A stretch of 63,911 nucleotides of DNA from positions 1 through 63,911 of the forward strand of contig CAMCSA010000006.1 in the NCBI GenBank assembly GCA_945877405.1, read 5' to 3'. Origin of the DNA: an uncultured Erysipelotrichaceae bacterium (GTDB lineage Bacteria > Bacillota_I > Bacilli_A > Erysipelotrichales > Erysipelotrichaceae). Below are positions 1-63,911 of the stretch, in pieces. The translations under genes and the position numbers were made by a program. How positions within the stretch are numbered: the first letter of the stretch is position 1; every line of letters starts with the position of its first letter. Below the pieces are notes generated by a model. The model saw only the letters and a list, made by a program, of their open reading frames with translations. It was not told the DNA's origin and searched no databases.

Positions 1-4
1 ACAT

Positions 5-34
5 GTAAGGCATCGGAATAATCCGATGCCTTAC
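5..34. repeat. Perfect 13-bp inverted repeat
   Basis: GTAAGGCATCGGA (5-17) and its exact reverse complement (22-34) flank a 4-nt loop. It has the shape of a terminator stem, but neither strand shows a clear T-run after it. It may end a gene lying left of the window. Confidence 0.5.
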
Positions 35-109
35 AAAGTGTCTAGGGTCTAAATTATTGGAAGTTAAGATTTAAATTGCTCATGAATAAAACAGGGTTAT
101 AAAAATAAT

Positions 110-180
110 GTTACAAAATCAGTAAAATTACAATAAAAAGGTTACAAAACAATAAATTACTGTCAAAATTATGTTACAAT
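110..180 (+). promoter_or_regulatory. Iterated GTTACAA motif in promoter of the first AAA ATPase
   Basis: GTTACAAAA occurs at 110 and 141 and GTTACAAT at 173, so the copies are 31 and 32 bp apart, about three helical turns. A palindrome GTAAAATTAC sits at 122-131. TACAAT at 175-180 can serve as a -10 box just upstream of the ribosome site at 196. This layout suggests an operator array, possibly for self-regulation. Confidence 0.4.
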
Positions 181-209
181 CCGATTACCCAAGACAGGAG
201 AACAATATC

Positions 210-1574
210 ATGTTGAAAAGAAAAGCTTATGACAGACTCATCAGATGGAAAAATCAGGATCATAAAAAAGCTCTATGTATCATAGGTGCCAGACAGATCG
301 GAAAAACGACGGTCGTAAGAGAATTTGCTGAAGAATACTATGAAAACTTCATTGAAATAAACTTTTACGAAGAACCTGAAGCAATGAAGATATTTTCGGG
401 AAATCTGGATGTGGATACAATAATTACGAATTTGACGGCTTATACAAGAAAGCCGATGGAACCTCACAAAACTCTTGTTCTGTTCGATGAAATACAGCAG
501 TATCCGAATATCCGTACAGCTATGAAGTTTCTTGTTGCTGACGGGCGATTTGATTATATTGAATCCGGTTCGCTACTGGGTGTGAATTTCAAGGAAGTAG
601 TATCATTTCCCGTTGGATTTGAAGAAGTGTATAAAATGTATCCAATGGATTTTGAAGAATTTTTGTGGGCAAATGGTGTTCAACAATCAACGATTGATTA
701 TCTGAAAAAGTCATACGATACACTTGTTCCGGTATCACAGGCAGTGCATGATACAATGATGAAACTGTTCAACACATACATTGTTGTTGGAGGAATGCCA
801 GAAGCAGTGCAGATTTATGTTGATACACATGATATTGCCAGAGTCATCTCATTTCAAAACGATATAATCACCCAGTATGGTCACGATGTCTCACAATATG
901 CCGATACGAATAGTGATAAGCAGAAAATCAAAGCCATTTATGATGCCATACCATCTCAGTTAAACGACAAAAATAGACGTTTCTATGTGAATGCACTTGA
1001 TCGATATGCAAAATTGAACAGGTATGAAAACAGCTTTAAATGGTTGTCAGATGCTGGTGTTGCACTTCCGTGCTATAACGTTTCTGCACCGCAACCACCA
1101 TTGAAGTTGAATGAGAGGCATAGTCTGTTCAAGCTGTTTATGGGGGATATAGGGTTATTATGCGCCGCGTGTATGGAGAATATCCAGTTTGATATCCTGA
1201 ATGGAAATCTTGAAATATACATGGGCAGTATATTAGAAAATGCTATGGCACAGGAACTGCATTCAAATGGTTTTGAACTTTTTTACTATGATTCATCAAA
1301 GATTGGTGAAGTTGATTTTGTAATACAGAATGGCGTTGGTATTGAACTTCTGGAAATCAAATCCGGCAAAGATTACAGAAAACATAAAGCTCTTGATAAT
1401 ATTCTTTCTGTATCCGAATGGAGTTTTCGCAAAGCAATGGTTTTCTGCAGAGATAATATCCAATCAGAAGGCAGAATCATATATTTGCCATGGTATATGA
1501 TTATGTTTGTCAAACCTCATGAACAGCCTGAAAGCATGATATATAAGATCGATCTGGATGGATTGAACAACTGA
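210..1574 (+). CDS. ATP-binding protein, AAA ATPase with DUF4143-type C-terminus
   Basis: This is an ATPase of the AAA_14/DUF4143 group, common as stand-alone genes in gut Firmicutes and without a firmly known role. A Walker A motif GARQIGKTT lies near the N-terminus, and a Walker B-like LVLFDEIQQ follows about 60 residues later. The C-terminal part carries a nuclease-like VDFVIQNGVGIELLEIKSG segment (D...E-x-K) of the PD-(D/E)XK kind. An in-frame ATG exists at 171, but it overlaps the probable -10 box. The ATG at 210 has AGGAG at 196-200 with 9-nt spacing and was chosen. No partner gene is adjacent. Confidence 0.8.
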   Translation: MLKRKAYDRLIRWKNQDHKKALCIIGARQIGKTTVVREFAEEYYENFIEINFYEEPEAMKIFSGNLDVDTIITNLTAYTRKPMEPHKTLVLFDEIQQYPNIRTAMKFLVADGRFDYIESGSLLGVNFKEVVSFPVGFEEVYKMYPMDFEEFLWANGVQQSTIDYLKKSYDTLVPVSQAVHDTMMKLFNTYIVVGGMPEAVQIYVDTHDIARVISFQNDIITQYGHDVSQYADTNSDKQKIKAIYDAIPSQLNDKNRRFYVNALDRYAKLNRYENSFKWLSDAGVALPCYNVSAPQPPLKLNERHSLFKLFMGDIGLLCAACMENIQFDILNGNLEIYMGSILENAMAQELHSNGFELFYYDSSKIGEVDFVIQNGVGIELLEIKSGKDYRKHKALDNILSVSEWSFRKAMVFCRDNIQSEGRIIYLPWYMIMFVKPHEQPESMIYKIDLDGLNN

Positions 1575-2099
1575 TTTTCTGTCTTATGATAAAGCGTGCT
1601 TTAAACGATATATGTTTGATGTACGGGATTCCTTCTACAAAAGGTCTGTTCTAATATGCCTGTGATATGTTTATAACGATAAAGCCTCTTCATAGTCGGG
1701 TTATCTTCCTGGTGCCTGGCTGTGGTTATTCCATCCGCAAAAGACCGAGCATATTCTTGAATAAGTCCAGTCGTCCACGAAATAGGGTCTGGCGTAAAGG
1801 CCATTAGCAAAGCAACATTCTAATGCAACGAAACACGCTTGATCGTTGAAGGTTCACCCTGCTGTACTTGTGTGCTCCGGTATTGCCAGAGAGCATTATT
1901 TTCGCCAACAGAGCGGTTTTTTGTTGCAAGGAAAGGACCAGCTGTCAGGTATCAATCCTCGTAGAACAAAGCTCATTCTCAGCAACATGGTGGCTGCTCG
2001 TTTGCTTTTCAGGCAACGGGTATTAAGAAGTACCGCATATATAATTGGCACTGATAAATGAGAACGGTAATACGAAGAAACTTTGTATGCGGGAAAAGG
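1575..2099. other. Gene-free stretch with decayed mobile-element sequence
   Basis: No convincing gene was found here. The stretch contains the left copy of a dispersed repeat (from about 1857) that is shared with 9848 onward. A shorter match GGTGCCTGGCTGT occurs at 1711 and again at 9929. Open frames in it are short and resemble no protein I recognise. It separates two convergent genes and is best read as mobile-element residue. Confidence 0.45.
1857..2003 (+). repeat. Dispersed repeat, copy A (decayed)
   Basis: About 135-145 bp align with 9848-9990 in the same orientation. The core shared words are CTTGTGTGCTCCGG and TTATTTTCGCCA, followed by weaker matches through CAGCTGTCAGG and AGCAAC. 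This copy has lost the 9-bp outer inverted repeat seen in copy B, so it appears the older or more damaged of the two. Confidence 0.55.
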
Positions 2100-3269
2100 T
2101 TACTTTTCAAATGTGCCCTTTACGATCACTTCTCCATGTTCAATCATGGTTTTTCCTTTACAGATCACAGTATCAATGGAGAGATCTTCATTGAGAATTA
2201 CCAGATCAGCATCATATCCTTCTTTGACTCTGCCTTTGCCATTGAGTTTCAGTAATTCTGCAGGATTGGACGTGACTGGTTTCAATGCTGTGGACAATGG
2301 GATATGCTCGTTGATGACACTGTTTCTGACTTCGTTGAAAAGACTGGTGACTTTTCCAACACCTAAACCGACAAAGATACCATCTTTGAATAATGGCAGA
2401 GATCCCTGTCCATCTGATGAGAATGTGATGTGAGTTTCGTCAACGCCATGATCCAATGCAATCTTCAATGCACAGGAGGCAGAAATATCTGTGCTGTCAG
2501 GAACAGTTGGATCCATGGATGTCGTAAAGTCAATATATCCACGATATGTATTAACATAATCAATGCCATCCTGGAGTAACTGTCTGTTTCTGTTGATGTG
2601 GGTTGGACACATGTTTTCTGGTCTGACTTCACTATGATCCAATACATGACGTAATGGATTCAGCATATCCTTGCCATCACCGACATGGATATTGACTGTT
2701 CCGGCTTTGGCAGAAAGGATTCCACCAACTCTTGTATCCGATACGATACGCATCAGCTCTTCGGGTGTTGGAGAAGAGGATCTGTGATCCGAAATGGCAA
2801 TTTCACCAGTACCGATCACAGAATCAATCAGAATGATGTCATCCATGATACTGCCTGTTAGTGTGCGTACAGGCACCTGATAGGAACCTGTGTAAATGAA
2901 TGTGGAAACACCTTCACCCTGTAATCCTTTTGCTTTGGCAATCAGGTTGGACATGGTACGGGTTGTACCATCCGTACCAAGCAAGCCACATACAGTAGTG
3001 ACACCACCTGTGGTAATATCTGTAAGTGTGATTTCAGGTGTTCTTGTTTTAGGGCCACCTTCCCCACCTCCACCAAGAATATGAACGTGTGAATCAATCA
3101 TGCCAGGAATCAGGGTTTTTCCTGTACCATCAATGACTTTCATGTCATAGCAGTCTGTTACAGGCAGGCTGTCTTTGATTTTATGGATTGTGCTTCCTGC
3201 GATCAGTACATCCTGAATGCCCTGATCCTGTGGGTCATAAACATGTATGTTTTGTATCAGTAATAACAT
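2100..3269 (-). CDS. iadA: Isoaspartyl dipeptidase (beta-aspartyl-peptidase)
   Basis: A metal-dependent amidohydrolase that cleaves beta-aspartyl (isoAsp) dipeptides, a clean-up step in the breakdown of damaged proteins. At 389 residues it has the length of E. coli IadA. HVH at 61-63 lies within a glycine-rich HVHILGGGGEGG, and the other expected metal ligands are visible: H195 (NIHVGDG), H224 (PTHINRN) and D286 (SSDGQG). By alignment from memory, the carbamylated lysine of E. coli falls in GTGEIAISDHRS, where a Glu (about 156) is present instead. The start has GAGG upstream. It lies downstream of the HD-GYP gene with a 60-bp gap holding a perfect hairpin. Confidence 0.9.
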   Translation of the reverse strand: MLLLIQNIHVYDPQDQGIQDVLIAGSTIHKIKDSLPVTDCYDMKVIDGTGKTLIPGMIDSHVHILGGGGEGGPKTRTPEITLTDITTGGVTTVCGLLGTDGTTRTMSNLIAKAKGLQGEGVSTFIYTGSYQVPVRTLTGSIMDDIILIDSVIGTGEIAISDHRSSSPTPEELMRIVSDTRVGGILSAKAGTVNIHVGDGKDMLNPLRHVLDHSEVRPENMCPTHINRNRQLLQDGIDYVNTYRGYIDFTTSMDPTVPDSTDISASCALKIALDHGVDETHITFSSDGQGSLPLFKDGIFVGLGVGKVTSLFNEVRNSVINEHIPLSTALKPVTSNPAELLKLNGKGRVKEGYDADLVILNEDLSIDTVICKGKTMIEHGEVIVKGTFEK

Positions 3270-3290
3270 TTTTCTACCTCGTATTCATGC

Positions 3291-3320
3291 ATCCACGTAT
3301 ACAATGCAGTATACGTGGAT
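3291..3320. repeat. Perfect 12-bp hairpin between HD-GYP gene and iadA
   Basis: ATCCACGTATAC (3291-3302) pairs with GTATACGTGGAT (3309-3320) across a 6-nt loop. The T-rich tract is on the plus-strand side, so on the minus transcript the hairpin lies between two genes without a following U-run. It could stabilise or process the mRNA, or stop antisense transcription. Confidence 0.5.
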
Positions 3321-3329
3321 CTTTTCTTT

Positions 3330-4418
3330 TTATTTGTCGGCTTCTTCCATTTCAATCTGTGCCTTCAGCAGGCAATCTAGTAACTTCGGGTTGAATACAC
3401 CGGATTCACCTGCGCAGATCATATCGATCGCCTGAGTGGATGTATATGCCTGCTTATAGACTCTTTGATGTACCAGTGCATCATAGACATCGGCTAAAGC
3501 AACAATCTGTGCATGGATTGGAATCTCATCCCCATATAGAGATAATGGATATCCTTTTCCATCATACCGTTCATGGTGGAACATGCATATATCCGCAGCG
3601 ATATTTCTGAAGTCATCATCAAATGTATCTGCGGATCGTCTGATGATATCAGCACCAAGAATAGTATGCTCCTGCATAAGTCTGTATTCCGCATCGGTCA
3701 GTTTACCTGTTTTCAGCAGTATTGAATCAGGTATGGCGATCTTGCCGATATCGTGAATCGGGCTTGCTGTTACGATATGTTCAACAGTCTGATCATCTAG
3801 GCTGTATTCCGGGTAATAACGTTGTACATAACGGCACAGAATTCTTGTATATTCTCTGACTCTTGCGATATGTTCTCCACTTTCCGCATCACGTGATTCA
3901 ACAACGGTTCCAAGCAGACTGACAATATTCTCTTTGGAATGGCGAAGTCTTTCGGCATATTCGGCTAACTGTCTGTTCTGATCAATCAATGCCTTCGTCT
4001 GCTCATCAATCTTCTGCTGTAATGTACGCTGGTAGTCAATCAGCTGAACGATATTTGTAACCCGTTTGACAATCAGAGTACTGTCGTATGGTTTGTGTAT
4101 AAAATCAGCAACACCCAAATCAAAACACATCTGTTCTGCTTCTTTGTCGGTTTCGGTACTGATCATGATATATGCAGTGTTTTTATACCATGGTTCCTTA
4201 CGGATCTGCTGCAATAACCAGATACCATCATACTCAGGCATGACCAGATCAAGCAGAACAGCATGGATTTCATGATGTCTATCCTGTAAAATACGTAATG
4301 CCTGTTTTCCGTTTGTAGCAGTTTCAATGTCATATTCATCAGAAAGTATTTCTTCAAGCAGTTGACGGTTGATAGCAACATCGTCAACAATCAGTACTTT
4401 ATGTCTGTTCATATGCAC
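3330..4418 (-). CDS. Response regulator with HD-GYP output domain
   Basis: An RpfG-type protein predicted to hydrolyse cyclic di-GMP under control of a sensor kinase. The N-terminal receiver domain (about 1-125) has the acidic pair D12-D13, phospho-acceptor D57 in LLDLVMPEYDG and K109. A coiled linker (about 128-165) leads to the HD-GYP domain with H222-D223 and HHERYDGKGYP from 281. No cognate kinase or diguanylate cyclase lies in the window. The start is uncertain: GTG at 4418 or ATG at 4412, both with only a weak GGAA-type ribosome site. It is probably co-transcribed with iadA. Confidence 0.87.
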   Translation of the reverse strand: MHMNRHKVLIVDDVAINRQLLEEILSDEYDIETATNGKQALRILQDRHHEIHAVLLDLVMPEYDGIWLLQQIRKEPWYKNTAYIMISTETDKEAEQMCFDLGVADFIHKPYDSTLIVKRVTNIVQLIDYQRTLQQKIDEQTKALIDQNRQLAEYAERLRHSKENIVSLLGTVVESRDAESGEHIARVREYTRILCRYVQRYYPEYSLDDQTVEHIVTASPIHDIGKIAIPDSILLKTGKLTDAEYRLMQEHTILGADIIRRSADTFDDDFRNIAADICMFHHERYDGKGYPLSLYGDEIPIHAQIVALADVYDALVHQRVYKQAYTSTQAIDMICAGESGVFNPKLLDCLLKAQIEMEEADK

Positions 4419-4738
4419 ACATTATAATTCCAATGTACATGTACCATCAATGAAATTGAAGTCGATTTTATGTGTTTTCATGTACAGGCAAAATGGCTTG
4501 GTCATTGTGCGAGGATGATCAGGTAGGAAGGAGTAGTTTCATACTCCTGCACAACGATGGAACTGTTACAGGAAAACACGTTTACCCGGACGTAATACTG
4601 CTTTTTGGATAAAGAAATGAATAAAATATTATCAATTAAATAATTGAAGTGCTAATTCAATAAATGGCATAAATAAGCCATATTATTGCGTTATAAATGT
4701 CACCGTTGATTGACATAATTGAAAAAATGTCAAATATA
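4419..4738. other. Intergenic region upstream of the Hsp20 operon
   Basis: The stretch between divergent genes holds a short hairpin GGAGTA/TACTCC (about 4526-4543). It also has a lone CIRCE-like half site AAGTGCTAA at 4647-4655, set inside ATTGAA...TTCAAT. No coding region was recognised. Confidence 0.4.
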
Positions 4739-4765
4739 TTAGCACTTAAATGTTGACAGTGCTAA
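4739..4765 (+). promoter_or_regulatory. CIRCE operator (HrcA binding site)
   Basis: TTAGCACTT, 9 nt, then CAGTGCTAA. The CIRCE consensus is TTAGCACTC-N9-GAGTGCTAA, so each arm differs at a single base. It overlaps the -35 box of the Hsp20 promoter, which implies repression by HrcA until heat shock. Confidence 0.85.
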
Positions 4766-4780
4766 ATTGCTGAGTATGAT
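4753..4780 (+). promoter_or_regulatory. Sigma-A promoter of the Hsp20 operon
   Basis: TTGACA (4753-4758), 16-bp spacer, TATGAT (4775-4780). The -35 box sits inside the CIRCE element. Confidence 0.8.
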
Positions 4781-4822
4781 AATAAGTGTAAGGCGAGGAA
4801 CCTTAGAAAGAAGGTATAAAAT

Positions 4823-5242
4823 ATGAGATACTTAGACAACAGAAATCACGATTTATTCAGCGACATGTTTGATGACATGTTCAGAGGTCCGGTTACAAAC
4901 GGCAGTCAGCTGATGAAAACGGATATCCGCGAAAAGGATGGAAAGTACATCCTTGAAATGGAAATCCCTGGCTATAAGAAGGAAGATGTAAAGATTTCCC
5001 TGTATAACGGCACATTGACAGTGTCCGCAAGCCACACAACAACAGATGAAGAAAAGAGTGCTTCCGGAAAGCTGCTCAGACAGGAAAGATTCTCCGGATC
5101 CTGCTCCAGAACATTCTATGTATCTGATGCGATTGAAGATACAGATATCAGAGCTTCCTTCAAGGATGGTATTCTGACAATCGAACTCCCAACAGAAAAG
5201 AAGAAGGAAGAAGAAACAAAGAAGTTCATCGACATTCTCTGA
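4823..5242 (+). CDS. Hsp20/alpha-crystallin small heat-shock protein (first of two)
   Basis: An ATP-independent holdase chaperone of 139 residues. The alpha-crystallin domain runs from about residue 30 (DIREKDGKYILEMEIPGY) to the end and contains the conserved FKDGILTIELP beta-strand motif. The N-terminal arm is short and Asp/Phe-rich (DLFSDMFDDMFRG). An AAGAAGG-type ribosome site precedes ATG 4823. It is the first gene of a two-gene heat-shock operon under CIRCE. Confidence 0.92.
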   Translation: MRYLDNRNHDLFSDMFDDMFRGPVTNGSQLMKTDIREKDGKYILEMEIPGYKKEDVKISLYNGTLTVSASHTTTDEEKSASGKLLRQERFSGSCSRTFYVSDAIEDTDIRASFKDGILTIELPTEKKKEEETKKFIDIL

Positions 5243-5296
5243 CTTTAACAAAAGAGTGCCTGATACAAGTCAATTTGTGAAAAGGAGATGATTGAT

Positions 5297-5710
5297 ATGA
5301 CAAAATATCCATTATTAAATGATTTTGACTTATTCGACGACGTATTCGGTGTACCGATGTTCAGCAACGACAGAATCATGCGCACAGATGTGGAAGAATC
5401 CGAGGATCACTATACACTGAAGATGGATCTGCCAGGCTATCAGAAAGAAGATGTATCGATTTCTCTGAACAGGGGAAATCTGACAATCAGCGCGAAACGC
5501 AACACCTCAAAGGATGAAAAGGACGAGCAGGGTAATATCCTCCGTCAGGAAAGATTTACCGGTAACTGTTCAAGAACATTCAGCATCGGCAAAGATGTGA
5601 AAGATACTGATATTCATGCGTCCTTCAAGGATGGCATTCTGACAATTACTGTTCCAAAGCAACAGCAGAAGAAAGAATTGCCAGAGCACAACTACATTAC
5701 AATCGAATGA
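5297..5710 (+). CDS. Hsp20/alpha-crystallin small heat-shock protein (second of two)
   Basis: A paralogue of the upstream gene, with 137 residues and the same architecture (TDVEESEDHYTLKMDLPGY ... FKDGILTITVP). An ATG at 5288 is abutted by AAAGGAG with no spacing, so the ATG at 5297, 9 nt from the same ribosome site, is the likely start. The 54-bp gap after the first gene has no terminator, so the two are one operon. Two different subunits could form mixed oligomers, as is known for some Hsp20 pairs. Confidence 0.92.
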   Translation: MTKYPLLNDFDLFDDVFGVPMFSNDRIMRTDVEESEDHYTLKMDLPGYQKEDVSISLNRGNLTISAKRNTSKDEKDEQGNILRQERFTGNCSRTFSIGKDVKDTDIHASFKDGILTITVPKQQQKKELPEHNYITIE

Positions 5711-5729
5711 CTTTTTTCCCTCTATAACG

Positions 5730-5760
5730 GACATGGTTTCCCCGACCATGTCTTTTATTA
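5730..5760 (+). terminator. Terminator of the Hsp20 operon
   Basis: Stem GACATGGT / ACCATGTC (5730-5737, 5745-5752), 7-nt loop, then TTTTATT. Confidence 0.8.
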
Positions 5761-5773
5761 TTCAAGAAAAGTT

Positions 5774-5813
5774 CGCAAGGATTCTCCCTTACTTGTATGG
5801 GAGAGGAATTGCG
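5774..5813 (-). terminator. Hairpin downstream of the split IscB, possible minus-strand terminator
   Basis: The outer stem CGCAA / TTGCG encloses TCTCCC / GGGAGA. On the minus strand it is followed by AACTTTTCTT. It could terminate the minus-strand genes or be the edge of the mobile element. Confidence 0.45.
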
Positions 5814-5836
5814 TATTGTCTGTTATAATAATCATC

Positions 5837-6121
5837 TCATTTCGAATAACAGATCCAGTTGTTGTTATGGCTTATCCTTACAACTCTGGATAATGGTATA
5901 TGTGTGTCTTTACTGGCTTCTTTGATCAGATAATGCTCATCAGATGTCTTTATAAAAGCCATTGTATTCCCAGAGAATCCGGTAATCCACCCAATCTGCC
6001 CTGCGTATTTTACTTTGTCGTACAGACAGAATGTTCCGCTTTTGTTTGTGACTGACTTCGTGTTTTTGCTGTTGCGTGCAGAATCTCTGTTTGGTTTGCT
6101 TTTGCCTTTGCGTGGATTCAT
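5837..6121 (-). CDS. C-terminal part of split IscB (target-recognition region)
   Basis: A basic 94-residue protein that continues the IscB reading after a frame change. It starts with a KGKSKPNRDSAR-like basic linker, then CLYDKVKYAGQIGWITGF, which matches the FDKV.Y.G...FI.G pattern typical of IscB C-termini. Its ATG overlaps the stop of the HNH/RuvC part (ATGA, 6118-6121). It is either a decayed frameshifted gene or a separately translated subunit; decay is more likely because the N-terminal part is also missing. Confidence 0.6.
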   Translation of the reverse strand: MNPRKGKSKPNRDSARNSKNTKSVTNKSGTFCLYDKVKYAGQIGWITGFSGNTMAFIKTSDEHYLIKEASKDTHIPLSRVVRISHNNNWICYSK

Positions 6122-6882
6122 CTCATGAAGTGACGCTTTTTCTTGCGTACCTGTTTGTATACCGTTGTATAAGGAACGTCAACTACTTCATGTGACCCTG
6201 TTTTCTGTATATGGTCATGCATTGCAATAGCTACCGCATCATTTGCGTGAGTCTTCGGTAATCCAAGCCATTTTCTATCCGCATTTGTGATATTCCCGTA
6301 TGTGTAGCTGGCATTCGGGAATGTATTCCAGATACGTCGTCTGAGAATATTCATGAATGTCATATCTCTCATACCACGGATGTTATTCTTATTGGCTTCC
6401 ATGATCTTATCGAGCTTCCCGCCTTTGTCATGTTCTTCTGCTGAGTGACAGCACTCACATACAGGAATGTATGAATCCGGATTATCTGTAGCACCGTTGC
6501 TTACATAATCTCTGTGGTGCATTCTCATTTTGACAACAGTACCGTCTTTCCGTTTACTTCCAAATACCTTCTTGCAAATAGCGCACTTGTAGTCGTATTT
6601 TGCAAGAATATAGGCTTTGATATTTTCGTATTCATACATTCTGCCAAGCTGATACTGAATGTCTTTGATCTCCGGATTCCGGATCTTCTGCATATCGAAA
6701 CGTGCAATCTCGATATTGGTTCTGGTACGCAACGGAAGTGCATCCTGATATCTTCCGATAATCTGGTTATGATGATCAACTTTTTGTCTAATGCTTGGCG
6801 GCAACCATCCCGGATCTCTATTTGTGCCGAATTCGTTTTTGATGTTATGCCAATGTGTCTTATGACCATGGCGTGTAGTCAT
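6118..6882 (-). CDS. Truncated IscB-like nuclease: bridge helix, RuvC-II, HNH, RuvC-III
   Basis: IscB proteins are OMEGA RNA-guided nucleases of IS200/IS605-like transposons and ancestors of Cas9. These 254 residues begin in the bridge-helix region (GWLPPS...), then RuvC-II (NIEIARFDMQKI, catalytic Glu), an HNH domain with CAIC...MHHRDY...CECCH, and RuvC-III (THANDAVAIA, catalytic Asp). The PLMP domain and RuvC-I with its first Asp are absent, so RuvC cutting should be lost while HNH looks intact. The ATG at 6882 overlaps the stop of the upstream IS66 tnpA fragment and has AAGGAAG just ahead. The C-terminus continues in the next overlapping frame. Confidence 0.75.
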   Translation of the reverse strand: MTTRHGHKTHWHNIKNEFGTNRDPGWLPPSIRQKVDHHNQIIGRYQDALPLRTRTNIEIARFDMQKIRNPEIKDIQYQLGRMYEYENIKAYILAKYDYKCAICKKVFGSKRKDGTVVKMRMHHRDYVSNGATDNPDSYIPVCECCHSAEEHDKGGKLDKIMEANKNNIRGMRDMTFMNILRRRIWNTFPNASYTYGNITNADRKWLGLPKTHANDAVAIAMHDHIQKTGSHEVVDVPYTTVYKQVRKKKRHFMR

Positions 6883-7196
6883 TTCTTCCTTATAAACGTG
6901 CTTTGTGTACAGATATCACGCTTTCTGATTACAACTGGTACCTGATTGGTACAGATATCAGTTTCAGCGATAACCGACGGTTTCAATTCAATGAAATCGT
7001 TGTGTTCTTCCTGTTGTTGTGAACATACAAGTGATAAAGCGGCATCATCTCTAAGAATCTTTTGCCAACGATAGAACGATTTTGAGTTAACGTTGTGGAT
7101 TCTCATCCACTCTTCTTTCCCTATACCACTCTGATTACATTCGGTAACGATATTCTTCCAGTAATCATAACGCATGGCATGTGTAACACGGTCCAT
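6879..7196 (-). CDS. IS66-family TnpA-like protein, 3'-truncated
   Basis: The first, helix-turn-helix open reading frame of IS66-type elements: YWKNIVTECNQSGIGKEEWMRIHNV...FYRWQKILR is characteristic. The usual ending after an IRKGDI-like strand is replaced by a short unrelated tail, so the gene is cut at its 3' end where IscB sequence begins. The ATG at 7196 has GGAGGT upstream; a longer in-frame start at 7229 lacks one. IS66 tnpB and tnpC are not present. The stop codon overlaps the start of the IscB fragment (ATGA). Confidence 0.7.
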   Translation of the reverse strand: MDRVTHAMRYDYWKNIVTECNQSGIGKEEWMRIHNVNSKSFYRWQKILRDDAALSLVCSQQQEEHNDFIELKPSVIAETDICTNQVPVVIRKRDICTQSTFIRKK

Positions 7197-7251
7197 AGCC
7201 ACACCTCCAATTAAGACTCGAGAAAACATAAGGTTTTCCGGAGTAATGTCT

Positions 7252-7274
7252 AATACCAGGTAAACACTGGTATT
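7252..7274. repeat. 8-bp inverted repeat upstream of tnpA fragment
   Basis: AATACCAG / CTGGTATT with a 7-nt spacer, in the short gap between the tnpA fragment and the parA pseudogene. It could be an element end or an operator. Confidence 0.35.
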
Positions 7275-7295
7275 GAATCCATGAATCCATCATGA

Positions 7296-8014
7296 CAGAT
7301 TACCCTGGATTATTACAGGTACGGATTATGTATCGTTTACAAAAGTGTAGTTGGCAAGACTACTACAACAGAGGATGTTGCAATCGGTTTAGCAAGAAAC
7401 GGTAATGAAGTATTGATTGTTGACTTTGACCTTCAGGGTGATCTTACTGCATGCCTTGGATGGAAGAACAATGATGCATTAGAGAATACTGTTTCAACTA
7501 TGCTCGATGATTACATCAATGACAAGGACATCAGGTATGCCTCTTTGATTCTGAAACATGATGAAGATGCCGATGCAATTCCTGCAAACATTGAACTGAC
7601 AGACTTTGAAATGCGTCTTGTATCGGTCATAAACAGGGAGCAGGTTCTGAGCAGCTGCCTTGAGCCATTAAGGAATCGTTATGACTACATTCTTATCGGC
7701 TGTCCCTCTTCTCTTTGAATGCTTACAGTCAATGCACTATCTGCTACCGACCAAGTGCTTTGCTGGTACAGGCACAATATCTTCCGGCTAAAGGTATGAC
7801 TAAGTTGCTTCAAACAATAAACAAGATGTAGCGCAAGATTAATAGAAATCTAGTCTTTGCCGGTATTGCCCATTGCCTTGGGAGTTTCAAAGACAAATCT
7901 GGCTAAAAGTAAGCTAGAGACGAAGAGAGTAGTTTCAGTATATTAGCAAAGAAAATGAATACGTAAAATCAGTTGTTGCATATTTTCCTACAACTATTTC
8001 AGATGGAAAATTAT
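7296..8014 (+). pseudogene. ParA/Soj-type ATPase pseudogene
   Basis: The 5' end lacks a start codon but reads into a degenerate Walker A, KSVVGKTTTT (normally KGGVGKTTT), then VLIVDFDLQGDLTACLGW. The frame stops at 7716-7718 after YDYILIGCPSSL. The family sequence resumes in other frames as LTVNALSATDQV, LVQAQYLPAKGMTKLLQTIN and EYVKSVVAYFPTTISDGK. At least three frameshifts or stops make it non-functional. It is probably a plasmid or mobile-element partition gene, as there is no ParB or origin nearby. Confidence 0.75.
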
Positions 8015-8080
8015 AGTAGACGGTATTTTTTTCTTACAACGCTAAAATGAAGCCAATCTTAGTGTTTCTCATTTATCGTA

Positions 8081-8109
8081 TTGTAATACCCAAAGATTTG
8101 ATTTACAAT
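8081..8109 (+). promoter_or_regulatory. Promoter of the AlbA_2 gene
   Basis: TTGTAA (8081-8086), 17-bp spacer, TACAAT (8104-8109). Transcription would begin at the first unit of the 11-bp repeat array. Confidence 0.55.
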
Positions 8110-8112
8110 CAA

Positions 8113-8145
8113 GTCGTGAGTTAGTCGTGAGTTAGTCGTGAGTTT
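8113..8145 (+). repeat. Three tandem copies of an 11-bp repeat
   Basis: GTCGTGAGTTA at 8113 and 8124, and GTCGTGAGTTT at 8135. The array ends directly before the ribosome site AAAGGAG. It lies in the 5' untranslated region, so copy number could change by slippage. Confidence 0.85.
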
Positions 8146-8162
8146 AAAAGGAGATAAATAAC

Positions 8163-9668
8163 ATGTCTATACCGATCACAATTGATAAGCTTTTAAATGA
8201 GAATATAGTTGAGTGGGCAAGAATTGAATTTAAAGAAGGATGGAATCCAGATACAACGCTAAAGACAATCAGTGCCTTCGCAAATGACATAGATAACTGG
8301 GGTGGTGGTTATGTTGTAATAGGTGTAAAGGAAGAAAATGGAAAAATCGCCCGCCCAGTAAAGGGCTTAAACGATGATTCCATTGATCATATCCAAAAGG
8401 AATTATTAAGATACTGTAATTATCTATACCCAAAATACATTCCTCAGAGTGAACCAGTTGAATATGAGGGTGCACATCTTCTTTTAGTATGGTGTCCAGG
8501 CGGTTATGATAGGCCTTATCAGTGTCCAAAAAAACCAACATCCAACAATCATGAGAAAACGTATTACATTCGTCGCTTATCAAGTACAATAGAAGCCACC
8601 GACTTGGATGTTAAGGAACTGATATCACTGACACATAATGTCCCATTTGATGACAGGATCAACATGAAAGCAAATATTAGTGATTTGAAATATCCACTAT
8701 TAAGAAATTATCTGCAGTCAGTAAACAGTAATCTACTAAATGAAATTGATCGAAAGTCTATAGAAGACATTGCTTCAGATTTAAGAATAGCCGATGGTCC
8801 AAAAGAATACTATAAACCAATAAATGTCGGATTGCTTTTTTTCAACGATGCTCCAGAACAGTTTTTCCCATACACAAGAATAGAAGTAGTAAATATTCCA
8901 GATCCTACAGGGCAAGGTATGGAAGAAAGGATATTTACAGGTCCTATAGATCAGCAACTCAGGGATGCTATTAACTATATTAAAAATAATGTCATAGCAG
9001 AAAAAGTATTCAAAAGCAGTGAACAAGCTGAAGCTACACGTATAAAAAACTATAGTTATGAAGCACTAGAAGAATTTGTTTCAAATGCCATCTACCACAG
9101 ATCTTATCAGACATATGAGCCAGTAACAATCAGGATTGAAAAGGAACAAATTGAAATCACCAGCACACCCGGACCTGACAGGTCAATCAGCGACAATGAT
9201 ATTAAAAATCTTACAATGCGTTCAAGAAAATATCGAAACCGCAGAATCGGAGATTTTTTAAAGGAACTTCATTTAGTTGAAGGAAGAAATACCGGAATAC
9301 CTACTGCGCTTAAAGGTATTGAAAACAATGGTTCTCCTTTACCAAGGTTTGTCACCGATGAAGATAGAACATTCTTCTCAGTAATTGTGCCAATTCACGA
9401 AAGCTTCCTGACACCTTTACAAAAAGAGGTTATAAAGCCAATTAAAAGCAGAAGAACTAAATCAGAAATAAAACAGCTAATTCTAACCTATTTAGATGAC
9501 AACAATTATTCTGCAACATCTTTGTACCAAAAAATGGGATATTCAGGAAATATTTCAAAAACATTTAGACAATGTGTCGATGAATTGATTACAGAATCAA
9601 GAATCAGTTATATTGAAAGCAGTTTAAACTCTTCAAACAATTTATTGACAAAAAACAATAAACTTTAA
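8163..9668 (+). CDS. AlbA_2 (Schlafen-like) domain, RecG-like ATP-binding regulator
   Basis: A protein of the COG2865 type (501 residues). An N-terminal AlbA_2/Schlafen-type domain (E-x-K in RIEFKEGWN, then GGGYVVIGVKEENG) is followed by a GHKL-like ATPase half with ALEEFVSNAIYHRSY (N-box like) and a short winged-helix end (SATSLYQKMGYSGNISKTFRQCVDEL). Such proteins are annotated as transcriptional regulators or RecG-related; some sit in defence loci, but their activity is largely unknown. A strong AAAGGAG ribosome site precedes ATG 8163. It stands alone between mobile-element debris. Confidence 0.8.
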   Translation: MSIPITIDKLLNENIVEWARIEFKEGWNPDTTLKTISAFANDIDNWGGGYVVIGVKEENGKIARPVKGLNDDSIDHIQKELLRYCNYLYPKYIPQSEPVEYEGAHLLLVWCPGGYDRPYQCPKKPTSNNHEKTYYIRRLSSTIEATDLDVKELISLTHNVPFDDRINMKANISDLKYPLLRNYLQSVNSNLLNEIDRKSIEDIASDLRIADGPKEYYKPINVGLLFFNDAPEQFFPYTRIEVVNIPDPTGQGMEERIFTGPIDQQLRDAINYIKNNVIAEKVFKSSEQAEATRIKNYSYEALEEFVSNAIYHRSYQTYEPVTIRIEKEQIEITSTPGPDRSISDNDIKNLTMRSRKYRNRRIGDFLKELHLVEGRNTGIPTALKGIENNGSPLPRFVTDEDRTFFSVIVPIHESFLTPLQKEVIKPIKSRRTKSEIKQLILTYLDDNNYSATSLYQKMGYSGNISKTFRQCVDELITESRISYIESSLNSSNNLLTKNNKL

Positions 9669-9678
9669 AAATGAATCA

Positions 9679-9762
9679 GAGGAGAAATTCGTTGATGGTA
9701 CATACCAGCCTGACGAGAATCTGTTGAATAACATATCTACTCTGAATAAGCATGGTGCTTGA
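9679..9762 (+). pseudogene. Short 3' remnant of an unidentified gene
   Basis: Just after the AlbA_2 gene, in another frame, an open stretch reads EEKFVDGTYQPDENLLNN and ends at TGA about 9760. The sequence looks protein-like but has no start and I cannot name its family. Confidence 0.25.
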
Positions 9763-9847
9763 TTTCATAGCTGTGGCGTTTGAGGCAAATATCTGCTGAG
9801 TTAGTTGCGAGCTTATGCCGCGAAAGCCGCTTGAAAGCTAGGGGCCT

Positions 9848-9990
9848 CCCTGCTACACTTGTGTGCTCCGGTGTTGCCAAGGGGCTTTATTTTCGCCAGC
9901 GGAGCGCTTTTGAGGGTGCAGGGAGGCGGTGCCTGGCTGTCAAGTGGATCGTGGAATAACGAAGCCATGATAAGCAACGTCATATAATCA
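9848..9990 (+). repeat. Dispersed repeat, copy B, with hairpin potential
   Basis: This matches 1857-2003 in direct orientation. The outer arms CCTCCCTGC and GCAGGGAGG form a perfect 9-bp stem around an interior that also contains CTCCG/CGGAG, so the segment could fold as one long RNA or DNA hairpin. It is directly followed by a 24-bp tandem array. Function unknown; probably part of a mobile element. Confidence 0.55.
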
Positions 9991-10062
9991 ATGGCCCAAA
10001 TCAATGGACTGAAAATGGCCCTTTTCGCCGGACTCTGAATGGCCTTTTTCAGCGGACTCTAA
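9991..10062 (+). repeat. 24-bp tandem repeat array, about three units
   Basis: ATGGCC starts at 9991, 10015 and 10039, and (T/C)GGACT at 10005, 10029 and 10053, all exactly 24 bp apart. Arrays like this are seen at the ends of IS21-family and related elements; no transposase remains here. The remaining bases to 10170 show nothing recognisable. Confidence 0.6.
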
Positions 10063-10167
10063 CACATGCATTTAACTGTTTTATCAATTTTGCACATAAC
10101 CAGATCTGATTTTTACTTCAGCCTTTTCAGTAAAACAATTATGAAGTGTACATTTTTATGTGATGAA

Positions 10168-10205
10168 ATGAAAAAGCCATAGAGATGGATAATGTCACTA
10201 TGGCT
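10168..10205 (-). terminator. Terminator of asnA-lysA
   Basis: On the minus strand AGCCATAG pairs with CTATGGCT, followed by TTTTTCATTTC. The first arm overlaps the lysA stop codon. Confidence 0.85.
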
Positions 10206-11509
10206 TATAACTGATTTTGTATCAATTCATCTAAGCTTTCTCTTTTTACAATCAGTCTGTCTTCTGATTCTGATAACAGAACAACAGGCGGTACAGGTAA
10301 CATGTTGTAATGAGAAGCCATGGAGAAGTTGTAGGCACCCGTGGTACATACCGCAATCACATCACCACGTTGAATAGAGGAAGGCAAAGGTACATCCGGC
10401 TGGATGATATCACCGGATTCGCAACATCTTCCGACAAGGTGTGCGACCATATTTCTTTCTTCTTTCATCTTTCTTGCAGGCAGGCATGTATAGGCAGATC
10501 TGTATAATGCATAACGTGGGTTATCGCTCATTCCACCATCAATGGATACATAGTTTCTGTATCCTGGGATACGTTTTATGGAGCCGACGGTATACAGAGT
10601 CATCCCAGCATCCGCAACAATGCTTCTGCCAGGCTCCATGTACAGCTTTGGACAAGGAATCTGCAGCTTTTCACATGTAGAGTAGAATACATCTGCGATG
10701 GAGTGAATTCTTGCATCAAGATCGACGATTGGATCCTTTTCCGAATAACGGACACCGAATCCTCCACCGATATCCAGTACTTCTGCTTCATAGTGATATT
10801 TCTTTCGGATGTGTGATATGAATCCAAGCATGACCTGTGTTGCTTTTTCCAGAACATCTTCATCAAATACCTGTGAGCCTACGTGGCAATGAAATCCAAG
10901 CAAGTGAATATGTGGTAAAGATAATACATGGCTGACAAGTTCATCAGCCTGTCCTGTTTCAATGGCTGTACCGAATTTGGAATCTACCATTCCCGTATTG
11001 ACTTCCTCATAGGTGTGTGGATCAATACCAGGGGTGATCCGTAACAGGATGTTCTGCCTCTTTTCAAGTTTTTCAGCCTGGGACTGGATTGCATCTGCTT
11101 CTTCTTTGCTGTCGACAACAAATGTGCCGATTCCATTTTCCATTGCATAGGCAATATCCAGATCTGTTTTGTTGTTGGAATGAAAGAAGGCGTCCTGCAA
11201 TGGAAACCCTGCACAAAGTGCTGTATGGATTTCTCCACAGGATACAACATCAATTCCAAGTCCCTCTTCTTTGATGATCGGATACAATGCTTTGATGCAG
11301 CATGCCTTGGAAGCATACAGTGCTTTAACAGGTGTGTGGAAATATCTGGAAAATGCAGTATTGAATGTTTTGCAGTTTTCTCTGATTCTTTTTTCATCCA
11401 TCAGATAGACAGGTGTGCCGTATTTTTCTGCCAGAACTGCAGTATCATAGCCGGCAAAATGAAGAATACCACTTTCTTCTGTGATGTTATGACAGAGCAT
11501 ATTATTCAC
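10205..11509 (-). CDS. lysA: Diaminopimelate decarboxylase
   Basis: The PLP enzyme that converts meso-diaminopimelate to L-lysine, the last step of lysine synthesis (cytoplasm). Fold type III motifs are in order: YASKA with PLP lysine K68, GFHCHVGSQ, GGGFG, EPGRSIVA and RCCESGD, with the usual length (434). GTG at 11507-11509 follows the asnA stop with no gap, so translation is probably coupled; an ATG at 11500 is the alternative. Pairing with asnA links two aspartate-derived amino acids in one transcript. Confidence 0.95.
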   Translation of the reverse strand: MNNMLCHNITEESGILHFAGYDTAVLAEKYGTPVYLMDEKRIRENCKTFNTAFSRYFHTPVKALYASKACCIKALYPIIKEEGLGIDVVSCGEIHTALCAGFPLQDAFFHSNNKTDLDIAYAMENGIGTFVVDSKEEADAIQSQAEKLEKRQNILLRITPGIDPHTYEEVNTGMVDSKFGTAIETGQADELVSHVLSLPHIHLLGFHCHVGSQVFDEDVLEKATQVMLGFISHIRKKYHYEAEVLDIGGGFGVRYSEKDPIVDLDARIHSIADVFYSTCEKLQIPCPKLYMEPGRSIVADAGMTLYTVGSIKRIPGYRNYVSIDGGMSDNPRYALYRSAYTCLPARKMKEERNMVAHLVGRCCESGDIIQPDVPLPSSIQRGDVIAVCTTGAYNFSMASHYNMLPVPPVVLLSESEDRLIVKRESLDELIQNQL

Positions 11510-12520
11510 TTATAACAAATGAATGTTGTGCTTTTCACACTCTTCAATCATTTCATCCGGCCAGATGGATGCCTGTACTTCACCGACATGTGCCTTGTTC
11601 AACAACAACATGCACAGTCTTGACTGACCGATACCGCCACCGATGGTATAAGGGAGTTCCTTTTTCTGGATCATCTGATGGTATGGTAAGGACAGTCTTC
11701 CTTCACAATGAGATGCCTTACACTGAGATACGATGGAATCTTCATCCACACGGATACCCATGGAAGATATTTCCAGAGCTCTGTTCAGGGATGGAAGCCA
11801 AAACAGCAGATCACCATTGAGATCCCAGTCATCATAGTCAGGAGCACGTCCATCATGTGGTCTTCCACTTCTTGTTAGTGGCTTGCCGATTTTCTTGATG
11901 AATACACATTTGTGTTCTCTTGTAATGGCATTTTCTCTGTCCTTGACGGAAAGATCCGGATACAGATCTTCCAGCTGCTGGGATGAGATGAAGAATACAT
12001 CATCAGCCAGATGGCATACAGCCTGTGGATATTTGTACCATACTTCATGTTCCATGTGCTTGATGATCTTGAAGATGGTACGTACTGTTTCTTCCAGTAC
12101 TTCTTCTGTACGTTCTTCTTTTGTGATGACTTTTTCCCAGTCCCACTGGTCTACATATACGGAATGCAGGTTATCCAGCTGTTCATCTCTGCGGATGGCA
12201 TTCATGTTTGTATACAGACCTTCATGTTCATGGAATCCATATTTTTTTAAAGCATATCTTTTCCACTTGGCAAGTGATTGCACAACTTCAATTTTCTCAT
12301 TCGGTATTTCCTGAATATCAAAACCAACCGGACGTTCAATACCATTGAGGTTGTCATTCAGACCGGATGACTTTGTAACAAATAATGGTGCTGAAATACG
12401 GAGCAGATTCATTTCCTTTCCGAATTCCTTCTGGAATGTATCTCTGATATATTTGATTGCCTGCTGTGTTTCCATGACGGATAACACAGGGTTGTAATTG
12501 TCTGGGATGACTGTTTTCAT
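11510..12520 (-). CDS. asnA: Aspartate--ammonia ligase
   Basis: The ammonia-dependent, class II tRNA-synthetase-like asparagine synthetase (336 residues; E. coli AsnA is about 330). It makes asparagine from aspartate, ammonia and ATP. Recognised by the N-terminus [29 protein letters not shown] and the C-terminal [22 protein letters not shown] precedes ATG 12520. It is the first gene of an asnA-lysA operon. Confidence 0.96.
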
Positions 12521-12548
12521 CGACTTTTTCCTCGCTTATATGGTGAAT

Positions 12549-12578
12549 ATTCTATCATTTTGCGGAAATGAGAGTAAA
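12549..12578 (-). promoter_or_regulatory. Probable promoter of asnA-lysA
   Basis: On the minus strand TTTACT, 18-bp spacer, TAGAAT, about 30 bp upstream of asnA. Confidence 0.45.
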
Positions 12579-12654
12579 CAGGGAAAGGCATTTGTCTTCT
12601 TATATATGGCATCTTTGTGTAAAATGATAATGAAAAGAAGGCAGGTAACAGTGT

Positions 12655-13533
12655 ATGACACGTATTGATATTGCAATTATCGGCAGTGGGCCAGCAGGAC
12701 TTGAAGCAGCCCTTACTGCAAAAAACAGAAATAAATCGATTATGGTATTCGGCTCAAAAGATCTTTCCAGTAAGATGGTATCCATTGAACATCCGATTAC
12801 AAACTATCTTGGCTTAAGTAATGTTACAGGTAAACAGATGGCGGAAGCCTTTACAAAGCAGATGGAAGAGGCTGGTATTGAAATCACAGAGCAGAGAATC
12901 ACAACAGTCTATGCAATGGGTGATTTCTTCGGATTACAGACATCTGATAATCAGATGCTGGAAGCCTCCACAGTTATTTTATGTACTGGTGTAACTGCAG
13001 GTAATCCATATCAAGGAGAAACCCAGTTTTTAGGAAGAGGTGTATCCTATTGTGCAACATGTGATGCACCATTATACAGAGGGAAGGATGTAACGGTCAT
13101 TTCCACCAGTGCTCATGAAGAAGATGAAGCAGCATTCCTTGGGGAAGTATGCGCACATGTCACATATATTCCACTTTACAAAGGAGATGTCAGCTTCAAT
13201 CGTGACAACATCACAGTTGTCAGAGAAAAGCCACTGGAAATCAAGGGTGGTATGAAGGCTGATACCCTAGTAACGGATCAGAACACATATACAACCGATT
13301 GTGTATTCATCTTAAGAGAGGCACAGTTCCCGTCCCAACTTGTACCAGGTCTTGTTGTGGAAGGTAATGCAGTTCAGGTGAATCGTGCCATGCAGACAAA
13401 TATTCCTGGATTATATGCTGCAGGAGATATTACCGGACTTCCATATCAGTTCATCAAAAGTGCAGGGGAAGGCAATATTGCAGCAATCTCAGCTGCTATG
13501 TATCTGGACGCAAAGAAAAGAGAAAAGAAATGA
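12655..13533 (+). CDS. Thioredoxin-reductase-like flavoprotein lacking the NADPH-binding motif
   Basis: A FAD-dependent disulfide reductase of 292 residues. The FAD domain has GSGPAG (10-15) and the C-terminal AAGDITG. The redox pair is C133-A-T-C136-D, as in thioredoxin reductase. Where NADPH-dependent enzymes have GGGDSA and HRR..., this protein reads VTVISTSAHEEDEAAF and TYIPLYKGD, so both NADPH signatures are missing. Flavin enzymes of this kind in clostridia (FFTR type) take electrons from ferredoxin instead, which would suit an anaerobe. The start is supported by GGCAGGT upstream. A 21-codon frame follows and overlaps the next cassette. Confidence 0.8.
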   Translation: MTRIDIAIIGSGPAGLEAALTAKNRNKSIMVFGSKDLSSKMVSIEHPITNYLGLSNVTGKQMAEAFTKQMEEAGIEITEQRITTVYAMGDFFGLQTSDNQMLEASTVILCTGVTAGNPYQGETQFLGRGVSYCATCDAPLYRGKDVTVISTSAHEEDEAAFLGEVCAHVTYIPLYKGDVSFNRDNITVVREKPLEIKGGMKADTLVTDQNTYTTDCVFILREAQFPSQLVPGLVVEGNAVQVNRAMQTNIPGLYAAGDITGLPYQFIKSAGEGNIAAISAAMYLDAKKREKK

Positions 13534-13542
13534 AACAACGGA

Positions 13543-13609
13543 AATGCTGACAAAGATGAAGAAATCTATGCTGGAAAAAATGTTTCTTCAGGAGCATCAA
13601 AGAATATGA
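13543..13609 (+). CDS. Possible 21-residue peptide overlapping the DUF3990 start
   Basis: A short lysine- and methionine-rich frame (MLTKMKKSMLEKMF...) ends in TGA at 13607-13609, overlapping ATG 13606 as ATGA. It may couple translation into the cassette, or be a chance frame. No ribosome site is obvious. Confidence 0.25.
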
Positions 13610-14265
13610 CTAAAATAATTCTTTATCATGGTACTTCTGATGAAGTAATAACGCCAACTTATGGGTTAGGAAAAGATAAACATGACTACGGGAGAGGTTT
13701 TTATTTGACAGAACATCTAGATTTAGCTAAAGAATGGGCTGTATGTAGACCACAAGAGACCATTGGTTATGTTCATACATTTGAATTGGATATAACAGAT
13801 TTGAAAATACTGGATTTTCAGGAGTATGGAGTGCTTACATGGTTAGCAGAACTTATGAAACACAGAGAGGCATCGGATTCGAAACGTTATCGGATGTTGG
13901 CTAAGAAATTTATAGATAAATATGGCATATCCACAGATGAATTTGATGTAATCAAAGGTTGGCGTGCAAATGCATCTTATTTTTTCATAGCCAAAGAATT
14001 TGTTCGTGACAATGTTGATATTTCTATACTGGAAGATTTACTTTCGTTAGGTGGTTTGGGAATTCAGTATTGTCTGAAAACAGAATTGGCTTACGAAAGG
14101 TTAACAGAACTTCGTGATGAGCTTCAGATTGTTGAGTATGGAATATACAATGAAAAATACAATCAACGTGATGTTGAAGCACGTAGACATATGAAATCAC
14201 TTATTGATTCAGATCATAATAAAGTCGAAAGAGTATTCAGTACACTATTTGAGGAGGACAAATAA
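13606..14265 (+). CDS. DUF3990 protein, ADP-ribosyltransferase-like putative toxin
   Basis: 219 residues of the DUF3990 family, which belongs to the ADP-ribosyltransferase fold clan. The N-terminus shows the expected NAD-site pattern: LYHGTSDEV (His), then about 25 residues later DYGRGFYLTEHLDLAKEWA (Tyr in GFYLT and the following helix). A later segment WRANASYFF could supply the third catalytic element. CAGGAG lies about 12 nt upstream of the ATG. Two genes follow without a gap, the last encoding a NADAR protein that could remove ADP-ribose, so this is probably the toxin of a toxin-antitoxin cassette. The target is unknown. Confidence 0.8.
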   Translation: MTKIILYHGTSDEVITPTYGLGKDKHDYGRGFYLTEHLDLAKEWAVCRPQETIGYVHTFELDITDLKILDFQEYGVLTWLAELMKHREASDSKRYRMLAKKFIDKYGISTDEFDVIKGWRANASYFFIAKEFVRDNVDISILEDLLSLGGLGIQYCLKTELAYERLTELRDELQIVEYGIYNEKYNQRDVEARRHMKSLIDSDHNKVERVFSTLFEEDK

Positions 14266-14267
14266 TC

Positions 14268-14687
14268 ATGTCAGTATATCCGATTGAATACCTGAATGAT
14301 GTTGTTGAAAATCAAGGAAAACTGTTTGATATGGTATCTTTATATTATCCTGATAAAAATACAGAGGATTTCATTGTCAGCTATATGACAAGTAAAACCA
14401 GAGCCGCTATTGACCGTTCACAGGCTTATGTGAATACAATGGATGCAAAAGAGTTACTTGATTATTTTGTTGAAACAGAGAATTACGAGTTTAAACAGGG
14501 TAAGGCCATGGAAGGTTTTATGCCGGCTTGGATAGGCCAGTTTTATGCATACTATCAATGGTTTTATGACGTTCCAAGTTGTGAAGTTGTAAAGCGTATT
14601 CCACTGTATTACTTGAAACAGGTTTATCCGGGATTACATGATCTTGAGTTATCTCTTGCGGTTGAAAAGGTAGGTAACGTGAAATGA
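14268..14687 (+). CDS. Unknown 139-residue middle protein of the DUF3990-NADAR cassette
   Basis: I do not recognise the family with certainty. The sequence is helical and soluble, with EDFIVSYMTSKTRAAIDRSQ, then FMPAWIGQFYAYYQWFYDVPS and a conserved-looking end YPGLHDLELSLAVEKVG. No membrane segment or nuclease motif is seen. GAGGAGG at 14251-14257 gives it a very strong ribosome site. It starts 2 nt after the DUF3990 stop and its own end overlaps the NADAR start (ATGA). Such placement suits an antitoxin, chaperone or specificity subunit. Confidence 0.7.
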   Translation: MSVYPIEYLNDVVENQGKLFDMVSLYYPDKNTEDFIVSYMTSKTRAAIDRSQAYVNTMDAKELLDYFVETENYEFKQGKAMEGFMPAWIGQFYAYYQWFYDVPSCEVVKRIPLYYLKQVYPGLHDLELSLAVEKVGNVK

Positions 14688-15160
14688 ATGTTGTATGTTT
14701 TCATAACCCGGATGAGGAAAACGGATATCTCAGCAACTGGTACCTGTCAGATTTCAAAATCAATGGAATCACATTCTCATCCATGGAACAGTATATGATG
14801 TACAGCAAAGCAATGGAATTTAATGATCATGAAATTGCGGGACAGATTCTGATAACAGACGACGTAGCTGAAATCAAGGCTTTTGGCAGAAAGGTATCCA
14901 ACTACAATGATCATCATTGGAATGGTGTCCGACAGATTATCATATACAGAGGACTGTTGCAGAAGTTCTCACAGAATGAAGATCTGAAAAAGAAACTGAT
15001 GGATACAGGTGATGCAATTCTTGCAGAATGTGCGGTAAGAGATCAGATCTGGGGCATTGGACGATCCATGCATGATGAAAGAAGACTGGATCGTAATACA
15101 TGGGATGGGACAAATCTGCTTGGTTATGCACTGATGCAGGTACGGGAACAGTTAAAATAG
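14684..15160 (+). CDS. NADAR (YbiA/DUF1768) family protein, putative ADP-ribose-removing antitoxin
   Basis: 158 residues matching the NADAR family: GYLSNWY, F..MEQYMMYSKAMEF, GRKVSNYNDHHWNGVR, KFSQNEDLK, WGIG and WDGTNLLGYALMQVR. NADAR domains act on N-glycosidic ADP-ribose or nucleotide-sugar bonds, and members have been shown to reverse guanine ADP-ribosylation and neutralise DarT-type toxins. Here it is the last gene of a cassette headed by a DUF3990 ADP-ribosyltransferase-like protein, so an antitoxin role is inferred. Its start overlaps the previous stop. An hsdS fragment begins a few bases after its stop codon. Confidence 0.88.
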   Translation: MNVVCFHNPDEENGYLSNWYLSDFKINGITFSSMEQYMMYSKAMEFNDHEIAGQILITDDVAEIKAFGRKVSNYNDHHWNGVRQIIIYRGLLQKFSQNEDLKKKLMDTGDAILAECAVRDQIWGIGRSMHDERRLDRNTWDGTNLLGYALMQVREQLK

Positions 15161-15164
15161 TAGT

Positions 15165-15536
15165 AATGCATGGGAACAGCGTAAGTTGGGAGAAATGGCA
15201 GAGAGAATTGTCAGAAAAAACACTAACAATGAGTCAAATCTTCCATTAACGATTTCAGCACAGTATGGTCTTGTTGACCAAATTAGCTATTCTAATAATC
15301 GTGTAGCAAGTCGTGATGTAAGCAACTATTACTTAATTCTTAATGGAGAATTTGCCTACAACAAAAGTACATCAGATGGATTCCCTTTCGGAACCGTCAA
15401 ACGTCTTGCTCTGTATGAAAAAGTCGTATTATCGAACCTGCTGAAAAAGTCTTTGTGGTGTAGATGCAACTCATCGGTGATATCCTGTGATATTTCTGAT
15501 GAGTTTTCTTATGTTTTGATTGACACTAACGGCTGA
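15165..15536 (+). pseudogene. hsdS (type I restriction specificity subunit) fragment
   Basis: In frame from 15165 the sequence reads AWEQRKLGEMAERIV, a classic start of an HsdS target-recognition half. It continues GLVDQISYSNNRVASRDVSNYYL, GEFAYNKS and FGTVKRLALYEKVVLSNL. Homology ends at about 15440, where the left end of an IS1182-like element lies; the remaining codons to 15536 are unrelated. Neither hsdR nor hsdM is present. It is the stub of a lost restriction system, cut by the IS and abutting the NADAR gene. Confidence 0.75.
15468..15510 (+). terminator. Hairpin inside the left end of the IS
   Basis: AACTCATC (15468-15475) and GATGAGTT (15498-15505) enclose an inner ATATC/GATAT, followed by TTCTT. 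It probably shields the IS genes from outside transcription. Confidence 0.5.
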
Positions 15537-15572
15537 GCGTTGGGTACTATTTCCATATCATGGAGGTTGTTT

Positions 15573-15770
15573 ATGCAGAGTAAAAAGGACAAGGCTAAGT
15601 ACGATATGGAATATCAGAGAACACATATGAAGCGTGTCACTCTCTGGTTCAATACAGAAAAGGATGCAGATATTCTGGAATGGCTTGATCAGAGTGATAC
15701 TTCCAAATCCGAAGCAATCAAATCCGCTTTACGTAAGGTGATTGCCTCAACTCAGGGAGGTTCCTTATGA
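15573..15770 (+). CDS. Small ribbon-helix-helix-like protein encoded inside the IS
   Basis: 65 residues: a basic N-terminus (MQSKKDKAKYDMEYQRTHM), then a strand-helix-helix pattern KRVTLWFNTEKDADILEWL...SKSEAIKSALRKVI, typical of ribbon-helix-helix DNA-binding proteins. GGAGG precedes ATG 15573; a longer in-frame start at 15540 has none. The stop overlaps the transposase ATG (ATGA). It may repress the IS or assist transposition. Confidence 0.65.
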   Translation: MQSKKDKAKYDMEYQRTHMKRVTLWFNTEKDADILEWLDQSDTSKSEAIKSALRKVIASTQGGSL

Positions 15771-17263
15771 TCAGACAGACACAGATGATGCTGAGTAACC
15801 ATGCGGATCTTTACGACATTCTTATCCCTTCCAACCACATTCTCAGACAGCTGAAGGAGCTTGTGGATTTTTCGTTTGTAAATGAAATGCTTCATGGTGC
15901 ATATACTCACGATAATGGAAGACCTGCATACCGTCCCGAAATGATGTTCAAGTATCTGTTTCTGAAGAATATGTATGATCTGTCAGACAGAGATCTTGTT
16001 GACAGATGCAGAACAGACCTTGCCTTCAAGTTTTTTCTTGGCCTTGCTCCAGAAGATGATGTCATCGATCCCACTTCCCTCACAAAGTTCAGAAAGCTTC
16101 GTATCAAAGATGATTCCATTATGGATGAACTGATTAAAAAGAGTCTTCAGATCGCTATGGAAAACGGGATCCGACTGTCTCATACAATGATTGTGGATTC
16201 TACGCATACAGAAACAAGATATGGCGTAAAGAGTGCACGGGAATACCTTCTTGATGTATGTAAAACACTCAGAGAGAAGGTATATGCAGTGGATGAATCA
16301 ATGCATGACCGTATGCCAAGCAAACCTGACATGCAGAAGATGGCCATGTATGAAACTGCTGTTGAATATTGCCGTGCTGTAGCTGAAACTGTAAAGGCAC
16401 AGCCACATCTGATGTTCAGACAGGATATCAGTGAGAGTCTGAACCTTCTTGAAGAAAACATCGAAGATGTTAATGAAGAGCTCGAAATGTCCAAAGATCA
16501 GGATGCGAGAATCGGACATAAGACTGCAGATACTGCATTCTTCGGATACAAGACACACATCGCAATGACACCTGAAAGAATCATTACTGCAGCTGTAGTG
16601 ACTTCAGGCGAGAAAGCAGATGGAAAACAGACACAGGAACTGATTGAAAAGATGAATGATAATGGAATCCCTGTAGAAGCAGTTGTTGGAGATGGTGCAT
16701 ATTCCGAAAAAGAGATTATTGAGTATATAAACAGTAACAATATCAAACTCGTATCCAAATTAAGTAAAACAGTTACAGAAGGAAACAGAAAGAACGAACT
16801 GGATCATCAGTTTACATACAACAAGGATGCAAAGATGTATGTATGTCCACAGGGACATATGGCAGTAAAAAAAGCCACAACCGGAAAGAATGATCCGAAC
16901 AGACCAACAAGAGAATCATATTTCTTTGATGTTACGAAATGCCGTAACTGTCCATTAAAAGATAAATGCGGATTCAAGGATACACAGAAATCAAAGACGT
17001 ATAACGTGACGATAGAGATGAGCCCAATCCACGCTGAGTATCAGGCAAAACAGGAAACGCAGGAATACAGAGACCTTGCCCACGCAAGATACAAGATAGA
17101 GGCAAGGAATGCCGAGCTCAAAAACAGGCACGGATACGGGCACACAACATATACAGGACTACATGGAATGACACTGCAGGCAGCTGTTAGTATTTTCGTC
17201 GTGAACGTAAAGAGGATCAATACGCTTCTTCATGACAAAAATCAAGGAAAACAGAACAGTTAA
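15767..17263 (+). CDS. IS1182-family transposase
   Basis: A 498-residue DDE transposase of the IS1182 (DUF772/DDE) type. The N-terminal domain YRPEMMFKYLFLKNMYDLSDRDLVDRC is diagnostic. Catalytic residues are visible: D in MIVDSTHTETRYG, D in AVVGDGAYSEKE and E in EARNAELKNRHG. A CxxC zinc pair (CRNCPLKDKCGF) sits in the C-terminal third. It is full length and apparently functional. Translation is coupled to the upstream small protein by an ATGA overlap with GGAGG ahead. Confidence 0.92.
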   Translation: MIRQTQMMLSNHADLYDILIPSNHILRQLKELVDFSFVNEMLHGAYTHDNGRPAYRPEMMFKYLFLKNMYDLSDRDLVDRCRTDLAFKFFLGLAPEDDVIDPTSLTKFRKLRIKDDSIMDELIKKSLQIAMENGIRLSHTMIVDSTHTETRYGVKSAREYLLDVCKTLREKVYAVDESMHDRMPSKPDMQKMAMYETAVEYCRAVAETVKAQPHLMFRQDISESLNLLEENIEDVNEELEMSKDQDARIGHKTADTAFFGYKTHIAMTPERIITAAVVTSGEKADGKQTQELIEKMNDNGIPVEAVVGDGAYSEKEIIEYINSNNIKLVSKLSKTVTEGNRKNELDHQFTYNKDAKMYVCPQGHMAVKKATTGKNDPNRPTRESYFFDVTKCRNCPLKDKCGFKDTQKSKTYNVTIEMSPIHAEYQAKQETQEYRDLAHARYKIEARNAELKNRHGYGHTTYTGLHGMTLQAAVSIFVVNVKRINTLLHDKNQGKQNS

Positions 17264-17288
17264 CCCCTGTTTTTTGCTGGAATCCATC

Positions 17289-17352
17289 AAAAAAGTGGAA
17301 GAATACCAATATCTGCATAAAAATCAGTGCATAATGGTTCTTCCACTTTTGA
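17289..17352. terminator. Terminator with long loop after the transposase
   Basis: AAAAGTGGAAGAA and TTCTTCCACTTTT form a 13-bp stem. A-tract and T-tract on the two sides allow it to work in both directions. Confidence 0.65.
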
Positions 17353-17422
17353 TTTGCCCGAATACCTTTGGAAAACTATGGACATTTTCAGAAGGCTCTG
17401 AATACCGGGTTTGGTTTGATGA

Positions 17423-17499
17423 TGAACAATAACTGTTGAAGTTTGAACGATTTTATCAAAAGATGAACAGTGATCATTCAAAGTTGAACGATCACTTGC
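17423..17499 (+). repeat. 20-21 bp tandem repeat, four units, after the IS
   Basis: TGAAC occurs at 17423, 17444, 17464 and 17485 within units such as GATGAACAATAACTGTTGAA and GTTGAACGATCACTTGCAG. The 20-21 bp period places every unit on the same DNA face. It lies just outside the IS right end and could be another element's end or a regulator site. Confidence 0.55.
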
Positions 17500-17527
17500 A
17501 GTTCATAGCACCAAGTCAACCACAGGT

Positions 17528-17567
17528 GTGTTTCCTGAATGAATGTTTTGTGAGAATATGGAAACAC
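17528..17567. repeat. 8-bp inverted repeat before the XRE gene
   Basis: GTGTTTCC / GGAAACAC with a 24-nt spacer, immediately upstream of the ribosome site of the XRE gene; a possible operator. Confidence 0.35.
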
Positions 17568-17584
17568 AGAAAAGAGGTAGCACT

Positions 17585-18109
17585 ATGGATCAGGTAAAAA
17601 CAGGATTGTATATTGCTGAAAAAAGAAAGCAGAAGAATATGACACAGGCAGCGCTGGCAGAAGAAATGCATGTATCAAAGAATGCGGTATCCAAATGGGA
17701 AAGAGGGTTGAATCTTCCAGAAGTATCTTCCATGCCACAGCTGTGTCAGATTCTTGGGATTACATTAAATGAACTGTTTGCAGGTGAGGATATCAAAGAG
17801 GAAGTACTGCCGGTTACAGCAGATCAGAATCTTCTGGAAGCATTACAGAACAGCTCCTTTTCTCTACAGGAAAGAATTGTGTATTTTAAAAGAAAGTGGG
17901 AAAAAGAACATCTGTTCGATTGCATGATTTCTGTGATTGGCTGGTGTGTTCTGATGGCTGTACTGTATATCCGCAACAAGGATATGGAAATGATTCTGAC
18001 TGTTGGAGTATTGGTTGCACTGATCATGAGAGTAGTCATGTATAATCGCATGCGTGCATACGTTGAAGCCAATGCCTTTGGCAGATGGAACGAAAAAACA
18101 CCTCGATGA
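17585..18109 (+). CDS. XRE-family transcriptional regulator with C-terminal membrane segments
   Basis: 174 residues. An N-terminal Cro/C1-type helix-turn-helix (GLYIAEKRKQKNMTQAALAEEMHVSKNAVSKWERG, about 6-60) is followed by a linker and two hydrophobic segments (CMISVIGWCVLMAVLYI and ILTVGVLVALIMRVVMY) that probably anchor it in the membrane. This HTH-plus-membrane layout is common in Firmicutes, where the regulated gene is usually nearby but unknown. An AGAGGTAG ribosome site supports ATG 17585 over an in-frame ATG at 17543. It converges with the beta-CASP gene and shares its terminator. Confidence 0.82.
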   Translation: MDQVKTGLYIAEKRKQKNMTQAALAEEMHVSKNAVSKWERGLNLPEVSSMPQLCQILGITLNELFAGEDIKEEVLPVTADQNLLEALQNSSFSLQERIVYFKRKWEKEHLFDCMISVIGWCVLMAVLYIRNKDMEMILTVGVLVALIMRVVMYNRMRAYVEANAFGRWNEKTPR

Positions 18110-18123
18110 AGAGGTGTGTTCTT
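18093..18123. terminator. Bidirectional terminator between XRE gene and beta-CASP gene
   Basis: ACACCTC / GAGGTGT with a 6-nt loop. On the minus strand the stem is followed by TTTTTTC, and on the plus strand by GTTCTTT. Confidence 0.75.
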
Positions 18124-18133
18124 TGGGTGTAAA

Positions 18134-20662
18134 CTAATGGATACGTACTTTCAGTCCTGTTTCTTCTTCAAATTCTTCAAAGAAAGAGGAAGGAATATCC
18201 TTTGTGGATGTACGGATTTCAAAGCAGTTATCATTGACAAGGAAAGCAGGTGTACGTTCCAGATCAATGCCATAGCGGGCACATAATGTCATCAGGCAGA
18301 TCTGAATTATGTTCTGGTTGACAGACTTACGGATGGAGATGCGATAACATGTCTGATCCGCACATTCCTGTAACAGATCAGGAATTCTAAGAGCCAGTTC
18401 AGGAGAAAGGAAGGATAAAGACAGGTATGAACCATACATGTCAGTCATCTTTCCTTTTTTGTATGGTCTAATCTTACTTTCTGCAAAGATGGCATCAATC
18501 AGAGTCAGTGCCCTGTTGATTTCCATCGGGCCGTTATCAGAAGAAGGGTAGAAATAATCATCTGTTTTCTGTTTGCTTTGAATGACAGGATTGTGCTGTG
18601 ATGAGCTTTCTCCATTGACTGTCAGTTTCCATCCTGTTGTGGATTCAAATGAAGCAATCTGTTCCTGGATGGTATCTGCAGGCAGATTTGCTGTGATGCT
18701 GTACATATGTCGGTCATCATAATGAGATACTTTACCAAGGCTACTTCCAAACAGTTTTGCAAGCAGAAGAGCTGCTGCCTGGTGGTTGATGGCAGGTGAT
18801 AAAGTAACAGTCCAGCCTGTCTGTTCTGTTACGGCATTCTGGATTTCAGTTAACAGCTTTGGATCAAATGCATCCGGATAATCAACTGTCAGGGATACCT
18901 TCTTCTCAGCCTGATGAAAACCGGTTTTCCGGATGGATACGCCATTCAGTAAAGTGTTGATCAGAGCCTGCACATCCTGCATGGTTGCTTCTTTTGGCTT
19001 TTCTGCTTCCTGAATGTCTTCTTCACTGTTGAGATGGAACAGAAACATGCGTCTTGGATCACGTGAAATGTAAATGCTGTTTTCCAGCAGTGCTTCAAGA
19101 TTTGTTAATGCATCTTTTTCTTCCTGTCTGAGTCTTTCCGCATGGATTGTCTGCCCCGTAGCAAGCATCCATATTTCCTGAACAGTAAAGGATCTCAGGC
19201 TGTAGTGTTCTTTCCAGAAAGAATAAATCATCTTCAGATCTGCTTCATCTTTGATGGCGGACAGATGCAGTGTATCTGTCAGTGATACGGAAATCTGTTT
19301 TCTTCTGTTATGAATATCCATGTTCAGAACGGTGCCACATCCTGGCTGATAGACGTGATTTCTGTAGTCTGCAGAAAGGGAAGCACCTAAGGATGTCATG
19401 GCATCTTCATCGCCATGGACAAGGATGATTCTTCTGCAAGAAAGCCTGTCGATCACAGATGTGATTTCACTGGAATCACTGTGGGCAGATAATCCAACCT
19501 GCTCAATTCTGCACCGCAGAGGTAATACAGTACCATCCAGGGTGACTGTTCTGTTTTCTTCGGTGGAAGTCATCATATTCTGTAATAATCTTCCAGGAGC
19601 TTCCTCATCCTGATAACCGGTGATGATAATGCATGCATTTTCATCCTGGACAAGTGTTTTGGCATATTCTACGGATGGGCCGCCTGTCAGCATTCCTGAA
19701 GATGATACAAATACGGCGCATCCACTCTGTTGCAGAAGTTCACTGCGGGTTGGTTTCATCGTTACTGCAGTGACATTTTCACTGTAGAATGGATTGTTAC
19801 CTTTGGCGATGGCTTTTGTTAAGGGAAGTCGCAGATCATTTGGATGGTTCATATATGCCATATTGATATCTCTTACCATGCCATCAACATAGACAGGTAT
19901 GGCAGGCAGTTTCTTTGACTTTATGGCACTCTGCAGAATCAGCAGAACTTCCTGTGCTCTTCCTAAAGCAAAGGCTGGAATGAGTACCTTGCTTCCTTTT
20001 TCTGCACACTGCCTGACTGTTTCAATCAGTCTGTTTTCTTCTGTTTCGCGGTTGGAATGCAGGCGATTGCCATAGGTGGATTCAAAAATGGCAATATCAG
20101 GACGCAGTTTTGGGATCCGCATACCTTCGATGGTTCGCTGTCTGAACGTGGAAAAATCGCCGGAATAAAATACATCACCTTCTGGTGTTTTCAGATTGAT
20201 GCATGCAGCTCCAGCAATATGACCAGCCGGGTAGAATGTGAAAGAAAAACCATCACATACTTCATATGGTGTCAGGTATGGGACAGGTACGATTCTTTCC
20301 ATCATGGAGGAAACATCACCTTCGCTGTAATGCGGGATTTCCGTTTCCTTACGGTCCATGATCTTCAGACTGTCCTTGAGCAGAATCCTTGTCAGTTCCA
20401 TTGACATCGGTGTCATATGTATTCTTGCGGCTGGATATGCTTTAGAGATGACAGGCAATGTTCCAATATGGTCCATATGCGCATGAGAAATCAGAATAAC
20501 ATCAACGCCACCTGCTTCCTGAATGCTCTGGAAATCAGGAATCGGGTCCTTTTTTGCGGACTGTCGTATACCAGCATCCAGAAGAATACCGTAATTATTA
20601 CAGCGGATGTAAATACAGCTTCCACCAACTTCTCTTGCTCCACCAGCAAATATGAATTTCAT
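18134..20662 (-). CDS. Beta-CASP metallo-beta-lactamase protein with long C-terminal extension
   Basis: 842 residues. The first about 440 form a CPSF-73-like nuclease module: metal motif HAHMDHIG (H60, H62, D64, H65), SGDFS, FESTYGNR, IPAFALGRAQE, SSSGMLTGGPS and LSAHSD...HGDEDA. It should cleave RNA, with two zinc ions. The last about 400 residues have no family I can name; repeated short segments (ISVSLTDTLHL, VTLSPAINHQAA, TGWKLTV, ISIRKSVNQNI) look like small alpha/beta RNA-binding units. Typical bacterial beta-CASP hydrolases stop near 450-550 residues. The start has the usual MKFIFAGGAREVGGSC opening. It is transcribed alone. Confidence 0.82.
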   Translation of the reverse strand: MKFIFAGGAREVGGSCIYIRCNNYGILLDAGIRQSAKKDPIPDFQSIQEAGGVDVILISHAHMDHIGTLPVISKAYPAARIHMTPMSMELTRILLKDSLKIMDRKETEIPHYSEGDVSSMMERIVPVPYLTPYEVCDGFSFTFYPAGHIAGAACINLKTPEGDVFYSGDFSTFRQRTIEGMRIPKLRPDIAIFESTYGNRLHSNRETEENRLIETVRQCAEKGSKVLIPAFALGRAQEVLLILQSAIKSKKLPAIPVYVDGMVRDINMAYMNHPNDLRLPLTKAIAKGNNPFYSENVTAVTMKPTRSELLQQSGCAVFVSSSGMLTGGPSVEYAKTLVQDENACIIITGYQDEEAPGRLLQNMMTSTEENRTVTLDGTVLPLRCRIEQVGLSAHSDSSEITSVIDRLSCRRIILVHGDEDAMTSLGASLSADYRNHVYQPGCGTVLNMDIHNRRKQISVSLTDTLHLSAIKDEADLKMIYSFWKEHYSLRSFTVQEIWMLATGQTIHAERLRQEEKDALTNLEALLENSIYISRDPRRMFLFHLNSEEDIQEAEKPKEATMQDVQALINTLLNGVSIRKTGFHQAEKKVSLTVDYPDAFDPKLLTEIQNAVTEQTGWTVTLSPAINHQAAALLLAKLFGSSLGKVSHYDDRHMYSITANLPADTIQEQIASFESTTGWKLTVNGESSSQHNPVIQSKQKTDDYFYPSSDNGPMEINRALTLIDAIFAESKIRPYKKGKMTDMYGSYLSLSFLSPELALRIPDLLQECADQTCYRISIRKSVNQNIIQICLMTLCARYGIDLERTPAFLVNDNCFEIRTSTKDIPSSFFEEFEEETGLKVRIH

Positions 20663-20896
20663 AAATCAGCCCCTTTCAAAAATACTTCTCTAATGATATC
20701 GGAAAAAAGTGTAAATCACAAATCAATGATTCTGAAGCCCTAGATTGGCAGACTTCGTCTTGTGATACATATTGTATGTCAAAATTGACGATTTTGTTGA
20801 AATGTGCTCGTTTAAAAATGACGATTTTGTTGGAATCAGCCAGAATGAAATTGACGATTTTGTAATACAGTCTCATAAAAGATGATGAATATGCAG
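20663..20896. other. Spacer with 33-bp repeats upstream of the beta-CASP gene
   Basis: No gene was seen. The middle is a regular tandem array (separate entry), and the remainder is AT-rich and contains the 5' region of the beta-CASP gene. Confidence 0.4.
20785..20863 (+). repeat. 33-bp tandem repeat, three units
   Basis: TTGACGATTTTGT-like words have their TGACG at 20786, 20819 and 20852, exactly 33 bp apart. The intervening bases differ, so only the 13-15 bp core is conserved. It resembles subterminal repeats of IS21-like elements or an operator array. Confidence 0.65.
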
Positions 20897-20922
20897 AAAA
20901 GGGAATCTTGCGATTCCCTTTT
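20897..20922 (-). terminator. Terminator of the ABC exporter operon
   Basis: AAAAGGGAATC / GATTCCCTTTT with a 4-nt loop; symmetrical, so it can act on both strands. Confidence 0.85.
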
Positions 20923-20927
20923 GAATG

Positions 20928-22784
20928 TCAGTCTGTTTCAGCAAACTGTGAATTATACAGCTGGGCGTAGAAACCGCCATTGGCAAGCAACTGCTCATGG
21001 TTTCCTGTTTCAACAATATCACCATGGTTGAGAACAAGAATCAGATCCGCATTACGGATGGTGGAAAGACGATGCGCGATGACGAAAGATGTTCTTCCTT
21101 TCATCAGGTTTTCCATACCTTTCTGGATCAGGATTTCCGTACGTGTATCAACGGAAGATGTTGCTTCGTCGAGAATCAGAATCTTCGGGTCGGACAGGAA
21201 GGCTCTGGCAATGGTGAGCAGCTGTTTCTGTCCCTGGGATATATTGGTGGATTCTTCGTTGATTTCTGTCTGATAGCCATGTTCCAGTGTGCGGATGAAG
21301 TGATCGACATAGGCATTGTCTGCTGCCTGGATGACTTCTTCGTCTGTTGCATCCGGTTTACCATAACGGATGTTTTCCATGATGGTACCGGAATGCAGCC
21401 ATGCATCCTGTAATACCATGCCGAAGCAGTCTCGCAGATCATGTCTGGAAATCTCTTTTGTATTGATCCCATCGATATAGATATCACCGCTGTTGATCTC
21501 GTAGAAACGCATCAGCAGTTTGACGATGGTTGTCTTACCTGCGCCGGTCGGTCCTACGATAGCAATCTGAGATCCGGCTTTGATATCAGCCGAGAAGTCC
21601 TGGATGACGATCTGATCTGAGTGATAACCGAAGCGTACATGGTCAAATCGGACATCACCTTTTACGGTGATATCACCATTTTCATCACGGATGGAAACAG
21701 TATTTTCCGGATCCGGTTTTTCTTCCGTTTCATCCAGGAATTCAAATACACGTTCTGCAGCAGCTGCAGTTGACTGCATGACATTCATGATCTGTGCAGT
21801 CTGTGTAATCGGTTGAGAGAAGTTTCTGACATACTGGATGAAGGCCTGAATATCACCAATCGGCAGTCCTTCGTGGATCGCAAGATAACCGCCAAGGACA
21901 CATACACCAACATAACCGGCATTGGATATGAAACTTGTGATCGGCTGCATGATACCGGACATGAACTGTGATTTCCATGCGCTGTCATACAGTCTGTCAT
22001 TACATGCATTGAATTCTTCGATGGATCTTTGTTCACCATTGAATGCCTTGACGATGGTATGACCACCATACATTTCTTCAATGTGCCCATTTACCTGACC
22101 GAGTGTTGTCTGCTGTGCCTTGAAATATTTCTGAGAGTTTTTCACAATCACTGCAGCGACCATACCGGATAATGGTACGATGATTAATGCCATAAATGTC
22201 ATCTTCCATGAGATGGATAACATCATGTAAAGAATACCGATGATAGTAACAATACTTGTAAAGATCTGCTGGACGACCTGGTTAAGAGACTGGGATACCG
22301 TATCAACATCATTTGTGACACGGGACAGTACTTCGCCATGGGTGCGTGTATCAAAGTAACGGAAAGGAAGGCGGTTGATCTTTTCGGAGATTTCCTTACG
22401 CAGGCGGTAGGTGATCTTCTGCGTGACACCAGTCATTGTCCATCCCTGCAGGTATGTGAATACCCCTGCGATGATATAGATACCAAGAAGTGTCAGCAGA
22501 ACTTTACCGATGGCTTCAAAGTCGATTCCGCCAGTATGGGTGTACTTGGCAACGATTCCTTCTGCCAGTTTTGTTGTGGCATTGCCAAGAATCTTTGGTG
22601 CGACAATCGTACATACCGTACTGCATGCTGCAAAGATCAGAATCAGAATGATTTGGAAATAATACGGTTTCATGTACGAAACCAGTTTTTTCATTGTACC
22701 GGAGAAATTCTTTGCTTTTTCACCCGGTCTCATGCCTTTTCCATGTCCTGGACCTGGCATCTTCGGTTTACCTGATTGGCTCAT
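20928..22784 (-). CDS. ABC exporter half-transporter, consensus ATPase subunit
   Basis: 618 residues: six membrane helices then a nucleotide-binding domain with Walker A GPTGAGKTT, signature NISQGQKQLL and Walker B ILILDEATSSVDTRTE with the catalytic Glu. Its start overlaps the stop of the upstream half-transporter (ATGA, 22781-22784), so the two form a heterodimeric exporter like TM287/288 or LmrCD. The substrate is unknown; such pairs export drugs or peptides. The N-terminus is unusually Gly/Pro/Lys-rich (SGKPKMPGPGHGKGMRPG). Confidence 0.9.
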   Translation of the reverse strand: MSQSGKPKMPGPGHGKGMRPGEKAKNFSGTMKKLVSYMKPYYFQIILILIFAACSTVCTIVAPKILGNATTKLAEGIVAKYTHTGGIDFEAIGKVLLTLLGIYIIAGVFTYLQGWTMTGVTQKITYRLRKEISEKINRLPFRYFDTRTHGEVLSRVTNDVDTVSQSLNQVVQQIFTSIVTIIGILYMMLSISWKMTFMALIIVPLSGMVAAVIVKNSQKYFKAQQTTLGQVNGHIEEMYGGHTIVKAFNGEQRSIEEFNACNDRLYDSAWKSQFMSGIMQPITSFISNAGYVGVCVLGGYLAIHEGLPIGDIQAFIQYVRNFSQPITQTAQIMNVMQSTAAAAERVFEFLDETEEKPDPENTVSIRDENGDITVKGDVRFDHVRFGYHSDQIVIQDFSADIKAGSQIAIVGPTGAGKTTIVKLLMRFYEINSGDIYIDGINTKEISRHDLRDCFGMVLQDAWLHSGTIMENIRYGKPDATDEEVIQAADNAYVDHFIRTLEHGYQTEINEESTNISQGQKQLLTIARAFLSDPKILILDEATSSVDTRTEILIQKGMENLMKGRTSFVIAHRLSTIRNADLILVLNHGDIVETGNHEQLLANGGFYAQLYNSQFAETD

Positions 22785-24955
22785 TTTGCAAGTTCCTCCT
22801 GATTCAGCTGAGATCTGGCTATCTCCTGATAAACAGTGCAGTTTTTCATCAGCTCTTCGTGTGTACCGATGCCTGCAATCTTTCCTTCATCCAGGACCAC
22901 AATGCGGTCAGCATTGCGGATGGTGGAGATGCGCTGGGCAACAATCAGTACCGTGGCGTGTGTTTTTTCAATCATTTCACGCAATGCCTGACGTAAAGAT
23001 GCATCCGTCTTATAGTCAAGAGCACTGAATGTATCATCAAAGATGAAGATATCAGCCTTTTTGACAAGTGCTCTTGCGATGGAAAGCCTCTGTTTCTGAC
23101 CACCGGAAACATTGGTTCCACCCTGAGCAATCGGGGAAGCAATGCCTTGTTCCATGGCAGAAACAAATTCCTTTGCCTGAGACACAACAAGGGCATTGTC
23201 AATCGTCTGCGGATCAGCATGTTCATCTCCATAACGCAGGTTGGATTCCACTGTTCCGGAGAACAGCACACCTTTCTGTGGAATATAACCGATTCTTTCA
23301 CGCAGTTCATGCTGGGAAACATCACGGATATCCACATCACCAAACCGGATGGAACCTTCGGTTACATCAAAGAATCTTGGCAACAGGTTGATGAGTGTAC
23401 TCTTGCCTGAACCGGTAGAACCGATGAAGGCAACCGTTTCTCCTGGAGATGCTGTGAAACTGATATCTTCCAGTACATTCTGTTGGGCACCTGGGTAGGC
23501 AAAGCTGACATGGTCGAATGTAATCACAGCATTACCAGATGGCAGATGAACAGGATTTTCTGGATCTTTGATTCTGACTTCCGTATTCAGTACTTCAAAG
23601 ATACGATTTGCGGATACAGAAGATCTTGGCAGCATGATGAAAATCATGGATACGATCATAAAGGAAATCAGTACGTGAGATGTGTATTGGATGAATGCCA
23701 TCATATCACCGATCTGCATCGTACCAAGATCAATGGATGAGGCACCAATCCAGATGATCGCAATGGTGACACATGACATCATCAGTGTCATGATCGGAGA
23801 TACAATCGTCATCAATCTGTTGAGGAAAATATTGAGTTTTGTAATATCCGTATTTGCACGATCAAAGCGTTTTTCTTCCATGGATTCATTGTTGAAGGCA
23901 CGGATGACAGGCATTCCTTCCAGCTGCTCTCTTGTGACAAGATTGAGGTTATCCACAAGTTTCTGGGCAATTCTGAATTTCGGCATTGCTACAACAAAGA
24001 CGATGATCATCATCAAAATGATGAAGGCAACACTCCAGCCAAGTATTCCTGCAAGTTCAGGATAGCGCATGACTTTAAACAGTGATGTCAGTCCCATCAT
24101 CGGTGCAAACAGTACGATGCGCAGAATCATGGTCAATACATTCTGTACCTGCTGAATATCATTGGTTGTACGGGTAATCAAAGAAGCAGTGGAGAAGTGA
24201 GAAAACTCTGCACTGGAAAAGGATTCCACCTTTTCAAAGACATCTTTACGCATGTTTCTTGCAGCTCCGGTTGCGGTACGTGCAGAAAGATAGGCAGCAG
24301 CTATGGCACAAAGGGAACCGGCTAATGCGATGGCAAGCATGATCAGCCCTTCTTTGAAAATATAGCTGTTCTGTACCTGCTCAATATCAATACCCATTGC
24401 CTGATATTCTGCGATTGCCGCCATACGGACGGAACCATACAGGTTATCTTCTGTAAATGCTGAGATCTGCTGCTCTGCCTGTTCGGCGATGGTATCTGCG
24501 ATGGATGGATCTGCCTGGATCATTTGCCATAATGCATCACTGCTTTCTAGATGCATGGATTTCAATACTTCGTCAGATGAAATCATTGTTGTGATCAGAT
24601 ATGGCTTTACAAGGATTTCCTGCAGGCTTTCATCGGCATCTTTGTTTAAGGTATATACCTTGCTGGAAATGATGTAATCCTTTCCTTCCACAGATGCGGT
24701 ATCACTGAGGTGATATGCCTGCTGTACGGTCTGATAGTCCTGTTCAGACATGAAATATGCCAGATGGTCCATGGTATCTTTGGATATGGCTTCCGGGATA
24801 TTTTCCGTGATGCCGTTATACTGAATACCGTATGTGACGATGTTGGACATGTAATCCGGTAAGGCAAGTTCACACTGAACCTGACCGAAAACAAATACAA
24901 CAACAGCCACAACCGATAACCAGAACGGTTTGAGATATCGGAATGCTTTCAGCAT
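22781..24955 (-). CDS. ABC exporter half-transporter with degenerate ATPase site and large outer loop
   Basis: 724 residues. After the first membrane helix a hydrophilic insert of about 130 residues (about 35-170) should lie outside the membrane, as in many Firmicutes LmrC-like subunits. The ATPase has Walker A GSTGSGKST and signature NVSGGQKQRL, but Walker B is IFIFDDTFSALD, with Asp in place of the catalytic Glu. This is the usual mark of the non-hydrolysing site in heterodimeric exporters. It is the first gene of the pair and divergent from the MocR-type regulator at 25108. Confidence 0.9.
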   Translation of the reverse strand: MLKAFRYLKPFWLSVVAVVVFVFGQVQCELALPDYMSNIVTYGIQYNGITENIPEAISKDTMDHLAYFMSEQDYQTVQQAYHLSDTASVEGKDYIISSKVYTLNKDADESLQEILVKPYLITTMISSDEVLKSMHLESSDALWQMIQADPSIADTIAEQAEQQISAFTEDNLYGSVRMAAIAEYQAMGIDIEQVQNSYIFKEGLIMLAIALAGSLCAIAAAYLSARTATGAARNMRKDVFEKVESFSSAEFSHFSTASLITRTTNDIQQVQNVLTMILRIVLFAPMMGLTSLFKVMRYPELAGILGWSVAFIILMMIIVFVVAMPKFRIAQKLVDNLNLVTREQLEGMPVIRAFNNESMEEKRFDRANTDITKLNIFLNRLMTIVSPIMTLMMSCVTIAIIWIGASSIDLGTMQIGDMMAFIQYTSHVLISFMIVSMIFIMLPRSSVSANRIFEVLNTEVRIKDPENPVHLPSGNAVITFDHVSFAYPGAQQNVLEDISFTASPGETVAFIGSTGSGKSTLINLLPRFFDVTEGSIRFGDVDIRDVSQHELRERIGYIPQKGVLFSGTVESNLRYGDEHADPQTIDNALVVSQAKEFVSAMEQGIASPIAQGGTNVSGGQKQRLSIARALVKKADIFIFDDTFSALDYKTDASLRQALREMIEKTHATVLIVAQRISTIRNADRIVVLDEGKIAGIGTHEELMKNCTVYQEIARSQLNQEELAK

Positions 24956-25107
24956 ATTGAAATGACTCCTTTCAGTTTTCGTTTATACGTAAACAATTGT
25001 AACGCAGAAGCAGATCCGGTCAATTTGACACGGAAAATAATAAACAATTCTCATGTTCTGTATGGAAAACGGAATGGATTGTTTTTTGATGGAACCATCA
25101 TGAAATC

Positions 25108-26178
25108 ATGTATGATAATGTTATGAAGACAAAGGACAAGGCATATATTCGCATTTATGAACAGCTCAAGGACAGAATTCTCCATGAAGATTATCTGTAT
25201 GATACAAAGCTGCCATCGAAAAGAGAGCTTTCCCGCCAGTTTGGCGTATCTCTTCCAACCATTGAACATGCTTTACTGATGCTGATGGAGGAAGGTTACA
25301 TCCGCAGTGAAGAAAGAAGCGGAAATTTTGTGATTTACCGTAAGGAAGAAATGTTTGGAAGGGAAGGGCTGAAAGCGTCTCTGCGTGAAACCATCGTAAC
25401 AGAGGCTTCCAGCTTTCCGTATTCCGTTTTTGCAAGAACGGCCAGAGAAGTACTGTCCATCTATGAAGAATCCGTGCTTGGTAAAGGAGATGGTAAAGGC
25501 TGTCATACCTTGCGTCAGGCAATTGCGGCATATCTTGGAAGATACAGAGGAATGCATGTGGATGCGGAACGGATCGTAATCGGTGCAGGAAGTGAATATC
25601 TGTACAGCCTTGTTGTTTCTTTGCTTGGTAGAACCCGTGTGTATGGAATCGAAGATCCTTCCTATGAAGCAATCGGTAAAACATACCGTTATCAGGATGT
25701 TGTGATTGATCGGCTTCCACTTGGTACCCATGGCATTGAAAGCAAAGCACTGAAAAATACAAAAGCTTCCATTCTGCATGTGACCCCATACCGCTCTTAC
25801 CCTTCCAATACAAGTACGGATCACAAAAAAAGGAAGGAATATATCGAGTGGGTGAATGAAACGGACAGATGGATTGTCGAAGATGATTATGAATCGGAAT
25901 TCACACCTGCCATTCTTGGCAGTGAAACACTGTATGAGATGGATTGCGATCATGTGATTTACATGAATACGTTTTCCAGAACAGTATCTCCTTCCATCCG
26001 TCTGAGTTACATGGTGCTGCCACAACAGCTGAATGAAAAATATAATGCAACGCAGAGTTTTCGTTCATGCACCGTATCTTTGTATCTGCAACTGATCATG
26101 GCACAGCTGCTCAATAATGGCAGTTTTGAAAGGCATCTCAACAGAGTCAGGCAGAACAACAGGAATGAAAATGAGTGA
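25108..26178 (+). CDS. MocR-type GntR regulator, degenerate and C-terminally truncated
   Basis: A winged-helix GntR domain (about 10-78: LPSKRELSRQFGVSLPTIEHALLMLMEEGYI) is joined to a fold type I aminotransferase-like domain. Where MocR proteins have the PLP lysine in FSKTL, this reads FSRTV (R291). The protein stops at 356 residues, about 100 short of the usual 450-480. A following frame (from about 26171, MSEPYFHECVKCYGISLNSV) may be a decayed remainder. It is either an evolving PLP-independent regulator or a dying gene. The start is uncertain: ATG 25108 or 25123, neither with a good ribosome site. Being divergent from the exporter pair, it may regulate it. Confidence 0.75.
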   Translation: MYDNVMKTKDKAYIRIYEQLKDRILHEDYLYDTKLPSKRELSRQFGVSLPTIEHALLMLMEEGYIRSEERSGNFVIYRKEEMFGREGLKASLRETIVTEASSFPYSVFARTAREVLSIYEESVLGKGDGKGCHTLRQAIAAYLGRYRGMHVDAERIVIGAGSEYLYSLVVSLLGRTRVYGIEDPSYEAIGKTYRYQDVVIDRLPLGTHGIESKALKNTKASILHVTPYRSYPSNTSTDHKKRKEYIEWVNETDRWIVEDDYESEFTPAILGSETLYEMDCDHVIYMNTFSRTVSPSIRLSYMVLPQQLNEKYNATQSFRSCTVSLYLQLIMAQLLNNGSFERHLNRVRQNNRNENE

Positions 26179-26228
26179 GCCTTATTTTCATGAGTGTGTA
26201 AAATGTTACGGAATCAGCCTGAATTCCG

Positions 26229-26257
26229 TTGACTTTTGAAATTGTGCTGATTAGAAT
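26229..26257 (+). promoter_or_regulatory. Promoter of the T-box leader
   Basis: TTGACT (26229-26234), 17-bp spacer, TAGAAT (26252-26257), a few bases before Stem I of the T-box. Confidence 0.7.
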
Positions 26258-26263
26258 ACCATT

Positions 26264-26496
26264 ACATTCGATGAACGGAAGAGTAGCCGTATGAAAGTTG
26301 CCAGCGAGTCGGAACAGAGTGGAAGTCCGATCAACGGAAATACAGTGAAGCGCATCCGGGAGAAGTTTTCCTGAAAGAACCAGTAGGGAAAAACGTCAAC
26401 CACGTTACGGAACAGAAGAGGTCATTCATTTTTGAGTGGCAATCAGTGTGGTACCGCGATCAACAGTCGTCTCTGAATATGGAGACGGCTTTTTTG
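26264..26496 (+). promoter_or_regulatory. T-box riboswitch controlling the amino-acid ABC transporter
   Basis: Stem I signatures: AGAGTAG (5' side of the specifier loop), CCAGCGAG with GTGGAAG (distal loop/bulge), and CGGAAATACAGTGAAG (3' side). The T-box proper is AGTGTGGTACCGCG at 26445-26458, whose TGGT bulge would pair with a tRNA ending ACCA. An intrinsic terminator follows. The specifier is read as UAC (Tyr) or, one base earlier, AUA (Ile); UAC is preferred because an A normally follows the triplet. Uncharged tRNA would turn on amino-acid uptake. Confidence 0.9.
26466..26496 (+). terminator. T-box regulated terminator
   Basis: GTCGTCTC pairs with GAGACGGC (8 bp, one wobble), then TTTTTT. 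The antiterminator would use the TGGTACCGCG segment upstream. Confidence 0.85.
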
Positions 26497-26597
26497 TTTA
26501 CAGAAGGAGGGATGCTATGAAAGAACGACGAAGAGCCACAGGCATCCAGCCTGAAGAAACCACAGTATATACAGAAAAGAAAAAGGAGATAGACAGT

Positions 26598-27392
26598 ATG
26601 AAAAACACATTTGTAAAAACAACAGCAGCAGCCATGATGGCATTATCTTTAGGAGCATGCTCCTCATCCACGGCTTCTTCCACTTCTGCATCCGATGCAG
26701 GTAAGGAAACAAAAACAGTCACAATCGGTATTTCCCCAGACTATGCACCATATGAATCTTTGACAAAAGATGGTGAAATCGTCGGTTTTGACCCTGACAT
26801 GGTTGAAATCTTTGAAGGTTACCTGAATGAAAACAGTGATGTGACTTATCACCTGGAATTCAAGCAGATGGACTTTGACAACATCATCGTTCAGATTCAG
26901 GGCGATCAGGTTGATCTTGGTATTTCCGGTTTCTCCTATGATCCAGAACGTCTTGTTGAATGGTCTGAACCATACCTTGGTTCTTCCCAGGTTGTAGTAT
27001 TACCTGCAGGTTCTGATATCACATCCGTAGAAGATCTGAATGGCAAGACAATCGCAGTTCAGACAGGCTCGACAGGTGAAGCTGCCGCTCAGGAAATTGA
27101 AGGCGCAACAGTAACAGGCCTTAAGAGTGTTCAGGACATCATGAATGCATTATCCGCAAACCAGTTTGACGCAGCTGTTGTTGACAGTGGCGTTGCGAAG
27201 AACTATGTTGCCAATGCTGACTTTACAATGATTGAAGAACCACTTGTAGATGAAAAGAACTACATCATCGCAAAGCAGGGCAATACGGAAATCATTGATC
27301 TGATGAACACATGCATTGAAAAGTTCATTGCTTCCGACGAATATACAGCACTGTGCGAAGAATATGGTCTGACACCTGTAACGGCTGAATAA
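26598..27392 (+). CDS. Amino-acid ABC transporter substrate-binding lipoprotein
   Basis: A type 3 periplasmic-binding-protein fold (SBP_bac_3) for polar amino acids. From ATG 26598 it has a lipoprotein signal with lipobox LGAC (Cys21) and a Ser/Thr linker. The mature domain follows: VTIGISPDYAPYES, VGFDPDMVE, QMDFDNIIVQIQ, DLGISGFSYDPER and the C-terminal IEKFIASDEYTALCEEYGL. AAGGAG supports 26598. A second in-frame ATG at 26518 with a very strong GAAGGAGGG would add a charged 27-residue extension ahead of the signal. It is the first gene of the T-box-controlled operon. Confidence 0.9.
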   Translation: MKNTFVKTTAAAMMALSLGACSSSTASSTSASDAGKETKTVTIGISPDYAPYESLTKDGEIVGFDPDMVEIFEGYLNENSDVTYHLEFKQMDFDNIIVQIQGDQVDLGISGFSYDPERLVEWSEPYLGSSQVVVLPAGSDITSVEDLNGKTIAVQTGSTGEAAAQEIEGATVTGLKSVQDIMNALSANQFDAAVVDSGVAKNYVANADFTMIEEPLVDEKNYIIAKQGNTEIIDLMNTCIEKFIASDEYTALCEEYGLTPVTAE

Positions 27393-27400
27393 GAGGATCC

Positions 27401-28084
27401 ATGTTCAAAGCATTTGATAAGGTATTTACACTTGAAAACATACTGTACATGGGTAAGGGTGCCCTGATGGCACTGTGTATTGCGGCAGTGGCACTCACCT
27501 GTGGACTGATACTTGGTACACTTGGTGCTACAGGTCGTAACAGCAGGCATGTCATTCCAAGAACGATTGCCAATCTGTATGTTACAATCATTCGAGGTAC
27601 ACCATTACTGCTGCAGATTCTGATGATCTTCTCAGTCATTCCTTCCATCTATACGGCAATTACAGGAAAGGTACTTCGTATTGATCCGATTCTGATCGGT
27701 ATGATTGCCTTAAGTATCAATTCCGGTGCCTATCAGACGGAACTGATCCGATCCGGTATCAATGGCGTAGACAAGGGACAGTGGGAAGCATGTGAAACTC
27801 TTGGACTTTCTTCCTGGAAGACAATGAAGCTTGTCATTCTTCCTCAGGCGTTCAAGCGAATTGTGCCACCATTAATCAGTGAATTCATTACACTGATCAA
27901 GGACTCATCTCTGATCAGCTGTATCGGTGCGGTGGAACTGCTGAAAAGTGCACAGGTGCTTGGAGCAGATTACTTTGAAGTCATGTCACCATATCTATTA
28001 GCGGCAATCTTCTATCTGATCATGACGATTGTTGTCTCAATGATTGGTGCAAAAATAGAAAAGAGGTTGGCTGTCAGTGATTAA
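27401..28084 (+). CDS. Amino-acid ABC transporter permease
   Basis: 227 residues with four to five membrane helices of the HisM/GlnP type. It contains the coupling motif E-A-x-x-L-G-L ([31 protein letters not shown]) and an N-terminal [10 protein letters not shown] segment, both diagnostic for polar amino-acid permeases. It begins 8 nt after the binding-protein gene and its end overlaps the ATPase gene. Confidence 0.93.
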
Positions 28085-28808
28085 GGTAGAACATGTATCC
28101 AAAAACTTCGGTAAGACACATGCCGTCAATGATGTCAGCCTTACCATCAATAAAGGAGATATCATCTCTCTGATCGGGCCAAGCGGCTCAGGAAAAAGTA
28201 CTCTGTTACGCTGTATCCATGGCCTTGAAAAGATTGATGGCGGTGCCATTTATCTGGATGGAGAAAAGATGGATCCATCGGATAAGGTGAAATACAGAAA
28301 ACAGAGAGCACGTATGGGATTTGTATTCCAGCATTTCAATTTGTTTCCAAACATGACTGTACTGGAAAACTGTACGCTGGCTCAGATTCAGGTGCTTGGA
28401 AAATCAAAAGAAGAGGCAGAACAGACTGCCAATGAATATCTGCAGAAAGTAGGACTTCAGGAAAAGAAGGACAGCTATCCGAATAATCTGTCCGGTGGAC
28501 AGAAACAAAGAGTTGCCATCGCAAGAGCTTTATGTATGGCACCGGATATGATGCTTTTTGATGAACCTACCAGTGCACTCGATCCTGAAATGATCAAGGA
28601 AGTTCTTGATGTCATGAAGGATCTCGGCACTCAGGGAATGACAATGATTGTTGTTACACATGAAATGGGCTTTGCCAGAAAAGTGGGTAACAGAGTTGTA
28701 TTCCTGGATCAGGGTGAAATTGTGGAAGAAGCAACCAGTGAACAGTTCTTCTCCAATCCGCAATCAGACCGTGCCAAGGATTTCCTGAGCAAAGTCATGT
28801 ACGATTAA
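28077..28808 (+). CDS. Amino-acid ABC transporter ATPase
   Basis: 243 residues, GlnQ-like. Walker [11 protein letters not shown]-loop QHFNLFPNM, signature [10 protein letters not shown], Walker [16 protein letters not shown] and H-loop VTHEMGFA are all intact. GTG is the start, overlapping the permease stop by 8 nt, with GAGG ahead. Together with the two genes upstream it makes a complete importer whose substrate should match the T-box tRNA. Confidence 0.95.
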
Positions 28809-28813
28809 CACAT

Positions 28814-28848
28814 ACTGTCATACGGGGGAACCTGTATGGCAGTTTTGT
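28814..28848 (+). terminator. Terminator of the amino-acid transporter operon
   Basis: ACTGTCATAC / GTATGGCAGT (10 bp, one G-T), then TTTTGTT. Confidence 0.85.
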
Positions 28849-29186
28849 TATTCCAACCATGTAATAAGAATCATTGCAGAATACAACACGAATCTGATTC
28901 ACATGACTGTTTCAGATCGATCTGAAAAAAGGAATCAATGCTGCATCAGAATTCAGTATTTTTTTCTTTGTGTGTGATAAAACGCGAGGTTCAGCCATGT
29001 GGTATCCGATACTTGCTTATCGGTTTTTACTCAAATCATTTTTACTCAAAAATATTTTAGTAAAATGATATAATACTACAGAAGGATAAACCTGTAATCG
29101 AAAATAAGAGATCCACATTTAACAGAGAAGAAGGTGACTCGTGAATAAGTCTAAGCAGGTCCTGTTATAGGAAGAGGAGTGAGCGG
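28849..29186. other. Intergenic region before the second AAA ATPase
   Basis: It holds a perfect 18-bp palindrome TTTCAGATCGATCTGAAA (28910-28927), an inverted repeat CCGATA/TATCGG (about 29007-29023), and the repeat-rich promoter described separately. No gene was seen. Confidence 0.5.
29024..29074 (+). promoter_or_regulatory. Repeat-rich promoter of the second AAA ATPase
   Basis: TTTTTACTCAAA is repeated at 29024 and 29039 (15-bp spacing), and the inverted word AGTAAAA follows at 29059-29065. TATAAT at 29069-29074 is the -10 box. The direct and inverted copies look like an operator array. Confidence 0.55.
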
Positions 29187-30581
29187 ATGTTTTTTGGGAG
29201 AAAAGATGAATTGGAGGAAATGGCGCAGGCTTTTGGCACGGAACGATTCGAGAGTATTCTGATTTATGGTCGAAGAAGGGTAGGTAAAACAGAACTTGTC
29301 AATCAGGCAACAGCCGATCTTGATATCCCTGTTATTCGATATGAATGTAAGAGAACCACTGTTTACCAGAATCTGGTACAGATGAGCAGAACTGTTCTGA
29401 GCGCTTTTGGTGAACCGTTGAAAGATTATGTTTTTTCTGATTATGAGGAGATGTTTGATTATCTTTTTGAAAAATCCATGCACGAGAAATTTGTGTTTGT
29501 AATCGATGAATTTTCATTTCTGCTTCCTTCGGATCAGTCAGTAGATTCGGCTTTGGCTGTTGCGATTGATAAATGGAAGAACAGCTCTAGAATGAAACTT
29601 GTTGTTTCCGGCAGTTATGTACAGATTCTCAAAGAAATGATCAGTGCACATGAACATCTTTTTGGAAGATTTACACATATCATTTCCCTGACACCAATGG
29701 ATTATCTGACATGTTCTCAGTTTTACCCGGAATACTCAGATGAAGACAAAGTCATGATGTATGCTGCGTTTGGTGGTATGCCATATTTTAATTCTCTGAT
29801 CGATCCTTCCGTTACAGCACAGGAAAATATCATCAATCTGATCGTGAAAAAGGATTCGATTCTCGAACACGAAATCAATGAAGTAATTCTGAATGAAACA
29901 GGTAAAATTGCGGAAATGAATCTGATCATCAATCTGATTTCAAAGGGTGTGACAAAATATTCTGATCTTGTTGGAAGATTATCGAAAGACAGAATCAAGC
30001 CGGATTATTATCTGTCAAAACTGATTGAGATGGACATACTGGAGAAAAAAACACCGATCAATGACAGGAAGAACAGAAAAAAGACCTTTTACGTGTTAAA
30101 AGATAATCTGATGAAGTTTTATTATCGCTATATTGACGAAAACATGAATATGAGAAATGTGATGTCTGCCAGGATGTTTTACGATATGAAAGTCAGAAAT
30201 GATTTTGAAAAAGCCCTGATTCCATCTGTATTTGAACGGATTACGCAGGAATATCTGATCCTTGCCAATCGCAGAGGGTTGGTTGATCCGGTGTTTTATG
30301 ATATCGGTACATATTTTTTTGACGATGTGGCGAATCGCAGAAACGTACAGTTGGATGTCGTAACAGAAGATGAGAAGGGCTTTACTTCCTATGAGTGTAA
30401 ATATACAAATGCACCTGTAGGGAAAAGGGTTGTAGAGCAGGAAGAACAAGCAACCATCGGACTGGGTATGAACATATACCGTCTTGGCTTTGTTTCCAGA
30501 AACGGGTTCAGTGAAGATGTGGATGGGAAAAGATACAGACTGATTACTCTTTCTGACATGTATCATTCTTTCCTGCCTTAA
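29187..30581 (+). CDS. ATP-binding protein, ATPase_2/DUF234 type
   Basis: 464 residues. FFGRKDELEEM opens an archaeal-type ATPase_2 domain with Walker A YGRRRVGKTE and Walker B FVFVIDEFSFL. A central winged-helix region follows (GVTKYSDLVGRLSKDRIKPDYYLSKLIEMDILEK), and the C-terminal DUF234 nuclease-like domain contains the LDVV...YECKY catalytic pattern of PD-(D/E)XK enzymes. The function of this family is not established. GAGGAG precedes ATG 29187. It resembles the first gene of the window in architecture but belongs to a different subfamily. Confidence 0.85.
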   Translation: MFFGRKDELEEMAQAFGTERFESILIYGRRRVGKTELVNQATADLDIPVIRYECKRTTVYQNLVQMSRTVLSAFGEPLKDYVFSDYEEMFDYLFEKSMHEKFVFVIDEFSFLLPSDQSVDSALAVAIDKWKNSSRMKLVVSGSYVQILKEMISAHEHLFGRFTHIISLTPMDYLTCSQFYPEYSDEDKVMMYAAFGGMPYFNSLIDPSVTAQENIINLIVKKDSILEHEINEVILNETGKIAEMNLIINLISKGVTKYSDLVGRLSKDRIKPDYYLSKLIEMDILEKKTPINDRKNRKKTFYVLKDNLMKFYYRYIDENMNMRNVMSARMFYDMKVRNDFEKALIPSVFERITQEYLILANRRGLVDPVFYDIGTYFFDDVANRRNVQLDVVTEDEKGFTSYECKYTNAPVGKRVVEQEEQATIGLGMNIYRLGFVSRNGFSEDVDGKRYRLITLSDMYHSFLP

Positions 30582-30589
30582 TCACAAAG

Positions 30590-30620
30590 AAATCCGTTTC
30601 TTTACATGCAACGGATTTTC
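30590..30620 (+). terminator. Terminator after the AAA ATPase
   Basis: AAATCCGTT / AACGGATTT with an 11-nt loop, then TTTC. Confidence 0.75.
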
Positions 30621-30631
30621 CGATGATTCTC

Positions 30632-30660
30632 TTTACTTTCATTCTGTTTTTTAATAGGAT
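30632..30660 (+). promoter_or_regulatory. Promoter of the purine cluster
   Basis: TTTACT (30632-30637), 17-bp spacer, TAGGAT (30655-30660). The transcript should start near 30667. Confidence 0.6.
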
Positions 30661-30666
30661 AATAGG

Positions 30667-30852
30667 CGATGAAATGTTTGGTAACGGAGACCCTGTCGGG
30701 TGAGAAGGATGGAGCTATGGCGGCTTGTGTTATGACTCTCCAGACAACTGAAGAGATGAACGATGCAGATACCCTTTTTCTGCGCATCGGAAGTTGTGGT
30801 TTTCGTGTATATCACAGCAGTCTGTAAACCGGAAGGAACAGACTGCTTTTTG
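30667..30852 (+). promoter_or_regulatory. Structured leader with intrinsic terminator ahead of purE
   Basis: About 185 nt. Visible pairings: ACCC/GGGT (about 30690-30701), ACAACT (30744) with AGTTGT (about 30791) enclosing CGATGCAGA/TCTG..CATCG, and a strong terminator AGCAGTCTGT / ACAGACTGCT plus TTTTT (30816-30852). CAGAC at 30741 could instead pair with GTCTG at 30820 and break the terminator. It fits no riboswitch class I know (not guanine, PRPP, ZTP or THF as I remember them). A 53-codon open frame from ATG 30669 also spans it and is an alternative explanation. Confidence 0.6.
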
Positions 30853-30875
30853 AATGTTTCAGGGAGGTAGAACAA

Positions 30876-31373
30876 ATGAAAAAAGTAGCGATTGTCATGG
30901 GCAGTGACAGTGATCTGCCGGTAATGGCGAAAGGTGTCAAGGTTCTCGAACAGTATGGTATTCCATACGAAGCACATGTTTATTCTGCACATCGTACTCC
31001 TGCACAGGCTGCAGATTTTGCATCCCATGCAGAAGAGAACGGGTTTGGAGTCATCATAGCAGGAGCAGGGATGGCAGCCGCTCTGGCAGGCGTGCTGGCA
31101 GCTCATACAACTCTTCCTGTTATTGGTGTTCCATTAAAGTCTGCAGTTCTGGAAGGAACAGATGCACTGCTGGCAACTGTCATGATGCCAAGTGGCATTC
31201 CGGTTGCAACAGTTGCGATTGATGGATCCAAAAATGCAGCATACCTGGCAGCTGAAATCATTGCTTTAGGTGACCCTGAACTTTCAGAAAAGATCAAGGC
31301 TGACCGTAAGGCACAGAGTGAAGCAGTGCTGAAAAAGGATGCATCACTGGCAGAAAGACTGAAGGAATTCTGA
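30876..31373 (+). CDS. purE: N5-carboxyaminoimidazole ribonucleotide mutase
   Basis: 165 residues; carries out the carboxylation-related step to CAIR in de novo purine synthesis. [27 protein letters not shown] and PVIGVPL are typical of class I PurE. Class I enzymes normally need PurK for N5-CAIR, and purK is not in this cluster. GGGAGG precedes ATG 30876. First gene of the cluster, behind the regulated leader. Confidence 0.95.
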
Positions 31374-31392
31374 GTCTTTCAGGGGAAGAATC

Positions 31393-32871
31393 ATGGAAAA
31401 CGCAATTCATGAAGAATGTGGTATTTTCGGAATTTATGATCGACTTGGTAAATGCGATGTAGCAGGCAATACATATTATGGTCTGTTTGCTCTGCAGCAT
31501 CGTGGTCAGGAATCCTGTGGTATTGCGGTCAATGATCGTGGAATCATTACCGTACATAAGGATGTGGGACTTGTCAGAGATGTGTTTAAAAAGGAAGATC
31601 TTGCCCGTCTTGGACAGGGACAGATGGCGATCGGCCATACAAGATATTCCACATTCGGTACAGTCAATGCCACCAATGCCCAGCCGCTTGTCGTGCGCCA
31701 TGTCAAAGGACAGATGGCAGTTGCACATAACGGTAATCTGACCAATGCACCGGAGCTTCGTCATAAGCTTGAAATGAATGGTGCCATTTTCCATACAACA
31801 AACGATTCTGAGATCATCTCATATGAGATCATCCAGAAACGACTGGAATCCGATTCCATTGAAGAGGCTGTAGAAAAAGCAATGGATGTTCTGGAAGGGG
31901 CTTATTCCCTTGTCATCATGTCACCAAACAAGATGCTTGCGGTGAGGGATAAGACAGGATTCAGACCTCTTGTCATGGGAAGGATGAAGGATGGCCAGAT
32001 TCTGTTTGCTTCAGAAACATGTGCACTGGATGCATTAGGTGCAACATACATCCGTGATATTGATCCGGGTGAAATTGTTGTTGTTTCAGAAGAAGGCATC
32101 CATTCCATCCGTACACATTGTGGAAACAGACCTCATATGTGTGTATTTGAATATGTATACTTTGCCCGTGGTGATTCCAGACTGCAGGGCATGCAGGTAC
32201 ACGAAGCAAGAAAGAATGCAGGGCGTACGCTGGCAATGGAAAACCCGGTGGAAGCGGATGTTGTCATCGGTGTTCCGGATTCTGGTCTGGATGCGGCACT
32301 TGGGTATGCGGAGCAGTCAGGTATTCCATACGGCATGGGATTTGTCAAAAACCGTTATATCGCAAGAACATTCATTCAGCCAACCCAGGATCAGCGTGAA
32401 AACAGTGTCCGCATGAAGCTGAATGTTGTGCCTTCTGTTGTGGCAGGCAAAAGAGTCATCATGGTAGATGATTCCATTGTCCGTGGTACGACATCTGCAC
32501 GTATTGTCAAACTGTTACGGGATGCAGGTGCCAAGGAAGTACACGTCCGTGTCTCCGCACCACCATTCATCTCACCATGTTTCTATGGTACGGATATCGA
32601 TTCCAAGGAACATCTGATCGCATGTCAGATGTCAATTGAGGAAATCGGGAAGGCAATTGGTGCAGATACGATCGGTTATCTATCAGTAGAAGGTGTACGC
32701 AATATGGCAAAGGATGCAGACTGTGATTTCTGCACAGGCTGCTTTACAGGAAAGTATCCTGCACCGACACCGAAGTTTGTCGGCAAATCAAAGTTTGAAC
32801 AGAAAATTGAACATAAGGAAAACAGAAAATATAAAGGAGCGAGGAGAACTGAAGATGGAGAAGAGTTATAG
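31393..32871 (+). CDS. purF: Amidophosphoribosyltransferase
   Basis: The first committed step of purine synthesis: PRPP plus glutamine to phosphoribosylamine. An 8-residue propeptide precedes the N-terminal nucleophile Cys9 (EECGIFGIY). The phosphoribosyltransferase half has the PRPP motif VIMVDDSIVRGTT. Cysteines in HMCVFEY, SPCFYGT and DCDFCTGC match the 4Fe-4S ligands of the Bacillus-type enzyme, so it is an oxygen-sensitive iron-sulfur form. Its 3' end overlaps purM by 17 nt. Confidence 0.96.
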   Translation: MENAIHEECGIFGIYDRLGKCDVAGNTYYGLFALQHRGQESCGIAVNDRGIITVHKDVGLVRDVFKKEDLARLGQGQMAIGHTRYSTFGTVNATNAQPLVVRHVKGQMAVAHNGNLTNAPELRHKLEMNGAIFHTTNDSEIISYEIIQKRLESDSIEEAVEKAMDVLEGAYSLVIMSPNKMLAVRDKTGFRPLVMGRMKDGQILFASETCALDALGATYIRDIDPGEIVVVSEEGIHSIRTHCGNRPHMCVFEYVYFARGDSRLQGMQVHEARKNAGRTLAMENPVEADVVIGVPDSGLDAALGYAEQSGIPYGMGFVKNRYIARTFIQPTQDQRENSVRMKLNVVPSVVAGKRVIMVDDSIVRGTTSARIVKLLRDAGAKEVHVRVSAPPFISPCFYGTDIDSKEHLIACQMSIEEIGKAIGADTIGYLSVEGVRNMAKDADCDFCTGCFTGKYPAPTPKFVGKSKFEQKIEHKENRKYKGARRTEDGEEL

Positions 32872-33898
32872 CAATTCCTACAAGGAAGCCGGTGTTGATG
32901 TTACTGCCGGTTATGAATCGGTAGAACTGATCAAGGAGGATGTCAAGCGTACATCCATTCCAGGCGTACTTGGTGGAATCGGTGGATTTGGTGGCCTTTT
33001 TGCACCGGATCTAACCGGATATGAAAAGCCTGTACTGATTTCCGGTACAGATGGGGTTGGAACAAAGCTGAAGCTTGCTTTCTTAATGGACAAGCATGAC
33101 ACAATCGGTATTGACTGTGTTGCAATGTGTGTCAATGACGTTGTATGCGCAGGTGCAAAGCCTCTGTTCTTCCTGGATTACATCGCATGCGGTAAAAACT
33201 ATCCGGAAAAGATTGCACAGATTGTCAAGGGAATTGCGGATGGATGTGTTGAATCCGGATGTGCTCTTGTCGGTGGTGAAACAGCAGAACATCCAGGTAT
33301 GATGCCTGTAGATGATTATGATCTGGCTGGTTTTACAGTCGGCATCGTGGATGAAAAGGATATCCTGGATAAGTCCAATGTCAAGGAAGGCGACGTAGTC
33401 ATCGGTCTTGCTTCCACAGGTGTCCATTCCAATGGTTTCTCCCTTGTCCGTAAGGTATTTGATATCGATAATGCGGATGTTCTTGGTTTATATCAGGAAG
33501 AACTTGGTGGCAGAACACTTGGTGAAACACTGCTGACACCAACACAGCTGTATGTAAAGCCGGTATTGAGTCTGCTGGAAAAGGTCAAGGTAAAATCCAT
33601 TTCCCATATTACAGGCGGTGGCTTCTATGAAAATCTGCCAAGAGCTTATGGCGAAGATCTCAACTGCCATATTCATAAGGGAACATGGGAAGTATTGCCG
33701 ATTTTCAATCTGTTACAGGAAAAGGGTAACATCAGTGAACATGATATGTTCAATACATATAACATGGGTATCGGTATGGCTGTGATTGTTGATCCATCTG
33801 ATGTGGATGCAACACTTGCATGCATGAAGGAATGCGGTATTACAGCTTCTGTGATCGGTGAAATGGAAAAGGGCGATCACAGTGTGGTGATTGACTGA
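32855..33898 (+). CDS. purM: Phosphoribosylformylglycinamidine cyclo-ligase
   Basis: AIR synthetase, 347 residues. It opens SYSNSYKEAGVDVTAGYESVELIK and has GVLGGIGGFGGLF, SGTDGVGTKLKLAF, VGGETAEHPGMM and ITGGGFYENLPR. The ATG at 32855 has GAGGAG 8 nt upstream and lies inside the end of purF; a much longer in-frame extension is not needed. The stop overlaps the purN start by one base. Confidence 0.96.
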   Translation: MEKSYSNSYKEAGVDVTAGYESVELIKEDVKRTSIPGVLGGIGGFGGLFAPDLTGYEKPVLISGTDGVGTKLKLAFLMDKHDTIGIDCVAMCVNDVVCAGAKPLFFLDYIACGKNYPEKIAQIVKGIADGCVESGCALVGGETAEHPGMMPVDDYDLAGFTVGIVDEKDILDKSNVKEGDVVIGLASTGVHSNGFSLVRKVFDIDNADVLGLYQEELGGRTLGETLLTPTQLYVKPVLSLLEKVKVKSISHITGGGFYENLPRAYGEDLNCHIHKGTWEVLPIFNLLQEKGNISEHDMFNTYNMGIGMAVIVDPSDVDATLACMKECGITASVIGEMEKGDHSVVID

Positions 33899-34500
33899 TG
33901 ACGAATATCGCGGTCATGGTATCTGGTGGCGGAACAAACCTGCAGGCATTAATTGACGCACAGAAAGCAGGAAAGATTCCACATGGGCAGATCAGACTGG
34001 TCATCGCTTCCAATGACAGGGCATATGCACTGCAACGTGCAGAAAAGGAAAACATTCCTTCTGCTGTTATCCGTCATAAGGATTATCCTGTACAGGAAGA
34101 GTTTGATCAGAAGATTGTTGATACACTGCATGAATATCAGATTGATATGGTTGTACTGGCTGGATATCTGAGTATCCTTGGTCCGACAATGATCAGAGCC
34201 TATGAAGACCGTATTATCAATATTCATCCATCTTTGATTCCATCTTTCTGTGGCAAAGGTTTCTATGGCCTGAAAGTCCACGAAGAAGCACTGAAAAGAG
34301 GAGTCAAGGTAACAGGAGCTACTGTCCATCTGGTCAATGAAATACCGGATGGAGGAAGAATCCTCAAACAGAAGGCAGTGGAAGTCAAGGAAGGAGATAC
34401 TCCTGAAACACTGCAGAGAAGAGTCATGGAACAGGCGGAATGGATCCTGTTACCGGAAGCATGTGAAGAACTTGCAGAAAGGATAGCTGAAACAGAATGA
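33898..34500 (+). CDS. purN: Phosphoribosylglycinamide formyltransferase
   Basis: The folate-dependent GAR transformylase, 200 residues. AVMVSGGGTNLQALID, VIASNDRAYAL, GYLSILGPTMI, the catalytic INIHPSLIPSF(C)GKGFYGLKVHEEAL and GATVHLVNEIPDGG are all present. TGATG and ATGA overlaps on either side show tight coupling with purM and the next gene. Confidence 0.95.
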   Translation: MTNIAVMVSGGGTNLQALIDAQKAGKIPHGQIRLVIASNDRAYALQRAEKENIPSAVIRHKDYPVQEEFDQKIVDTLHEYQIDMVVLAGYLSILGPTMIRAYEDRIINIHPSLIPSFCGKGFYGLKVHEEALKRGVKVTGATVHLVNEIPDGGRILKQKAVEVKEGDTPETLQRRVMEQAEWILLPEACEELAERIAETE

Positions 34501-35195
34501 TCAATTTATGTGAATATCTGGCTGGAAATGAATACCCTGGACGTGGTATTGCGATCGGCCGTACACCATGTGGAAAAAATATCCGTGTTGCCTACTGGAT
34601 TATGGGCAGAAGTGAAAACTCAAGAAACAGAGTATTTGTTGAAGATGGCGAAGGCATCCGTACACAGGCATTTGATCCTTCAAAACTGGAAGATCCAAGT
34701 CTGATCATCTATGCGCCAGTCCGTGTGATTGATGGTAAGACAATCGTAACAAATGGTGATCAGACAGATACGGTATATGACTTTCTTAAGGAAGGAAAGA
34801 CAAGTGAAGAAGCACTGCGCACAAGAAAGTTTGAACCGGATGGACCGAACTGGACACCAAGAATCTCTGCTGTCATCAAGGGTGAAAGTGTACAGATGAG
34901 CATCCTCAAAAGTGAAGATGTTGAAGGTTCTTCCTGCATCCGTAACTTCTTTGAATATGAAAGCCTCAAGGCAGGAACAGGAAGATTCATTTCCACATAC
35001 AAGCATAACGGTAATCCGATTCCATCTTTTGAAGGTGAACCAATGGAATTTGAGATGGCATGTCAGCCATTTGATGAATGGTCTAATGACATCTGGAATG
35101 CATTGAACGGCGACAACAAGGTATCCCTGTTTACAAGAGTCATCAACATTGAAACAGGTGAACACAAATCCATGATTTTCAACAAGAACAACTGA
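34497..35195 (+). CDS. IMP cyclohydrolase, PurO-like family
   Basis: 232 residues matching the Ntn-fold IMP cyclohydrolase family (PurO type), which closes FAICAR to IMP in the last purine step. YLAGNEYPGRGIAIG, VAYWIMGRSENSRNRVF, LIIYAPVR and the C-terminal MAC...F.EW are characteristic. In most bacteria this activity is part of PurH; here PurH is replaced by this protein plus the separate transformylase downstream. The start overlaps the purN stop (ATGA). Confidence 0.85.
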   Translation: MINLCEYLAGNEYPGRGIAIGRTPCGKNIRVAYWIMGRSENSRNRVFVEDGEGIRTQAFDPSKLEDPSLIIYAPVRVIDGKTIVTNGDQTDTVYDFLKEGKTSEEALRTRKFEPDGPNWTPRISAVIKGESVQMSILKSEDVEGSSCIRNFFEYESLKAGTGRFISTYKHNGNPIPSFEGEPMEFEMACQPFDEWSNDIWNALNGDNKVSLFTRVINIETGEHKSMIFNKNN

Positions 35196-35205
35196 GGTAT
35201 ATACA

Positions 35206-36381
35206 ATGGCAAAGGAAATCGCACTAAAGTACGGATGTAATCCGAATCAGAAACCATCCCGCATCTATATGGAAAATGGCGAACTGCCTGTTACAGTTCT
35301 CAATGGCAGACCTGGATATATCAATTTTCTGGATGCACTGAACAGCTGGCAGCTGGTAAAGGAACTCAAGGAAGCTACAGGCATGCCTGCAGCTGCTTCC
35401 TTCAAGCATGTATCTCCAGCAGGTGCTGCTGTTGGCTCTCCACTCAGCGAAACAGAACGAAAGATCTACTTTGTAGATGATGAAAACCTGTCTGATATCG
35501 CATGTGCATATGTTCGTGCACGTGGTGCTGACCGTATGTCTTCCTATGGTGACTGGGCAGCTTTATCTGATATCTGCGACGCAGACACAGCAAGAATGAT
35601 CAAGAAAGAAGTATCCGATGGTGTCATCGCACCTGGCTATACAGAAGAAGCTCTTGAAATACTGAAACAGAAGAAAAACGGTAACTACAATGTTGTTCAG
35701 ATTGATCCTGACTATGTACCGGAAGAAATCGAAACAAAGCAGGTTTTCGGTATTACATTTGAACAGGGCAGAAACAATATTAAGATTGATGAATCTCTGT
35801 TTGAAAATATTGTAACGAAAAACCATGATCTGCCAGAGTCCGCAAAGCGTGATCTGATCATTGCACTGATTACTCTGAAGTATACACAGTCCAACTCTGT
35901 ATGTTATGCAAAGGATGGACAGGTGATCGGTGTTGGTGCAGGTCAGCAGTCCCGTGTTCACTGCGTCAGACTTGCTGGTAATAAGGCTGATAACTGGTGG
36001 CTCAGACAGTGCCCGAAGGTACTGGATCTGCCATTCAAGCCTGGTATCCGCAGAGCTGACCGTGATAATACAATCGATGTTTACATCTCTGATGAATGTG
36101 ATGATGTATTAAGAGATGGTACATGGGAAAACTTCTTTACAGAAAAGCCATCCGTATTCACACGTGAAGAAAGACGTGCATGGCTGGATACAATGAGCGG
36201 TGTTGCGCTTGGATCTGATGCGTTCTTCCCGTTTGGTGACAATATCGAAAGAGCACATAAGAGCGGCGTGGAATATATTTCTGAACCTGGTGGTTCCATC
36301 CGTGATGACAATGTTATTGAAACATGTGACAGATACAACATCACAATGGCATTCTCCGGTGTTCGTCTGTTCCACCATTAA
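35206..36381 (+). CDS. Stand-alone AICAR formyltransferase (PurH C-terminal-type)
   Basis: 391 residues. It transfers the formyl group from 10-formyl-THF to AICAR. The catalytic Lys-His is in ASFKHVSPAGAAVG; GVGAGQQSRVHC and SDAFFPFGDNIE follow, as in the C-terminal half of PurH. No IMP cyclohydrolase (MGS-like) domain is attached, and that activity is supplied by the PurO-like neighbour. GAGGT precedes ATG 35206. Confidence 0.92.
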   Translation: MAKEIALKYGCNPNQKPSRIYMENGELPVTVLNGRPGYINFLDALNSWQLVKELKEATGMPAAASFKHVSPAGAAVGSPLSETERKIYFVDDENLSDIACAYVRARGADRMSSYGDWAALSDICDADTARMIKKEVSDGVIAPGYTEEALEILKQKKNGNYNVVQIDPDYVPEEIETKQVFGITFEQGRNNIKIDESLFENIVTKNHDLPESAKRDLIIALITLKYTQSNSVCYAKDGQVIGVGAGQQSRVHCVRLAGNKADNWWLRQCPKVLDLPFKPGIRRADRDNTIDVYISDECDDVLRDGTWENFFTEKPSVFTREERRAWLDTMSGVALGSDAFFPFGDNIERAHKSGVEYISEPGGSIRDDNVIETCDRYNITMAFSGVRLFHH

Positions 36382-36402
36382 TCATTAAGAGGTTTCGCAT
36401 AT

Positions 36403-37665
36403 ATGAAGGTACTTGTTATCGGATCCGGTGGCAGAGAACATGCCGTCATCCGTAAATTAAAGGAAAACAGAGAAATTGATACAATCTGGTGTGCACCAGG
36501 GAATGGTGGTATTTCTGCAGATGCAGTCTGTGTTGATATCAAGGCAATGGACAAGGAAGGTCTTGTAGCATTCGCAAAGGAAAACAGTGTGGACTTCTGC
36601 GTCGTCACACCAGATGATCCGTTAGCTGCAGGAACTGTAGATGTCATGGAAGAAGCAGGTATTCCATGCTTTGGCCCACATGCCAATGCGGCAATCATTG
36701 AAGCATCCAAGGCTTTCTCAAAGGAGCTGATGAAGAAATACGGTATTCCAACAGCTTCGTATGAAATCTTTGACAATCCGGATTGTGCAAAGGAATATAT
36801 CAGAAAAACAGGTAAATACCCGGTTGTTGTAAAGGCGGATGGCCTTGCATTGGGCAAAGGGGTTCTGATCGCAACAGATGAAAACAGTGCGATGGATGCA
36901 GTAACGGAAATCATGGAAGATCATGCTTTCGGTGCTTCTGGCAATAAGGTAGTCGTGGAAGAATTCATGAGTGGCAAGGAAGTATCTGTACTTGCATTTA
37001 CAGATGGTAAGGTTGTCAAACCGATGATTTCCTCCATGGATCATAAGCGTGCAAATGATAATGATGAAGGCTTGAATACAGGTGGTATGGGAACGATTTC
37101 TCCATCCCCGTATTACACACCTGAAATTGCAGAAACATGCATGAAGACAATCTTCCAGCCGACAGTGGATGCACTGAATGCAGAAGGCAGGACATTCAAG
37201 GGATGTCTGTACTTTGGACTGATGCTGACACCAGAAGGTCCGAAGGTTGTGGAATATAACTGCCGTTTTGGTGATCCGGAAACACAGGTTGTATTACCGA
37301 TGCTGAAAAGTGACCTGTTTACAATCATGAAGGCATGCCATGATGGAACACTTGCTGATGTTGATGTAAAGTGGGCAGATGGTGCGTGTGCATGTGTCAT
37401 TGAAGCATCCGGCGGTTATCCACAGCATTATGAAAAGGGCTATGAGATTTCCGGCCTTGATGAAAATGGCCAGTATGAAGGTGTGACGGTATATCATGCT
37501 GGAACAAAGAAGGCAGATGGAAAGTATCTGACAAATGGTGGCCGTGTACTTGGTATCACAGCCACAGGAAAGGATCTGTCCGAAGCTCTTGAAAAGGCAT
37601 ATGCAGCTGTAGAACATATCACATTCAAGGATATGCACTACAGAACGGATATTGGTAGAAAGTGA
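36403..37665 (+). CDS. purD: Phosphoribosylamine--glycine ligase
   Basis: GAR synthetase, an ATP-grasp enzyme of 420 residues. The N-terminus MKVLVIGSGGREHAVIRKL, VKADGLALGKGV in the grasp domain, NTGGMGTISPSP and YNCRFGDPETQ are diagnostic. AGAGGT precedes ATG 36403. The stop lies 7 nt before the purL start. Confidence 0.96.
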   Translation: MKVLVIGSGGREHAVIRKLKENREIDTIWCAPGNGGISADAVCVDIKAMDKEGLVAFAKENSVDFCVVTPDDPLAAGTVDVMEEAGIPCFGPHANAAIIEASKAFSKELMKKYGIPTASYEIFDNPDCAKEYIRKTGKYPVVVKADGLALGKGVLIATDENSAMDAVTEIMEDHAFGASGNKVVVEEFMSGKEVSVLAFTDGKVVKPMISSMDHKRANDNDEGLNTGGMGTISPSPYYTPEIAETCMKTIFQPTVDALNAEGRTFKGCLYFGLMLTPEGPKVVEYNCRFGDPETQVVLPMLKSDLFTIMKACHDGTLADVDVKWADGACACVIEASGGYPQHYEKGYEISGLDENGQYEGVTVYHAGTKKADGKYLTNGGRVLGITATGKDLSEALEKAYAAVEHITFKDMHYRTDIGRK

Positions 37666-37672
37666 GATTGAA

Positions 37673-40600
37673 ATGACAGTATTTCGCTGCTTTGTAGAAA
37701 AGAAAAGACCGTTTGCGGTTGAAGCTAACGGTGTCAGAAATGAACTGACAAAGACACTGCTTCTTTCCGGTGTGGAAGATGTACGTGTCATCAACCGTTA
37801 TGATATTGAAAATATTGATGAGGAAGACTGGAACAATGCAGTCAGAAACATTCTTTCTGAACCACAGGTAGATGATGTGTATGAGGAAACTGCACCAGAA
37901 GAAGCCGAAAATGAATGGGTGCTTGCGGTGGAATATCTGCCTGGTCAGTTTGATCAGCGCGCAGATTCTGCTTCCCAGTGCATCCAGCTTTCCACAATGA
38001 AACAAAGACCGGTTGTACGCACAGCCCGTCTGTATTACATCAAGGGCACATTATCGGATGAAGACAAGGCAAAGATCAGAAAGACACTGATCAACCCGGT
38101 GGAAGCTCGTCAGGCGAAGCTTGAAAAGCCTGCAACCATTCAGGAAACATATGAAAAGCCGGAACTTCCGGAAGTGTTGAATGGGTTCACATCTTTAGAT
38201 GAAGCAGGGCTGAAAGCATTCCTTGCGGATCATGGTCTTGCGATGGATCTTGCGGATATCACATTCCTGCAGGGATATTTCCGTGATGAAGAAAAGCGTG
38301 ATCCAAGAATCACAGAAATCAAGGTCATTGATACATACTGGAGTGATCACTGCCGTCATACAACATTCAATACGATCCTGGAAAACATCAGCATTGAAGA
38401 TGAAGATGTAAAGGAAATGTATGATAACTATCTGGAATACAGAAAGGTCATCTATGCAGGTCGTAAGGAAAAACCTGTCACTTTGATGGATCTTGGTACA
38501 ATTGGTGCAAAGATTCTCAAAAAGGCAGGAAAGCTCAATGATCTGGATGAATCTGAAGAAATCAATGCATGTTCTGTCAAGATTAAGGTTGATGTGGATG
38601 GTGAAGAGCAGGACTGGCTGCTGATGTTCAAGAATGAAACACATAACCATCCAACAGAAATTGAACCGTTTGGTGGTGCAGCGACATGTCTTGGTGGTGC
38701 CATCCGTGACCCACTGTCCGGTCGTTCCTATGTCTATCAGGCAATGCGCGTAACTGGTGCCGCAGATCCTCTGACACCGATTGAAGATACACTGGAAGGC
38801 AAGCTGCCACAGTCCAAGATTGTAACTACAGCTGCACAGGGCTATTCTTCCTATGGTAACCAGATCGGTCTTGCGACAGGCCATGTTACGGAAATCTATC
38901 ATCCAGGCTACGTTGCCAAGAGAATGGAAGTCGGTGGTGTCATCGCTGCTGCTCCAAGTGATAACGTAGTCCGTGAAGTTCCACAGCCAGGAGATATTGT
39001 CATCCTGTTAGGTGGCAGAACCGGAAGAGATGGATGCGGTGGTGCAACTGGTTCTTCCAAGTCCCATAACGTGGAATCTTTGTCCAAGGATGGTGCAGAA
39101 GTTCAGAAAGGTAATGCTCCTGAAGAAAGAAAACTCCAGCGACTGTTCCGTAACCCGGCTGCGACAAAACTGATCAAACGATGCAATGACTTCGGTGCCG
39201 GCGGTGTTTCCGTTGCGATTGGTGAACTTGCGGATGGTCTGCATATTGACCTCAATAAGGTTCCGAAGAAATATGAAGGTCTGGATGGAACAGAACTGGC
39301 TATTTCTGAGTCCCAGGAAAGAATGGCAGTTGTTGTGGCAAAGGAAGATGTGGAAAAATTCCAGGCACTGGCTGCAGAAGAAAATCTGGAATCTACAGTT
39401 GTTGCGGAAGTAACGGAAGATCCACGTATGGTCATGGTTCTGGATGGAACGGAAATTGTCAACATCTCAAGAGAGTTCCTGAATACAAACGGTGCAAAGC
39501 GCTATGCGGATGCCCATATCGGTGCATTTGAAAAGAAAGCAGTGGAAGCTGACGACAGAACATTCGGGCAGAAGATGAATGCTCTGGCAGAAGATCTGAA
39601 CATCTGTTCTCAGAAAGGCCTTGTGGAAAGATTTGACTCCACAATCGGAGCAGGTACTGTTCTGATGCCGTTCGGTGGTAAGACACAGCTGACACCTGCA
39701 CAGGCAATGGCTGCTAAGATTCCGGTACTGGATGGTGAAACAGACACAGCATCCATCATGTCATGGGGCTTTGATCCATATGAAATGGAAGCAAATCCAT
39801 TCATTGGTGCACAGGAATCCGTTATCTCCGCATTAGCGAAGATTGTTGCGGCTGGTGGTTCAGCAAAGCATGCATGGATGTCCTTCCAGGAATACTTCGG
39901 ACATATGTATACGGATCCAAATCGTTGGGGATTACCTTTAGGTGCATTACTTGGTGCACTCAAGGCACAGGTGGAACTGGAAACAGCCGCCATTGGTGGT
40001 AAGGACTCCATGTCCGGTACATTTGAAAACATTGATGTACCACCAACTTTGGTAGCATTTGCAGTGTCTACTGCCAAGGCAAGCAAGGTTGTATCTCCAG
40101 AATGGAAGAAGGCAGGCAATACAGTATATGTTGTCAAGCCTGTCTACGACTGCCATGGCCAGCCGGATTATCAGTCCATCCGTGATACATTCGCTCTTGT
40201 GGAAAAACTGATTGCGGAGGGAAAGGTTGCTTCAGTATGGACACTTTCCAATGGTGGTATTGCGGAAGGTATTCTCAAGTGTTCACTTGGTAATCAGATC
40301 GGTATCCGCCTTGCGGAAGGAACAGATCTCAACAGCCTGTTTGACAAGTGCTATGGTGGATTCATGATTGAATCTGCTGAAACATTGGATCTGCCTGTTC
40401 TTGGTACATTACAGGAAAGATTCAAGATCAGAACGGATGAAGGTTCTGTTTGTCTGCACTGCCTGCAGAAGAAATATGAAGCAAAGCTTCAGCCGGTATA
40501 TCCATATACGGATGTCAATCCGGAAACAGAGATTGCACCGATCAGCTATGAAACAGACAAGGTTGCGCATGCTTCCTATACAGTCGAAAAACCACATGTA

Positions 40601-41389
40601 CTGATTCCTGTATTCCCTGGAACAAACTGTGAATGGGATACAGCCCGTGCATTTGAAAGAGCTGGTGGTGAAGCTGAAATCTTCGTCATCCGTAATCTGT
40701 CCAGCAGTGATATTGAAGAAAGCGCAAAAGCATTTGCAGAAAGAATTGCGCATTCTCAGATCATTGCGATTCCTGGTGGTTTCTCTGGTGGTGATGAACC
40801 AGAAGGTTCTGCTAAATTCATTACTGCTTTCTTCCGTAATCCACAGGTCAAGGCTGCAGTGACACAGCTGCTGGATGAAAGAGAAGGTCTGATGTGTGGT
40901 ATCTGTAACGGATTCCAGGCGCTGATCAAGCTTGGTCTAGTTCCTTATGGAAAGATCATCGATACAGATGAACACTGCCCGACTCTGACATTCAATACAA
41001 TCGGCAGACATCAGTCCATGATCGTCCGTACAAGAGTTGCTTCCAACAAGTCTCCATGGTTACGTTATGCCAAGGTTGGAGAAATCCACAATGTTGCGAT
41101 TTCTCATGGTGAAGGCAGATTCGTCTGTGAAGAAGATCTGTTACAGCAGTTGATTGAAAATGGTCAGGTAGCTGAACAGTATGTCGATCTGGAAGGAAAT
41201 CCGACAAGTGATGTCCGTTTCAATCCGAATAACTCCGTCATGGCAATCGAAGGCATTACTTCTGCAGATGGCAGAATCTTTGGTAAGATGGGCCATTCTG
41301 AACGTAGCGGAGATGACATGTATGTCAACATTCCGGATCAGAATCTGCAGGACTGCATCTTCAAGGGTGCAATTGATTACTTCAGATAA
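37673..41389 (+). CDS. purL: Phosphoribosylformylglycinamidine synthase, single-chain large form
   Basis: 1238 residues. The N-terminal PurS-like domain (about 1-165) is followed by two AIR-synthetase-like halves (THNHPTEIEPFGGAATCLGGAIRDP; LTPAQAMAAKIP) and a C-terminal glutamine amidotransferase with GICNGFQ (nucleophile Cys) and catalytic ISHGEGRF. Many Bacillota use separate PurS, PurQ and PurL; this is the fused form. ATG 37673 was chosen because it follows the purD stop closely; a TTG 21 nt upstream is an in-frame alternative inside purD. Last gene of the cluster. Confidence 0.95.
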   Translation: MTVFRCFVEKKRPFAVEANGVRNELTKTLLLSGVEDVRVINRYDIENIDEEDWNNAVRNILSEPQVDDVYEETAPEEAENEWVLAVEYLPGQFDQRADSASQCIQLSTMKQRPVVRTARLYYIKGTLSDEDKAKIRKTLINPVEARQAKLEKPATIQETYEKPELPEVLNGFTSLDEAGLKAFLADHGLAMDLADITFLQGYFRDEEKRDPRITEIKVIDTYWSDHCRHTTFNTILENISIEDEDVKEMYDNYLEYRKVIYAGRKEKPVTLMDLGTIGAKILKKAGKLNDLDESEEINACSVKIKVDVDGEEQDWLLMFKNETHNHPTEIEPFGGAATCLGGAIRDPLSGRSYVYQAMRVTGAADPLTPIEDTLEGKLPQSKIVTTAAQGYSSYGNQIGLATGHVTEIYHPGYVAKRMEVGGVIAAAPSDNVVREVPQPGDIVILLGGRTGRDGCGGATGSSKSHNVESLSKDGAEVQKGNAPEERKLQRLFRNPAATKLIKRCNDFGAGGVSVAIGELADGLHIDLNKVPKKYEGLDGTELAISESQERMAVVVAKEDVEKFQALAAEENLESTVVAEVTEDPRMVMVLDGTEIVNISREFLNTNGAKRYADAHIGAFEKKAVEADDRTFGQKMNALAEDLNICSQKGLVERFDSTIGAGTVLMPFGGKTQLTPAQAMAAKIPVLDGETDTASIMSWGFDPYEMEANPFIGAQESVISALAKIVAAGGSAKHAWMSFQEYFGHMYTDPNRWGLPLGALLGALKAQVELETAAIGGKDSMSGTFENIDVPPTLVAFAVSTAKASKVVSPEWKKAGNTVYVVKPVYDCHGQPDYQSIRDTFALVEKLIAEGKVASVWTLSNGGIAEGILKCSLGNQIGIRLAEGTDLNSLFDKCYGGFMIESAETLDLPVLGTLQERFKIRTDEGSVCLHCLQKKYEAKLQPVYPYTDVNPETEIAPISYETDKVAHASYTVEKPHVLIPVFPGTNCEWDTARAFERAGGEAEIFVIRNLSSSDIEESAKAFAERIAHSQIIAIPGGFSGGDEPEGSAKFITAFFRNPQVKAAVTQLLDEREGLMCGICNGFQALIKLGLVPYGKIIDTDEHCPTLTFNTIGRHQSMIVRTRVASNKSPWLRYAKVGEIHNVAISHGEGRFVCEEDLLQQLIENGQVAEQYVDLEGNPTSDVRFNPNNSVMAIEGITSADGRIFGKMGHSERSGDDMYVNIPDQNLQDCIFKGAIDYFR

Positions 41390-41401
41390 TCATCTCAAAC
41401 T

Positions 41402-41433
41402 AGGCTCTGTGTGTAATGCACAGGGCTTTTGTA
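41402..41433 (+). terminator. Terminator of the purine cluster
   Basis: GCTCTGTG / CACAGGGC (8 bp, one G-T), then TTTTG. Confidence 0.85.
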
Positions 41434-41969
41434 TTGAATTGTTATGCAACGATAATAGAAGTGAGCAGTATATTTCAGAAGTTCAAAGTGCTGATAATAC
41501 ATCCTTGATGTCATATTGGATACAGATGGACTGTCTGTAGATTTCCGATGGTACATACGCTTCGCTGGAGTTGATACATACATATACAGCATTCGGGTTA
41601 TCATGAGTCATCTGCCAGAATGGCGTGTTGTGCAGTATGATAATAGACAGTGAAGGTATTTATGGTATGGAAGAAAAAAAGACTTCCGGCGTTTCTGGTG
41701 GAAACAACACTGGCATGGATTGTTAATTAGTACAGAAGTATGTACATCATATGTGTACATTTATGTGAAATACCGGTTCGATAATCATCTGCATGGGATT
41801 GTTCTGTTGTCTGTGGAAAATGATGAAAACATGCATAAAACAGCCATTTATGAAAAGAAATAAGCTGTTTTCAATGATGTGATGCAAAAAATGAGAAATC
41901 ATAAAAAACTTTGAAATCTGATGTGCAATGTATATGTAATAATAGGAATGACAGGACACTTCTATTATT
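41434..41969. other. Gene-free stretch between purL and the WYL regulator
   Basis: No gene was recognised. A short frame near 41662 could encode a hydrophobic peptide (MVWKKKRLPAFLVETTLAW), but it has no good ribosome site. An inverted repeat ATGTACA/TGTACAT lies at 41740-41760. AAAACAGC/GCTGTTTT at 41837-41871 could be a weak bidirectional terminator. Confidence 0.4.
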
Positions 41970-42950
41970 ATGGGCAATAACTTCAAGAAACACGCTGAAC
42001 TTCTGATTCTCGATTTCCTGATCCATGAAGCAGATGAGAATCATCCGGCCTCCCGACCGACTGTACTGAAATACATCAAAGATGTCTATGATGTGAATAT
42101 GGATCGCAGGACATTTTATGCAGGATTGGATGCATTGCGGGCACAGGGAGCTGAAATTTCCACATACGAAGATAACCACAAAGGGTATTATCTGAAGAAA
42201 AGACAGTTTACAGAAGAAGAGGTCATGTTATTGTGCATGGCAGTTCATAACTGTGACTTTATTCCGATGCGTCTTTCAAACAGGCTGATCCATCGTCTGA
42301 CTGCTACGCAGAGTCGCTTTTTCCAGGAAAGGTATGATGACAGTATTTTTCAAATGAATCCATTACGTGGTGAAGCAAAAACTGCAGTCATTGCTTTGGA
42401 AGTCATTACGCAAGCAATCCGTGAAAAACGGAATATCCGGTTTTATTACCGCAACTATAACTTCATGGAGAGACTGAATCTTCGGATGGGCAGGAAAATA
42501 CTGGATGTCAATCCGCTGTATATCATGTATCGTTATGGGAATCCATATCTTGTCGGGGAATATTCCAGGTCACAACAGCCATGTTGTTTTCCACTGGAAA
42601 GAATTGCCGGCATCAGTATTGGGGATAAAACCTTTAAACCACGCAGACACCATCTATATCCACAACCATGCATCATGGATCATACATCCTTGATACCGGT
42701 GGATCAGGCAGTGGGAATTAGAGCATGTGCAGATATGGAAATACTGGATCAGATTGTGGAAAGTTTCGGCAGAGAACTGGACATGGAAACAATGGATCCG
42801 CAGCATGTCATCCTGCATTTCAGAACAACGGTTGAGGATGCAGTAAATATCGGGGAAAGATTCATTGAACACATGGAAATTATGGAACCGCAGGATATCC
42901 GCATGCAGATCAGAGAAAGAGTTGTGGCTGCTGTGAAAAAATATGAGTGA
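41970..42950 (+). CDS. WYL-domain transcriptional regulator
   Basis: 326 residues. An N-terminal winged helix (LLILDFLIHEADENHPASRPTVLKYI...DRRTFYAGLDAL) is followed by a WYL domain (IREKRNIRFYYRNYNFM..., VNPLYIMYRYGNPYLVGEY, RIAGISIGDKTF) and a WYL C-terminal extension. Such proteins sense a small ligand or nucleic acid and control stress or defence genes. The ribosome site is weak. It is transcribed toward, but terminated before, the small membrane protein. Confidence 0.85.
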   Translation: MGNNFKKHAELLILDFLIHEADENHPASRPTVLKYIKDVYDVNMDRRTFYAGLDALRAQGAEISTYEDNHKGYYLKKRQFTEEEVMLLCMAVHNCDFIPMRLSNRLIHRLTATQSRFFQERYDDSIFQMNPLRGEAKTAVIALEVITQAIREKRNIRFYYRNYNFMERLNLRMGRKILDVNPLYIMYRYGNPYLVGEYSRSQQPCCFPLERIAGISIGDKTFKPRRHHLYPQPCIMDHTSLIPVDQAVGIRACADMEILDQIVESFGRELDMETMDPQHVILHFRTTVEDAVNIGERFIEHMEIMEPQDIRMQIRERVVAAVKKYE

Positions 42951-42977
42951 ATCGCACATTATCACGTGCGATTTTTT
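42950..42977 (+). terminator. Terminator of the WYL gene
   Basis: AATCGCAC / GTGCGATT, 8-nt loop, then TTTT; it overlaps the stop codon. Confidence 0.85.
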
Positions 42978-43000
42978 GTTACAATGGAGGCATGATCAAC

Positions 43001-43300
43001 ATGAACTCCCGTAAATTCACATTTCGTCTGTATACGATTCTGCTGCTGTGCATCTGTATCTGTACAGGGCTTTTCTATCTGATGGTGACAGGAAAGGCGG
43101 AAACGGATGAAAAAGTGGAAGCGGGACTGAGTTCTCCACCACTTTCAGCTTTTCAGGATCTGCCGATGAAATCGCAGGAATCACCTGTGATTACCGGTGA
43201 TGAGTTGGATGAAAATGGAAAGCAGGAAGAACCTCATCTTCCTTCTGCTGTTGTGGATACAATGGTTCAGGGAAACATGGAAACAGAAAAGGATTGGTGA
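43001..43300 (+). CDS. Small single-pass membrane or secreted protein
   Basis: 99 residues, family unknown. A basic N-terminus (MNSRKFTFR), one hydrophobic helix (LYTILLLCICICTGLFYLMV) and an acidic, Pro/Ser-rich tail suggest an N-terminal membrane anchor with an outside tail. ATG 43001 is 10 nt from GGAGG; an upstream in-frame ATG at 42992 is only 1 nt from it. The MarR gene begins 6 nt after its stop, so they are co-transcribed. Confidence 0.65.
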   Translation: MNSRKFTFRLYTILLLCICICTGLFYLMVTGKAETDEKVEAGLSSPPLSAFQDLPMKSQESPVITGDELDENGKQEEPHLPSAVVDTMVQGNMETEKDW

Positions 43301-43306
43301 AGATGC

Positions 43307-43717
43307 ATGCAGGATGATCTGTATTTTTCAATGAAGGTTGCAGAACTGTATCGTTGTTTTAAGGAACAGATGAGCCATCTGGACCAGAGTATTCCATATA
43401 CGGTAAGGCAGATCTGTCTGTATGTGCAGGAGCATTCCGGATGCTGCCAGGAAGATATTGCCAGAGAGTTGGTGATGGATAAAAGCCAGCTTGCAAGAAA
43501 TGTGAGGAAGGCACAGCAGATGGGACTGTTAGAAAGAAGTGTGAGTCCGATTGATAATCGCAGAGCAGAGCTTTACCTTTGTGAAAAGGGGAAAGCATGC
43601 AATCGGGAAACGGTTTCAGCAATTCACTCATGGCAGCAGGCTGTTATGAAAGATATGACGATATCGGAAAAAAGACAGCTTATATATCTGCTGGAAAGAC
43701 TGCATGTTGATTTGTGA
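43307..43717 (+). CDS. MarR-family transcriptional regulator
   Basis: 136 residues. The winged helix reads SIPYTVRQICLYVQEHSGCCQEDIARELVMDKSQLARNVRKAQQMGLLERSVSPIDNRRAELYLCEKG, with the DxR wing motif (PIDNRR). It is a likely ligand-responsive repressor. It sits just upstream of the PTS genes and after the small membrane protein; its targets are unknown. Confidence 0.88.
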   Translation: MQDDLYFSMKVAELYRCFKEQMSHLDQSIPYTVRQICLYVQEHSGCCQEDIARELVMDKSQLARNVRKAQQMGLLERSVSPIDNRRAELYLCEKGKACNRETVSAIHSWQQAVMKDMTISEKRQLIYLLERLHVDL

Positions 43718-43758
43718 AGGAATTCATTTTCTTTTCACGAAACCGCTATCAAAAGTCA

Positions 43759-43787
43759 TTGAAAAGATTGTGCATTTGTTTTAAACT
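43759..43787 (+). promoter_or_regulatory. Promoter of the PTS genes
   Basis: TTGAAA (43759-43764), 17-bp spacer, TAAACT (43782-43787). Confidence 0.5.
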
Positions 43788-43840
43788 TAAGACATAGAGT
43801 TAGAAAGTAACTCAGGAAAAGAAAGAAGGAAATAATCATT

Positions 43841-44140
43841 ATGAGTAAGACAATCACATTATTTTGCGCAGCTGGTATGTCCACATCTCTGTTAGTCAAC
43901 AAGATGAAGGCTGAAGCTGAAAAGAAGGGCGCTGACTACGTTATCGCTGCTTATTCTCTGAACGATGCTCCAAAGCAGGCTCCATTAGCTGACGTTATTC
44001 TGATCGGCCCACAGGTTCGTTTCGCACTTGAAAAGCTGAAGAAGGAATACCCAGACAAGCCAATCGAAGCAATCGACATGAGATCTTATGGTCTGATGGA
44101 CGGTAAGGCAGTTCTCGCTCTGGCTGAAAGCAAGCTCTAA
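43841..44140 (+). CDS. PTS system lactose/cellobiose-family EIIB
   Basis: 99 residues of the Lac/Cel EIIB family; the phosphorylated cysteine is C9 in LFCAAGMSTSLLVNKM. It passes phosphate from EIIA to an incoming beta-glucoside or chitobiose-type sugar. Codon use is noticeably biased toward a few codons (AAG, GCT, CTG), as in highly expressed genes. No EIIC permease is adjacent, so it must work with one encoded elsewhere. Confidence 0.93.
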   Translation: MSKTITLFCAAGMSTSLLVNKMKAEAEKKGADYVIAAYSLNDAPKQAPLADVILIGPQVRFALEKLKKEYPDKPIEAIDMRSYGLMDGKAVLALAESKL

Positions 44141-44158
44141 GAAATACTGCTGAAATCC

Positions 44159-44182
44159 GGTTCTGTTTTAACAGAACCTTTT
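44159..44182 (+). terminator. Terminator between EIIB and EIIA
   Basis: GGTTCTGTT / AACAGAACC with only TT between the arms, then TTTTC. It should lower EIIA transcription relative to EIIB. Confidence 0.65.
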
Positions 44183-44215
44183 CATTAAAAACAAAGGAAA
44201 AAAGGAGAAAAAAAC

Positions 44216-44527
44216 ATGGAAGGTACAGAATTAATCGCTTTTAACATCATCGCTACAGTAGGTACAGCTCGTTCCAGCTACATCAACGCAATCGATGAAG
44301 CAGCTGAAGGAAACTTCGATAAGGCTGAAGAACTGATCAAGGAAGGTCAGGAAGCTTTCACACAGGGACACGATGCTCATGCTCAGCTGCTCGTTAAGAC
44401 AGCTCAGGGTGAAGCAGTTACTATGGACCTGCTGCTGACACACGCTGAAGACCAGCTGATGTCCGCTGAAGCATTCGGCATTCTTGCTGAACGTTTCGTA
44501 ACATTATACAAGAAGCTCGCAAAGTAA
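44216..44527 (+). CDS. PTS system lactose/cellobiose-family EIIA
   Basis: 103 residues, helical Lac/Cel EIIA. The phosphorylated histidine is H76 in LLLTHAEDQLMSAE; TARSSYINAIDEA and DAHAQLLVKTAQGE are family signatures. AAGGAG precedes the ATG. It pairs with the EIIB upstream and shows the same biased codon use. Confidence 0.93.
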   Translation: MEGTELIAFNIIATVGTARSSYINAIDEAAEGNFDKAEELIKEGQEAFTQGHDAHAQLLVKTAQGEAVTMDLLLTHAEDQLMSAEAFGILAERFVTLYKKLAK

Positions 44528-44549
44528 GCTCTGAAATGTTAAACTGAAG

Positions 44550-44574
44550 GCCTCTCCCACATGAGAGGCTTTTT
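44550..44574 (+). terminator. Terminator after EIIA
   Basis: GCCTCTC / GAGAGGC with a 6-nt loop, then TTTTT. Confidence 0.85.
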
Positions 44575-44591
44575 GATTGGAGGAAATACAA

Positions 44592-44765
44592 ATGGATAAA
44601 CTGCCGGAAAACTGGGAATCTTTATCTCACCAGGACCAGTATCTGTTTTTTGCACGTCATTATATGAAATATATCCGTGAAGGTGAAACGGATGGTCTGT
44701 ATGAGTGGGCACCACAGGATGTCCGCAATGCATATGAAAAATTTCTGATGGAGGAAAAGAAATGA
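44592..44765 (+). CDS. Small unknown protein upstream of the HAD gene
   Basis: 57 residues, acidic, aromatic-rich (LPENWESLSHQDQYLFFARHYMKYI). I do not recognise it. GGAGG (44579-44583) supports ATG 44592. Its stop overlaps the HAD-phosphatase start (ATGA), so the two are translationally coupled and may act together. Confidence 0.6.
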   Translation: MDKLPENWESLSHQDQYLFFARHYMKYIREGETDGLYEWAPQDVRNAYEKFLMEEKK

Positions 44766-45433
44766 TCCGAGCTGTTCTGTTTGATTTTGATGATACCCTG
44801 GGCAATAGAGAAGAGTATGCCTATGCCTTCTTCAAAGACATCATTGAAGAAAACACACAGATTGATGATCCGTTGGAAAAGGAATCAATCCTTCAGGATC
44901 TGATGTTGTGGGATGAACATGGGAATATCAATAAAACACATATCACGGATATGCTGGAGAAAAAGTATGGCATTGTACTGCCATATGAAGATTTCAAGAC
45001 ATACTGGAATGATCATCTGTGGGAATATACCGTACCATTTCAGCATGCTGAAGAAACACTGCAGATCTTAAAGAAGGAATACAGGCTTGGTATCATAACA
45101 AACGGTCCTTCTGCAGGACAGAGAAAGAAACTGGAAAAAAGCGGGCTGTCTGGATATTTCGATCCTGAACATGTCATTGTGTCAGGTGATTATTCATATC
45201 ATAAACCGGATACAAGACTGTTTGTTGAGGCGGCGGATCGCCTTGGTGTTTCTGTGGATGAATGCGTATTTGTCGGCGATATCTTTACAAATGATGTCTA
45301 CGGGGCAATGAAGGCAGGTATGAAGGCGGTATGGATCTGGAATGGTAACAGGCGGTGCAGTCTGAATATTCCGATCATTCATGACATTGGTGAGCTTCCG
45401 CAAGTGCTGAAAACCATGATTTCCACAAACTGA
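44762..45433 (+). CDS. HAD-family hydrolase (YjjG/PpaX-like)
   Basis: 223 residues. Motif I FDFDDTLGN (nucleophile D8, acid D10), motif II IITNGPS, a Lys in HKPDTRLF and motif IV VGDIFTNDVYGAMKAGM are intact, with a helical cap between. It probably dephosphorylates a small metabolite such as a nucleotide or sugar phosphate; the substrate cannot be told from sequence. Confidence 0.88.
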   Translation: MIRAVLFDFDDTLGNREEYAYAFFKDIIEENTQIDDPLEKESILQDLMLWDEHGNINKTHITDMLEKKYGIVLPYEDFKTYWNDHLWEYTVPFQHAEETLQILKKEYRLGIITNGPSAGQRKKLEKSGLSGYFDPEHVIVSGDYSYHKPDTRLFVEAADRLGVSVDECVFVGDIFTNDVYGAMKAGMKAVWIWNGNRRCSLNIPIIHDIGELPQVLKTMISTN

Positions 45434-45487
45434 AAACGCTTTTAGTTGTGAAAACATGCGGATTCTGTACAACAAAAAGTGTTGTTA

Positions 45488-45496
45488 TGCTAGAAT
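45488..45496 (+). promoter_or_regulatory. Extended -10 promoter of the transketolase genes
   Basis: TGCTAGAAT, a TG-extended -10, about 31 bp before the ATG. ACAACA/TGTTGT forms a small inverted repeat just upstream; the -35 is weak. Confidence 0.45.
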
Positions 45497-45527
45497 AAAC
45501 AGGGTTTAAAAATACGGGAGGCCTGAC

Positions 45528-46346
45528 ATGGATTTAGAAGCGCTGAAGAAGCACGCAAAAAACATCCGCATCAATATTATCAAGGAAGTATCAAATGCGA
45601 ATTCCGGACATCCGGGAGGATCACTTGGAGCTGCGGACATCTTGACAGTTCTGTACTTCGAAGTTATGGACTTTACGAAGGAAAACGCCGGCAGTCTGGA
45701 TCGTGACCGCTTTGTATTATCAAAGGGACATGCATCCCCGCTGTTATATGCAGTTCTTGCGGAAAAGGGAGTTATTGAGGAAGAAGAACTTCTCACATTC
45801 CGCAAGCTGAATACAAGACTGCAGGGACATCCGGATCTCAATGAACTCGATGGCATTGATATGTCTACAGGTTCTTTAGGACAGGGTGTCAGTGCGGCAG
45901 TCGGTATGGCTTTGGCAAACAGATTGGATCATAATGATCACCGCATCTATACACTGATTGGTGATGGTGAAGCAGAAGAAGGACAGGTATGGGAAGCTGC
46001 TATGGCAGCTGGCCATTACAAGCTGGATAATCTGTGTGCCATCATTGATGAAAACGGTCTGCAGATTGATGGCAGAACAGAAGATGTTATCGGTCCTGCG
46101 CCATTTGAAGAAAAGTTCAGAGCATTCGGATGGCATGTCATCTCTGTGGATGGTCATGATTTCACAGCTTTGAAGGCTGCTTTTGATGAAGCTAAGACTG
46201 TTAAGGGAATGCCTACATGTATTGTCGCAAAAACAGTCAAGGGTAAAGGTGTTTCCTTCATGGAAAACCAGGCAGGCTGGCATGGAAAGGCTCCAAATGC
46301 CGACCAGACAGCAGTTGCATTGAAAGACTTACAGGAGGGTGAATAA
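45528..46346 (+). CDS. Transketolase, N-terminal subunit
   Basis: 272 residues carrying the thiamine-diphosphate-binding half: NSGHPGGSLGAADIL, SKGHASPLLYA, GSLGQGVSAAVGMA and GDGEAEEGQVWEAAMAA...DENGLQIDG. Together with the next gene it makes the split transketolase of the pentose phosphate pathway found in many anaerobes. GGGAGG precedes ATG 45528. The second half starts 2 nt after its stop. Confidence 0.94.
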   Translation: MDLEALKKHAKNIRINIIKEVSNANSGHPGGSLGAADILTVLYFEVMDFTKENAGSLDRDRFVLSKGHASPLLYAVLAEKGVIEEEELLTFRKLNTRLQGHPDLNELDGIDMSTGSLGQGVSAAVGMALANRLDHNDHRIYTLIGDGEAEEGQVWEAAMAAGHYKLDNLCAIIDENGLQIDGRTEDVIGPAPFEEKFRAFGWHVISVDGHDFTALKAAFDEAKTVKGMPTCIVAKTVKGKGVSFMENQAGWHGKAPNADQTAVALKDLQEGE

Positions 46347-46348
46347 GT

Positions 46349-47275
46349 ATGGCAAAGGCTACACGTGAAGCGTATGGTGAAAAAATCGCACAGCTTGTTC
46401 AGGAAAATCCGAAGATCGTAGTTCTGGATGCAGACCTGGCTGGCTCTACATACAGTGCAAAAGCACAGGAAGTATGCCCGGAAAGATTCTTTGATATGGG
46501 TATTGCGGAAGCAAATATGATTGGCGTATCTGCAGGTCTTGCCGCATCCGGTTATATTCCTTTTGCTTCAAGCTTTGCCATGTTCTGCACAGGTCGAGTA
46601 TGGGAACAGATCAGAAACAGCGTTGCCTATCCACATCTGAATGTCAAAGTTGTCGGATCACATTCCGGTATTACAGTCGGTGAAGATGGAGTAACACATC
46701 AGGCAATTGAAGATATCGCCATCATGCGTGATATCACAGGTCTTGAAGTATATGCACCATGTGATCAGTGGGAAACAAAAGCTGTCATTGATCATGTGTC
46801 AAAAACAGATGCCCCATGTTATGTCAGACTTGGCAGATCCAAGGTGGAAGATGTCTTTGATGAAAACAAGGTATTTGATGTAACAAAGGTCAACGTCATT
46901 CATGAAGGTACATCCAGGATTGCTGTATTCTGTACAGGTCTGATGGTACAGTCTTCTCTGGAAGCTCTGCCAAAGCTGCAGGAAATCGGATTTGATCCAA
47001 CAATCGTTGATGTATGTGCAATCAAGCCATGTGATGAAGAAGGTATTGCGAAGATTCTGGAAGCAAACGATCAGATCTTCACAGTGGAAGAACATTCCGT
47101 TACAGGTGGACTTGGTTCTCTAATCTGCGAAGTTGCTGCAGACAGATGCCCAAGAAGAATTCACCGTATCGGTATGAGAGGCTTTGCACAGAGTGCTGAC
47201 TGGCAGACACTGTTACGTGAATACAAACTGGATGGCCAGGGTGTATTCCAGCAGATTTCAGAAAAACTGAAATAA
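46349..47275 (+). CDS. Transketolase, C-terminal subunit
   Basis: 308 residues containing the pyrimidine-binding and C-terminal domains: LDADLAGST, FDMGIAEANMIGVSAGLAASG, FASSFAMFCTGRVWEQIRNS, GSHSGITVGEDGVTHQ and VEEHSVTGGLGS. The conserved Glu in GIAEANM activates thiamine diphosphate. GGAGGG lies upstream within the end of the first half. Confidence 0.94.
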   Translation: MAKATREAYGEKIAQLVQENPKIVVLDADLAGSTYSAKAQEVCPERFFDMGIAEANMIGVSAGLAASGYIPFASSFAMFCTGRVWEQIRNSVAYPHLNVKVVGSHSGITVGEDGVTHQAIEDIAIMRDITGLEVYAPCDQWETKAVIDHVSKTDAPCYVRLGRSKVEDVFDENKVFDVTKVNVIHEGTSRIAVFCTGLMVQSSLEALPKLQEIGFDPTIVDVCAIKPCDEEGIAKILEANDQIFTVEEHSVTGGLGSLICEVAADRCPRRIHRIGMRGFAQSADWQTLLREYKLDGQGVFQQISEKLK

Positions 47276-47288
47276 TTCACATTGATTG

Positions 47289-47319
47289 ATCCTCTGTATT
47301 ATGTACAGAGGATTTTTTG
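47289..47319 (+). terminator. Terminator of the transketolase operon
   Basis: ATCCTCTGT / ACAGAGGAT with a 7-nt loop, then TTTTT. Confidence 0.9.
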
Positions 47320-47729
47320 TGGTGGAGTTGATTTCCGCTTTCTGAAAACCACCTGATGAATGCAAGGTATGATCTGAAAAAACGGTATATGCATGTGAAT
47401 TATCGTTAGAGGAATTGGCGATAATCAATGTCTTGAATAACACCCCTGCTGCAGCTCAAAACAGATAGTAGAGTTAACAGGGAAATCTGAAAGGATAATA
47501 ATGCGACGTACAGTAGAAATGCAGGAAAAGGTCTGATCGCACATGAAAATGTAAAACGGAACGGTAAGTGGAAAGTACTTGTGAAGATCTGAATCGGGCT
47601 GTTTGTACATGTTGTGCCACGAGATCAGAAGACTGAGAAACATGGGAATTGTTGTGTATGTTGCGAAACAAAATGTTATGTTATTTACATTTATTTGCTG
47701 AAATTTTCAGAAAACAATAATCATTTTGC
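47320..47729. other. Gene-free stretch before the cysteine operon
   Basis: No gene was recognised. ATTATCG/CGATAAT (about 47399-47427) is a small inverted repeat. The rest has short broken frames and may be a decayed gene. Confidence 0.35.
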
Positions 47730-47758
47730 TGGACAGGATATAAAAACAGGACTATGAT
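47730..47758 (+). promoter_or_regulatory. Promoter of the cys attenuator and cysK-cysE
   Basis: TGGACA (47730-47735), 17-bp spacer, TATGAT (47753-47758). The transcript should begin near 47765. Confidence 0.65.
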
Positions 47759-47790
47759 CATTCCATCAAAACGACAGAGAGGAGAAAGCC

Positions 47791-47871
47791 ATGAAGTATA
47801 CTATGAACTGTTGTTGTATGCACTGTTGTAAATGTACTGACCGGATCCTTATGTCGTTCAGAATTTTTTGA
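47791..47871 (+). CDS. Cysteine-rich leader peptide
   Basis: 26 codons, too short for usual gene calls. It begins MKYTMNCCCMHCCKC and has six Cys codons between 47809 and 47835. GGAG at 47781-47784 is 6 nt from the ATG. The stop TGA (47869-47871) lies in the loop of a hairpin that competes with a terminator. Its position, composition and the following structures indicate a transcription-attenuation leader that senses charged Cys-tRNA. Confidence 0.8.
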   Translation: MKYTMNCCCMHCCKCTDRILMSFRIF

Positions 47872-47918
47872 GCATTTTACGACAGAGGTGTCCGGTACGT
47901 AATGTATCGGCTTTTTTC
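47840..47918 (+). promoter_or_regulatory. Cysteine attenuator: competing antiterminator and terminator
   Basis: Antiterminator: ACCGGA (47840-47845) with TCCGGT (47891-47896), reinforced inside by TGTCGT (47852-47857) with ACGACA (47879-47884). Terminator: CCGGTAC (47892-47898) with GTATCGG (47904-47910), then CTTTTTTC. Both use the same bases at 47892-47896, so they exclude each other. A ribosome stalled at the Cys codons would leave the antiterminator free to form; one that reaches the stop codon would cover ACCGGA/TGTCGT and let the terminator form. A further ACGACA at 47771 and TGTCGT at 47935 add alternative pairings. Confidence 0.8.
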
Positions 47919-47958
47919 TTTCCCTGTCGTTTTCTGAAATAAAGGAGAAATGAATAAT

Positions 47959-48891
47959 ATGACTAAAATTTACACATCCGTCGATCAGCTGATCGGTAAT
48001 ACACCATTATTCAAACTGAATGGGTTTAAGAAGAAATATGATCTTGTTGCGGATATCTATGCCAAGGTTGAATACTTTAACGCTACAGGTTCTGTCAAAG
48101 ACAGAATTGCACGCCAGATGATACTGGATGCCGAAGAATCCGGGGCATTAAACCCAGGTTCTACCATTATTGAGCCAACCAGTGGCAATACAGGCATCGG
48201 ACTATCTGCAGTAGGCACATCCCGTGGCTACAAGGTGATCATTGTCATGCCGGATACAATGTCCGTGGAAAGAAGAAAGCTGATGAAGGCATATGGTGCA
48301 CAGCTTGTTCTGACAGAAGGTGCAAAAGGCATGAAGGGTGCGATTGACAAAGCTGATGAACTGCATGCGGAAATCCCAGATTCCTGGATTGCAGGACAGT
48401 TTGATAACCCATCTAACTGGAAGGCACACTATAATACAACAGGTCCTGAAATTGAAGAAGCACTGGAAGGAAAAGTGGATATTCTTGTAGCAGGTGTTGG
48501 AACTGGTGGTACAATTACAGGTACAGGTAAATACCTGAAGGAAAAGAATCCTGATCTGAAAGTTGTTGCGGTTGAACCGGCATCATCCGCCGTATTATCC
48601 GGAAACAAGAGCGGTCCGCATAAGATTCAGGGAATCGGTGCAGGCTTTGTACCAAAGGTTCTGGATACGGATATTTATGATGAAATCATTCCTGTATCTA
48701 ATGAAGATGCTTTTGAAACAGGAGCTTCCATTGGTAAGACGGAAGGAATTCTTGTTGGAATCTCTTCTGGTGCAGCATTATATGCCGCACTTCAGCTGGC
48801 AAAGAAGGAAGAAAACAGAGGAAAGAATATTGTTGTCATCTTCCCGGATTCGGCAGACAGGTATCTTTCCACAGGTATGTTTGAAGAATAG
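47959..48891 (+). CDS. cysK: Cysteine synthase A (O-acetylserine sulfhydrylase)
   Basis: 310 residues. This PLP enzyme makes cysteine from O-acetylserine and sulfide. The PLP lysine is K47 in NATGSVKDR; EPTSGNTGIGLS, VGTGGTITGTGKYL and GISSGAAL are typical. The ATG at 47959 is 11 nt from AAAGGAG; an in-frame ATG at 47950 is too close. It lies directly behind the Cys attenuator and just ahead of the acetyltransferase that supplies its substrate. Confidence 0.96.
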   Translation: MTKIYTSVDQLIGNTPLFKLNGFKKKYDLVADIYAKVEYFNATGSVKDRIARQMILDAEESGALNPGSTIIEPTSGNTGIGLSAVGTSRGYKVIIVMPDTMSVERRKLMKAYGAQLVLTEGAKGMKGAIDKADELHAEIPDSWIAGQFDNPSNWKAHYNTTGPEIEEALEGKVDILVAGVGTGGTITGTGKYLKEKNPDLKVVAVEPASSAVLSGNKSGPHKIQGIGAGFVPKVLDTDIYDEIIPVSNEDAFETGASIGKTEGILVGISSGAALYAALQLAKKEENRGKNIVVIFPDSADRYLSTGMFEE

Positions 48892-48903
48892 ATCAAGGTG
48901 AAT

Positions 48904-49710
48904 ATGAGGCGTACGATATTGGATGAACTGAATGCAATCACAGATCAGAAACTGAATGAGGAAGTGGGGCTTCCCGGGCGTAAGGAAATCGTATATCTGC
49001 TGAAAGAAGCGCAGGTTGTACTGTTTCCGGAATTCTTCAGTTTTTCAGATCTGACACAGGAAGAGGCTTTTTGTGAACTGCAGGCTTCCCTGGAAAAGGA
49101 AATACGACTGGTCAAAGAAAGACTGTGCGAAGAGTGTGACTGTGCCAGAAAGCTTGTGGATCAGTTCATATCGCAACTGCCAGAGGTCAAGCGATTGCTG
49201 ATGAGTGATATTCAAGCAATCTATGATGGTGACCCTGCAGCAAGATCCAAAGCTGAAATCGTATTATGCTATCCTGGATTTTATGCCATCAGCATCTATC
49301 GTATCGCTCATATTCTGTATACACTTGGCATTCCGTATATTCCACGTGTCATGAGTGAGTATGCGCACGAAAAGACGGGTATCGATATCAATCCTGGCGC
49401 AACCATCAAAGAAGCTTTCTGTATTGACCATGGTACCGGTATTGTAATTGGAGAAACCGCAACAATCGGCAGACATGTCAAGCTGTACCAGGGTGTGACG
49501 ATTGGTGCAAGAAGCTTTGAACTGGATGAAGATGGTAATCCGGTTAAATCAGGTAAACGTCATCCGGATATCGGTGATGATGTCATCATCTATGCCAATG
49601 CGACGATTCTTGGTGGCGATACACACGTTGGTAACAGATCCGTCATCGGTGGTAACGTATGGCTCATTCATTCCGTACCGGAAGATACAAAACTTTACTA
49701 TAAGAATTGA
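48904..49710 (+). CDS. cysE: Serine O-acetyltransferase (EpsC/CysE type)
   Basis: 268 residues. It acetylates serine to O-acetylserine for CysK. An N-terminal helical domain is followed by a left-handed beta-helix of hexapeptide repeats (GIDINPGATIKEAFCIDHGTGIVIGETATIG, YQGVTIGA, HPDIGDDVIIYANATILGGDTHVG), with the catalytic His in DHGTGIVIGE. ATG 48904 follows AAGG; GTG 48898 is an alternative. Co-transcribed with cysK. Confidence 0.93.
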   Translation: MRRTILDELNAITDQKLNEEVGLPGRKEIVYLLKEAQVVLFPEFFSFSDLTQEEAFCELQASLEKEIRLVKERLCEECDCARKLVDQFISQLPEVKRLLMSDIQAIYDGDPAARSKAEIVLCYPGFYAISIYRIAHILYTLGIPYIPRVMSEYAHEKTGIDINPGATIKEAFCIDHGTGIVIGETATIGRHVKLYQGVTIGARSFELDEDGNPVKSGKRHPDIGDDVIIYANATILGGDTHVGNRSVIGGNVWLIHSVPEDTKLYYKN

Positions 49711-49711
49711 A

Positions 49712-49755
49712 AAGAAGGACAGACTTGCTTGATAAATAGCGAATCTGTCCTTCTT
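49712..49755. terminator. Terminator of cysK-cysE
   Basis: AAGAAGGACAGA / TCTGTCCTTCTT, a 12-bp stem with a 20-nt loop; it can work in both directions. Confidence 0.7.
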
Positions 49756-49827
49756 CATATTGTACTTGGATCATTGATGTGAGTCGATGGGTATCTTCAC
49801 AGTTCATGCAACTTCCAAAAGCATTTT

Positions 49828-50307
49828 CTATATCTGTGCGTTAGTATCAATATAAAGAGCCAGCTCTTCATTCGATAATTCACTTTCATCGATTGCTTCA
49901 ATAGAATTCATGGTATCTGCATAACGGGCCATGAAATCTGCATATTGTGCAAGTAATGTAAGATCATTTTCTGAATTGGAGAAAGCATCCATAAATTCAC
50001 AGTATTCTGTAAAGAATGCAAGATAATCATCCATTGCCTGCTGGAACTCAGGTCGGATACCGGATGACTGTGCAGGTGGCTCAGGCTCACCGGCTGGCTG
50101 TTCAATGATTTCTTCAACTGGTTCGTTCTCTTCTTCAATCTGAATTTCTTCCTGAATCTCTTCTGTTTTTGTTTCGGTTTCTTCTTTCGGTTCGTTAGCG
50201 GAGTGATAGCTTTCTGTTTCCTTCTTCGTCTCTTCTTTTCCACAAGCGGAAAGCGATGTGATCAGCAGAAATGCAAGAGCGGATTTGAGGATGTTCTTTG
50301 TTTTCAT
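49828..50307 (-). CDS. Acidic lipoprotein (DUF6591-like)
   Basis: 159 residues. A signal peptide with lipobox LSAC (Cys22) is followed by a long Glu/Lys/Thr-rich linker (about 25-80). A small helical domain then reads RPEFQQAMDDYLAFFTEYCEFMDAFS...YADFMARYADTMNSIEAIDESELSNEELALYI, which resembles DUF6591 lipoproteins. The end seems 15-20 residues shorter than I would expect. It starts in an ATGA overlap with the MerR gene, so the pair is co-expressed. Confidence 0.7.
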   Translation of the reverse strand: MKTKNILKSALAFLLITSLSACGKEETKKETESYHSANEPKEETETKTEEIQEEIQIEEENEPVEEIIEQPAGEPEPPAQSSGIRPEFQQAMDDYLAFFTEYCEFMDAFSNSENDLTLLAQYADFMARYADTMNSIEAIDESELSNEELALYIDTNAQI

Positions 50308-50705
50308 GGTTGTTTCCCTTCTTTCTGGACAGATGATACGGCATGGAAAATCTGATCAATGAAATCCGGAAGACAGATCATGGAATCGATCATTTCAGCT
50401 GTGTCATACAGATTCTGATCATTCAGCATCTTTGCGTGGAAACTGATGAGTGTACACCTGTAAATGTCATGCCTTTGTTTTGAATCTGCTGTAATGAATG
50501 TTCTGATTTCCTTGAGTGACATGCCAAGATTCTGGAAAAACCGGATAACAGCAATGTGTCTGACTGTCGGTTCATCATATAGCAGATGTCCATACTTTGT
50601 TTTTCCACAACTTGTGATCAGGTGATTCTTCTCATAGATCTGAACAGCTCTGCGGCTGACACCAAGAATTTCACTGATCTGCCGGATTGTCATTTCCTTT
50701 TCCAT
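50304..50705 (-). CDS. MerR-family regulator
   Basis: 133 residues. The N-terminal MerR winged helix (MTIRQISEILGVSRRAVQIYEKNHLITSCGKTKYGHLLYDEPTVRHIAVIRFFQNLGMSLKEI) is clear, with a short effector region and no cysteine cluster for metal binding. It is upstream of, and overlaps, a lipoprotein gene that it may control together with itself. Confidence 0.85.
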   Translation of the reverse strand: MEKEMTIRQISEILGVSRRAVQIYEKNHLITSCGKTKYGHLLYDEPTVRHIAVIRFFQNLGMSLKEIRTFITADSKQRHDIYRCTLISFHAKMLNDQNLYDTAEMIDSMICLPDFIDQIFHAVSSVQKEGKQP

Positions 50706-50837
50706 ATAACCTGAGTATTCAACTGCACGCTGCGTGCAGTCAATATTAAGTAAATGAATACTTCTACGCTCCTTTCATACACAGATCATATGAATTATCG
50801 CTGTCTGTTCCTATTGTGGAAAAACGGAAAAATGAGC

Positions 50838-50869
50838 GAAAGAAAAGCTTCCTTCATAAAGAGGAAGCT
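50838..50869 (-). terminator. Terminator of the 498-residue unknown gene
   Basis: On the minus strand AGCTTCC / GGAAGCT is followed by TTTCTTT; it overlaps the stop codon region. Confidence 0.75.
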
Positions 50870-52350
50870 GTTGTTGTATGCATGATTTCTGCCATGGATG
50901 TAAACCATGCTGTGTGCTGTTGCAGTAATGGATAGTCTTCTGGAATCTTCAGTATTTCTGTCAGCATGCGGTTCATTGGAAGCTCATAATGGAAAAACTC
51001 TTCCAGGGATGATTCCATAATACATAAGGTAGCCCGACACAGGATTCTGAAAATATCATCGCGTAGGGCAGAGTTGGAAGGATTATAGTCATCGGATTCT
51101 GTTGCTTTAAAACTCTGTTTGATGGACCTGCAAAAGGAATGATTTCCATCAGAGCGGTTATACAGGTCAGTCTGTTTCGTGTAATATTTTACAGATGTTG
51201 GCAGATGAATTCTGACCATGCACAGGATAAAGACATCCTTCATGGACATGATATACTGGCCTTCCATTTCCTGCAGGAATGTGAACTGCCCTTCTGTACA
51301 GTCTCTTTTCAGCTGATCGTTTTCAAAATCCCAGATCCGTTTCACAGCATCGCTGATCTGATAGGTTTCAATAAATCGGCTGACAGGCATTTTTCTGTCT
51401 TTTCCAAGACGCAGAATGGAGATGAATTCTTTGTCCTGCTCTATTAGTGGAATCTGATCATATGTGATGTATTGAGTTTCATATTCTTTTGGTAAGGATT
51501 CCATGATCTTTTCGCTCAGGCTGTGCAGAAAGGAATAATCGGTCTGATCGAGGTTTATTCCATAATCCTGGAGTACTGCGCTTGCTTCTTTCTTTTTGAT
51601 TGTCGCAAGAACATCATCAAATACACACTGTTGTGACTGGACTGGTTCGATGATGATGTCATCAGTCAGTATTCTGAACTGATCATGAATCCATATGGAG
51701 AAGTTGTTCAGGTTAGTAGCAGGAAGAATGCCTGTATCGGATGAAATGTTATTCTGCTCCATATAGCTGTACATGGAAAGCTCATACCAGGAAAAGAAGC
51801 TGTCCTGAAAAACATCAAAGGCGTGTTCATAATCATCGTTGATTTTCCTGTATTGAGGGTTTTGCAGAATGACCTGCAGGATCATATCCTGATACTTCTC
51901 GTTCCCTGTTCCTGCATCCGATACGTTTTCACTGCTCAGGTTGTTTACTTTGAAAAGATCAAAAAAACGGACATCCGGATAGATGATGTAATCCATAAGA
52001 TACAGAAAGTAACACATCTGCAGGTAACGAAGATCAGACAGAGTCTGTTCTGGCTTTACTCTGTGAATGCCGAGCAGAGAAAGCTTCTGTTTAAACTCCT
52101 TTCCATAGAAAACGATACGGTTGATATCTTCTGCGTTTCGATGAAGTGTTGCTTCAGGGATATCTGAAACAACAATATGAACATGATTCCCTATGATATC
52201 AGTATCAAGACATCCATGTTCCATCAGGTAATCAACGGTATGGACAATGTGCCTGCAACAGTCCATGCATGAAACAGGATGGCTTTGTGGCATAGATGTA
52301 ACTGAGGGGTCATAATATGGGGAACATGCTTGAATCTGAGTAAATAACAT
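50854..52350 (-). CDS. Unknown 498-residue cytoplasmic protein
   Basis: I recognise no family. The protein is soluble and mostly helical with no signal peptide. Visible parts: an N-terminal Cys-rich patch (SCMDCCRHIVHTVDYLMEHGC), a His-containing strand NHVHIVVSDIPEATLHRNAEDINRIVFYG, and a C-terminal helical region. ATG 52350 has AAAGG 6 nt upstream; an in-frame ATG at 52356 abuts the ribosome site. It is preceded by a zinc-ribbon protein gene in the same direction but separated by a terminator. Confidence 0.65.
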   Translation of the reverse strand: MLFTQIQACSPYYDPSVTSMPQSHPVSCMDCCRHIVHTVDYLMEHGCLDTDIIGNHVHIVVSDIPEATLHRNAEDINRIVFYGKEFKQKLSLLGIHRVKPEQTLSDLRYLQMCYFLYLMDYIIYPDVRFFDLFKVNNLSSENVSDAGTGNEKYQDMILQVILQNPQYRKINDDYEHAFDVFQDSFFSWYELSMYSYMEQNNISSDTGILPATNLNNFSIWIHDQFRILTDDIIIEPVQSQQCVFDDVLATIKKKEASAVLQDYGINLDQTDYSFLHSLSEKIMESLPKEYETQYITYDQIPLIEQDKEFISILRLGKDRKMPVSRFIETYQISDAVKRIWDFENDQLKRDCTEGQFTFLQEMEGQYIMSMKDVFILCMVRIHLPTSVKYYTKQTDLYNRSDGNHSFCRSIKQSFKATESDDYNPSNSALRDDIFRILCRATLCIMESSLEEFFHYELPMNRMLTEILKIPEDYPLLQQHTAWFTSMAEIMHTTTASSL

Positions 52351-52381
52351 AGTCATCCTTTCAATATATTCATGATAACAG

Positions 52382-52405
52382 AAAAACAGACGGGGTTACC
52401 GTCTG
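52382..52405 (-). terminator. Terminator after the zinc-ribbon protein gene
   Basis: On the minus strand CAGACGG / CCGTCTG with a short loop, then TTTTTC. Confidence 0.8.
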
Positions 52406-52407
52406 CA

Positions 52408-53307
52408 TCAGTCCTTTGATCGTTTCTGCCCGATCCATTTCAGTTCGTACTCACCTGTGCATTCCAATGTTCCACCTGCTGTCAGATCAATGGAATCTTC
52501 GTTTGCATAATAGTCTTTGACTCTGCCAAGGGAATCCTTGATGTGAAGTCCTGCATCGTTCAGTGGTGTGACCTGATATCTGCCGGGTTTGAGTGATTTT
52601 GGAATCTGGTAGACACCAGGAGTGATTCTGTATTCATTGTCATTGCGGATGTAAATCAGAGACTGCTGTTTGTTGTGCTTTGCGGCTCTGACTTTCTGAA
52701 AGAACCGTTCTCTCATGAAGAACAGATCTGCATGTTCAATGGAATATGTGTATGTCTTCTTTGGTGTATTGATAACGATGTGATCGTTGTCGTCGCTGTT
52801 TCTTTCGATGTAGCCAAGGCGATGGCAGTTGATGATGTGATCTGATACGAAATAGAGTGCGGCTTCTGTTTCATACAGCGTGCCTTTCACTGTGACTTTA
52901 TTGCCTGTAGAAGCATCCGCAATGTTGTGAATGGTCTGTCTTCTGATTTCATTGACGGTTTTAACTGCTTGTTCTGCAGGTACTGCATCCTGATCAACTG
53001 TGAGTGTTGCTTCAATGGCGGAGATACAGTGCTCTCCTTCATGGAGCAGAACAGAAGGGAGTGGGAAGTATTTTGCCAGACAGTCATCGGCATTATGGTT
53101 TTCCAGAAAAACTCCCATGACTGTTCCACGCATGTGATCCTGTGCCGTGACAAGGCGCTGGAAAATATCATATTTTACCGGTAATCCATAGGATTGAATG
53201 GTCTTACGGCATTTTCTGCAGATATAATGATCATCCGGCAGATGTTCCATGGAAGCAAACAGTCCTTTTGCTTCACTTAGGCAGAAATCACATACTTTTT
53301 TAGACAT
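52408..53307 (-). CDS. Zinc-ribbon protein of unknown function (DUF4428-like N-terminus)
   Basis: 299 residues. An N-terminal treble-clef-like ribbon has two CxxC pairs (CDFCLSEAKGLF...YICRKCRKTI, residues about 6-38). The middle domain reads like a beta-rich PH- or SHOCT-associated region (TYTYSIEHADLFFMRERFFQKVRAA). A C-terminal beta-sandwich follows (YRITPGVYQIPKSLKPGRYQVTPLND...GTLECTGEYELKWIG). GGAGGT precedes ATG 53307; a longer in-frame start at 53427 has no support. Function unknown. Confidence 0.7.
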   Translation of the reverse strand: MSKKVCDFCLSEAKGLFASMEHLPDDHYICRKCRKTIQSYGLPVKYDIFQRLVTAQDHMRGTVMGVFLENHNADDCLAKYFPLPSVLLHEGEHCISAIEATLTVDQDAVPAEQAVKTVNEIRRQTIHNIADASTGNKVTVKGTLYETEAALYFVSDHIINCHRLGYIERNSDDNDHIVINTPKKTYTYSIEHADLFFMRERFFQKVRAAKHNKQQSLIYIRNDNEYRITPGVYQIPKSLKPGRYQVTPLNDAGLHIKDSLGRVKDYYANEDSIDLTAGGTLECTGEYELKWIGQKRSKD

Positions 53308-53401
53308 CGGCGCACCTCCATTCCTGAATATTATAACCGAGTCAAACAAAGATATCCATGAATAGGTACGCATATAATATGTGAATTTCGTGTGTATTTC
53401 A

Positions 53402-53431
53402 AAGAAAAAGGAAATGCCATTACGCATTTCC
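53402..53431 (-). terminator. Terminator of the PHP phosphatase gene
   Basis: On the minus strand GGAAATG / CATTTCC, 8-nt loop, TTTTTC; it touches the stop codon. Confidence 0.8.
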
Positions 53432-54240
53432 TAGAAGAACATTTTCTTACGCTTTTCAGCTTCTTTGACAAGGTCAAGATCATAGACAATATTCAGGTCC
53501 AGACCTTCCACAACGGAAAGAGCTCTGTTGATATATTCATCTGTGAAAAACAGCTTTGGATCATGGATGTCCAATCCAAGCACAGCTCTGCATCCATGTG
53601 CTGCAGCTTCTTCAAAGAAGATGCGTACAGGATATGGATAACGTACACAGTCTTCGTACTGCGATAAACCTGTTCTTACTCCACTGCCACAGTTGATTTC
53701 CAAAGGAACATCATATTTTGCGGATATTTCAGCAATTCTTGAAGCAGCTGTTCTGACACCATCATCGATTCTCGGATAGATCCACATGCATACATCCGGA
53801 TGAGCGATGTAATCACACAGTCCATGGTAACATGCATATTCAATCTGATCGACGTACTGCTTCAGTTCATCACCATTGCGCAGATCATAGGAACTTTTAC
53901 CATTAAGTACAATCTGATGCTGACCAAGGATGCAGTATTCCATATCCTTTCTGTATGTGGCAAGATCTTCCCATTCGCTCTGATAACATTCCACTTCCAT
54001 ACCAAGATGGATATCGATCTGATCTTGATATTTTTCCTTGAGGGAAAGGACAGAATCTTTATATTCCTCCAGCTGTTCAAAGTTCATTCTTTCCGGTGGG
54101 AATGGCTCTCTATAAGGAGCGTGGTCGGAAAAACCGAGGGTATGAAGGCCTGCTTTAATCGCTGCCTTGACGTATTCTTCATCTGTTCCGACTGCATGTC
54201 CGCAGCGTGTTGTATGTGTATGCCAGTTCGTTTTGATCAT
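53431..54240 (-). CDS. PHP-domain histidinol-phosphatase-like protein
   Basis: 269 residues of the HisJ/HisK PHP family. Metal-binding motifs are in order: NWHTHTTRCGH (HxH), GFSDHAPY, GMEVEC, GQHQI, YIAHPD and GLDIHD. Family members hydrolyse histidinol phosphate, but no other histidine gene is present here, so the substrate may differ. It stands alone and is divergent from the metal ATPase. Confidence 0.88.
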   Translation of the reverse strand: MIKTNWHTHTTRCGHAVGTDEEYVKAAIKAGLHTLGFSDHAPYREPFPPERMNFEQLEEYKDSVLSLKEKYQDQIDIHLGMEVECYQSEWEDLATYRKDMEYCILGQHQIVLNGKSSYDLRNGDELKQYVDQIEYACYHGLCDYIAHPDVCMWIYPRIDDGVRTAASRIAEISAKYDVPLEINCGSGVRTGLSQYEDCVRYPYPVRIFFEEAAAHGCRAVLGLDIHDPKLFFTDEYINRALSVVEGLDLNIVYDLDLVKEAEKRKKMFF

Positions 54241-54300
54241 GGCTATGATTATAGCATTGTTTCCGTCTGGCAGAAAGATGTTTCATTGTGATGATATCGA

Positions 54301-54328
54301 TTGACATTCTGAGGAGATGTACTATTAT
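54301..54328 (+). promoter_or_regulatory. Promoter of the metal ATPase
   Basis: TTGACA (54301-54306), 16-bp spacer, TATTAT (54323-54328). The operator lies just downstream. Confidence 0.65.
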
Positions 54329-54339
54329 TTTGTTAGAAC

Positions 54340-54359
54340 ATTTGAACAATCGTTCAAAT
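54340..54359 (+). promoter_or_regulatory. ArsR/SmtB-type metal-responsive operator
   Basis: ATTTGAACAATCGTTCAAAT, a perfect 8-4-8 inverted repeat close to the TGAAC-N-GTTCA operators of CadC/CzrA/SmtB repressors. It lies between the -10 box and the ribosome site. No ArsR-family gene is in the window. Confidence 0.7.
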
Positions 54360-54371
54360 AAGAGGTGTAAT

Positions 54372-56918
54372 ATGACAGTACAGAAATACAGAATTCAGGG
54401 AATTGACTGCGCTGCCTGCGCAAAAGAGCTGGAAGAGGAAATCGGAAAGTTGGAAGGGGTCAGTGCATGTACTTTGCAGTTTGGTGTGATTTCCAGACTG
54501 CAGTATGAAGTGCAGGATGAACTGGCAGGTCAGATTGAAACAAAGATGAGAAAGATCATTGAAGATGATCAGGATCATCCGATCATTGAAAAGGATGCAG
54601 TGGAAACAGTTCATTGTGATTATACAATTGATGGGATTGACTGCGCAGCATGTGCGGCTGAACTGGAAGAAGAGATCGGGAAACTGGATGGCGTATCATC
54701 CTGTAAACTGACATTCGGTATTCATTCCAGATTGAGCTATGATGTTGAAAGGACTGCAGATGAAAGTGTTGAAACAAAGATGAGAAAGATCATTGAAGAT
54801 GATCAGGATCATCCGATCATTGTCCGTCTGGCGTCTTCCAAAACAAAGCGATATGACTATCGCATTCATCTGATTGACTGTGCGGACTGCGCACAGAAAC
54901 TGTGTGAGCTGACAAAGAAGATCGATGGTGTCATGGATGCGGATGTTGATTTCATGAATGAAAAACTGAGTTTTACATGTGCCATGAAGGACAGAAGCCG
55001 TATTGAAAAAGCAATGATCGAAATGATCAAAGCAGAAGAACCGGAAGTGGAAGTATCTGTCTACCAGCAGGATATAAAAGAAGAAGTCAGAGAAGAAAGC
55101 CATACCCCAATGATTGTAAGACTTGTGACTGGGGCTGTGCTGTTTGTGGTAGGTATGCTTCTGGAAGGTATGCCATCCATCATCTGTGCGATAGCTTCCT
55201 ATATCATTCTTGGCTATGATGTACTGATTCGTGCAGTCAGAAACATACTGCGAGGCAACTGGTTTGATGAACATTTCCTGATGGGAATTGCTACACTTGC
55301 AGCAATCTGGCTGCGTGATTATAAAGAAGCAGCCGGTGTCATGCTGTTTTATCAGATCGGTGAATTCTTCCAGGAACTTGCCGTAGCAAAATCTCGTAAA
55401 TCCATTGGTGAACTGATGGATATCAGACCGGACTATGCCTGTGTATACCGTGATGGTGCATTTGAAAAAGTGGATCCGGAAGAAGTTGCGGCTGGTGAAA
55501 TCATTCAGGTAAAACCAGGAGAAAGAATTCCACTGGATGGTACGGTTGTTAAAGGTGCTTCTTCATTGGATACGTCTTCTTTGACCGGTGAATCCAGACC
55601 TGTAGATGTGGATGAAGGGGATGAAGTTATTTCCGGTTCTATTAACCAGACCGGGTTACTTGAAATCTGTGTGACAAGTGAATATGGTGATTCCACAGTC
55701 GCAAGAATTCTCAACCTTGTGGAAAACAATGATACAAACAAGGCGGAACATGAAAAGTTCATTACAAAGTTCTCCCATTACTACACACCGATTGTGGTCA
55801 TCGGTGCAGTGATCCTTGCGGTGATTGTATCTGTTGTAACAGGTAATGTACAGGAAGGCGTATATCGTGCATGTACATTCCTTGTTATCTCCTGTCCATG
55901 TGCACTTGTCATCTCGATTCCATTGTCCTTCTTTGCGGGTATTGGTGGTCTTTCTTCCCGTGGTATTCTTGTCAAAGGGGCTAATGTCATTGATGTTCTG
56001 GCAAAAACAGATCAGATTGTATTTGATAAGACTGGTACACTGACAAGTGGCAGGTTTGCAGTGGAAAAAACAGAAGGCACGGATGATCCGAAGCAACTGA
56101 TTGAATATGCTGCCATTGCAGAATCACATTCCAATCATCCGATCGCAGAAGGGATTCGTCATGCATATGGAAAGAATGTGGATTCATCTATCATTACAGA
56201 AATCAGTGAGATTCCAGGCAGAGGGATCAGAGCTGTTACAGAAAAAGGCATCATTCTTGCTGGTAATGCCAGACTGATGGAAGAAAATGGTATTACACCA
56301 GTTACTCCACAGGATACCGGTACGTATGTGCATGTGGCAAAAGATGGCAGGTATGAAGGATGCCTGATTCTGAAGGATCAGCTGAAGGAAGATGCAGTGG
56401 AAACAGTAAAACAGCTTCACAGTCAGGGTAGAAAATGCGCCATTGTATCTGGTGATGCCAAAGAGATTACAGAAGAAATCGGAAACAGACTTGGTGTGGA
56501 TGCAGCCTATGGCTCCTGCATGCCGGAAGATAAGGTGGCAGTGCTGAAAAAGCTGAAGGAAAATGGTAATGTAACTGCATTTGTTGGAGATGGTGTCAAT
56601 GATGCACCTGTACTTGCCAATGCGGATGTGTCCTTTGCAATGGGTGGAGCAGGCAGTGATGCTGCCATTGAAACGGCAGATGTTGTGCTGATGGATGACC
56701 GACCTTCTGCTGTATCCGTTGCGATTGATGCAGCAAAACGTATACTGAATGTTGCCAATCAGAATATCATCTTTGCGATCGGTATCAAGGTACTCACACT
56801 GATTCTTGGTGCATTCGGTATTGCCAGCATGTGGATGGCAATCTTTGCGGATACCGGTGTAGCCATGTTGTGTGTGCTCAATTCCATGAGACTGCTGAAA
56901 CTGGCGAAAAGAAAATAA
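54372..56918 (+). CDS. Heavy-metal P1B-type ATPase with three HMA domains
   Basis: 848 residues, ZntA/CadA-like exporter. Two N-terminal HMA domains with GIDCAAC are near-identical repeats, and a third has the variant LIDCADC. The core has the metal-site motif SCPCALV, the phosphorylation motif DKTGTLTSG, SHSNHPIAEG and GDGVNDAPVLANADVSFAMG. CPC with an ArsR-type operator favours Zn/Cd/Pb over copper. AGAGGTG supports ATG 54372 rather than an upstream in-frame start. Confidence 0.93.
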   Translation: MTVQKYRIQGIDCAACAKELEEEIGKLEGVSACTLQFGVISRLQYEVQDELAGQIETKMRKIIEDDQDHPIIEKDAVETVHCDYTIDGIDCAACAAELEEEIGKLDGVSSCKLTFGIHSRLSYDVERTADESVETKMRKIIEDDQDHPIIVRLASSKTKRYDYRIHLIDCADCAQKLCELTKKIDGVMDADVDFMNEKLSFTCAMKDRSRIEKAMIEMIKAEEPEVEVSVYQQDIKEEVREESHTPMIVRLVTGAVLFVVGMLLEGMPSIICAIASYIILGYDVLIRAVRNILRGNWFDEHFLMGIATLAAIWLRDYKEAAGVMLFYQIGEFFQELAVAKSRKSIGELMDIRPDYACVYRDGAFEKVDPEEVAAGEIIQVKPGERIPLDGTVVKGASSLDTSSLTGESRPVDVDEGDEVISGSINQTGLLEICVTSEYGDSTVARILNLVENNDTNKAEHEKFITKFSHYYTPIVVIGAVILAVIVSVVTGNVQEGVYRACTFLVISCPCALVISIPLSFFAGIGGLSSRGILVKGANVIDVLAKTDQIVFDKTGTLTSGRFAVEKTEGTDDPKQLIEYAAIAESHSNHPIAEGIRHAYGKNVDSSIITEISEIPGRGIRAVTEKGIILAGNARLMEENGITPVTPQDTGTYVHVAKDGRYEGCLILKDQLKEDAVETVKQLHSQGRKCAIVSGDAKEITEEIGNRLGVDAAYGSCMPEDKVAVLKKLKENGNVTAFVGDGVNDAPVLANADVSFAMGGAGSDAAIETADVVLMDDRPSAVSVAIDAAKRILNVANQNIIFAIGIKVLTLILGAFGIASMWMAIFADTGVAMLCVLNSMRLLKLAKRK

Positions 56919-56922
56919 TGTG

Positions 56923-56955
56923 AACGGATGAGAATGATTCTCATCCGTTTTTATC
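56923..56955 (+). terminator. Terminator of the metal ATPase
   Basis: AACGGATGAGAAT and its reverse complement around a single G, then TTTTTAT. Confidence 0.85.
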
Positions 56956-57001
56956 ATGGCTTTCATATATAATAAAAAACAGATCTTCCAAGAGAAGAAA
57001 C

Positions 57002-57267
57002 ATGCGCAATATATCAAAACTGTTTTCCATGCTTATGATTTCATCTGTCTTGTGCTTGCGGGATCCGGAACGGAATGATGTCACAGATGTAATTCTACAG
57101 GATACCAGCCGTATCCCCGCTGTAATAACAGTTACGGAAATAGTTCCATGTGCAATCGTTGTGGTGGAACGGGGTAGATGACATGTGTACGTTGTCAGGG
57201 AGAAGGCGCATGCGGTTATTGCCATGGAAAAAGATTATGGAGTATTGAAAACAGATCCGGCTCATAG
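57002..57267 (+). pseudogene. Secreted DnaJ-type zinc-finger protein, disrupted
   Basis: A hydrophobic N-terminus (MRNISKLFSMLMISSV) shifts frame into four CxxC-type units: CHRCNSTG, CNRCGGTG, CVRCQGEG and CGYCHGKR, the pattern of the DnaJ cysteine-rich domain. In that frame a TGA (57076-57078) precedes the first unit and a TAG (57175-57177) splits the second and third; the frame ends at TAG 57265-57267. A hairpin CAGATCCGG/CCGGATCTG follows. It looks inactive. Confidence 0.6.
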
Positions 57268-57306
57268 GAAACCGGATCTGTTCTGTAAGGGGAATTGGCG
57301 AATGAT

Positions 57307-57985
57307 TTATCCGTTAATGTTTGCTACGTTGTAATATGTACCTGCAAGAGGGTTGTATGTATAGTAGATTTGTCCGAGATTACCTTCACTATTCCAAATC
57401 GGTACGCCAATTTCCAATGCAGTTCCTTGAATAGTTCCACTGTTTGTGGTGGCATACGCTTCGTTATAGTTTCCGACTCTACCACTGTCAATATAGCTTG
57501 TCCATCTTAAATAATCTCCACCAGTGCCGGATTTTGCTTTGAACTGTTTGCCACTGAATCTCCAACCATTTCCGCTGAAAGGATTAGAATTGTATTCACT
57601 GCCATAGACCAGAATATATATATGGTATCTGTTCCTGGGGGTTAGCTCCATAAGTCTGAGTAGGAAAAGCAGTCTGACGATATTTAATGCGATTCCTGGC
57701 TTTCTTTACAGGAATTGCGTTTGAGTCCATGGTACTGTCATAAATGATTATTGGTGATGTTTGATCTGAAATATCATAGACTTCACATTTTCTATAAAGA
57801 TATCCTCCATCTGGTAATTCAATTACTAGATCATCATCTGAAAGATCTGGGAAAACAGTTTATGAAAAAACTGTCTCTTGTGAATCTGAATATTCTGCAG
57901 CATGAATTTGAGCCACATTTAAAGAAAGCATGGATAAAGAAGCGATAATTGACAGAGTTCCAAAATATTACATAGACTTTAGATT
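57307..57985 (-). pseudogene. Secreted protein pseudogene
   Basis: Read on the minus strand, a signal-like segment (GTLSIIASLSMLSLNVAQIHAAE) is followed by an in-frame TAA and then DLVIELPDGGYLYRKCEVYDI. A shift in a CCCC run near 57645 leads into the 3' part YGSEYNSNPFSGNGWRFSG...GIPIWN-like...YYTYNPLAGTYYNVANING. The family is unknown; the theme of secreted repeats matches other genes at this end of the window. At least two lesions, so inactive. Confidence 0.55.
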
Positions 57986-57994
57986 CCTTTCTTT

Positions 57995-58381
57995 TTATTC
58001 TGTGTACATTTCCAGATACTTCAGTGTATCGCGCTCTATGGCTTCTTTGACGGTAATGAATTCCGGTGTTTCACCGTTTCTGCATACCTGCTTGATCATC
58101 TCCTCATCCTTGCGGATATCATTTCCAATGTCGTTAAAATAACCACCTTCCTGAGGATCCACAAGCAGATATTCATCTTCATTCAAATCTGCAAATCTGC
58201 TTTCAGCCCAGCTGCGTGCCTCTTTGATCTGCTCTGCCGTATATCCTTCAAACGGGTCTGCGTTTTCTTTTACCTGCGTAACTGTGGTTTGATCTGACTG
58301 GTCCGCATATACTGCTGAATACGCAGAACCTGCAACGATACCGCAGATTAGAACGGTGCATAATAAACCTGTACATTTCAT
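57995..58381 (-). CDS. Small secreted protein, paralogue of the BlaI-operon protein
   Basis: 128 residues with a signal peptide (MKCTGLLCTVLICGIVAGSAYSAVYA). The mature part contains EARSWAESRFADLNEDEYLLVDPQEGGYF...MIKQV...FITVKEAIERDTLKYLEM. This aligns with the protein encoded at 59972-60418 (shared W.E.R, DEY, D..GG.F, TV.E, D..KYL). AGGAGG precedes ATG 58381. It is divergent from the BlaI/M56 genes, so the same repressor could control both directions. Confidence 0.7.
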   Translation of the reverse strand: MKCTGLLCTVLICGIVAGSAYSAVYADQSDQTTVTQVKENADPFEGYTAEQIKEARSWAESRFADLNEDEYLLVDPQEGGYFNDIGNDIRKDEEMIKQVCRNGETPEFITVKEAIERDTLKYLEMYTE

Positions 58382-58423
58382 AAATGTACCTCCTTTTCGT
58401 GAGACAACGTTATCTTCATACTC

Positions 58424-58451
58424 ATCATATAACGATTGTGAAAATAAGCAA
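58424..58451 (-). promoter_or_regulatory. Promoter of the divergent secreted-protein gene
   Basis: On the minus strand TTGCTT, 16-bp spacer, TATGAT. Confidence 0.5.
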
Positions 58452-58467
58452 GCAAAAAATAATAAAG

Positions 58468-58518
58468 GTTGCAAAAAATAGCAATAGTAGTTAAAAGTTG
58501 CAATTTCAGTGTTATAAT
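58468..58518 (+). promoter_or_regulatory. Promoter/operator region of the BlaI operon
   Basis: GTTGCAA is repeated at 58468 and 58497 and TAGCAATAGTAGTTA lies between; TATAAT at 58513-58518 is the -10. These repeats are candidate BlaI-like binding sites that could serve both divergent promoters. Confidence 0.5.
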
Positions 58519-58539
58519 ACAGTCAGAAGGTGATGTAAT

Positions 58540-58908
58540 ATGGCGAAAATGACAAAGAGAGAAAGCGATGTCATGGAGATTTTCTGGAATCATCCTGGTG
58601 AACAGCTTTCCGCAAGTGATATCATGAATTATTCTGATGGATTAAGCATTTATACAATCCAGCAGATACTGCGTCGATTATTGGAAAACAACATGGTAGT
58701 TGTTTCGGGAGTCTCTACAAACAAAAAAGCTCTGATGAGGATGTACAGTCCGGTATATTCCAGGGCTGAATACATATCCGGATCTGTGGATAGGAAAACA
58801 ATGGAGGCACTTGCCATGCATTTTGTATCAGATGTGGATGATGAGCAGATGCTGGAACGGATAAAACAGAAAATTGAACAGAGACAGAAAGAACTGAAAG
58901 GACAATAA
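58540..58908 (+). CDS. blaI: BlaI/MecI-family transcriptional repressor
   Basis: 122 residues. The winged helix reads MTKRESDVMEIFWNHPGEQLSASDIMNYSDGLSIYTIQQILRRLLENNMVVV, and a C-terminal dimerisation helix ends IKQKIEQRQKEL. BlaI proteins are cleaved after a BlaR1 signal, which releases their operator. AAGGTGAT precedes ATG 58540. The M56 peptidase gene follows 2 nt after its stop. Confidence 0.92.
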   Translation: MAKMTKRESDVMEIFWNHPGEQLSASDIMNYSDGLSIYTIQQILRRLLENNMVVVSGVSTNKKALMRMYSPVYSRAEYISGSVDRKTMEALAMHFVSDVDDEQMLERIKQKIEQRQKELKGQ

Positions 58909-58910
58909 TC

Positions 58911-59975
58911 ATGCGGTTAACTCCATCATCCATTTTCATGACGGTTCTTATTTCAACTGTAATGATTTCTTTACTACATGTTATACTGACGCATTCCGGT
59001 TCGCATCGTCTGTTCAGATCGGATTTTCTGAGGATATTTACAGGGTGTACGGTATTACGTCTTGTTTTTCCTGTTGAGTTTCCGTTTACGATTACGATCA
59101 TATCGTTAAAGGATATGATGAATCCTTTCATGGATGTGATTTACGGAAGGAATACAGGATATGATCTACGGAATCTGATTTTCGTAATCTGGTTGATTGG
59201 GCTTGTATGTTGTCTTTCAGTATTTCTCTTCAGATATTTCAAAGCGGAACAAGCATTCAAAGAGGTAGTGCGTACAGGTACAGTAAACAATACAACTGTT
59301 CCGGTGTGTTGCGATGCCATCATCAAAGAACCAATGGTCTTCTCCTTTCATCGGATGATTCTGATGCCAGAAATATCATATACAGGGCATGAAATAGACT
59401 ATATTCTGGATCATGAGCAGACTCATATACAATATCATGATGGATTGAAAACCGCGATGATGCATGTATTGTGTGCCATCTACTGGTGGTTCCCGATGGT
59501 GTGGTTATTGAAAAAGGATTTCCGGCTTTTTCAGGAAATTCGTACAGATGATGTGGTATGCAGGAAAATGGATGATCAACAGCTTTTGGATTATGCATCA
59601 GCGCTGGTTGAGATTAGGCAGAAAACATCTGATCATGACCATATGGAATTTACGGTCTGTGTAGTCGGTGAATCTGATCGGATTCTTGAAAACAGGATCG
59701 ATTACCTGATCCTGGGAACATACCGTAGAAAAACACCGTCGATGGTATTAGCGGCAGTGATGATTGTGCCGTGGTTGTGTAATGCGGTGATACTGGAACC
59801 ACATTATGATGAGATCTTGAATCAGAAAGAAATGTACAGTGAAGCACAGATGATGGATGGTGTTCTCATTCAGCGGAAGGATGGAATAATGGTTTATAGA
59901 AAAGATGGTATTGAGTATGTGGTGAAAGATCCATCCTGGGAAGTGTTTGACGGACTGGAGGTAATTGAGGAATGA
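58911..59975 (+). CDS. M56-family membrane peptidase (BlaR1-like)
   Basis: 354 residues. Four to five membrane helices and a cytoplasmic zinc-protease site HEQTH (H168-E169-H172) with a downstream WWFPMVWLLKKDFRLFQEIRTDD define the M56 family. It lacks the penicillin-binding sensor domain of BlaR1; the short outside tail instead ends YRKDGIEYVVKDPSWEVFDGLEVIEE. It should cleave BlaI in response to an unknown surface signal. The stop overlaps the next gene (ATGA). Confidence 0.88.
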   Translation: MRLTPSSIFMTVLISTVMISLLHVILTHSGSHRLFRSDFLRIFTGCTVLRLVFPVEFPFTITIISLKDMMNPFMDVIYGRNTGYDLRNLIFVIWLIGLVCCLSVFLFRYFKAEQAFKEVVRTGTVNNTTVPVCCDAIIKEPMVFSFHRMILMPEISYTGHEIDYILDHEQTHIQYHDGLKTAMMHVLCAIYWWFPMVWLLKKDFRLFQEIRTDDVVCRKMDDQQLLDYASALVEIRQKTSDHDHMEFTVCVVGESDRILENRIDYLILGTYRRKTPSMVLAAVMIVPWLCNAVILEPHYDEILNQKEMYSEAQMMDGVLIQRKDGIMVYRKDGIEYVVKDPSWEVFDGLEVIEE

Positions 59976-60418
59976 TTACAATGTTGAAGGGATTACTTGT
60001 CATTCAGCTTGCAGTGTGTACACAGACCATTTCACCACATGGAACATATACTTTGAATGAGGAAACAATTGAGTGGATATATGAGATTCATGATGGAACA
60101 ATCCGTCGACGGCAGTATAACTATACAACCAGTGAGTGGATTGGTGAGTGGGAAGAAGGCATGAGAATGTATGCGGAAAATGAAATGAGACAGGCATACG
60201 AATGGATGGAACAGAGATATCAAGGATGTGCGGATGATGAATATGTCATACGTGATGGCGGAGGGTTCTTTACCTTTGACAATGAAACTTCCAAAGCGGA
60301 TCTCATACGACAAATTGAGGAAAAAGGACACAGAGCAGTTGTCATGACCGTACGTGAGTCAAAAGCAATTGATTATCAGAAATATCTGAATCTGATCAGC
60401 AAACCCGATTCGAAATGA
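59972..60418 (+). CDS. Small exported protein in the BlaI operon
   Basis: 148 residues. A short hydrophobic N-terminus (MLKGLLVIQLAV) suggests export. The body EMR-Q-AYEWMEQRYQGCADDEYVIRDGGGFFTF...LIRQI...VVMTVRESKAIDYQKYLNL is paralogous to the secreted protein at 57995-58381. Its function is unknown; being last in the operon it may sense, carry or relay the signal for the M56 peptidase. ATG 59972 overlaps the M56 stop. Confidence 0.7.
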   Translation: MITMLKGLLVIQLAVCTQTISPHGTYTLNEETIEWIYEIHDGTIRRRQYNYTTSEWIGEWEEGMRMYAENEMRQAYEWMEQRYQGCADDEYVIRDGGGFFTFDNETSKADLIRQIEEKGHRAVVMTVRESKAIDYQKYLNLISKPDSK

Positions 60419-60430
60419 AACGGGTTTTTC
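60401..60430 (+). terminator. Terminator of the BlaI operon
   Basis: AAACCCG / CGGGTTT, 13-nt loop, then TTC; it overlaps the stop codon. Confidence 0.75.
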
Positions 60431-60498
60431 ATTTTTTGGAAAAGAACATGTAAAATTTCTGTAAGGCATATAATGAAAAACAATTAGTGGAGGGAAAG

Positions 60499-61857
60499 AT
60501 GTCAAAAAGAATGTTTTCGGGTGCACAGTTAAGAAGACTGATTGCACCACTGGTCATTGAACAGCTGCTTGTGATGCTTGTCGGTATGCTGGATACGATT
60601 ATGGTATCCACTGCCGGAGAAGCTGCGATATCCGGTGTTTCCATTGTCAATGATGTCAACAACCTGATCATTGCATTGTTGTCAGCGCTGGCTGGAGGAG
60701 GCTCCGTCATTGTATCCCAGTATCTTGGATTCCATGATGAACAGAATACTAAGCGTTCCGCATCACAGCTTGTCATGATCAGCCTTGTTGTTTCCACGGT
60801 TCTTGGTGTTTTGTGTGTGATATTCCATGAAGGTATTCTGAATCTGCTGTACAGCAGTATTGAAGCGGATGTGTTTGCCAGTGCAAAGGTGTATTTCTGG
60901 ATTACAGCATTATCATTCCCATTCCTTGGTGTGTATAACAGTGGTACGGCACTGTATCGTTCCATGAACCGTACAAAGGTGACGATGTGGGTTTCCATCC
61001 TGATGAATCTGATCAATCTTGGAGGAAACTATATCTGTGTGTACCGTATGCATATGGGCGCTGCCGGTGTTGCAATTCCGACTCTGATCAGCCGCATTGT
61101 GGCAGCTGTTGTCATGATCCGATTATGTATGAATACCGAACACCCTGTTTATATCAGAGTGAAGGAAGTCATGTCCTTCCAGAAACAGATCGTAAAGAAA
61201 ATATTGACCATTGCTATTCCAAACGGATTGGAAAACGGACTGTTCCAGCTTGGTAAAGTGCTGGTATCAACCTTTGTGGCAACGTATGGTACGATGCAGA
61301 TAGCTGCAAATGGTGTTACCAACAGTCTTACGGTATTGTGTTATACAACAGAAATGGCAATGCAGCTGGCGGTTGTGACAGTTGTCGGGCAGTGTGTCGG
61401 CGCAGGTGATTATGAGCAGGCAAAATATTATATCCGCAAGATGTTCATCATCGGTTATATCCTTGTCATTGTGGACAACCTGCTTGTTTACTTCATGAGT
61501 CCATATGCATTATCCATGTATACACTGTCAGGTGAAACAGCAGCCATCGCTACAACCATCGTTGCCATGGACTGCATTACAGTATCTCTTCTGCATATGC
61601 CGGCATTTGTTCTTCCGGCATGTACAAGAGCAGCAGGTGATGCAAAGTATACGATGTATGTCGGTGTTGCAAGCATGTTTCTGTTCCGTGTTGTCGGAGC
61701 ATATATGCTTGGTACGGTATTTGGATTGGGTGTTATCGGAACGAGAATTGCCATGTATATTGACTGGGTTGTAAGAATCATATTCTTTGTATGGCGTTAC
61801 TTCTCAGGTAAATGGATGAACTATCGTCTTGTCGGTAAAACACAGGCAGAGAGCTGA
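60499..61857 (+). CDS. MATE-family efflux transporter
   Basis: 452 residues with twelve predicted membrane helices in two homologous halves, typical of NorM/DinF-like cation-coupled multidrug exporters. The N-terminus LIAPLVIEQLLVMLVGMLDTIMVSTAGEAAISGVS and the repeat-half RNPNGLENG-type segment (AIPNGLENGLFQLGKVL) fit the family. GGAGGG is 5 nt from ATG 60499; a GTG at 60487 overlaps that ribosome site and was rejected. The terminator overlaps its end. Confidence 0.92.
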   Translation: MSKRMFSGAQLRRLIAPLVIEQLLVMLVGMLDTIMVSTAGEAAISGVSIVNDVNNLIIALLSALAGGGSVIVSQYLGFHDEQNTKRSASQLVMISLVVSTVLGVLCVIFHEGILNLLYSSIEADVFASAKVYFWITALSFPFLGVYNSGTALYRSMNRTKVTMWVSILMNLINLGGNYICVYRMHMGAAGVAIPTLISRIVAAVVMIRLCMNTEHPVYIRVKEVMSFQKQIVKKILTIAIPNGLENGLFQLGKVLVSTFVATYGTMQIAANGVTNSLTVLCYTTEMAMQLAVVTVVGQCVGAGDYEQAKYYIRKMFIIGYILVIVDNLLVYFMSPYALSMYTLSGETAAIATTIVAMDCITVSLLHMPAFVLPACTRAAGDAKYTMYVGVASMFLFRVVGAYMLGTVFGLGVIGTRIAMYIDWVVRIIFFVWRYFSGKWMNYRLVGKTQAES

Positions 61858-61871
61858 ATTCTCTGCCTTTT
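61846..61871 (+). terminator. Terminator of the MATE gene
   Basis: GGCAGAGA / TCTCTGCC with a 7-nt loop, then TTTTAT. Confidence 0.85.
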
Positions 61872-62258
61872 ATATTGCATGGGAAATAGCTGGTTCTTCT
61901 TTGTCCACTGTTAAGTTGGAAATAAACAGAAAAAAACTTTCTTCCAGCCAGGAGAGCTATAAAGAAAGTCTTTTGAATCCTTCTATTTACATTAGAATTG
62001 GAAATCAACAATCAGTGTTGATTTCCAATTATTCATCGGATAACGGGTACCATGCATTGCAGATTTTTTTCCAACTATACACCGGACAACAAGTGAAATA
62101 CGATCTGCGGTGACATATTTTTTTCCAATTATAGTCCGGACAGAATAGCTTATGTCGCTCGGATGTTGTTTCCCTTTTCGGGCGTTATACACCGGATATA
62201 GGTATTTTTTAGACAGAAAAAGGCTATAAGAGAAGACATAAGAAATCTCCTTTTATAC
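61872..62258. repeat. Repeat-rich spacer between the MATE gene and its remnant
   Basis: It holds ACTTTCTT/AAGAAAGT with CTTTT (about 61938-61972), and a perfect 15-bp inverted repeat of AATTGGAAATCAACA (61996-62030). A degenerate word TTCCAAYTAT...CCGGACA recurs at about 62023, 62069 and 62123, with a further ACCGGATA near 62191, at irregular spacing. It looks like the end of an unrecognised mobile element. No gene was seen. Confidence 0.5.
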
Positions 62259-62308
62259 AGATATTTCAGTGGTAAATGGATGAACTTCCGTCTTGTTGGA
62301 AAGAAATG
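62259..62308 (+). pseudogene. 3' end of a second MATE gene
   Basis: RYFSGKWMNFRLVGKK then stop, differing from the C-terminus of the intact MATE protein (RYFSGKWMNYRLVGKT) by two residues. Everything upstream of this tail has been lost. The tail is followed by its own terminator. Confidence 0.75.
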
Positions 62309-62315
62309 ATCAGAT

Positions 62316-62341
62316 CTGCAGAGCATTCTGCGGATTTTTTA
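62316..62341 (+). terminator. Terminator of the lost MATE copy
   Basis: CTGCAGA / TCTGCGG (one G-T) with a 4-nt loop, then ATTTTTT. Confidence 0.7.
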
Positions 62342-62920
62342 TTGGTTTGCATCGGTAATATCCTATGTATAGTTGGAAACAGCATTGTCCCTCGAATAGG
62401 TTATGTCAATATCAACACAATCAATACGTGTGTTGAAAATAACTGGCTGCTTCTTGGATTTGAAGCATGGATGGATTCTTTTCCGACTATGAAAATGACA
62501 AAACTCAGGGAACGTTATCCATGTCCGTATGGGATTCTGTATAAGAAAGATCATTTTGTTTCAAAATGACATGGATTCTCATATTTCAGTAAAAAATCGT
62601 CAGAATTGAAAAAAATATTACTGAAAGACAGTATACATAATGATGTTATGCAATGCTATAATAATTATGTGATCAAGGCATGCTTAAGATAAGAAAAGAA
62701 TAGTGAATAAGGAGAAGCAGTTTAAAAAAAGATGTTTTAAAGACATTTACTGGATGTGTTCTTGTTGTTGGGTTTCCTTTATCAAAACTAACTTAATAAT
62801 GATACAAACGTAATTATTAGTAGAGCCAATATATTTCAGTGAATCTACGTTGCTTCTTAATTGTAGCTATGCTTTATAAACCATGGATATGATGATACTG
62901 TCGAATGGTGGCAATCAATA
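62342..62920. other. Spacer with decayed frames before the lipoprotein gene
   Basis: A frame ending at 62569 reads GNSIVPRIGYVNINTINTCV...WMDSFPTMKMTKLRERYPCPYG and might be a gene remnant, but I cannot identify it. Near 62730 a signal-peptide-like KKDVLKTFTGCVLVVGFPL lacks a start codon and stops quickly. Nothing else is supported. Confidence 0.35.
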
Positions 62921-63196
62921 ATGAAAAAGGTTTATCTAGTTTCTTTATGTTTTTTCCTTCTTGGATGTTCCTCAACAACTGCAGAGCCAGTCAATATAAA
63001 TTCTGACAGTTATGAGTACAGAATTATGGAAGATCCATCTACAGGCATATTAACTGTATTCTATGAAAAAGACGGCAACCTCTACTATAAACAGATTACA
63101 AATGCTCATACTGATGGTGATAACATTTATTTATCTGATGGTGGATGGACAGAAATGAAACCTCCTGCAGATGTTGAATTCAAATCCGTCCAGTAA
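62921..63196 (+). CDS. Small lipoprotein
   Basis: 91 residues. A lipoprotein signal with lipobox LLGC (Cys16) precedes a short beta-rich domain (YEYRIMEDPSTGILTVFYEKDGNLYYKQITNAH). Family not recognised. It lies among secreted-protein genes and remnants; a weak GGTGG site precedes the ATG. Confidence 0.65.
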   Translation: MKKVYLVSLCFFLLGCSSTTAEPVNINSDSYEYRIMEDPSTGILTVFYEKDGNLYYKQITNAHTDGDNIYLSDGGWTEMKPPADVEFKSVQ

Positions 63197-63213
63197 TTTA
63201 ACACACCGTGAGC

Positions 63214-63255
63214 AAGAAATCCCCACTTCTATAAGTGGTGGGATGAATTGCGATT
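63214..63255 (+). ncRNA. Possible IS200/IS605-type end or omega-RNA remnant
   Basis: AAATCCCCACTT ctat AAGTGGTGGGAT forms an imperfect hairpin followed by GAATTGCGATTGCG. This resembles the conserved 3' hairpins at the right ends of TnpB-carrying elements. No tnpB is present, so it would be a solo remnant. Confidence 0.35.
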
Positions 63256-63403
63256 GCGATAAAGCTCAGCTAATATCACATCATGTCAAGTCTTGATAGA
63301 AAAATAGTGGCGTATAGAATTTAATAAAGGACGATAAGAAAAGAGTACTGTTTATCGGGCTGCCGAGTTTCCGACGATACTCATATAGAAAAGGTGTATT
63401 TTT

Positions 63404-63911
63404 ATGAAAAAAATTTCTATTCTGTTATTTTCATTTCTTTTGATCATCTTTTGTGTGAATCCTGTATATGCACAGAATGTGACTCAATCATCAGAAAATG
63501 TTTTACGAAATGTAATCGAAGATGAACTGGAGGTTGCAATTATTTCGGGAGATGGAACTGAAGATCATCCTTATATTGTGGATTATTCTCTTGCTCCTGC
63601 GTTTCGGAATTATGTTGAAACAACGTTTAATCGTTGTATTTATGGTTCAGAAAACAAAGCAAGAGATTCAGGTTTTACAGGTTACGCATTAACACAATAT
63701 CAGGGAGTTTATTCTCGTGGTTGCTCTTGGGTTTATTCCTCCGGTGGCTTACCAGTAGATGTTGATGGCAATCTGAGAATAACCAGAATCTCATATGCAT
63801 CAGTAGCTCAGGCTAACGCTATTTTACAAATGAGAGGTACACCAAGTATTTGGGATGTGATTACAGAACAGGTCATTGCGATGAATGGACGTTCTTATAG
63901 TGAAGTCGTTG
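63404..63911 (+). CDS. Secreted protein, cut by the window edge
   Basis: At least 169 residues. A clear signal peptide (MKKISILLFSFLLIIFCVNPVYA) is followed by an unfamiliar domain: SGDGTEDHPYIVDYS, FNRCIYGSENKARDSGFTGYALTQYQGVYSRGCSWVYSSGG and AQANAILQMRGTPSIWDVI. GDGTEDHPY resembles motifs at the start of beta-helix or Ig-like extracellular modules. AAAGGTG precedes ATG 63404. The 3' end is missing. Confidence 0.7.
   Translation, partial: MKKISILLFSFLLIIFCVNPVYAQNVTQSSENVLRNVIEDELEVAIISGDGTEDHPYIVDYSLAPAFRNYVETTFNRCIYGSENKARDSGFTGYALTQYQGVYSRGCSWVYSSGGLPVDVDGNLRITRISYASVAQANAILQMRGTPSIWDVITEQVIAMNGRSYSEVV

Follow-up and report, generated by a model that had tools for sequence, protein, structure and literature searches.

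What controls cysteine synthesis in this uncultured Erysipelotrichaceae bacterium, and does the short, Cys-rich reading frame upstream of its cysK gene take part in that control? The DNA analyzed here (the window, 63,911 nucleotides in all) comes from a draft genome of 2.1 Mb, where it forms contig C6. An earlier note on this DNA had placed a cysteine attenuator ahead of a cysK-cysE pair, and profile matches to the two downstream genes, which presumably share one operon, are in agreement with that position.

47950..48891, + strand: cysK, cysteine synthase A (TIGR01139, 441 bits; cutoff, 351)
48898..49710, + strand: cysE-like serine O-acetyltransferase (best match TIGR01172, 159 bits, E 7e-47; below the 211-bit cutoff)

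The probable true start of cysK is the ATG at 47959, 11 nt after a GGAG. In many of the relatives that bear a leader, cysE also lies next to cysK, on its 3' side. Upstream of cysK, the window contains the following elements.

47730..47758, + strand: sigma-70-like promoter, TGGACA-17-TATGAT (a consensus match only, about as frequent as expected by chance in this region)
47780..47784, + strand: Shine-Dalgarno (SD) sequence AGGAG of the leader open reading frame (ORF), 6 nt from the ATG at 47791
47791..47871, + strand: leader peptide ORF of 26 amino acids, six of them Cys (MKYTMNCCCMHCCKCTDRILMSFRIF, then stop); Cys-run leaders of relatives occupy the equivalent place
47809..47817, + strand: Cys codons 1 to 3 (TGT TGT TGT), the putative main sensor; the Cys-Cys run is kept in relatives, with TGT and TGC varying
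47824..47835, + strand: Cys codons 4 to 6 (TGT TGT AAA TGT), as read from the sequence
47840..47896, + strand: antiterminator hairpin (-23.8 kcal/mol, z -3.95; 0/200 shuffles as good)
47892..47917, + strand: intrinsic terminator with U-run (-8.7 kcal/mol, z -3.04, with 47890 to 47911 folded; better than all shuffles)

The promoter-like site would place the transcript start at about 47765, with the proviso that such sites are expected by chance here. The leader frame agrees with the earlier description of 26 codons, six Cys codons, and a ribosome site; its translation is predicted from the SD sequence and the short ORF. The codons cluster for the very amino acid that the products of cysK and cysE make, and the probability of at least six Cys in 25 residues is ∼4e-6 against a background of 1.8% Cys, taken from the long ORFs of the window. 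Short ORFs with an SD sequence and a Cys-Cys pair are rare in themselves: even with the cysK leader counted, they occur in only 8/318 window blocks and upstream of 2/72 window ORFs. Their frequency of ∼2.5% in random 400-nt blocks is what speaks for a mere coincidence of Cys codons and hairpins near cysK. A search of the genome for other Cys leaders matched the SD-ATG-CysCys pattern at 111 places, and the six that were checked proved to be coding sequence or chance.

Between the leader and the first gene lies an intrinsic terminator, whose 5' arm (segment B, CCGGTAC, 47892 to 47898), loop (47899 to 47903), and 3' arm (segment C, GTATCGG, 47904 to 47910) are followed by a TTTTTT run at 47912 to 47917. 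A terminator scan retrieved this same hairpin and T-run (47892 to 47910) as one of two terminator-like sites in the region, compared with a mean of 0.3 in shuffles. In the alternative fold, segment A (ACCGGAT, 47840 to 47846) pairs with 47890 to 47896, and inner helices join 47847 to 47857 with 47879 to 47888. As the earlier note had it, the leader stop codon (47869 to 47871) falls inside the antiterminator, in its apical helix and loop, and bases 47892 to 47896 are common to both structures to the nucleotide, which makes the two mutually exclusive.

The window copy also carries complementary words of the ACGACAG/CTGTCGT type (AAAACGACAG and CTGTCGTTTT) before the SD sequence (47768 to 47777), within the ORF (47852 to 47857), before the terminator (47879 to 47885), and after it (47925 to 47934). 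These words would permit further alternative pairings.

From these sequence features and the comparisons below, we propose with a probability of roughly 0.88 that the cysK-cysE leader is a Cys-tRNA-responsive, ribosome-mediated transcription attenuator. When charged tRNA(Cys) is plentiful, the ribosome would run through to the leader stop codon, where it would cover A, the base of the antiterminator, or both; B, left unpaired, would then form the terminator with C, and transcription would end before cysK. When cysteine is short, ribosomes would stall at the Cys codons, leaving A exposed some 20 to 30 nt downstream; A:B would form ahead of the synthesis of C, RNA polymerase would proceed, and cysK-cysE would be switched on. 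Judged by footprint size, stalling at the sixth Cys codon (47833) would leave the nearby segment A covered by the ribosome, so the useful sensors are probably the first four or five.

The named relatives of this bacterium are rumen and gut Erysipelotrichaceae, among them the isolate Erysipelotrichaceae bacterium NK3D112, in which the leader is present (L032), and metagenome-assembled genomes labeled Erysipelotrichaceae or Solobacterium. At the threshold used, CysK was detected in 54/70 genomes of the genus, and upstream sequence was collected for almost every copy. An SD sequence with a Cys-run leader, a hairpin, and a U-run precede cysK in about 32 of these 54 genomes (e.g., MKHTGNFYMCCCKK..., MTAMLTNTCCCCKK..., MKNNVAVLNCCCCF..., MNTFTNNIMCCCCCDT..., and MSVTDLHNACCRTIII). 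The hairpin and subsequent U-run were present between leader and cysK in all 37 leaders analyzed, that of the window included. About 22 cysK-bearing genomes have no leader; there, judged by eye, cysK often lies downstream of other genes. No Cys leader was seen in the order-level outgroup loci examined (the f2 family), and a search of a viral contig set retrieved no related cysK.

The relatives also bear on whether the Cys-rich peptide is itself the product, for instance a small metal- or thiol-binding protein, with the hairpins serving as an ordinary 3' end and spacer. The window copy, with its Cys-rich motif and several Cys residues, would suit such a protein. However, outside the Cys-Cys run, which is present in nearly all leaders and whose codons vary synonymously (TGT, 100; TGC, 42), the peptides vary in both sequence and length (14 to 37 amino acids). 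Segment A usually starts 17 to 31 nt past the first Cys-Cys codon, and in four leaders (L011, L012, L030, and L043) its start lies 2 to 7 nt past the stop codon's first base. Because A is there at or beyond the stop, its conservation in these leaders is at the RNA level rather than the peptide level. A functional peptide would also leave the lineage-specific complementarity of A and B, described next, unexplained, and we regard it as a slim prospect.

Each leader contains three segments. Segment A lies within the ORF or shortly past its end, while B and C form the 5' and 3' arms of the terminator. A is almost identical to C, and each is complementary to B, commonly as CCCGGA/TCCGGG/CCCGGA for A/B/C. 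In divergent leaders, the triplet differs while the complementarity is kept: GGCGGGT/ATCCGCC/GGCGGAT in L011, CTCGG/CCGAG/CTCGG in L007, and AGGAAAC/GTTTCCT/AGGAAGC in L163. Segment A is able to pair with B in all 26 nonredundant leaders, among which 21 distinct B heptamers occur. As CCGG is self-complementary, A:B pairing arises more easily by chance, for which reason swap and shuffle controls were used. The mean A:B energy was -14.2 kcal/mol for a leader's own segments and -11.2 kcal/mol with swapped partners (26 leaders; P < 5e-5, 0/20,000 permutations), and the best A:B heptamer score was 15.6, compared with 11.4 ± 0.5 in controls with the ORF region shuffled.

The B:C helix is kept in relatives, and the antiterminator and terminator arms covary between lineages. 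When 15 leaders, mainly of the CCGG type, were aligned with MAFFT, covariation of B:C exceeded that of nearly all shuffles, while that of A:B was not clearly above them. The comparative support for an antiterminator exclusive with the terminator is thus weak on the CCGG-type alignment, and the A:B covariation evidence draws mainly on the divergent lineages. The earlier note had named relatives without the leader frame or compensatory base changes as grounds for abandoning the attenuator, and the comparison supplied no such grounds. The swap and shuffle tests, together with the presence of the device in about 32 of the 54 genomes, also dispose of chance: the comparative data reject a coincidence, the probability of which is practically negligible.

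When the whole leader was folded at equilibrium, with the ribosome represented by a simple mask, no consistent switch emerged. Since the decisive moment comes before C is transcribed, we instead used a cotranscriptional model, in which transcripts were truncated before C and no pairing was allowed across the ribosome. With the ribosome at the first Cys codon, B was paired upstream with a mean probability of 0.72, compared with 0.52 in shuffles, and 26/26 leaders exceeded the null. With the ribosome at the stop codon, the mean fell to 0.31 and was lower by >0.1 in 22/23 leaders, a state that favors attenuation partly by construction because less RNA is left to pair. The spacing by which a stalled ribosome exposes the antiterminator and one at the stop hides it was recovered from the position of A and in the truncated model, although the switch itself appeared in the truncated model only. 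L009 and L033 were poor fits; in both, a ribosome that had reached the stop codon would encroach on B. A protector (or pause) hairpin (1:2) upstream of A did not stand out (probability of A being paired upstream, 0.51; null, 0.47; P = 0.12). Such a hairpin is a feature of the trp subtype and is not taken here to define all attenuators. With no conserved protector, the prediction is that leader RNA escaping translation would be read through, in contrast to trp.

A covariance model of the leader, run against the 70 genomes of the genus, returned 25 matches at E < 1e-3, 24 of which stand before cysK. This distribution bears on the signal that is sensed. Many Bacillota leaders of attenuator-like architecture respond to antibiotics, and the cysK leader might likewise sense a general inhibition of translation rather than cysteine. 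The feature common to the leaders is, however, a Cys-Cys run, the genes regulated make cysteine, and strong matches to the model are confined to cysK in all instances save one; sensing of the antibiotic type is therefore exceedingly unlikely. The 25th strong match (G004:C8) is a plain terminator with no Cys leader, and other covariance matches away from cysK (L242, L243, L244, L246, and L247) likewise have none.

A further alternative keeps the ribosome as sensor but has it act on translation or through Rho, on the pattern reported for the polycysteine leaders of mycobacteria, with the hairpin acting elsewhere. Precedent exists in the Cys leaders without terminators predicted in Actinobacteria (PMC1262725) and in the mycobacterial polycysteine leaders, for which PMC13236596, citing Canestrari et al. 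2020, describes translation attenuation. Very short Cys ORFs with no terminator seen also adjoin cysK in other Clostridia (L037, L060, and L088; MKICCKMRC, MIFLLTERCCS, and MKQLYPNLLEKRCCTDRMCNNR), where translation-level Cys control is possible. In the 37 leaders analyzed, by contrast, the hairpin and U-run before cysK are without exception, and in the window the cysK SD sequence lies ∼30 nt past the U-run, outside both the A:B and the B:C pairings. We consider control by translation or Rho very unlikely at this locus and retain transcription attenuation.

Several genomes of the genus carry more than one such element. A second, different leader (...NKQMMCCRVLCSRA...) precedes a paralogous cysK without cysE in G011, G067, and G088, where it coexists with the cysK-cysE leader. 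Paralogous cysK genes without cysE at L158, L160, L161, L162, and L163 have their own Cys leader and terminator. At L011, L043, L121, and L144, a second SD-preceded ORF with an SSCIC motif (e.g., MGRNDSSCICGDCCIYLSLRHIQTI) lies between the terminator and cysK, as if Cys leaders stood in tandem.

Which other cysteine regulators does the genome encode? The earlier note had expected CymR or a T-box. A search for Rrf2-family proteins (CymR/IscR type) found no PF02082 match in the assembly, which is 95.6% complete; the control search was positive in 13/14 genomes. With no detectable Rrf2 protein, the genome appears to have no CymR. The T-box expectation held for cysS and failed for cysK. No Rfam family matched the window leader or 20 leaders of relatives; T-box (RF00230) was among the families without a match, and no stem I with specifier loop or antiterminator bulge was found at the cysK leader. 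Elsewhere in the genome there are 19 T-boxes, one of which lies upstream of cysS (L215, G000:C14:28068-28250, minus strand) with the specifier UGC (Cys), as read from the layout GAA...XXXA given in PMC5794164. The same procedure yielded TAC at tyrS and ATG before a methionine-transporter-like gene. Cysteine charging and cysteine synthesis therefore appear to be under two readers of one tRNA. Another T-box in the window (26262 to 26477) has an apparent CGC (Arg) specifier and precedes a gene for an ABC-transporter substrate-binding protein; a second T-box with a CGC specifier is found at L133.

Did such leaders arise once? In a tree of 80 CysK proteins, the leader label required 16 changes, at least nine of which are forced by well-supported branches; the label is clustered and does not form a single clade. 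Among 250 Oscillospiraceae genomes, 211 have cysK matches, and eight loci of this family (L074, L083, L104, L185, L186, L187, L190, and L192) show Cys-rich leaders (e.g., MTRSVLHTNIAKGMVCTMVCCCRAHRCPAFSAA) and strong terminators before cysK. The leaders at L074, L083, and L104 differ in peptide and terminator sequence, which makes an independent origin plausible, though not proven; L104 did no better than shuffled sequence in the stalled-ribosome model. Recurrent control of cysK by Cys-codon attenuators in Bacillota without CymR, gained several times and standing beside a Cys T-box at cysS, is a proposal to which we give even odds. The proposed gains would cover the Erysipelotrichaceae cysK-cysE operons, the paralogous solo cysK genes of the same genus, and several Oscillospiraceae lineages. 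If this is true, one cell reads the charging of Cys-tRNA in two ways, one for synthesis and one for charging.

A cysteine attenuator of cysK would explain how cysteine synthesis is matched to supply in gut Bacillota where no CymR-type regulator is found, and it would extend the leader-peptide attenuators of the phylum to cysteine. It also shows that a codon run paired with a covarying triplet of A, B, and C segments can reveal leader peptides whose shortness and variability keep them out of annotations and for which Rfam has no entry. Our searches of the open-license literature turned up no account of a cysteine attenuator from Bacillota. Provisionally, then, the principle is classical, while the combination of amino acid, operon, and phylum is apparently undescribed.

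In its general plan, the cysK leader resembles the trp, his, leu, and ilv attenuators of Proteobacteria: a translated leader with repeated codons for the end product, a terminator, and an exclusive antiterminator precede a biosynthetic operon. It differs from them in being cysteine based, in occurring in Bacillota, in having no conserved protector (1:2) hairpin, and in the near identity of A and C, both complementary to B. Amino-acid leader-peptide attenuators are also known within Bacillota, where T-boxes are usual, namely, the Leu/Ile leader of the ilv-leu operon in Staphylococcus aureus (PMC5794164) and the His leader of hisZ/hisS* in bacilli (PMC2965389). These serve amino acids and genes other than those of the cysK leader, and in S. 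aureus the partner of the antiterminator is the poly-U tail (PMC5794164), whereas in the cysK leader it is the terminator 5' arm.

Among cysteine leaders, the uORFC-8-2 motif, for which Cys-responsive transcription attenuation is predicted before cysS in Rhodobacterales, shares with the cysK leader tandem Cys codons in an upstream ORF followed by a U-run terminator (PMC8632094). That motif belongs to alphaproteobacterial cysS and has two Cys codons in its first stem; in the Bacillota cysK-cysE leader, A follows the Cys run, the antiterminator stem begins only after the Cys codons, and cysS is served by a T-box instead. The mycobacterial ORFs are likewise rich in Cys codons and placed before cysteine genes. 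As represented in PMC13236596, however, they are leaderless, act at the level of translation, and have no obvious terminators, whereas the cysK leader has both an SD sequence and an intrinsic terminator. T-boxes (RF00230) and the cysK leader are alike as sensors of tRNA charging, the former through binding of tRNA to the leader and the latter, as proposed here, through the reading of codons. Because its cysS gene is preceded by a Cys T-box, this bacterium would offer a natural comparison of codon-reading and tRNA-binding sensors of one tRNA.
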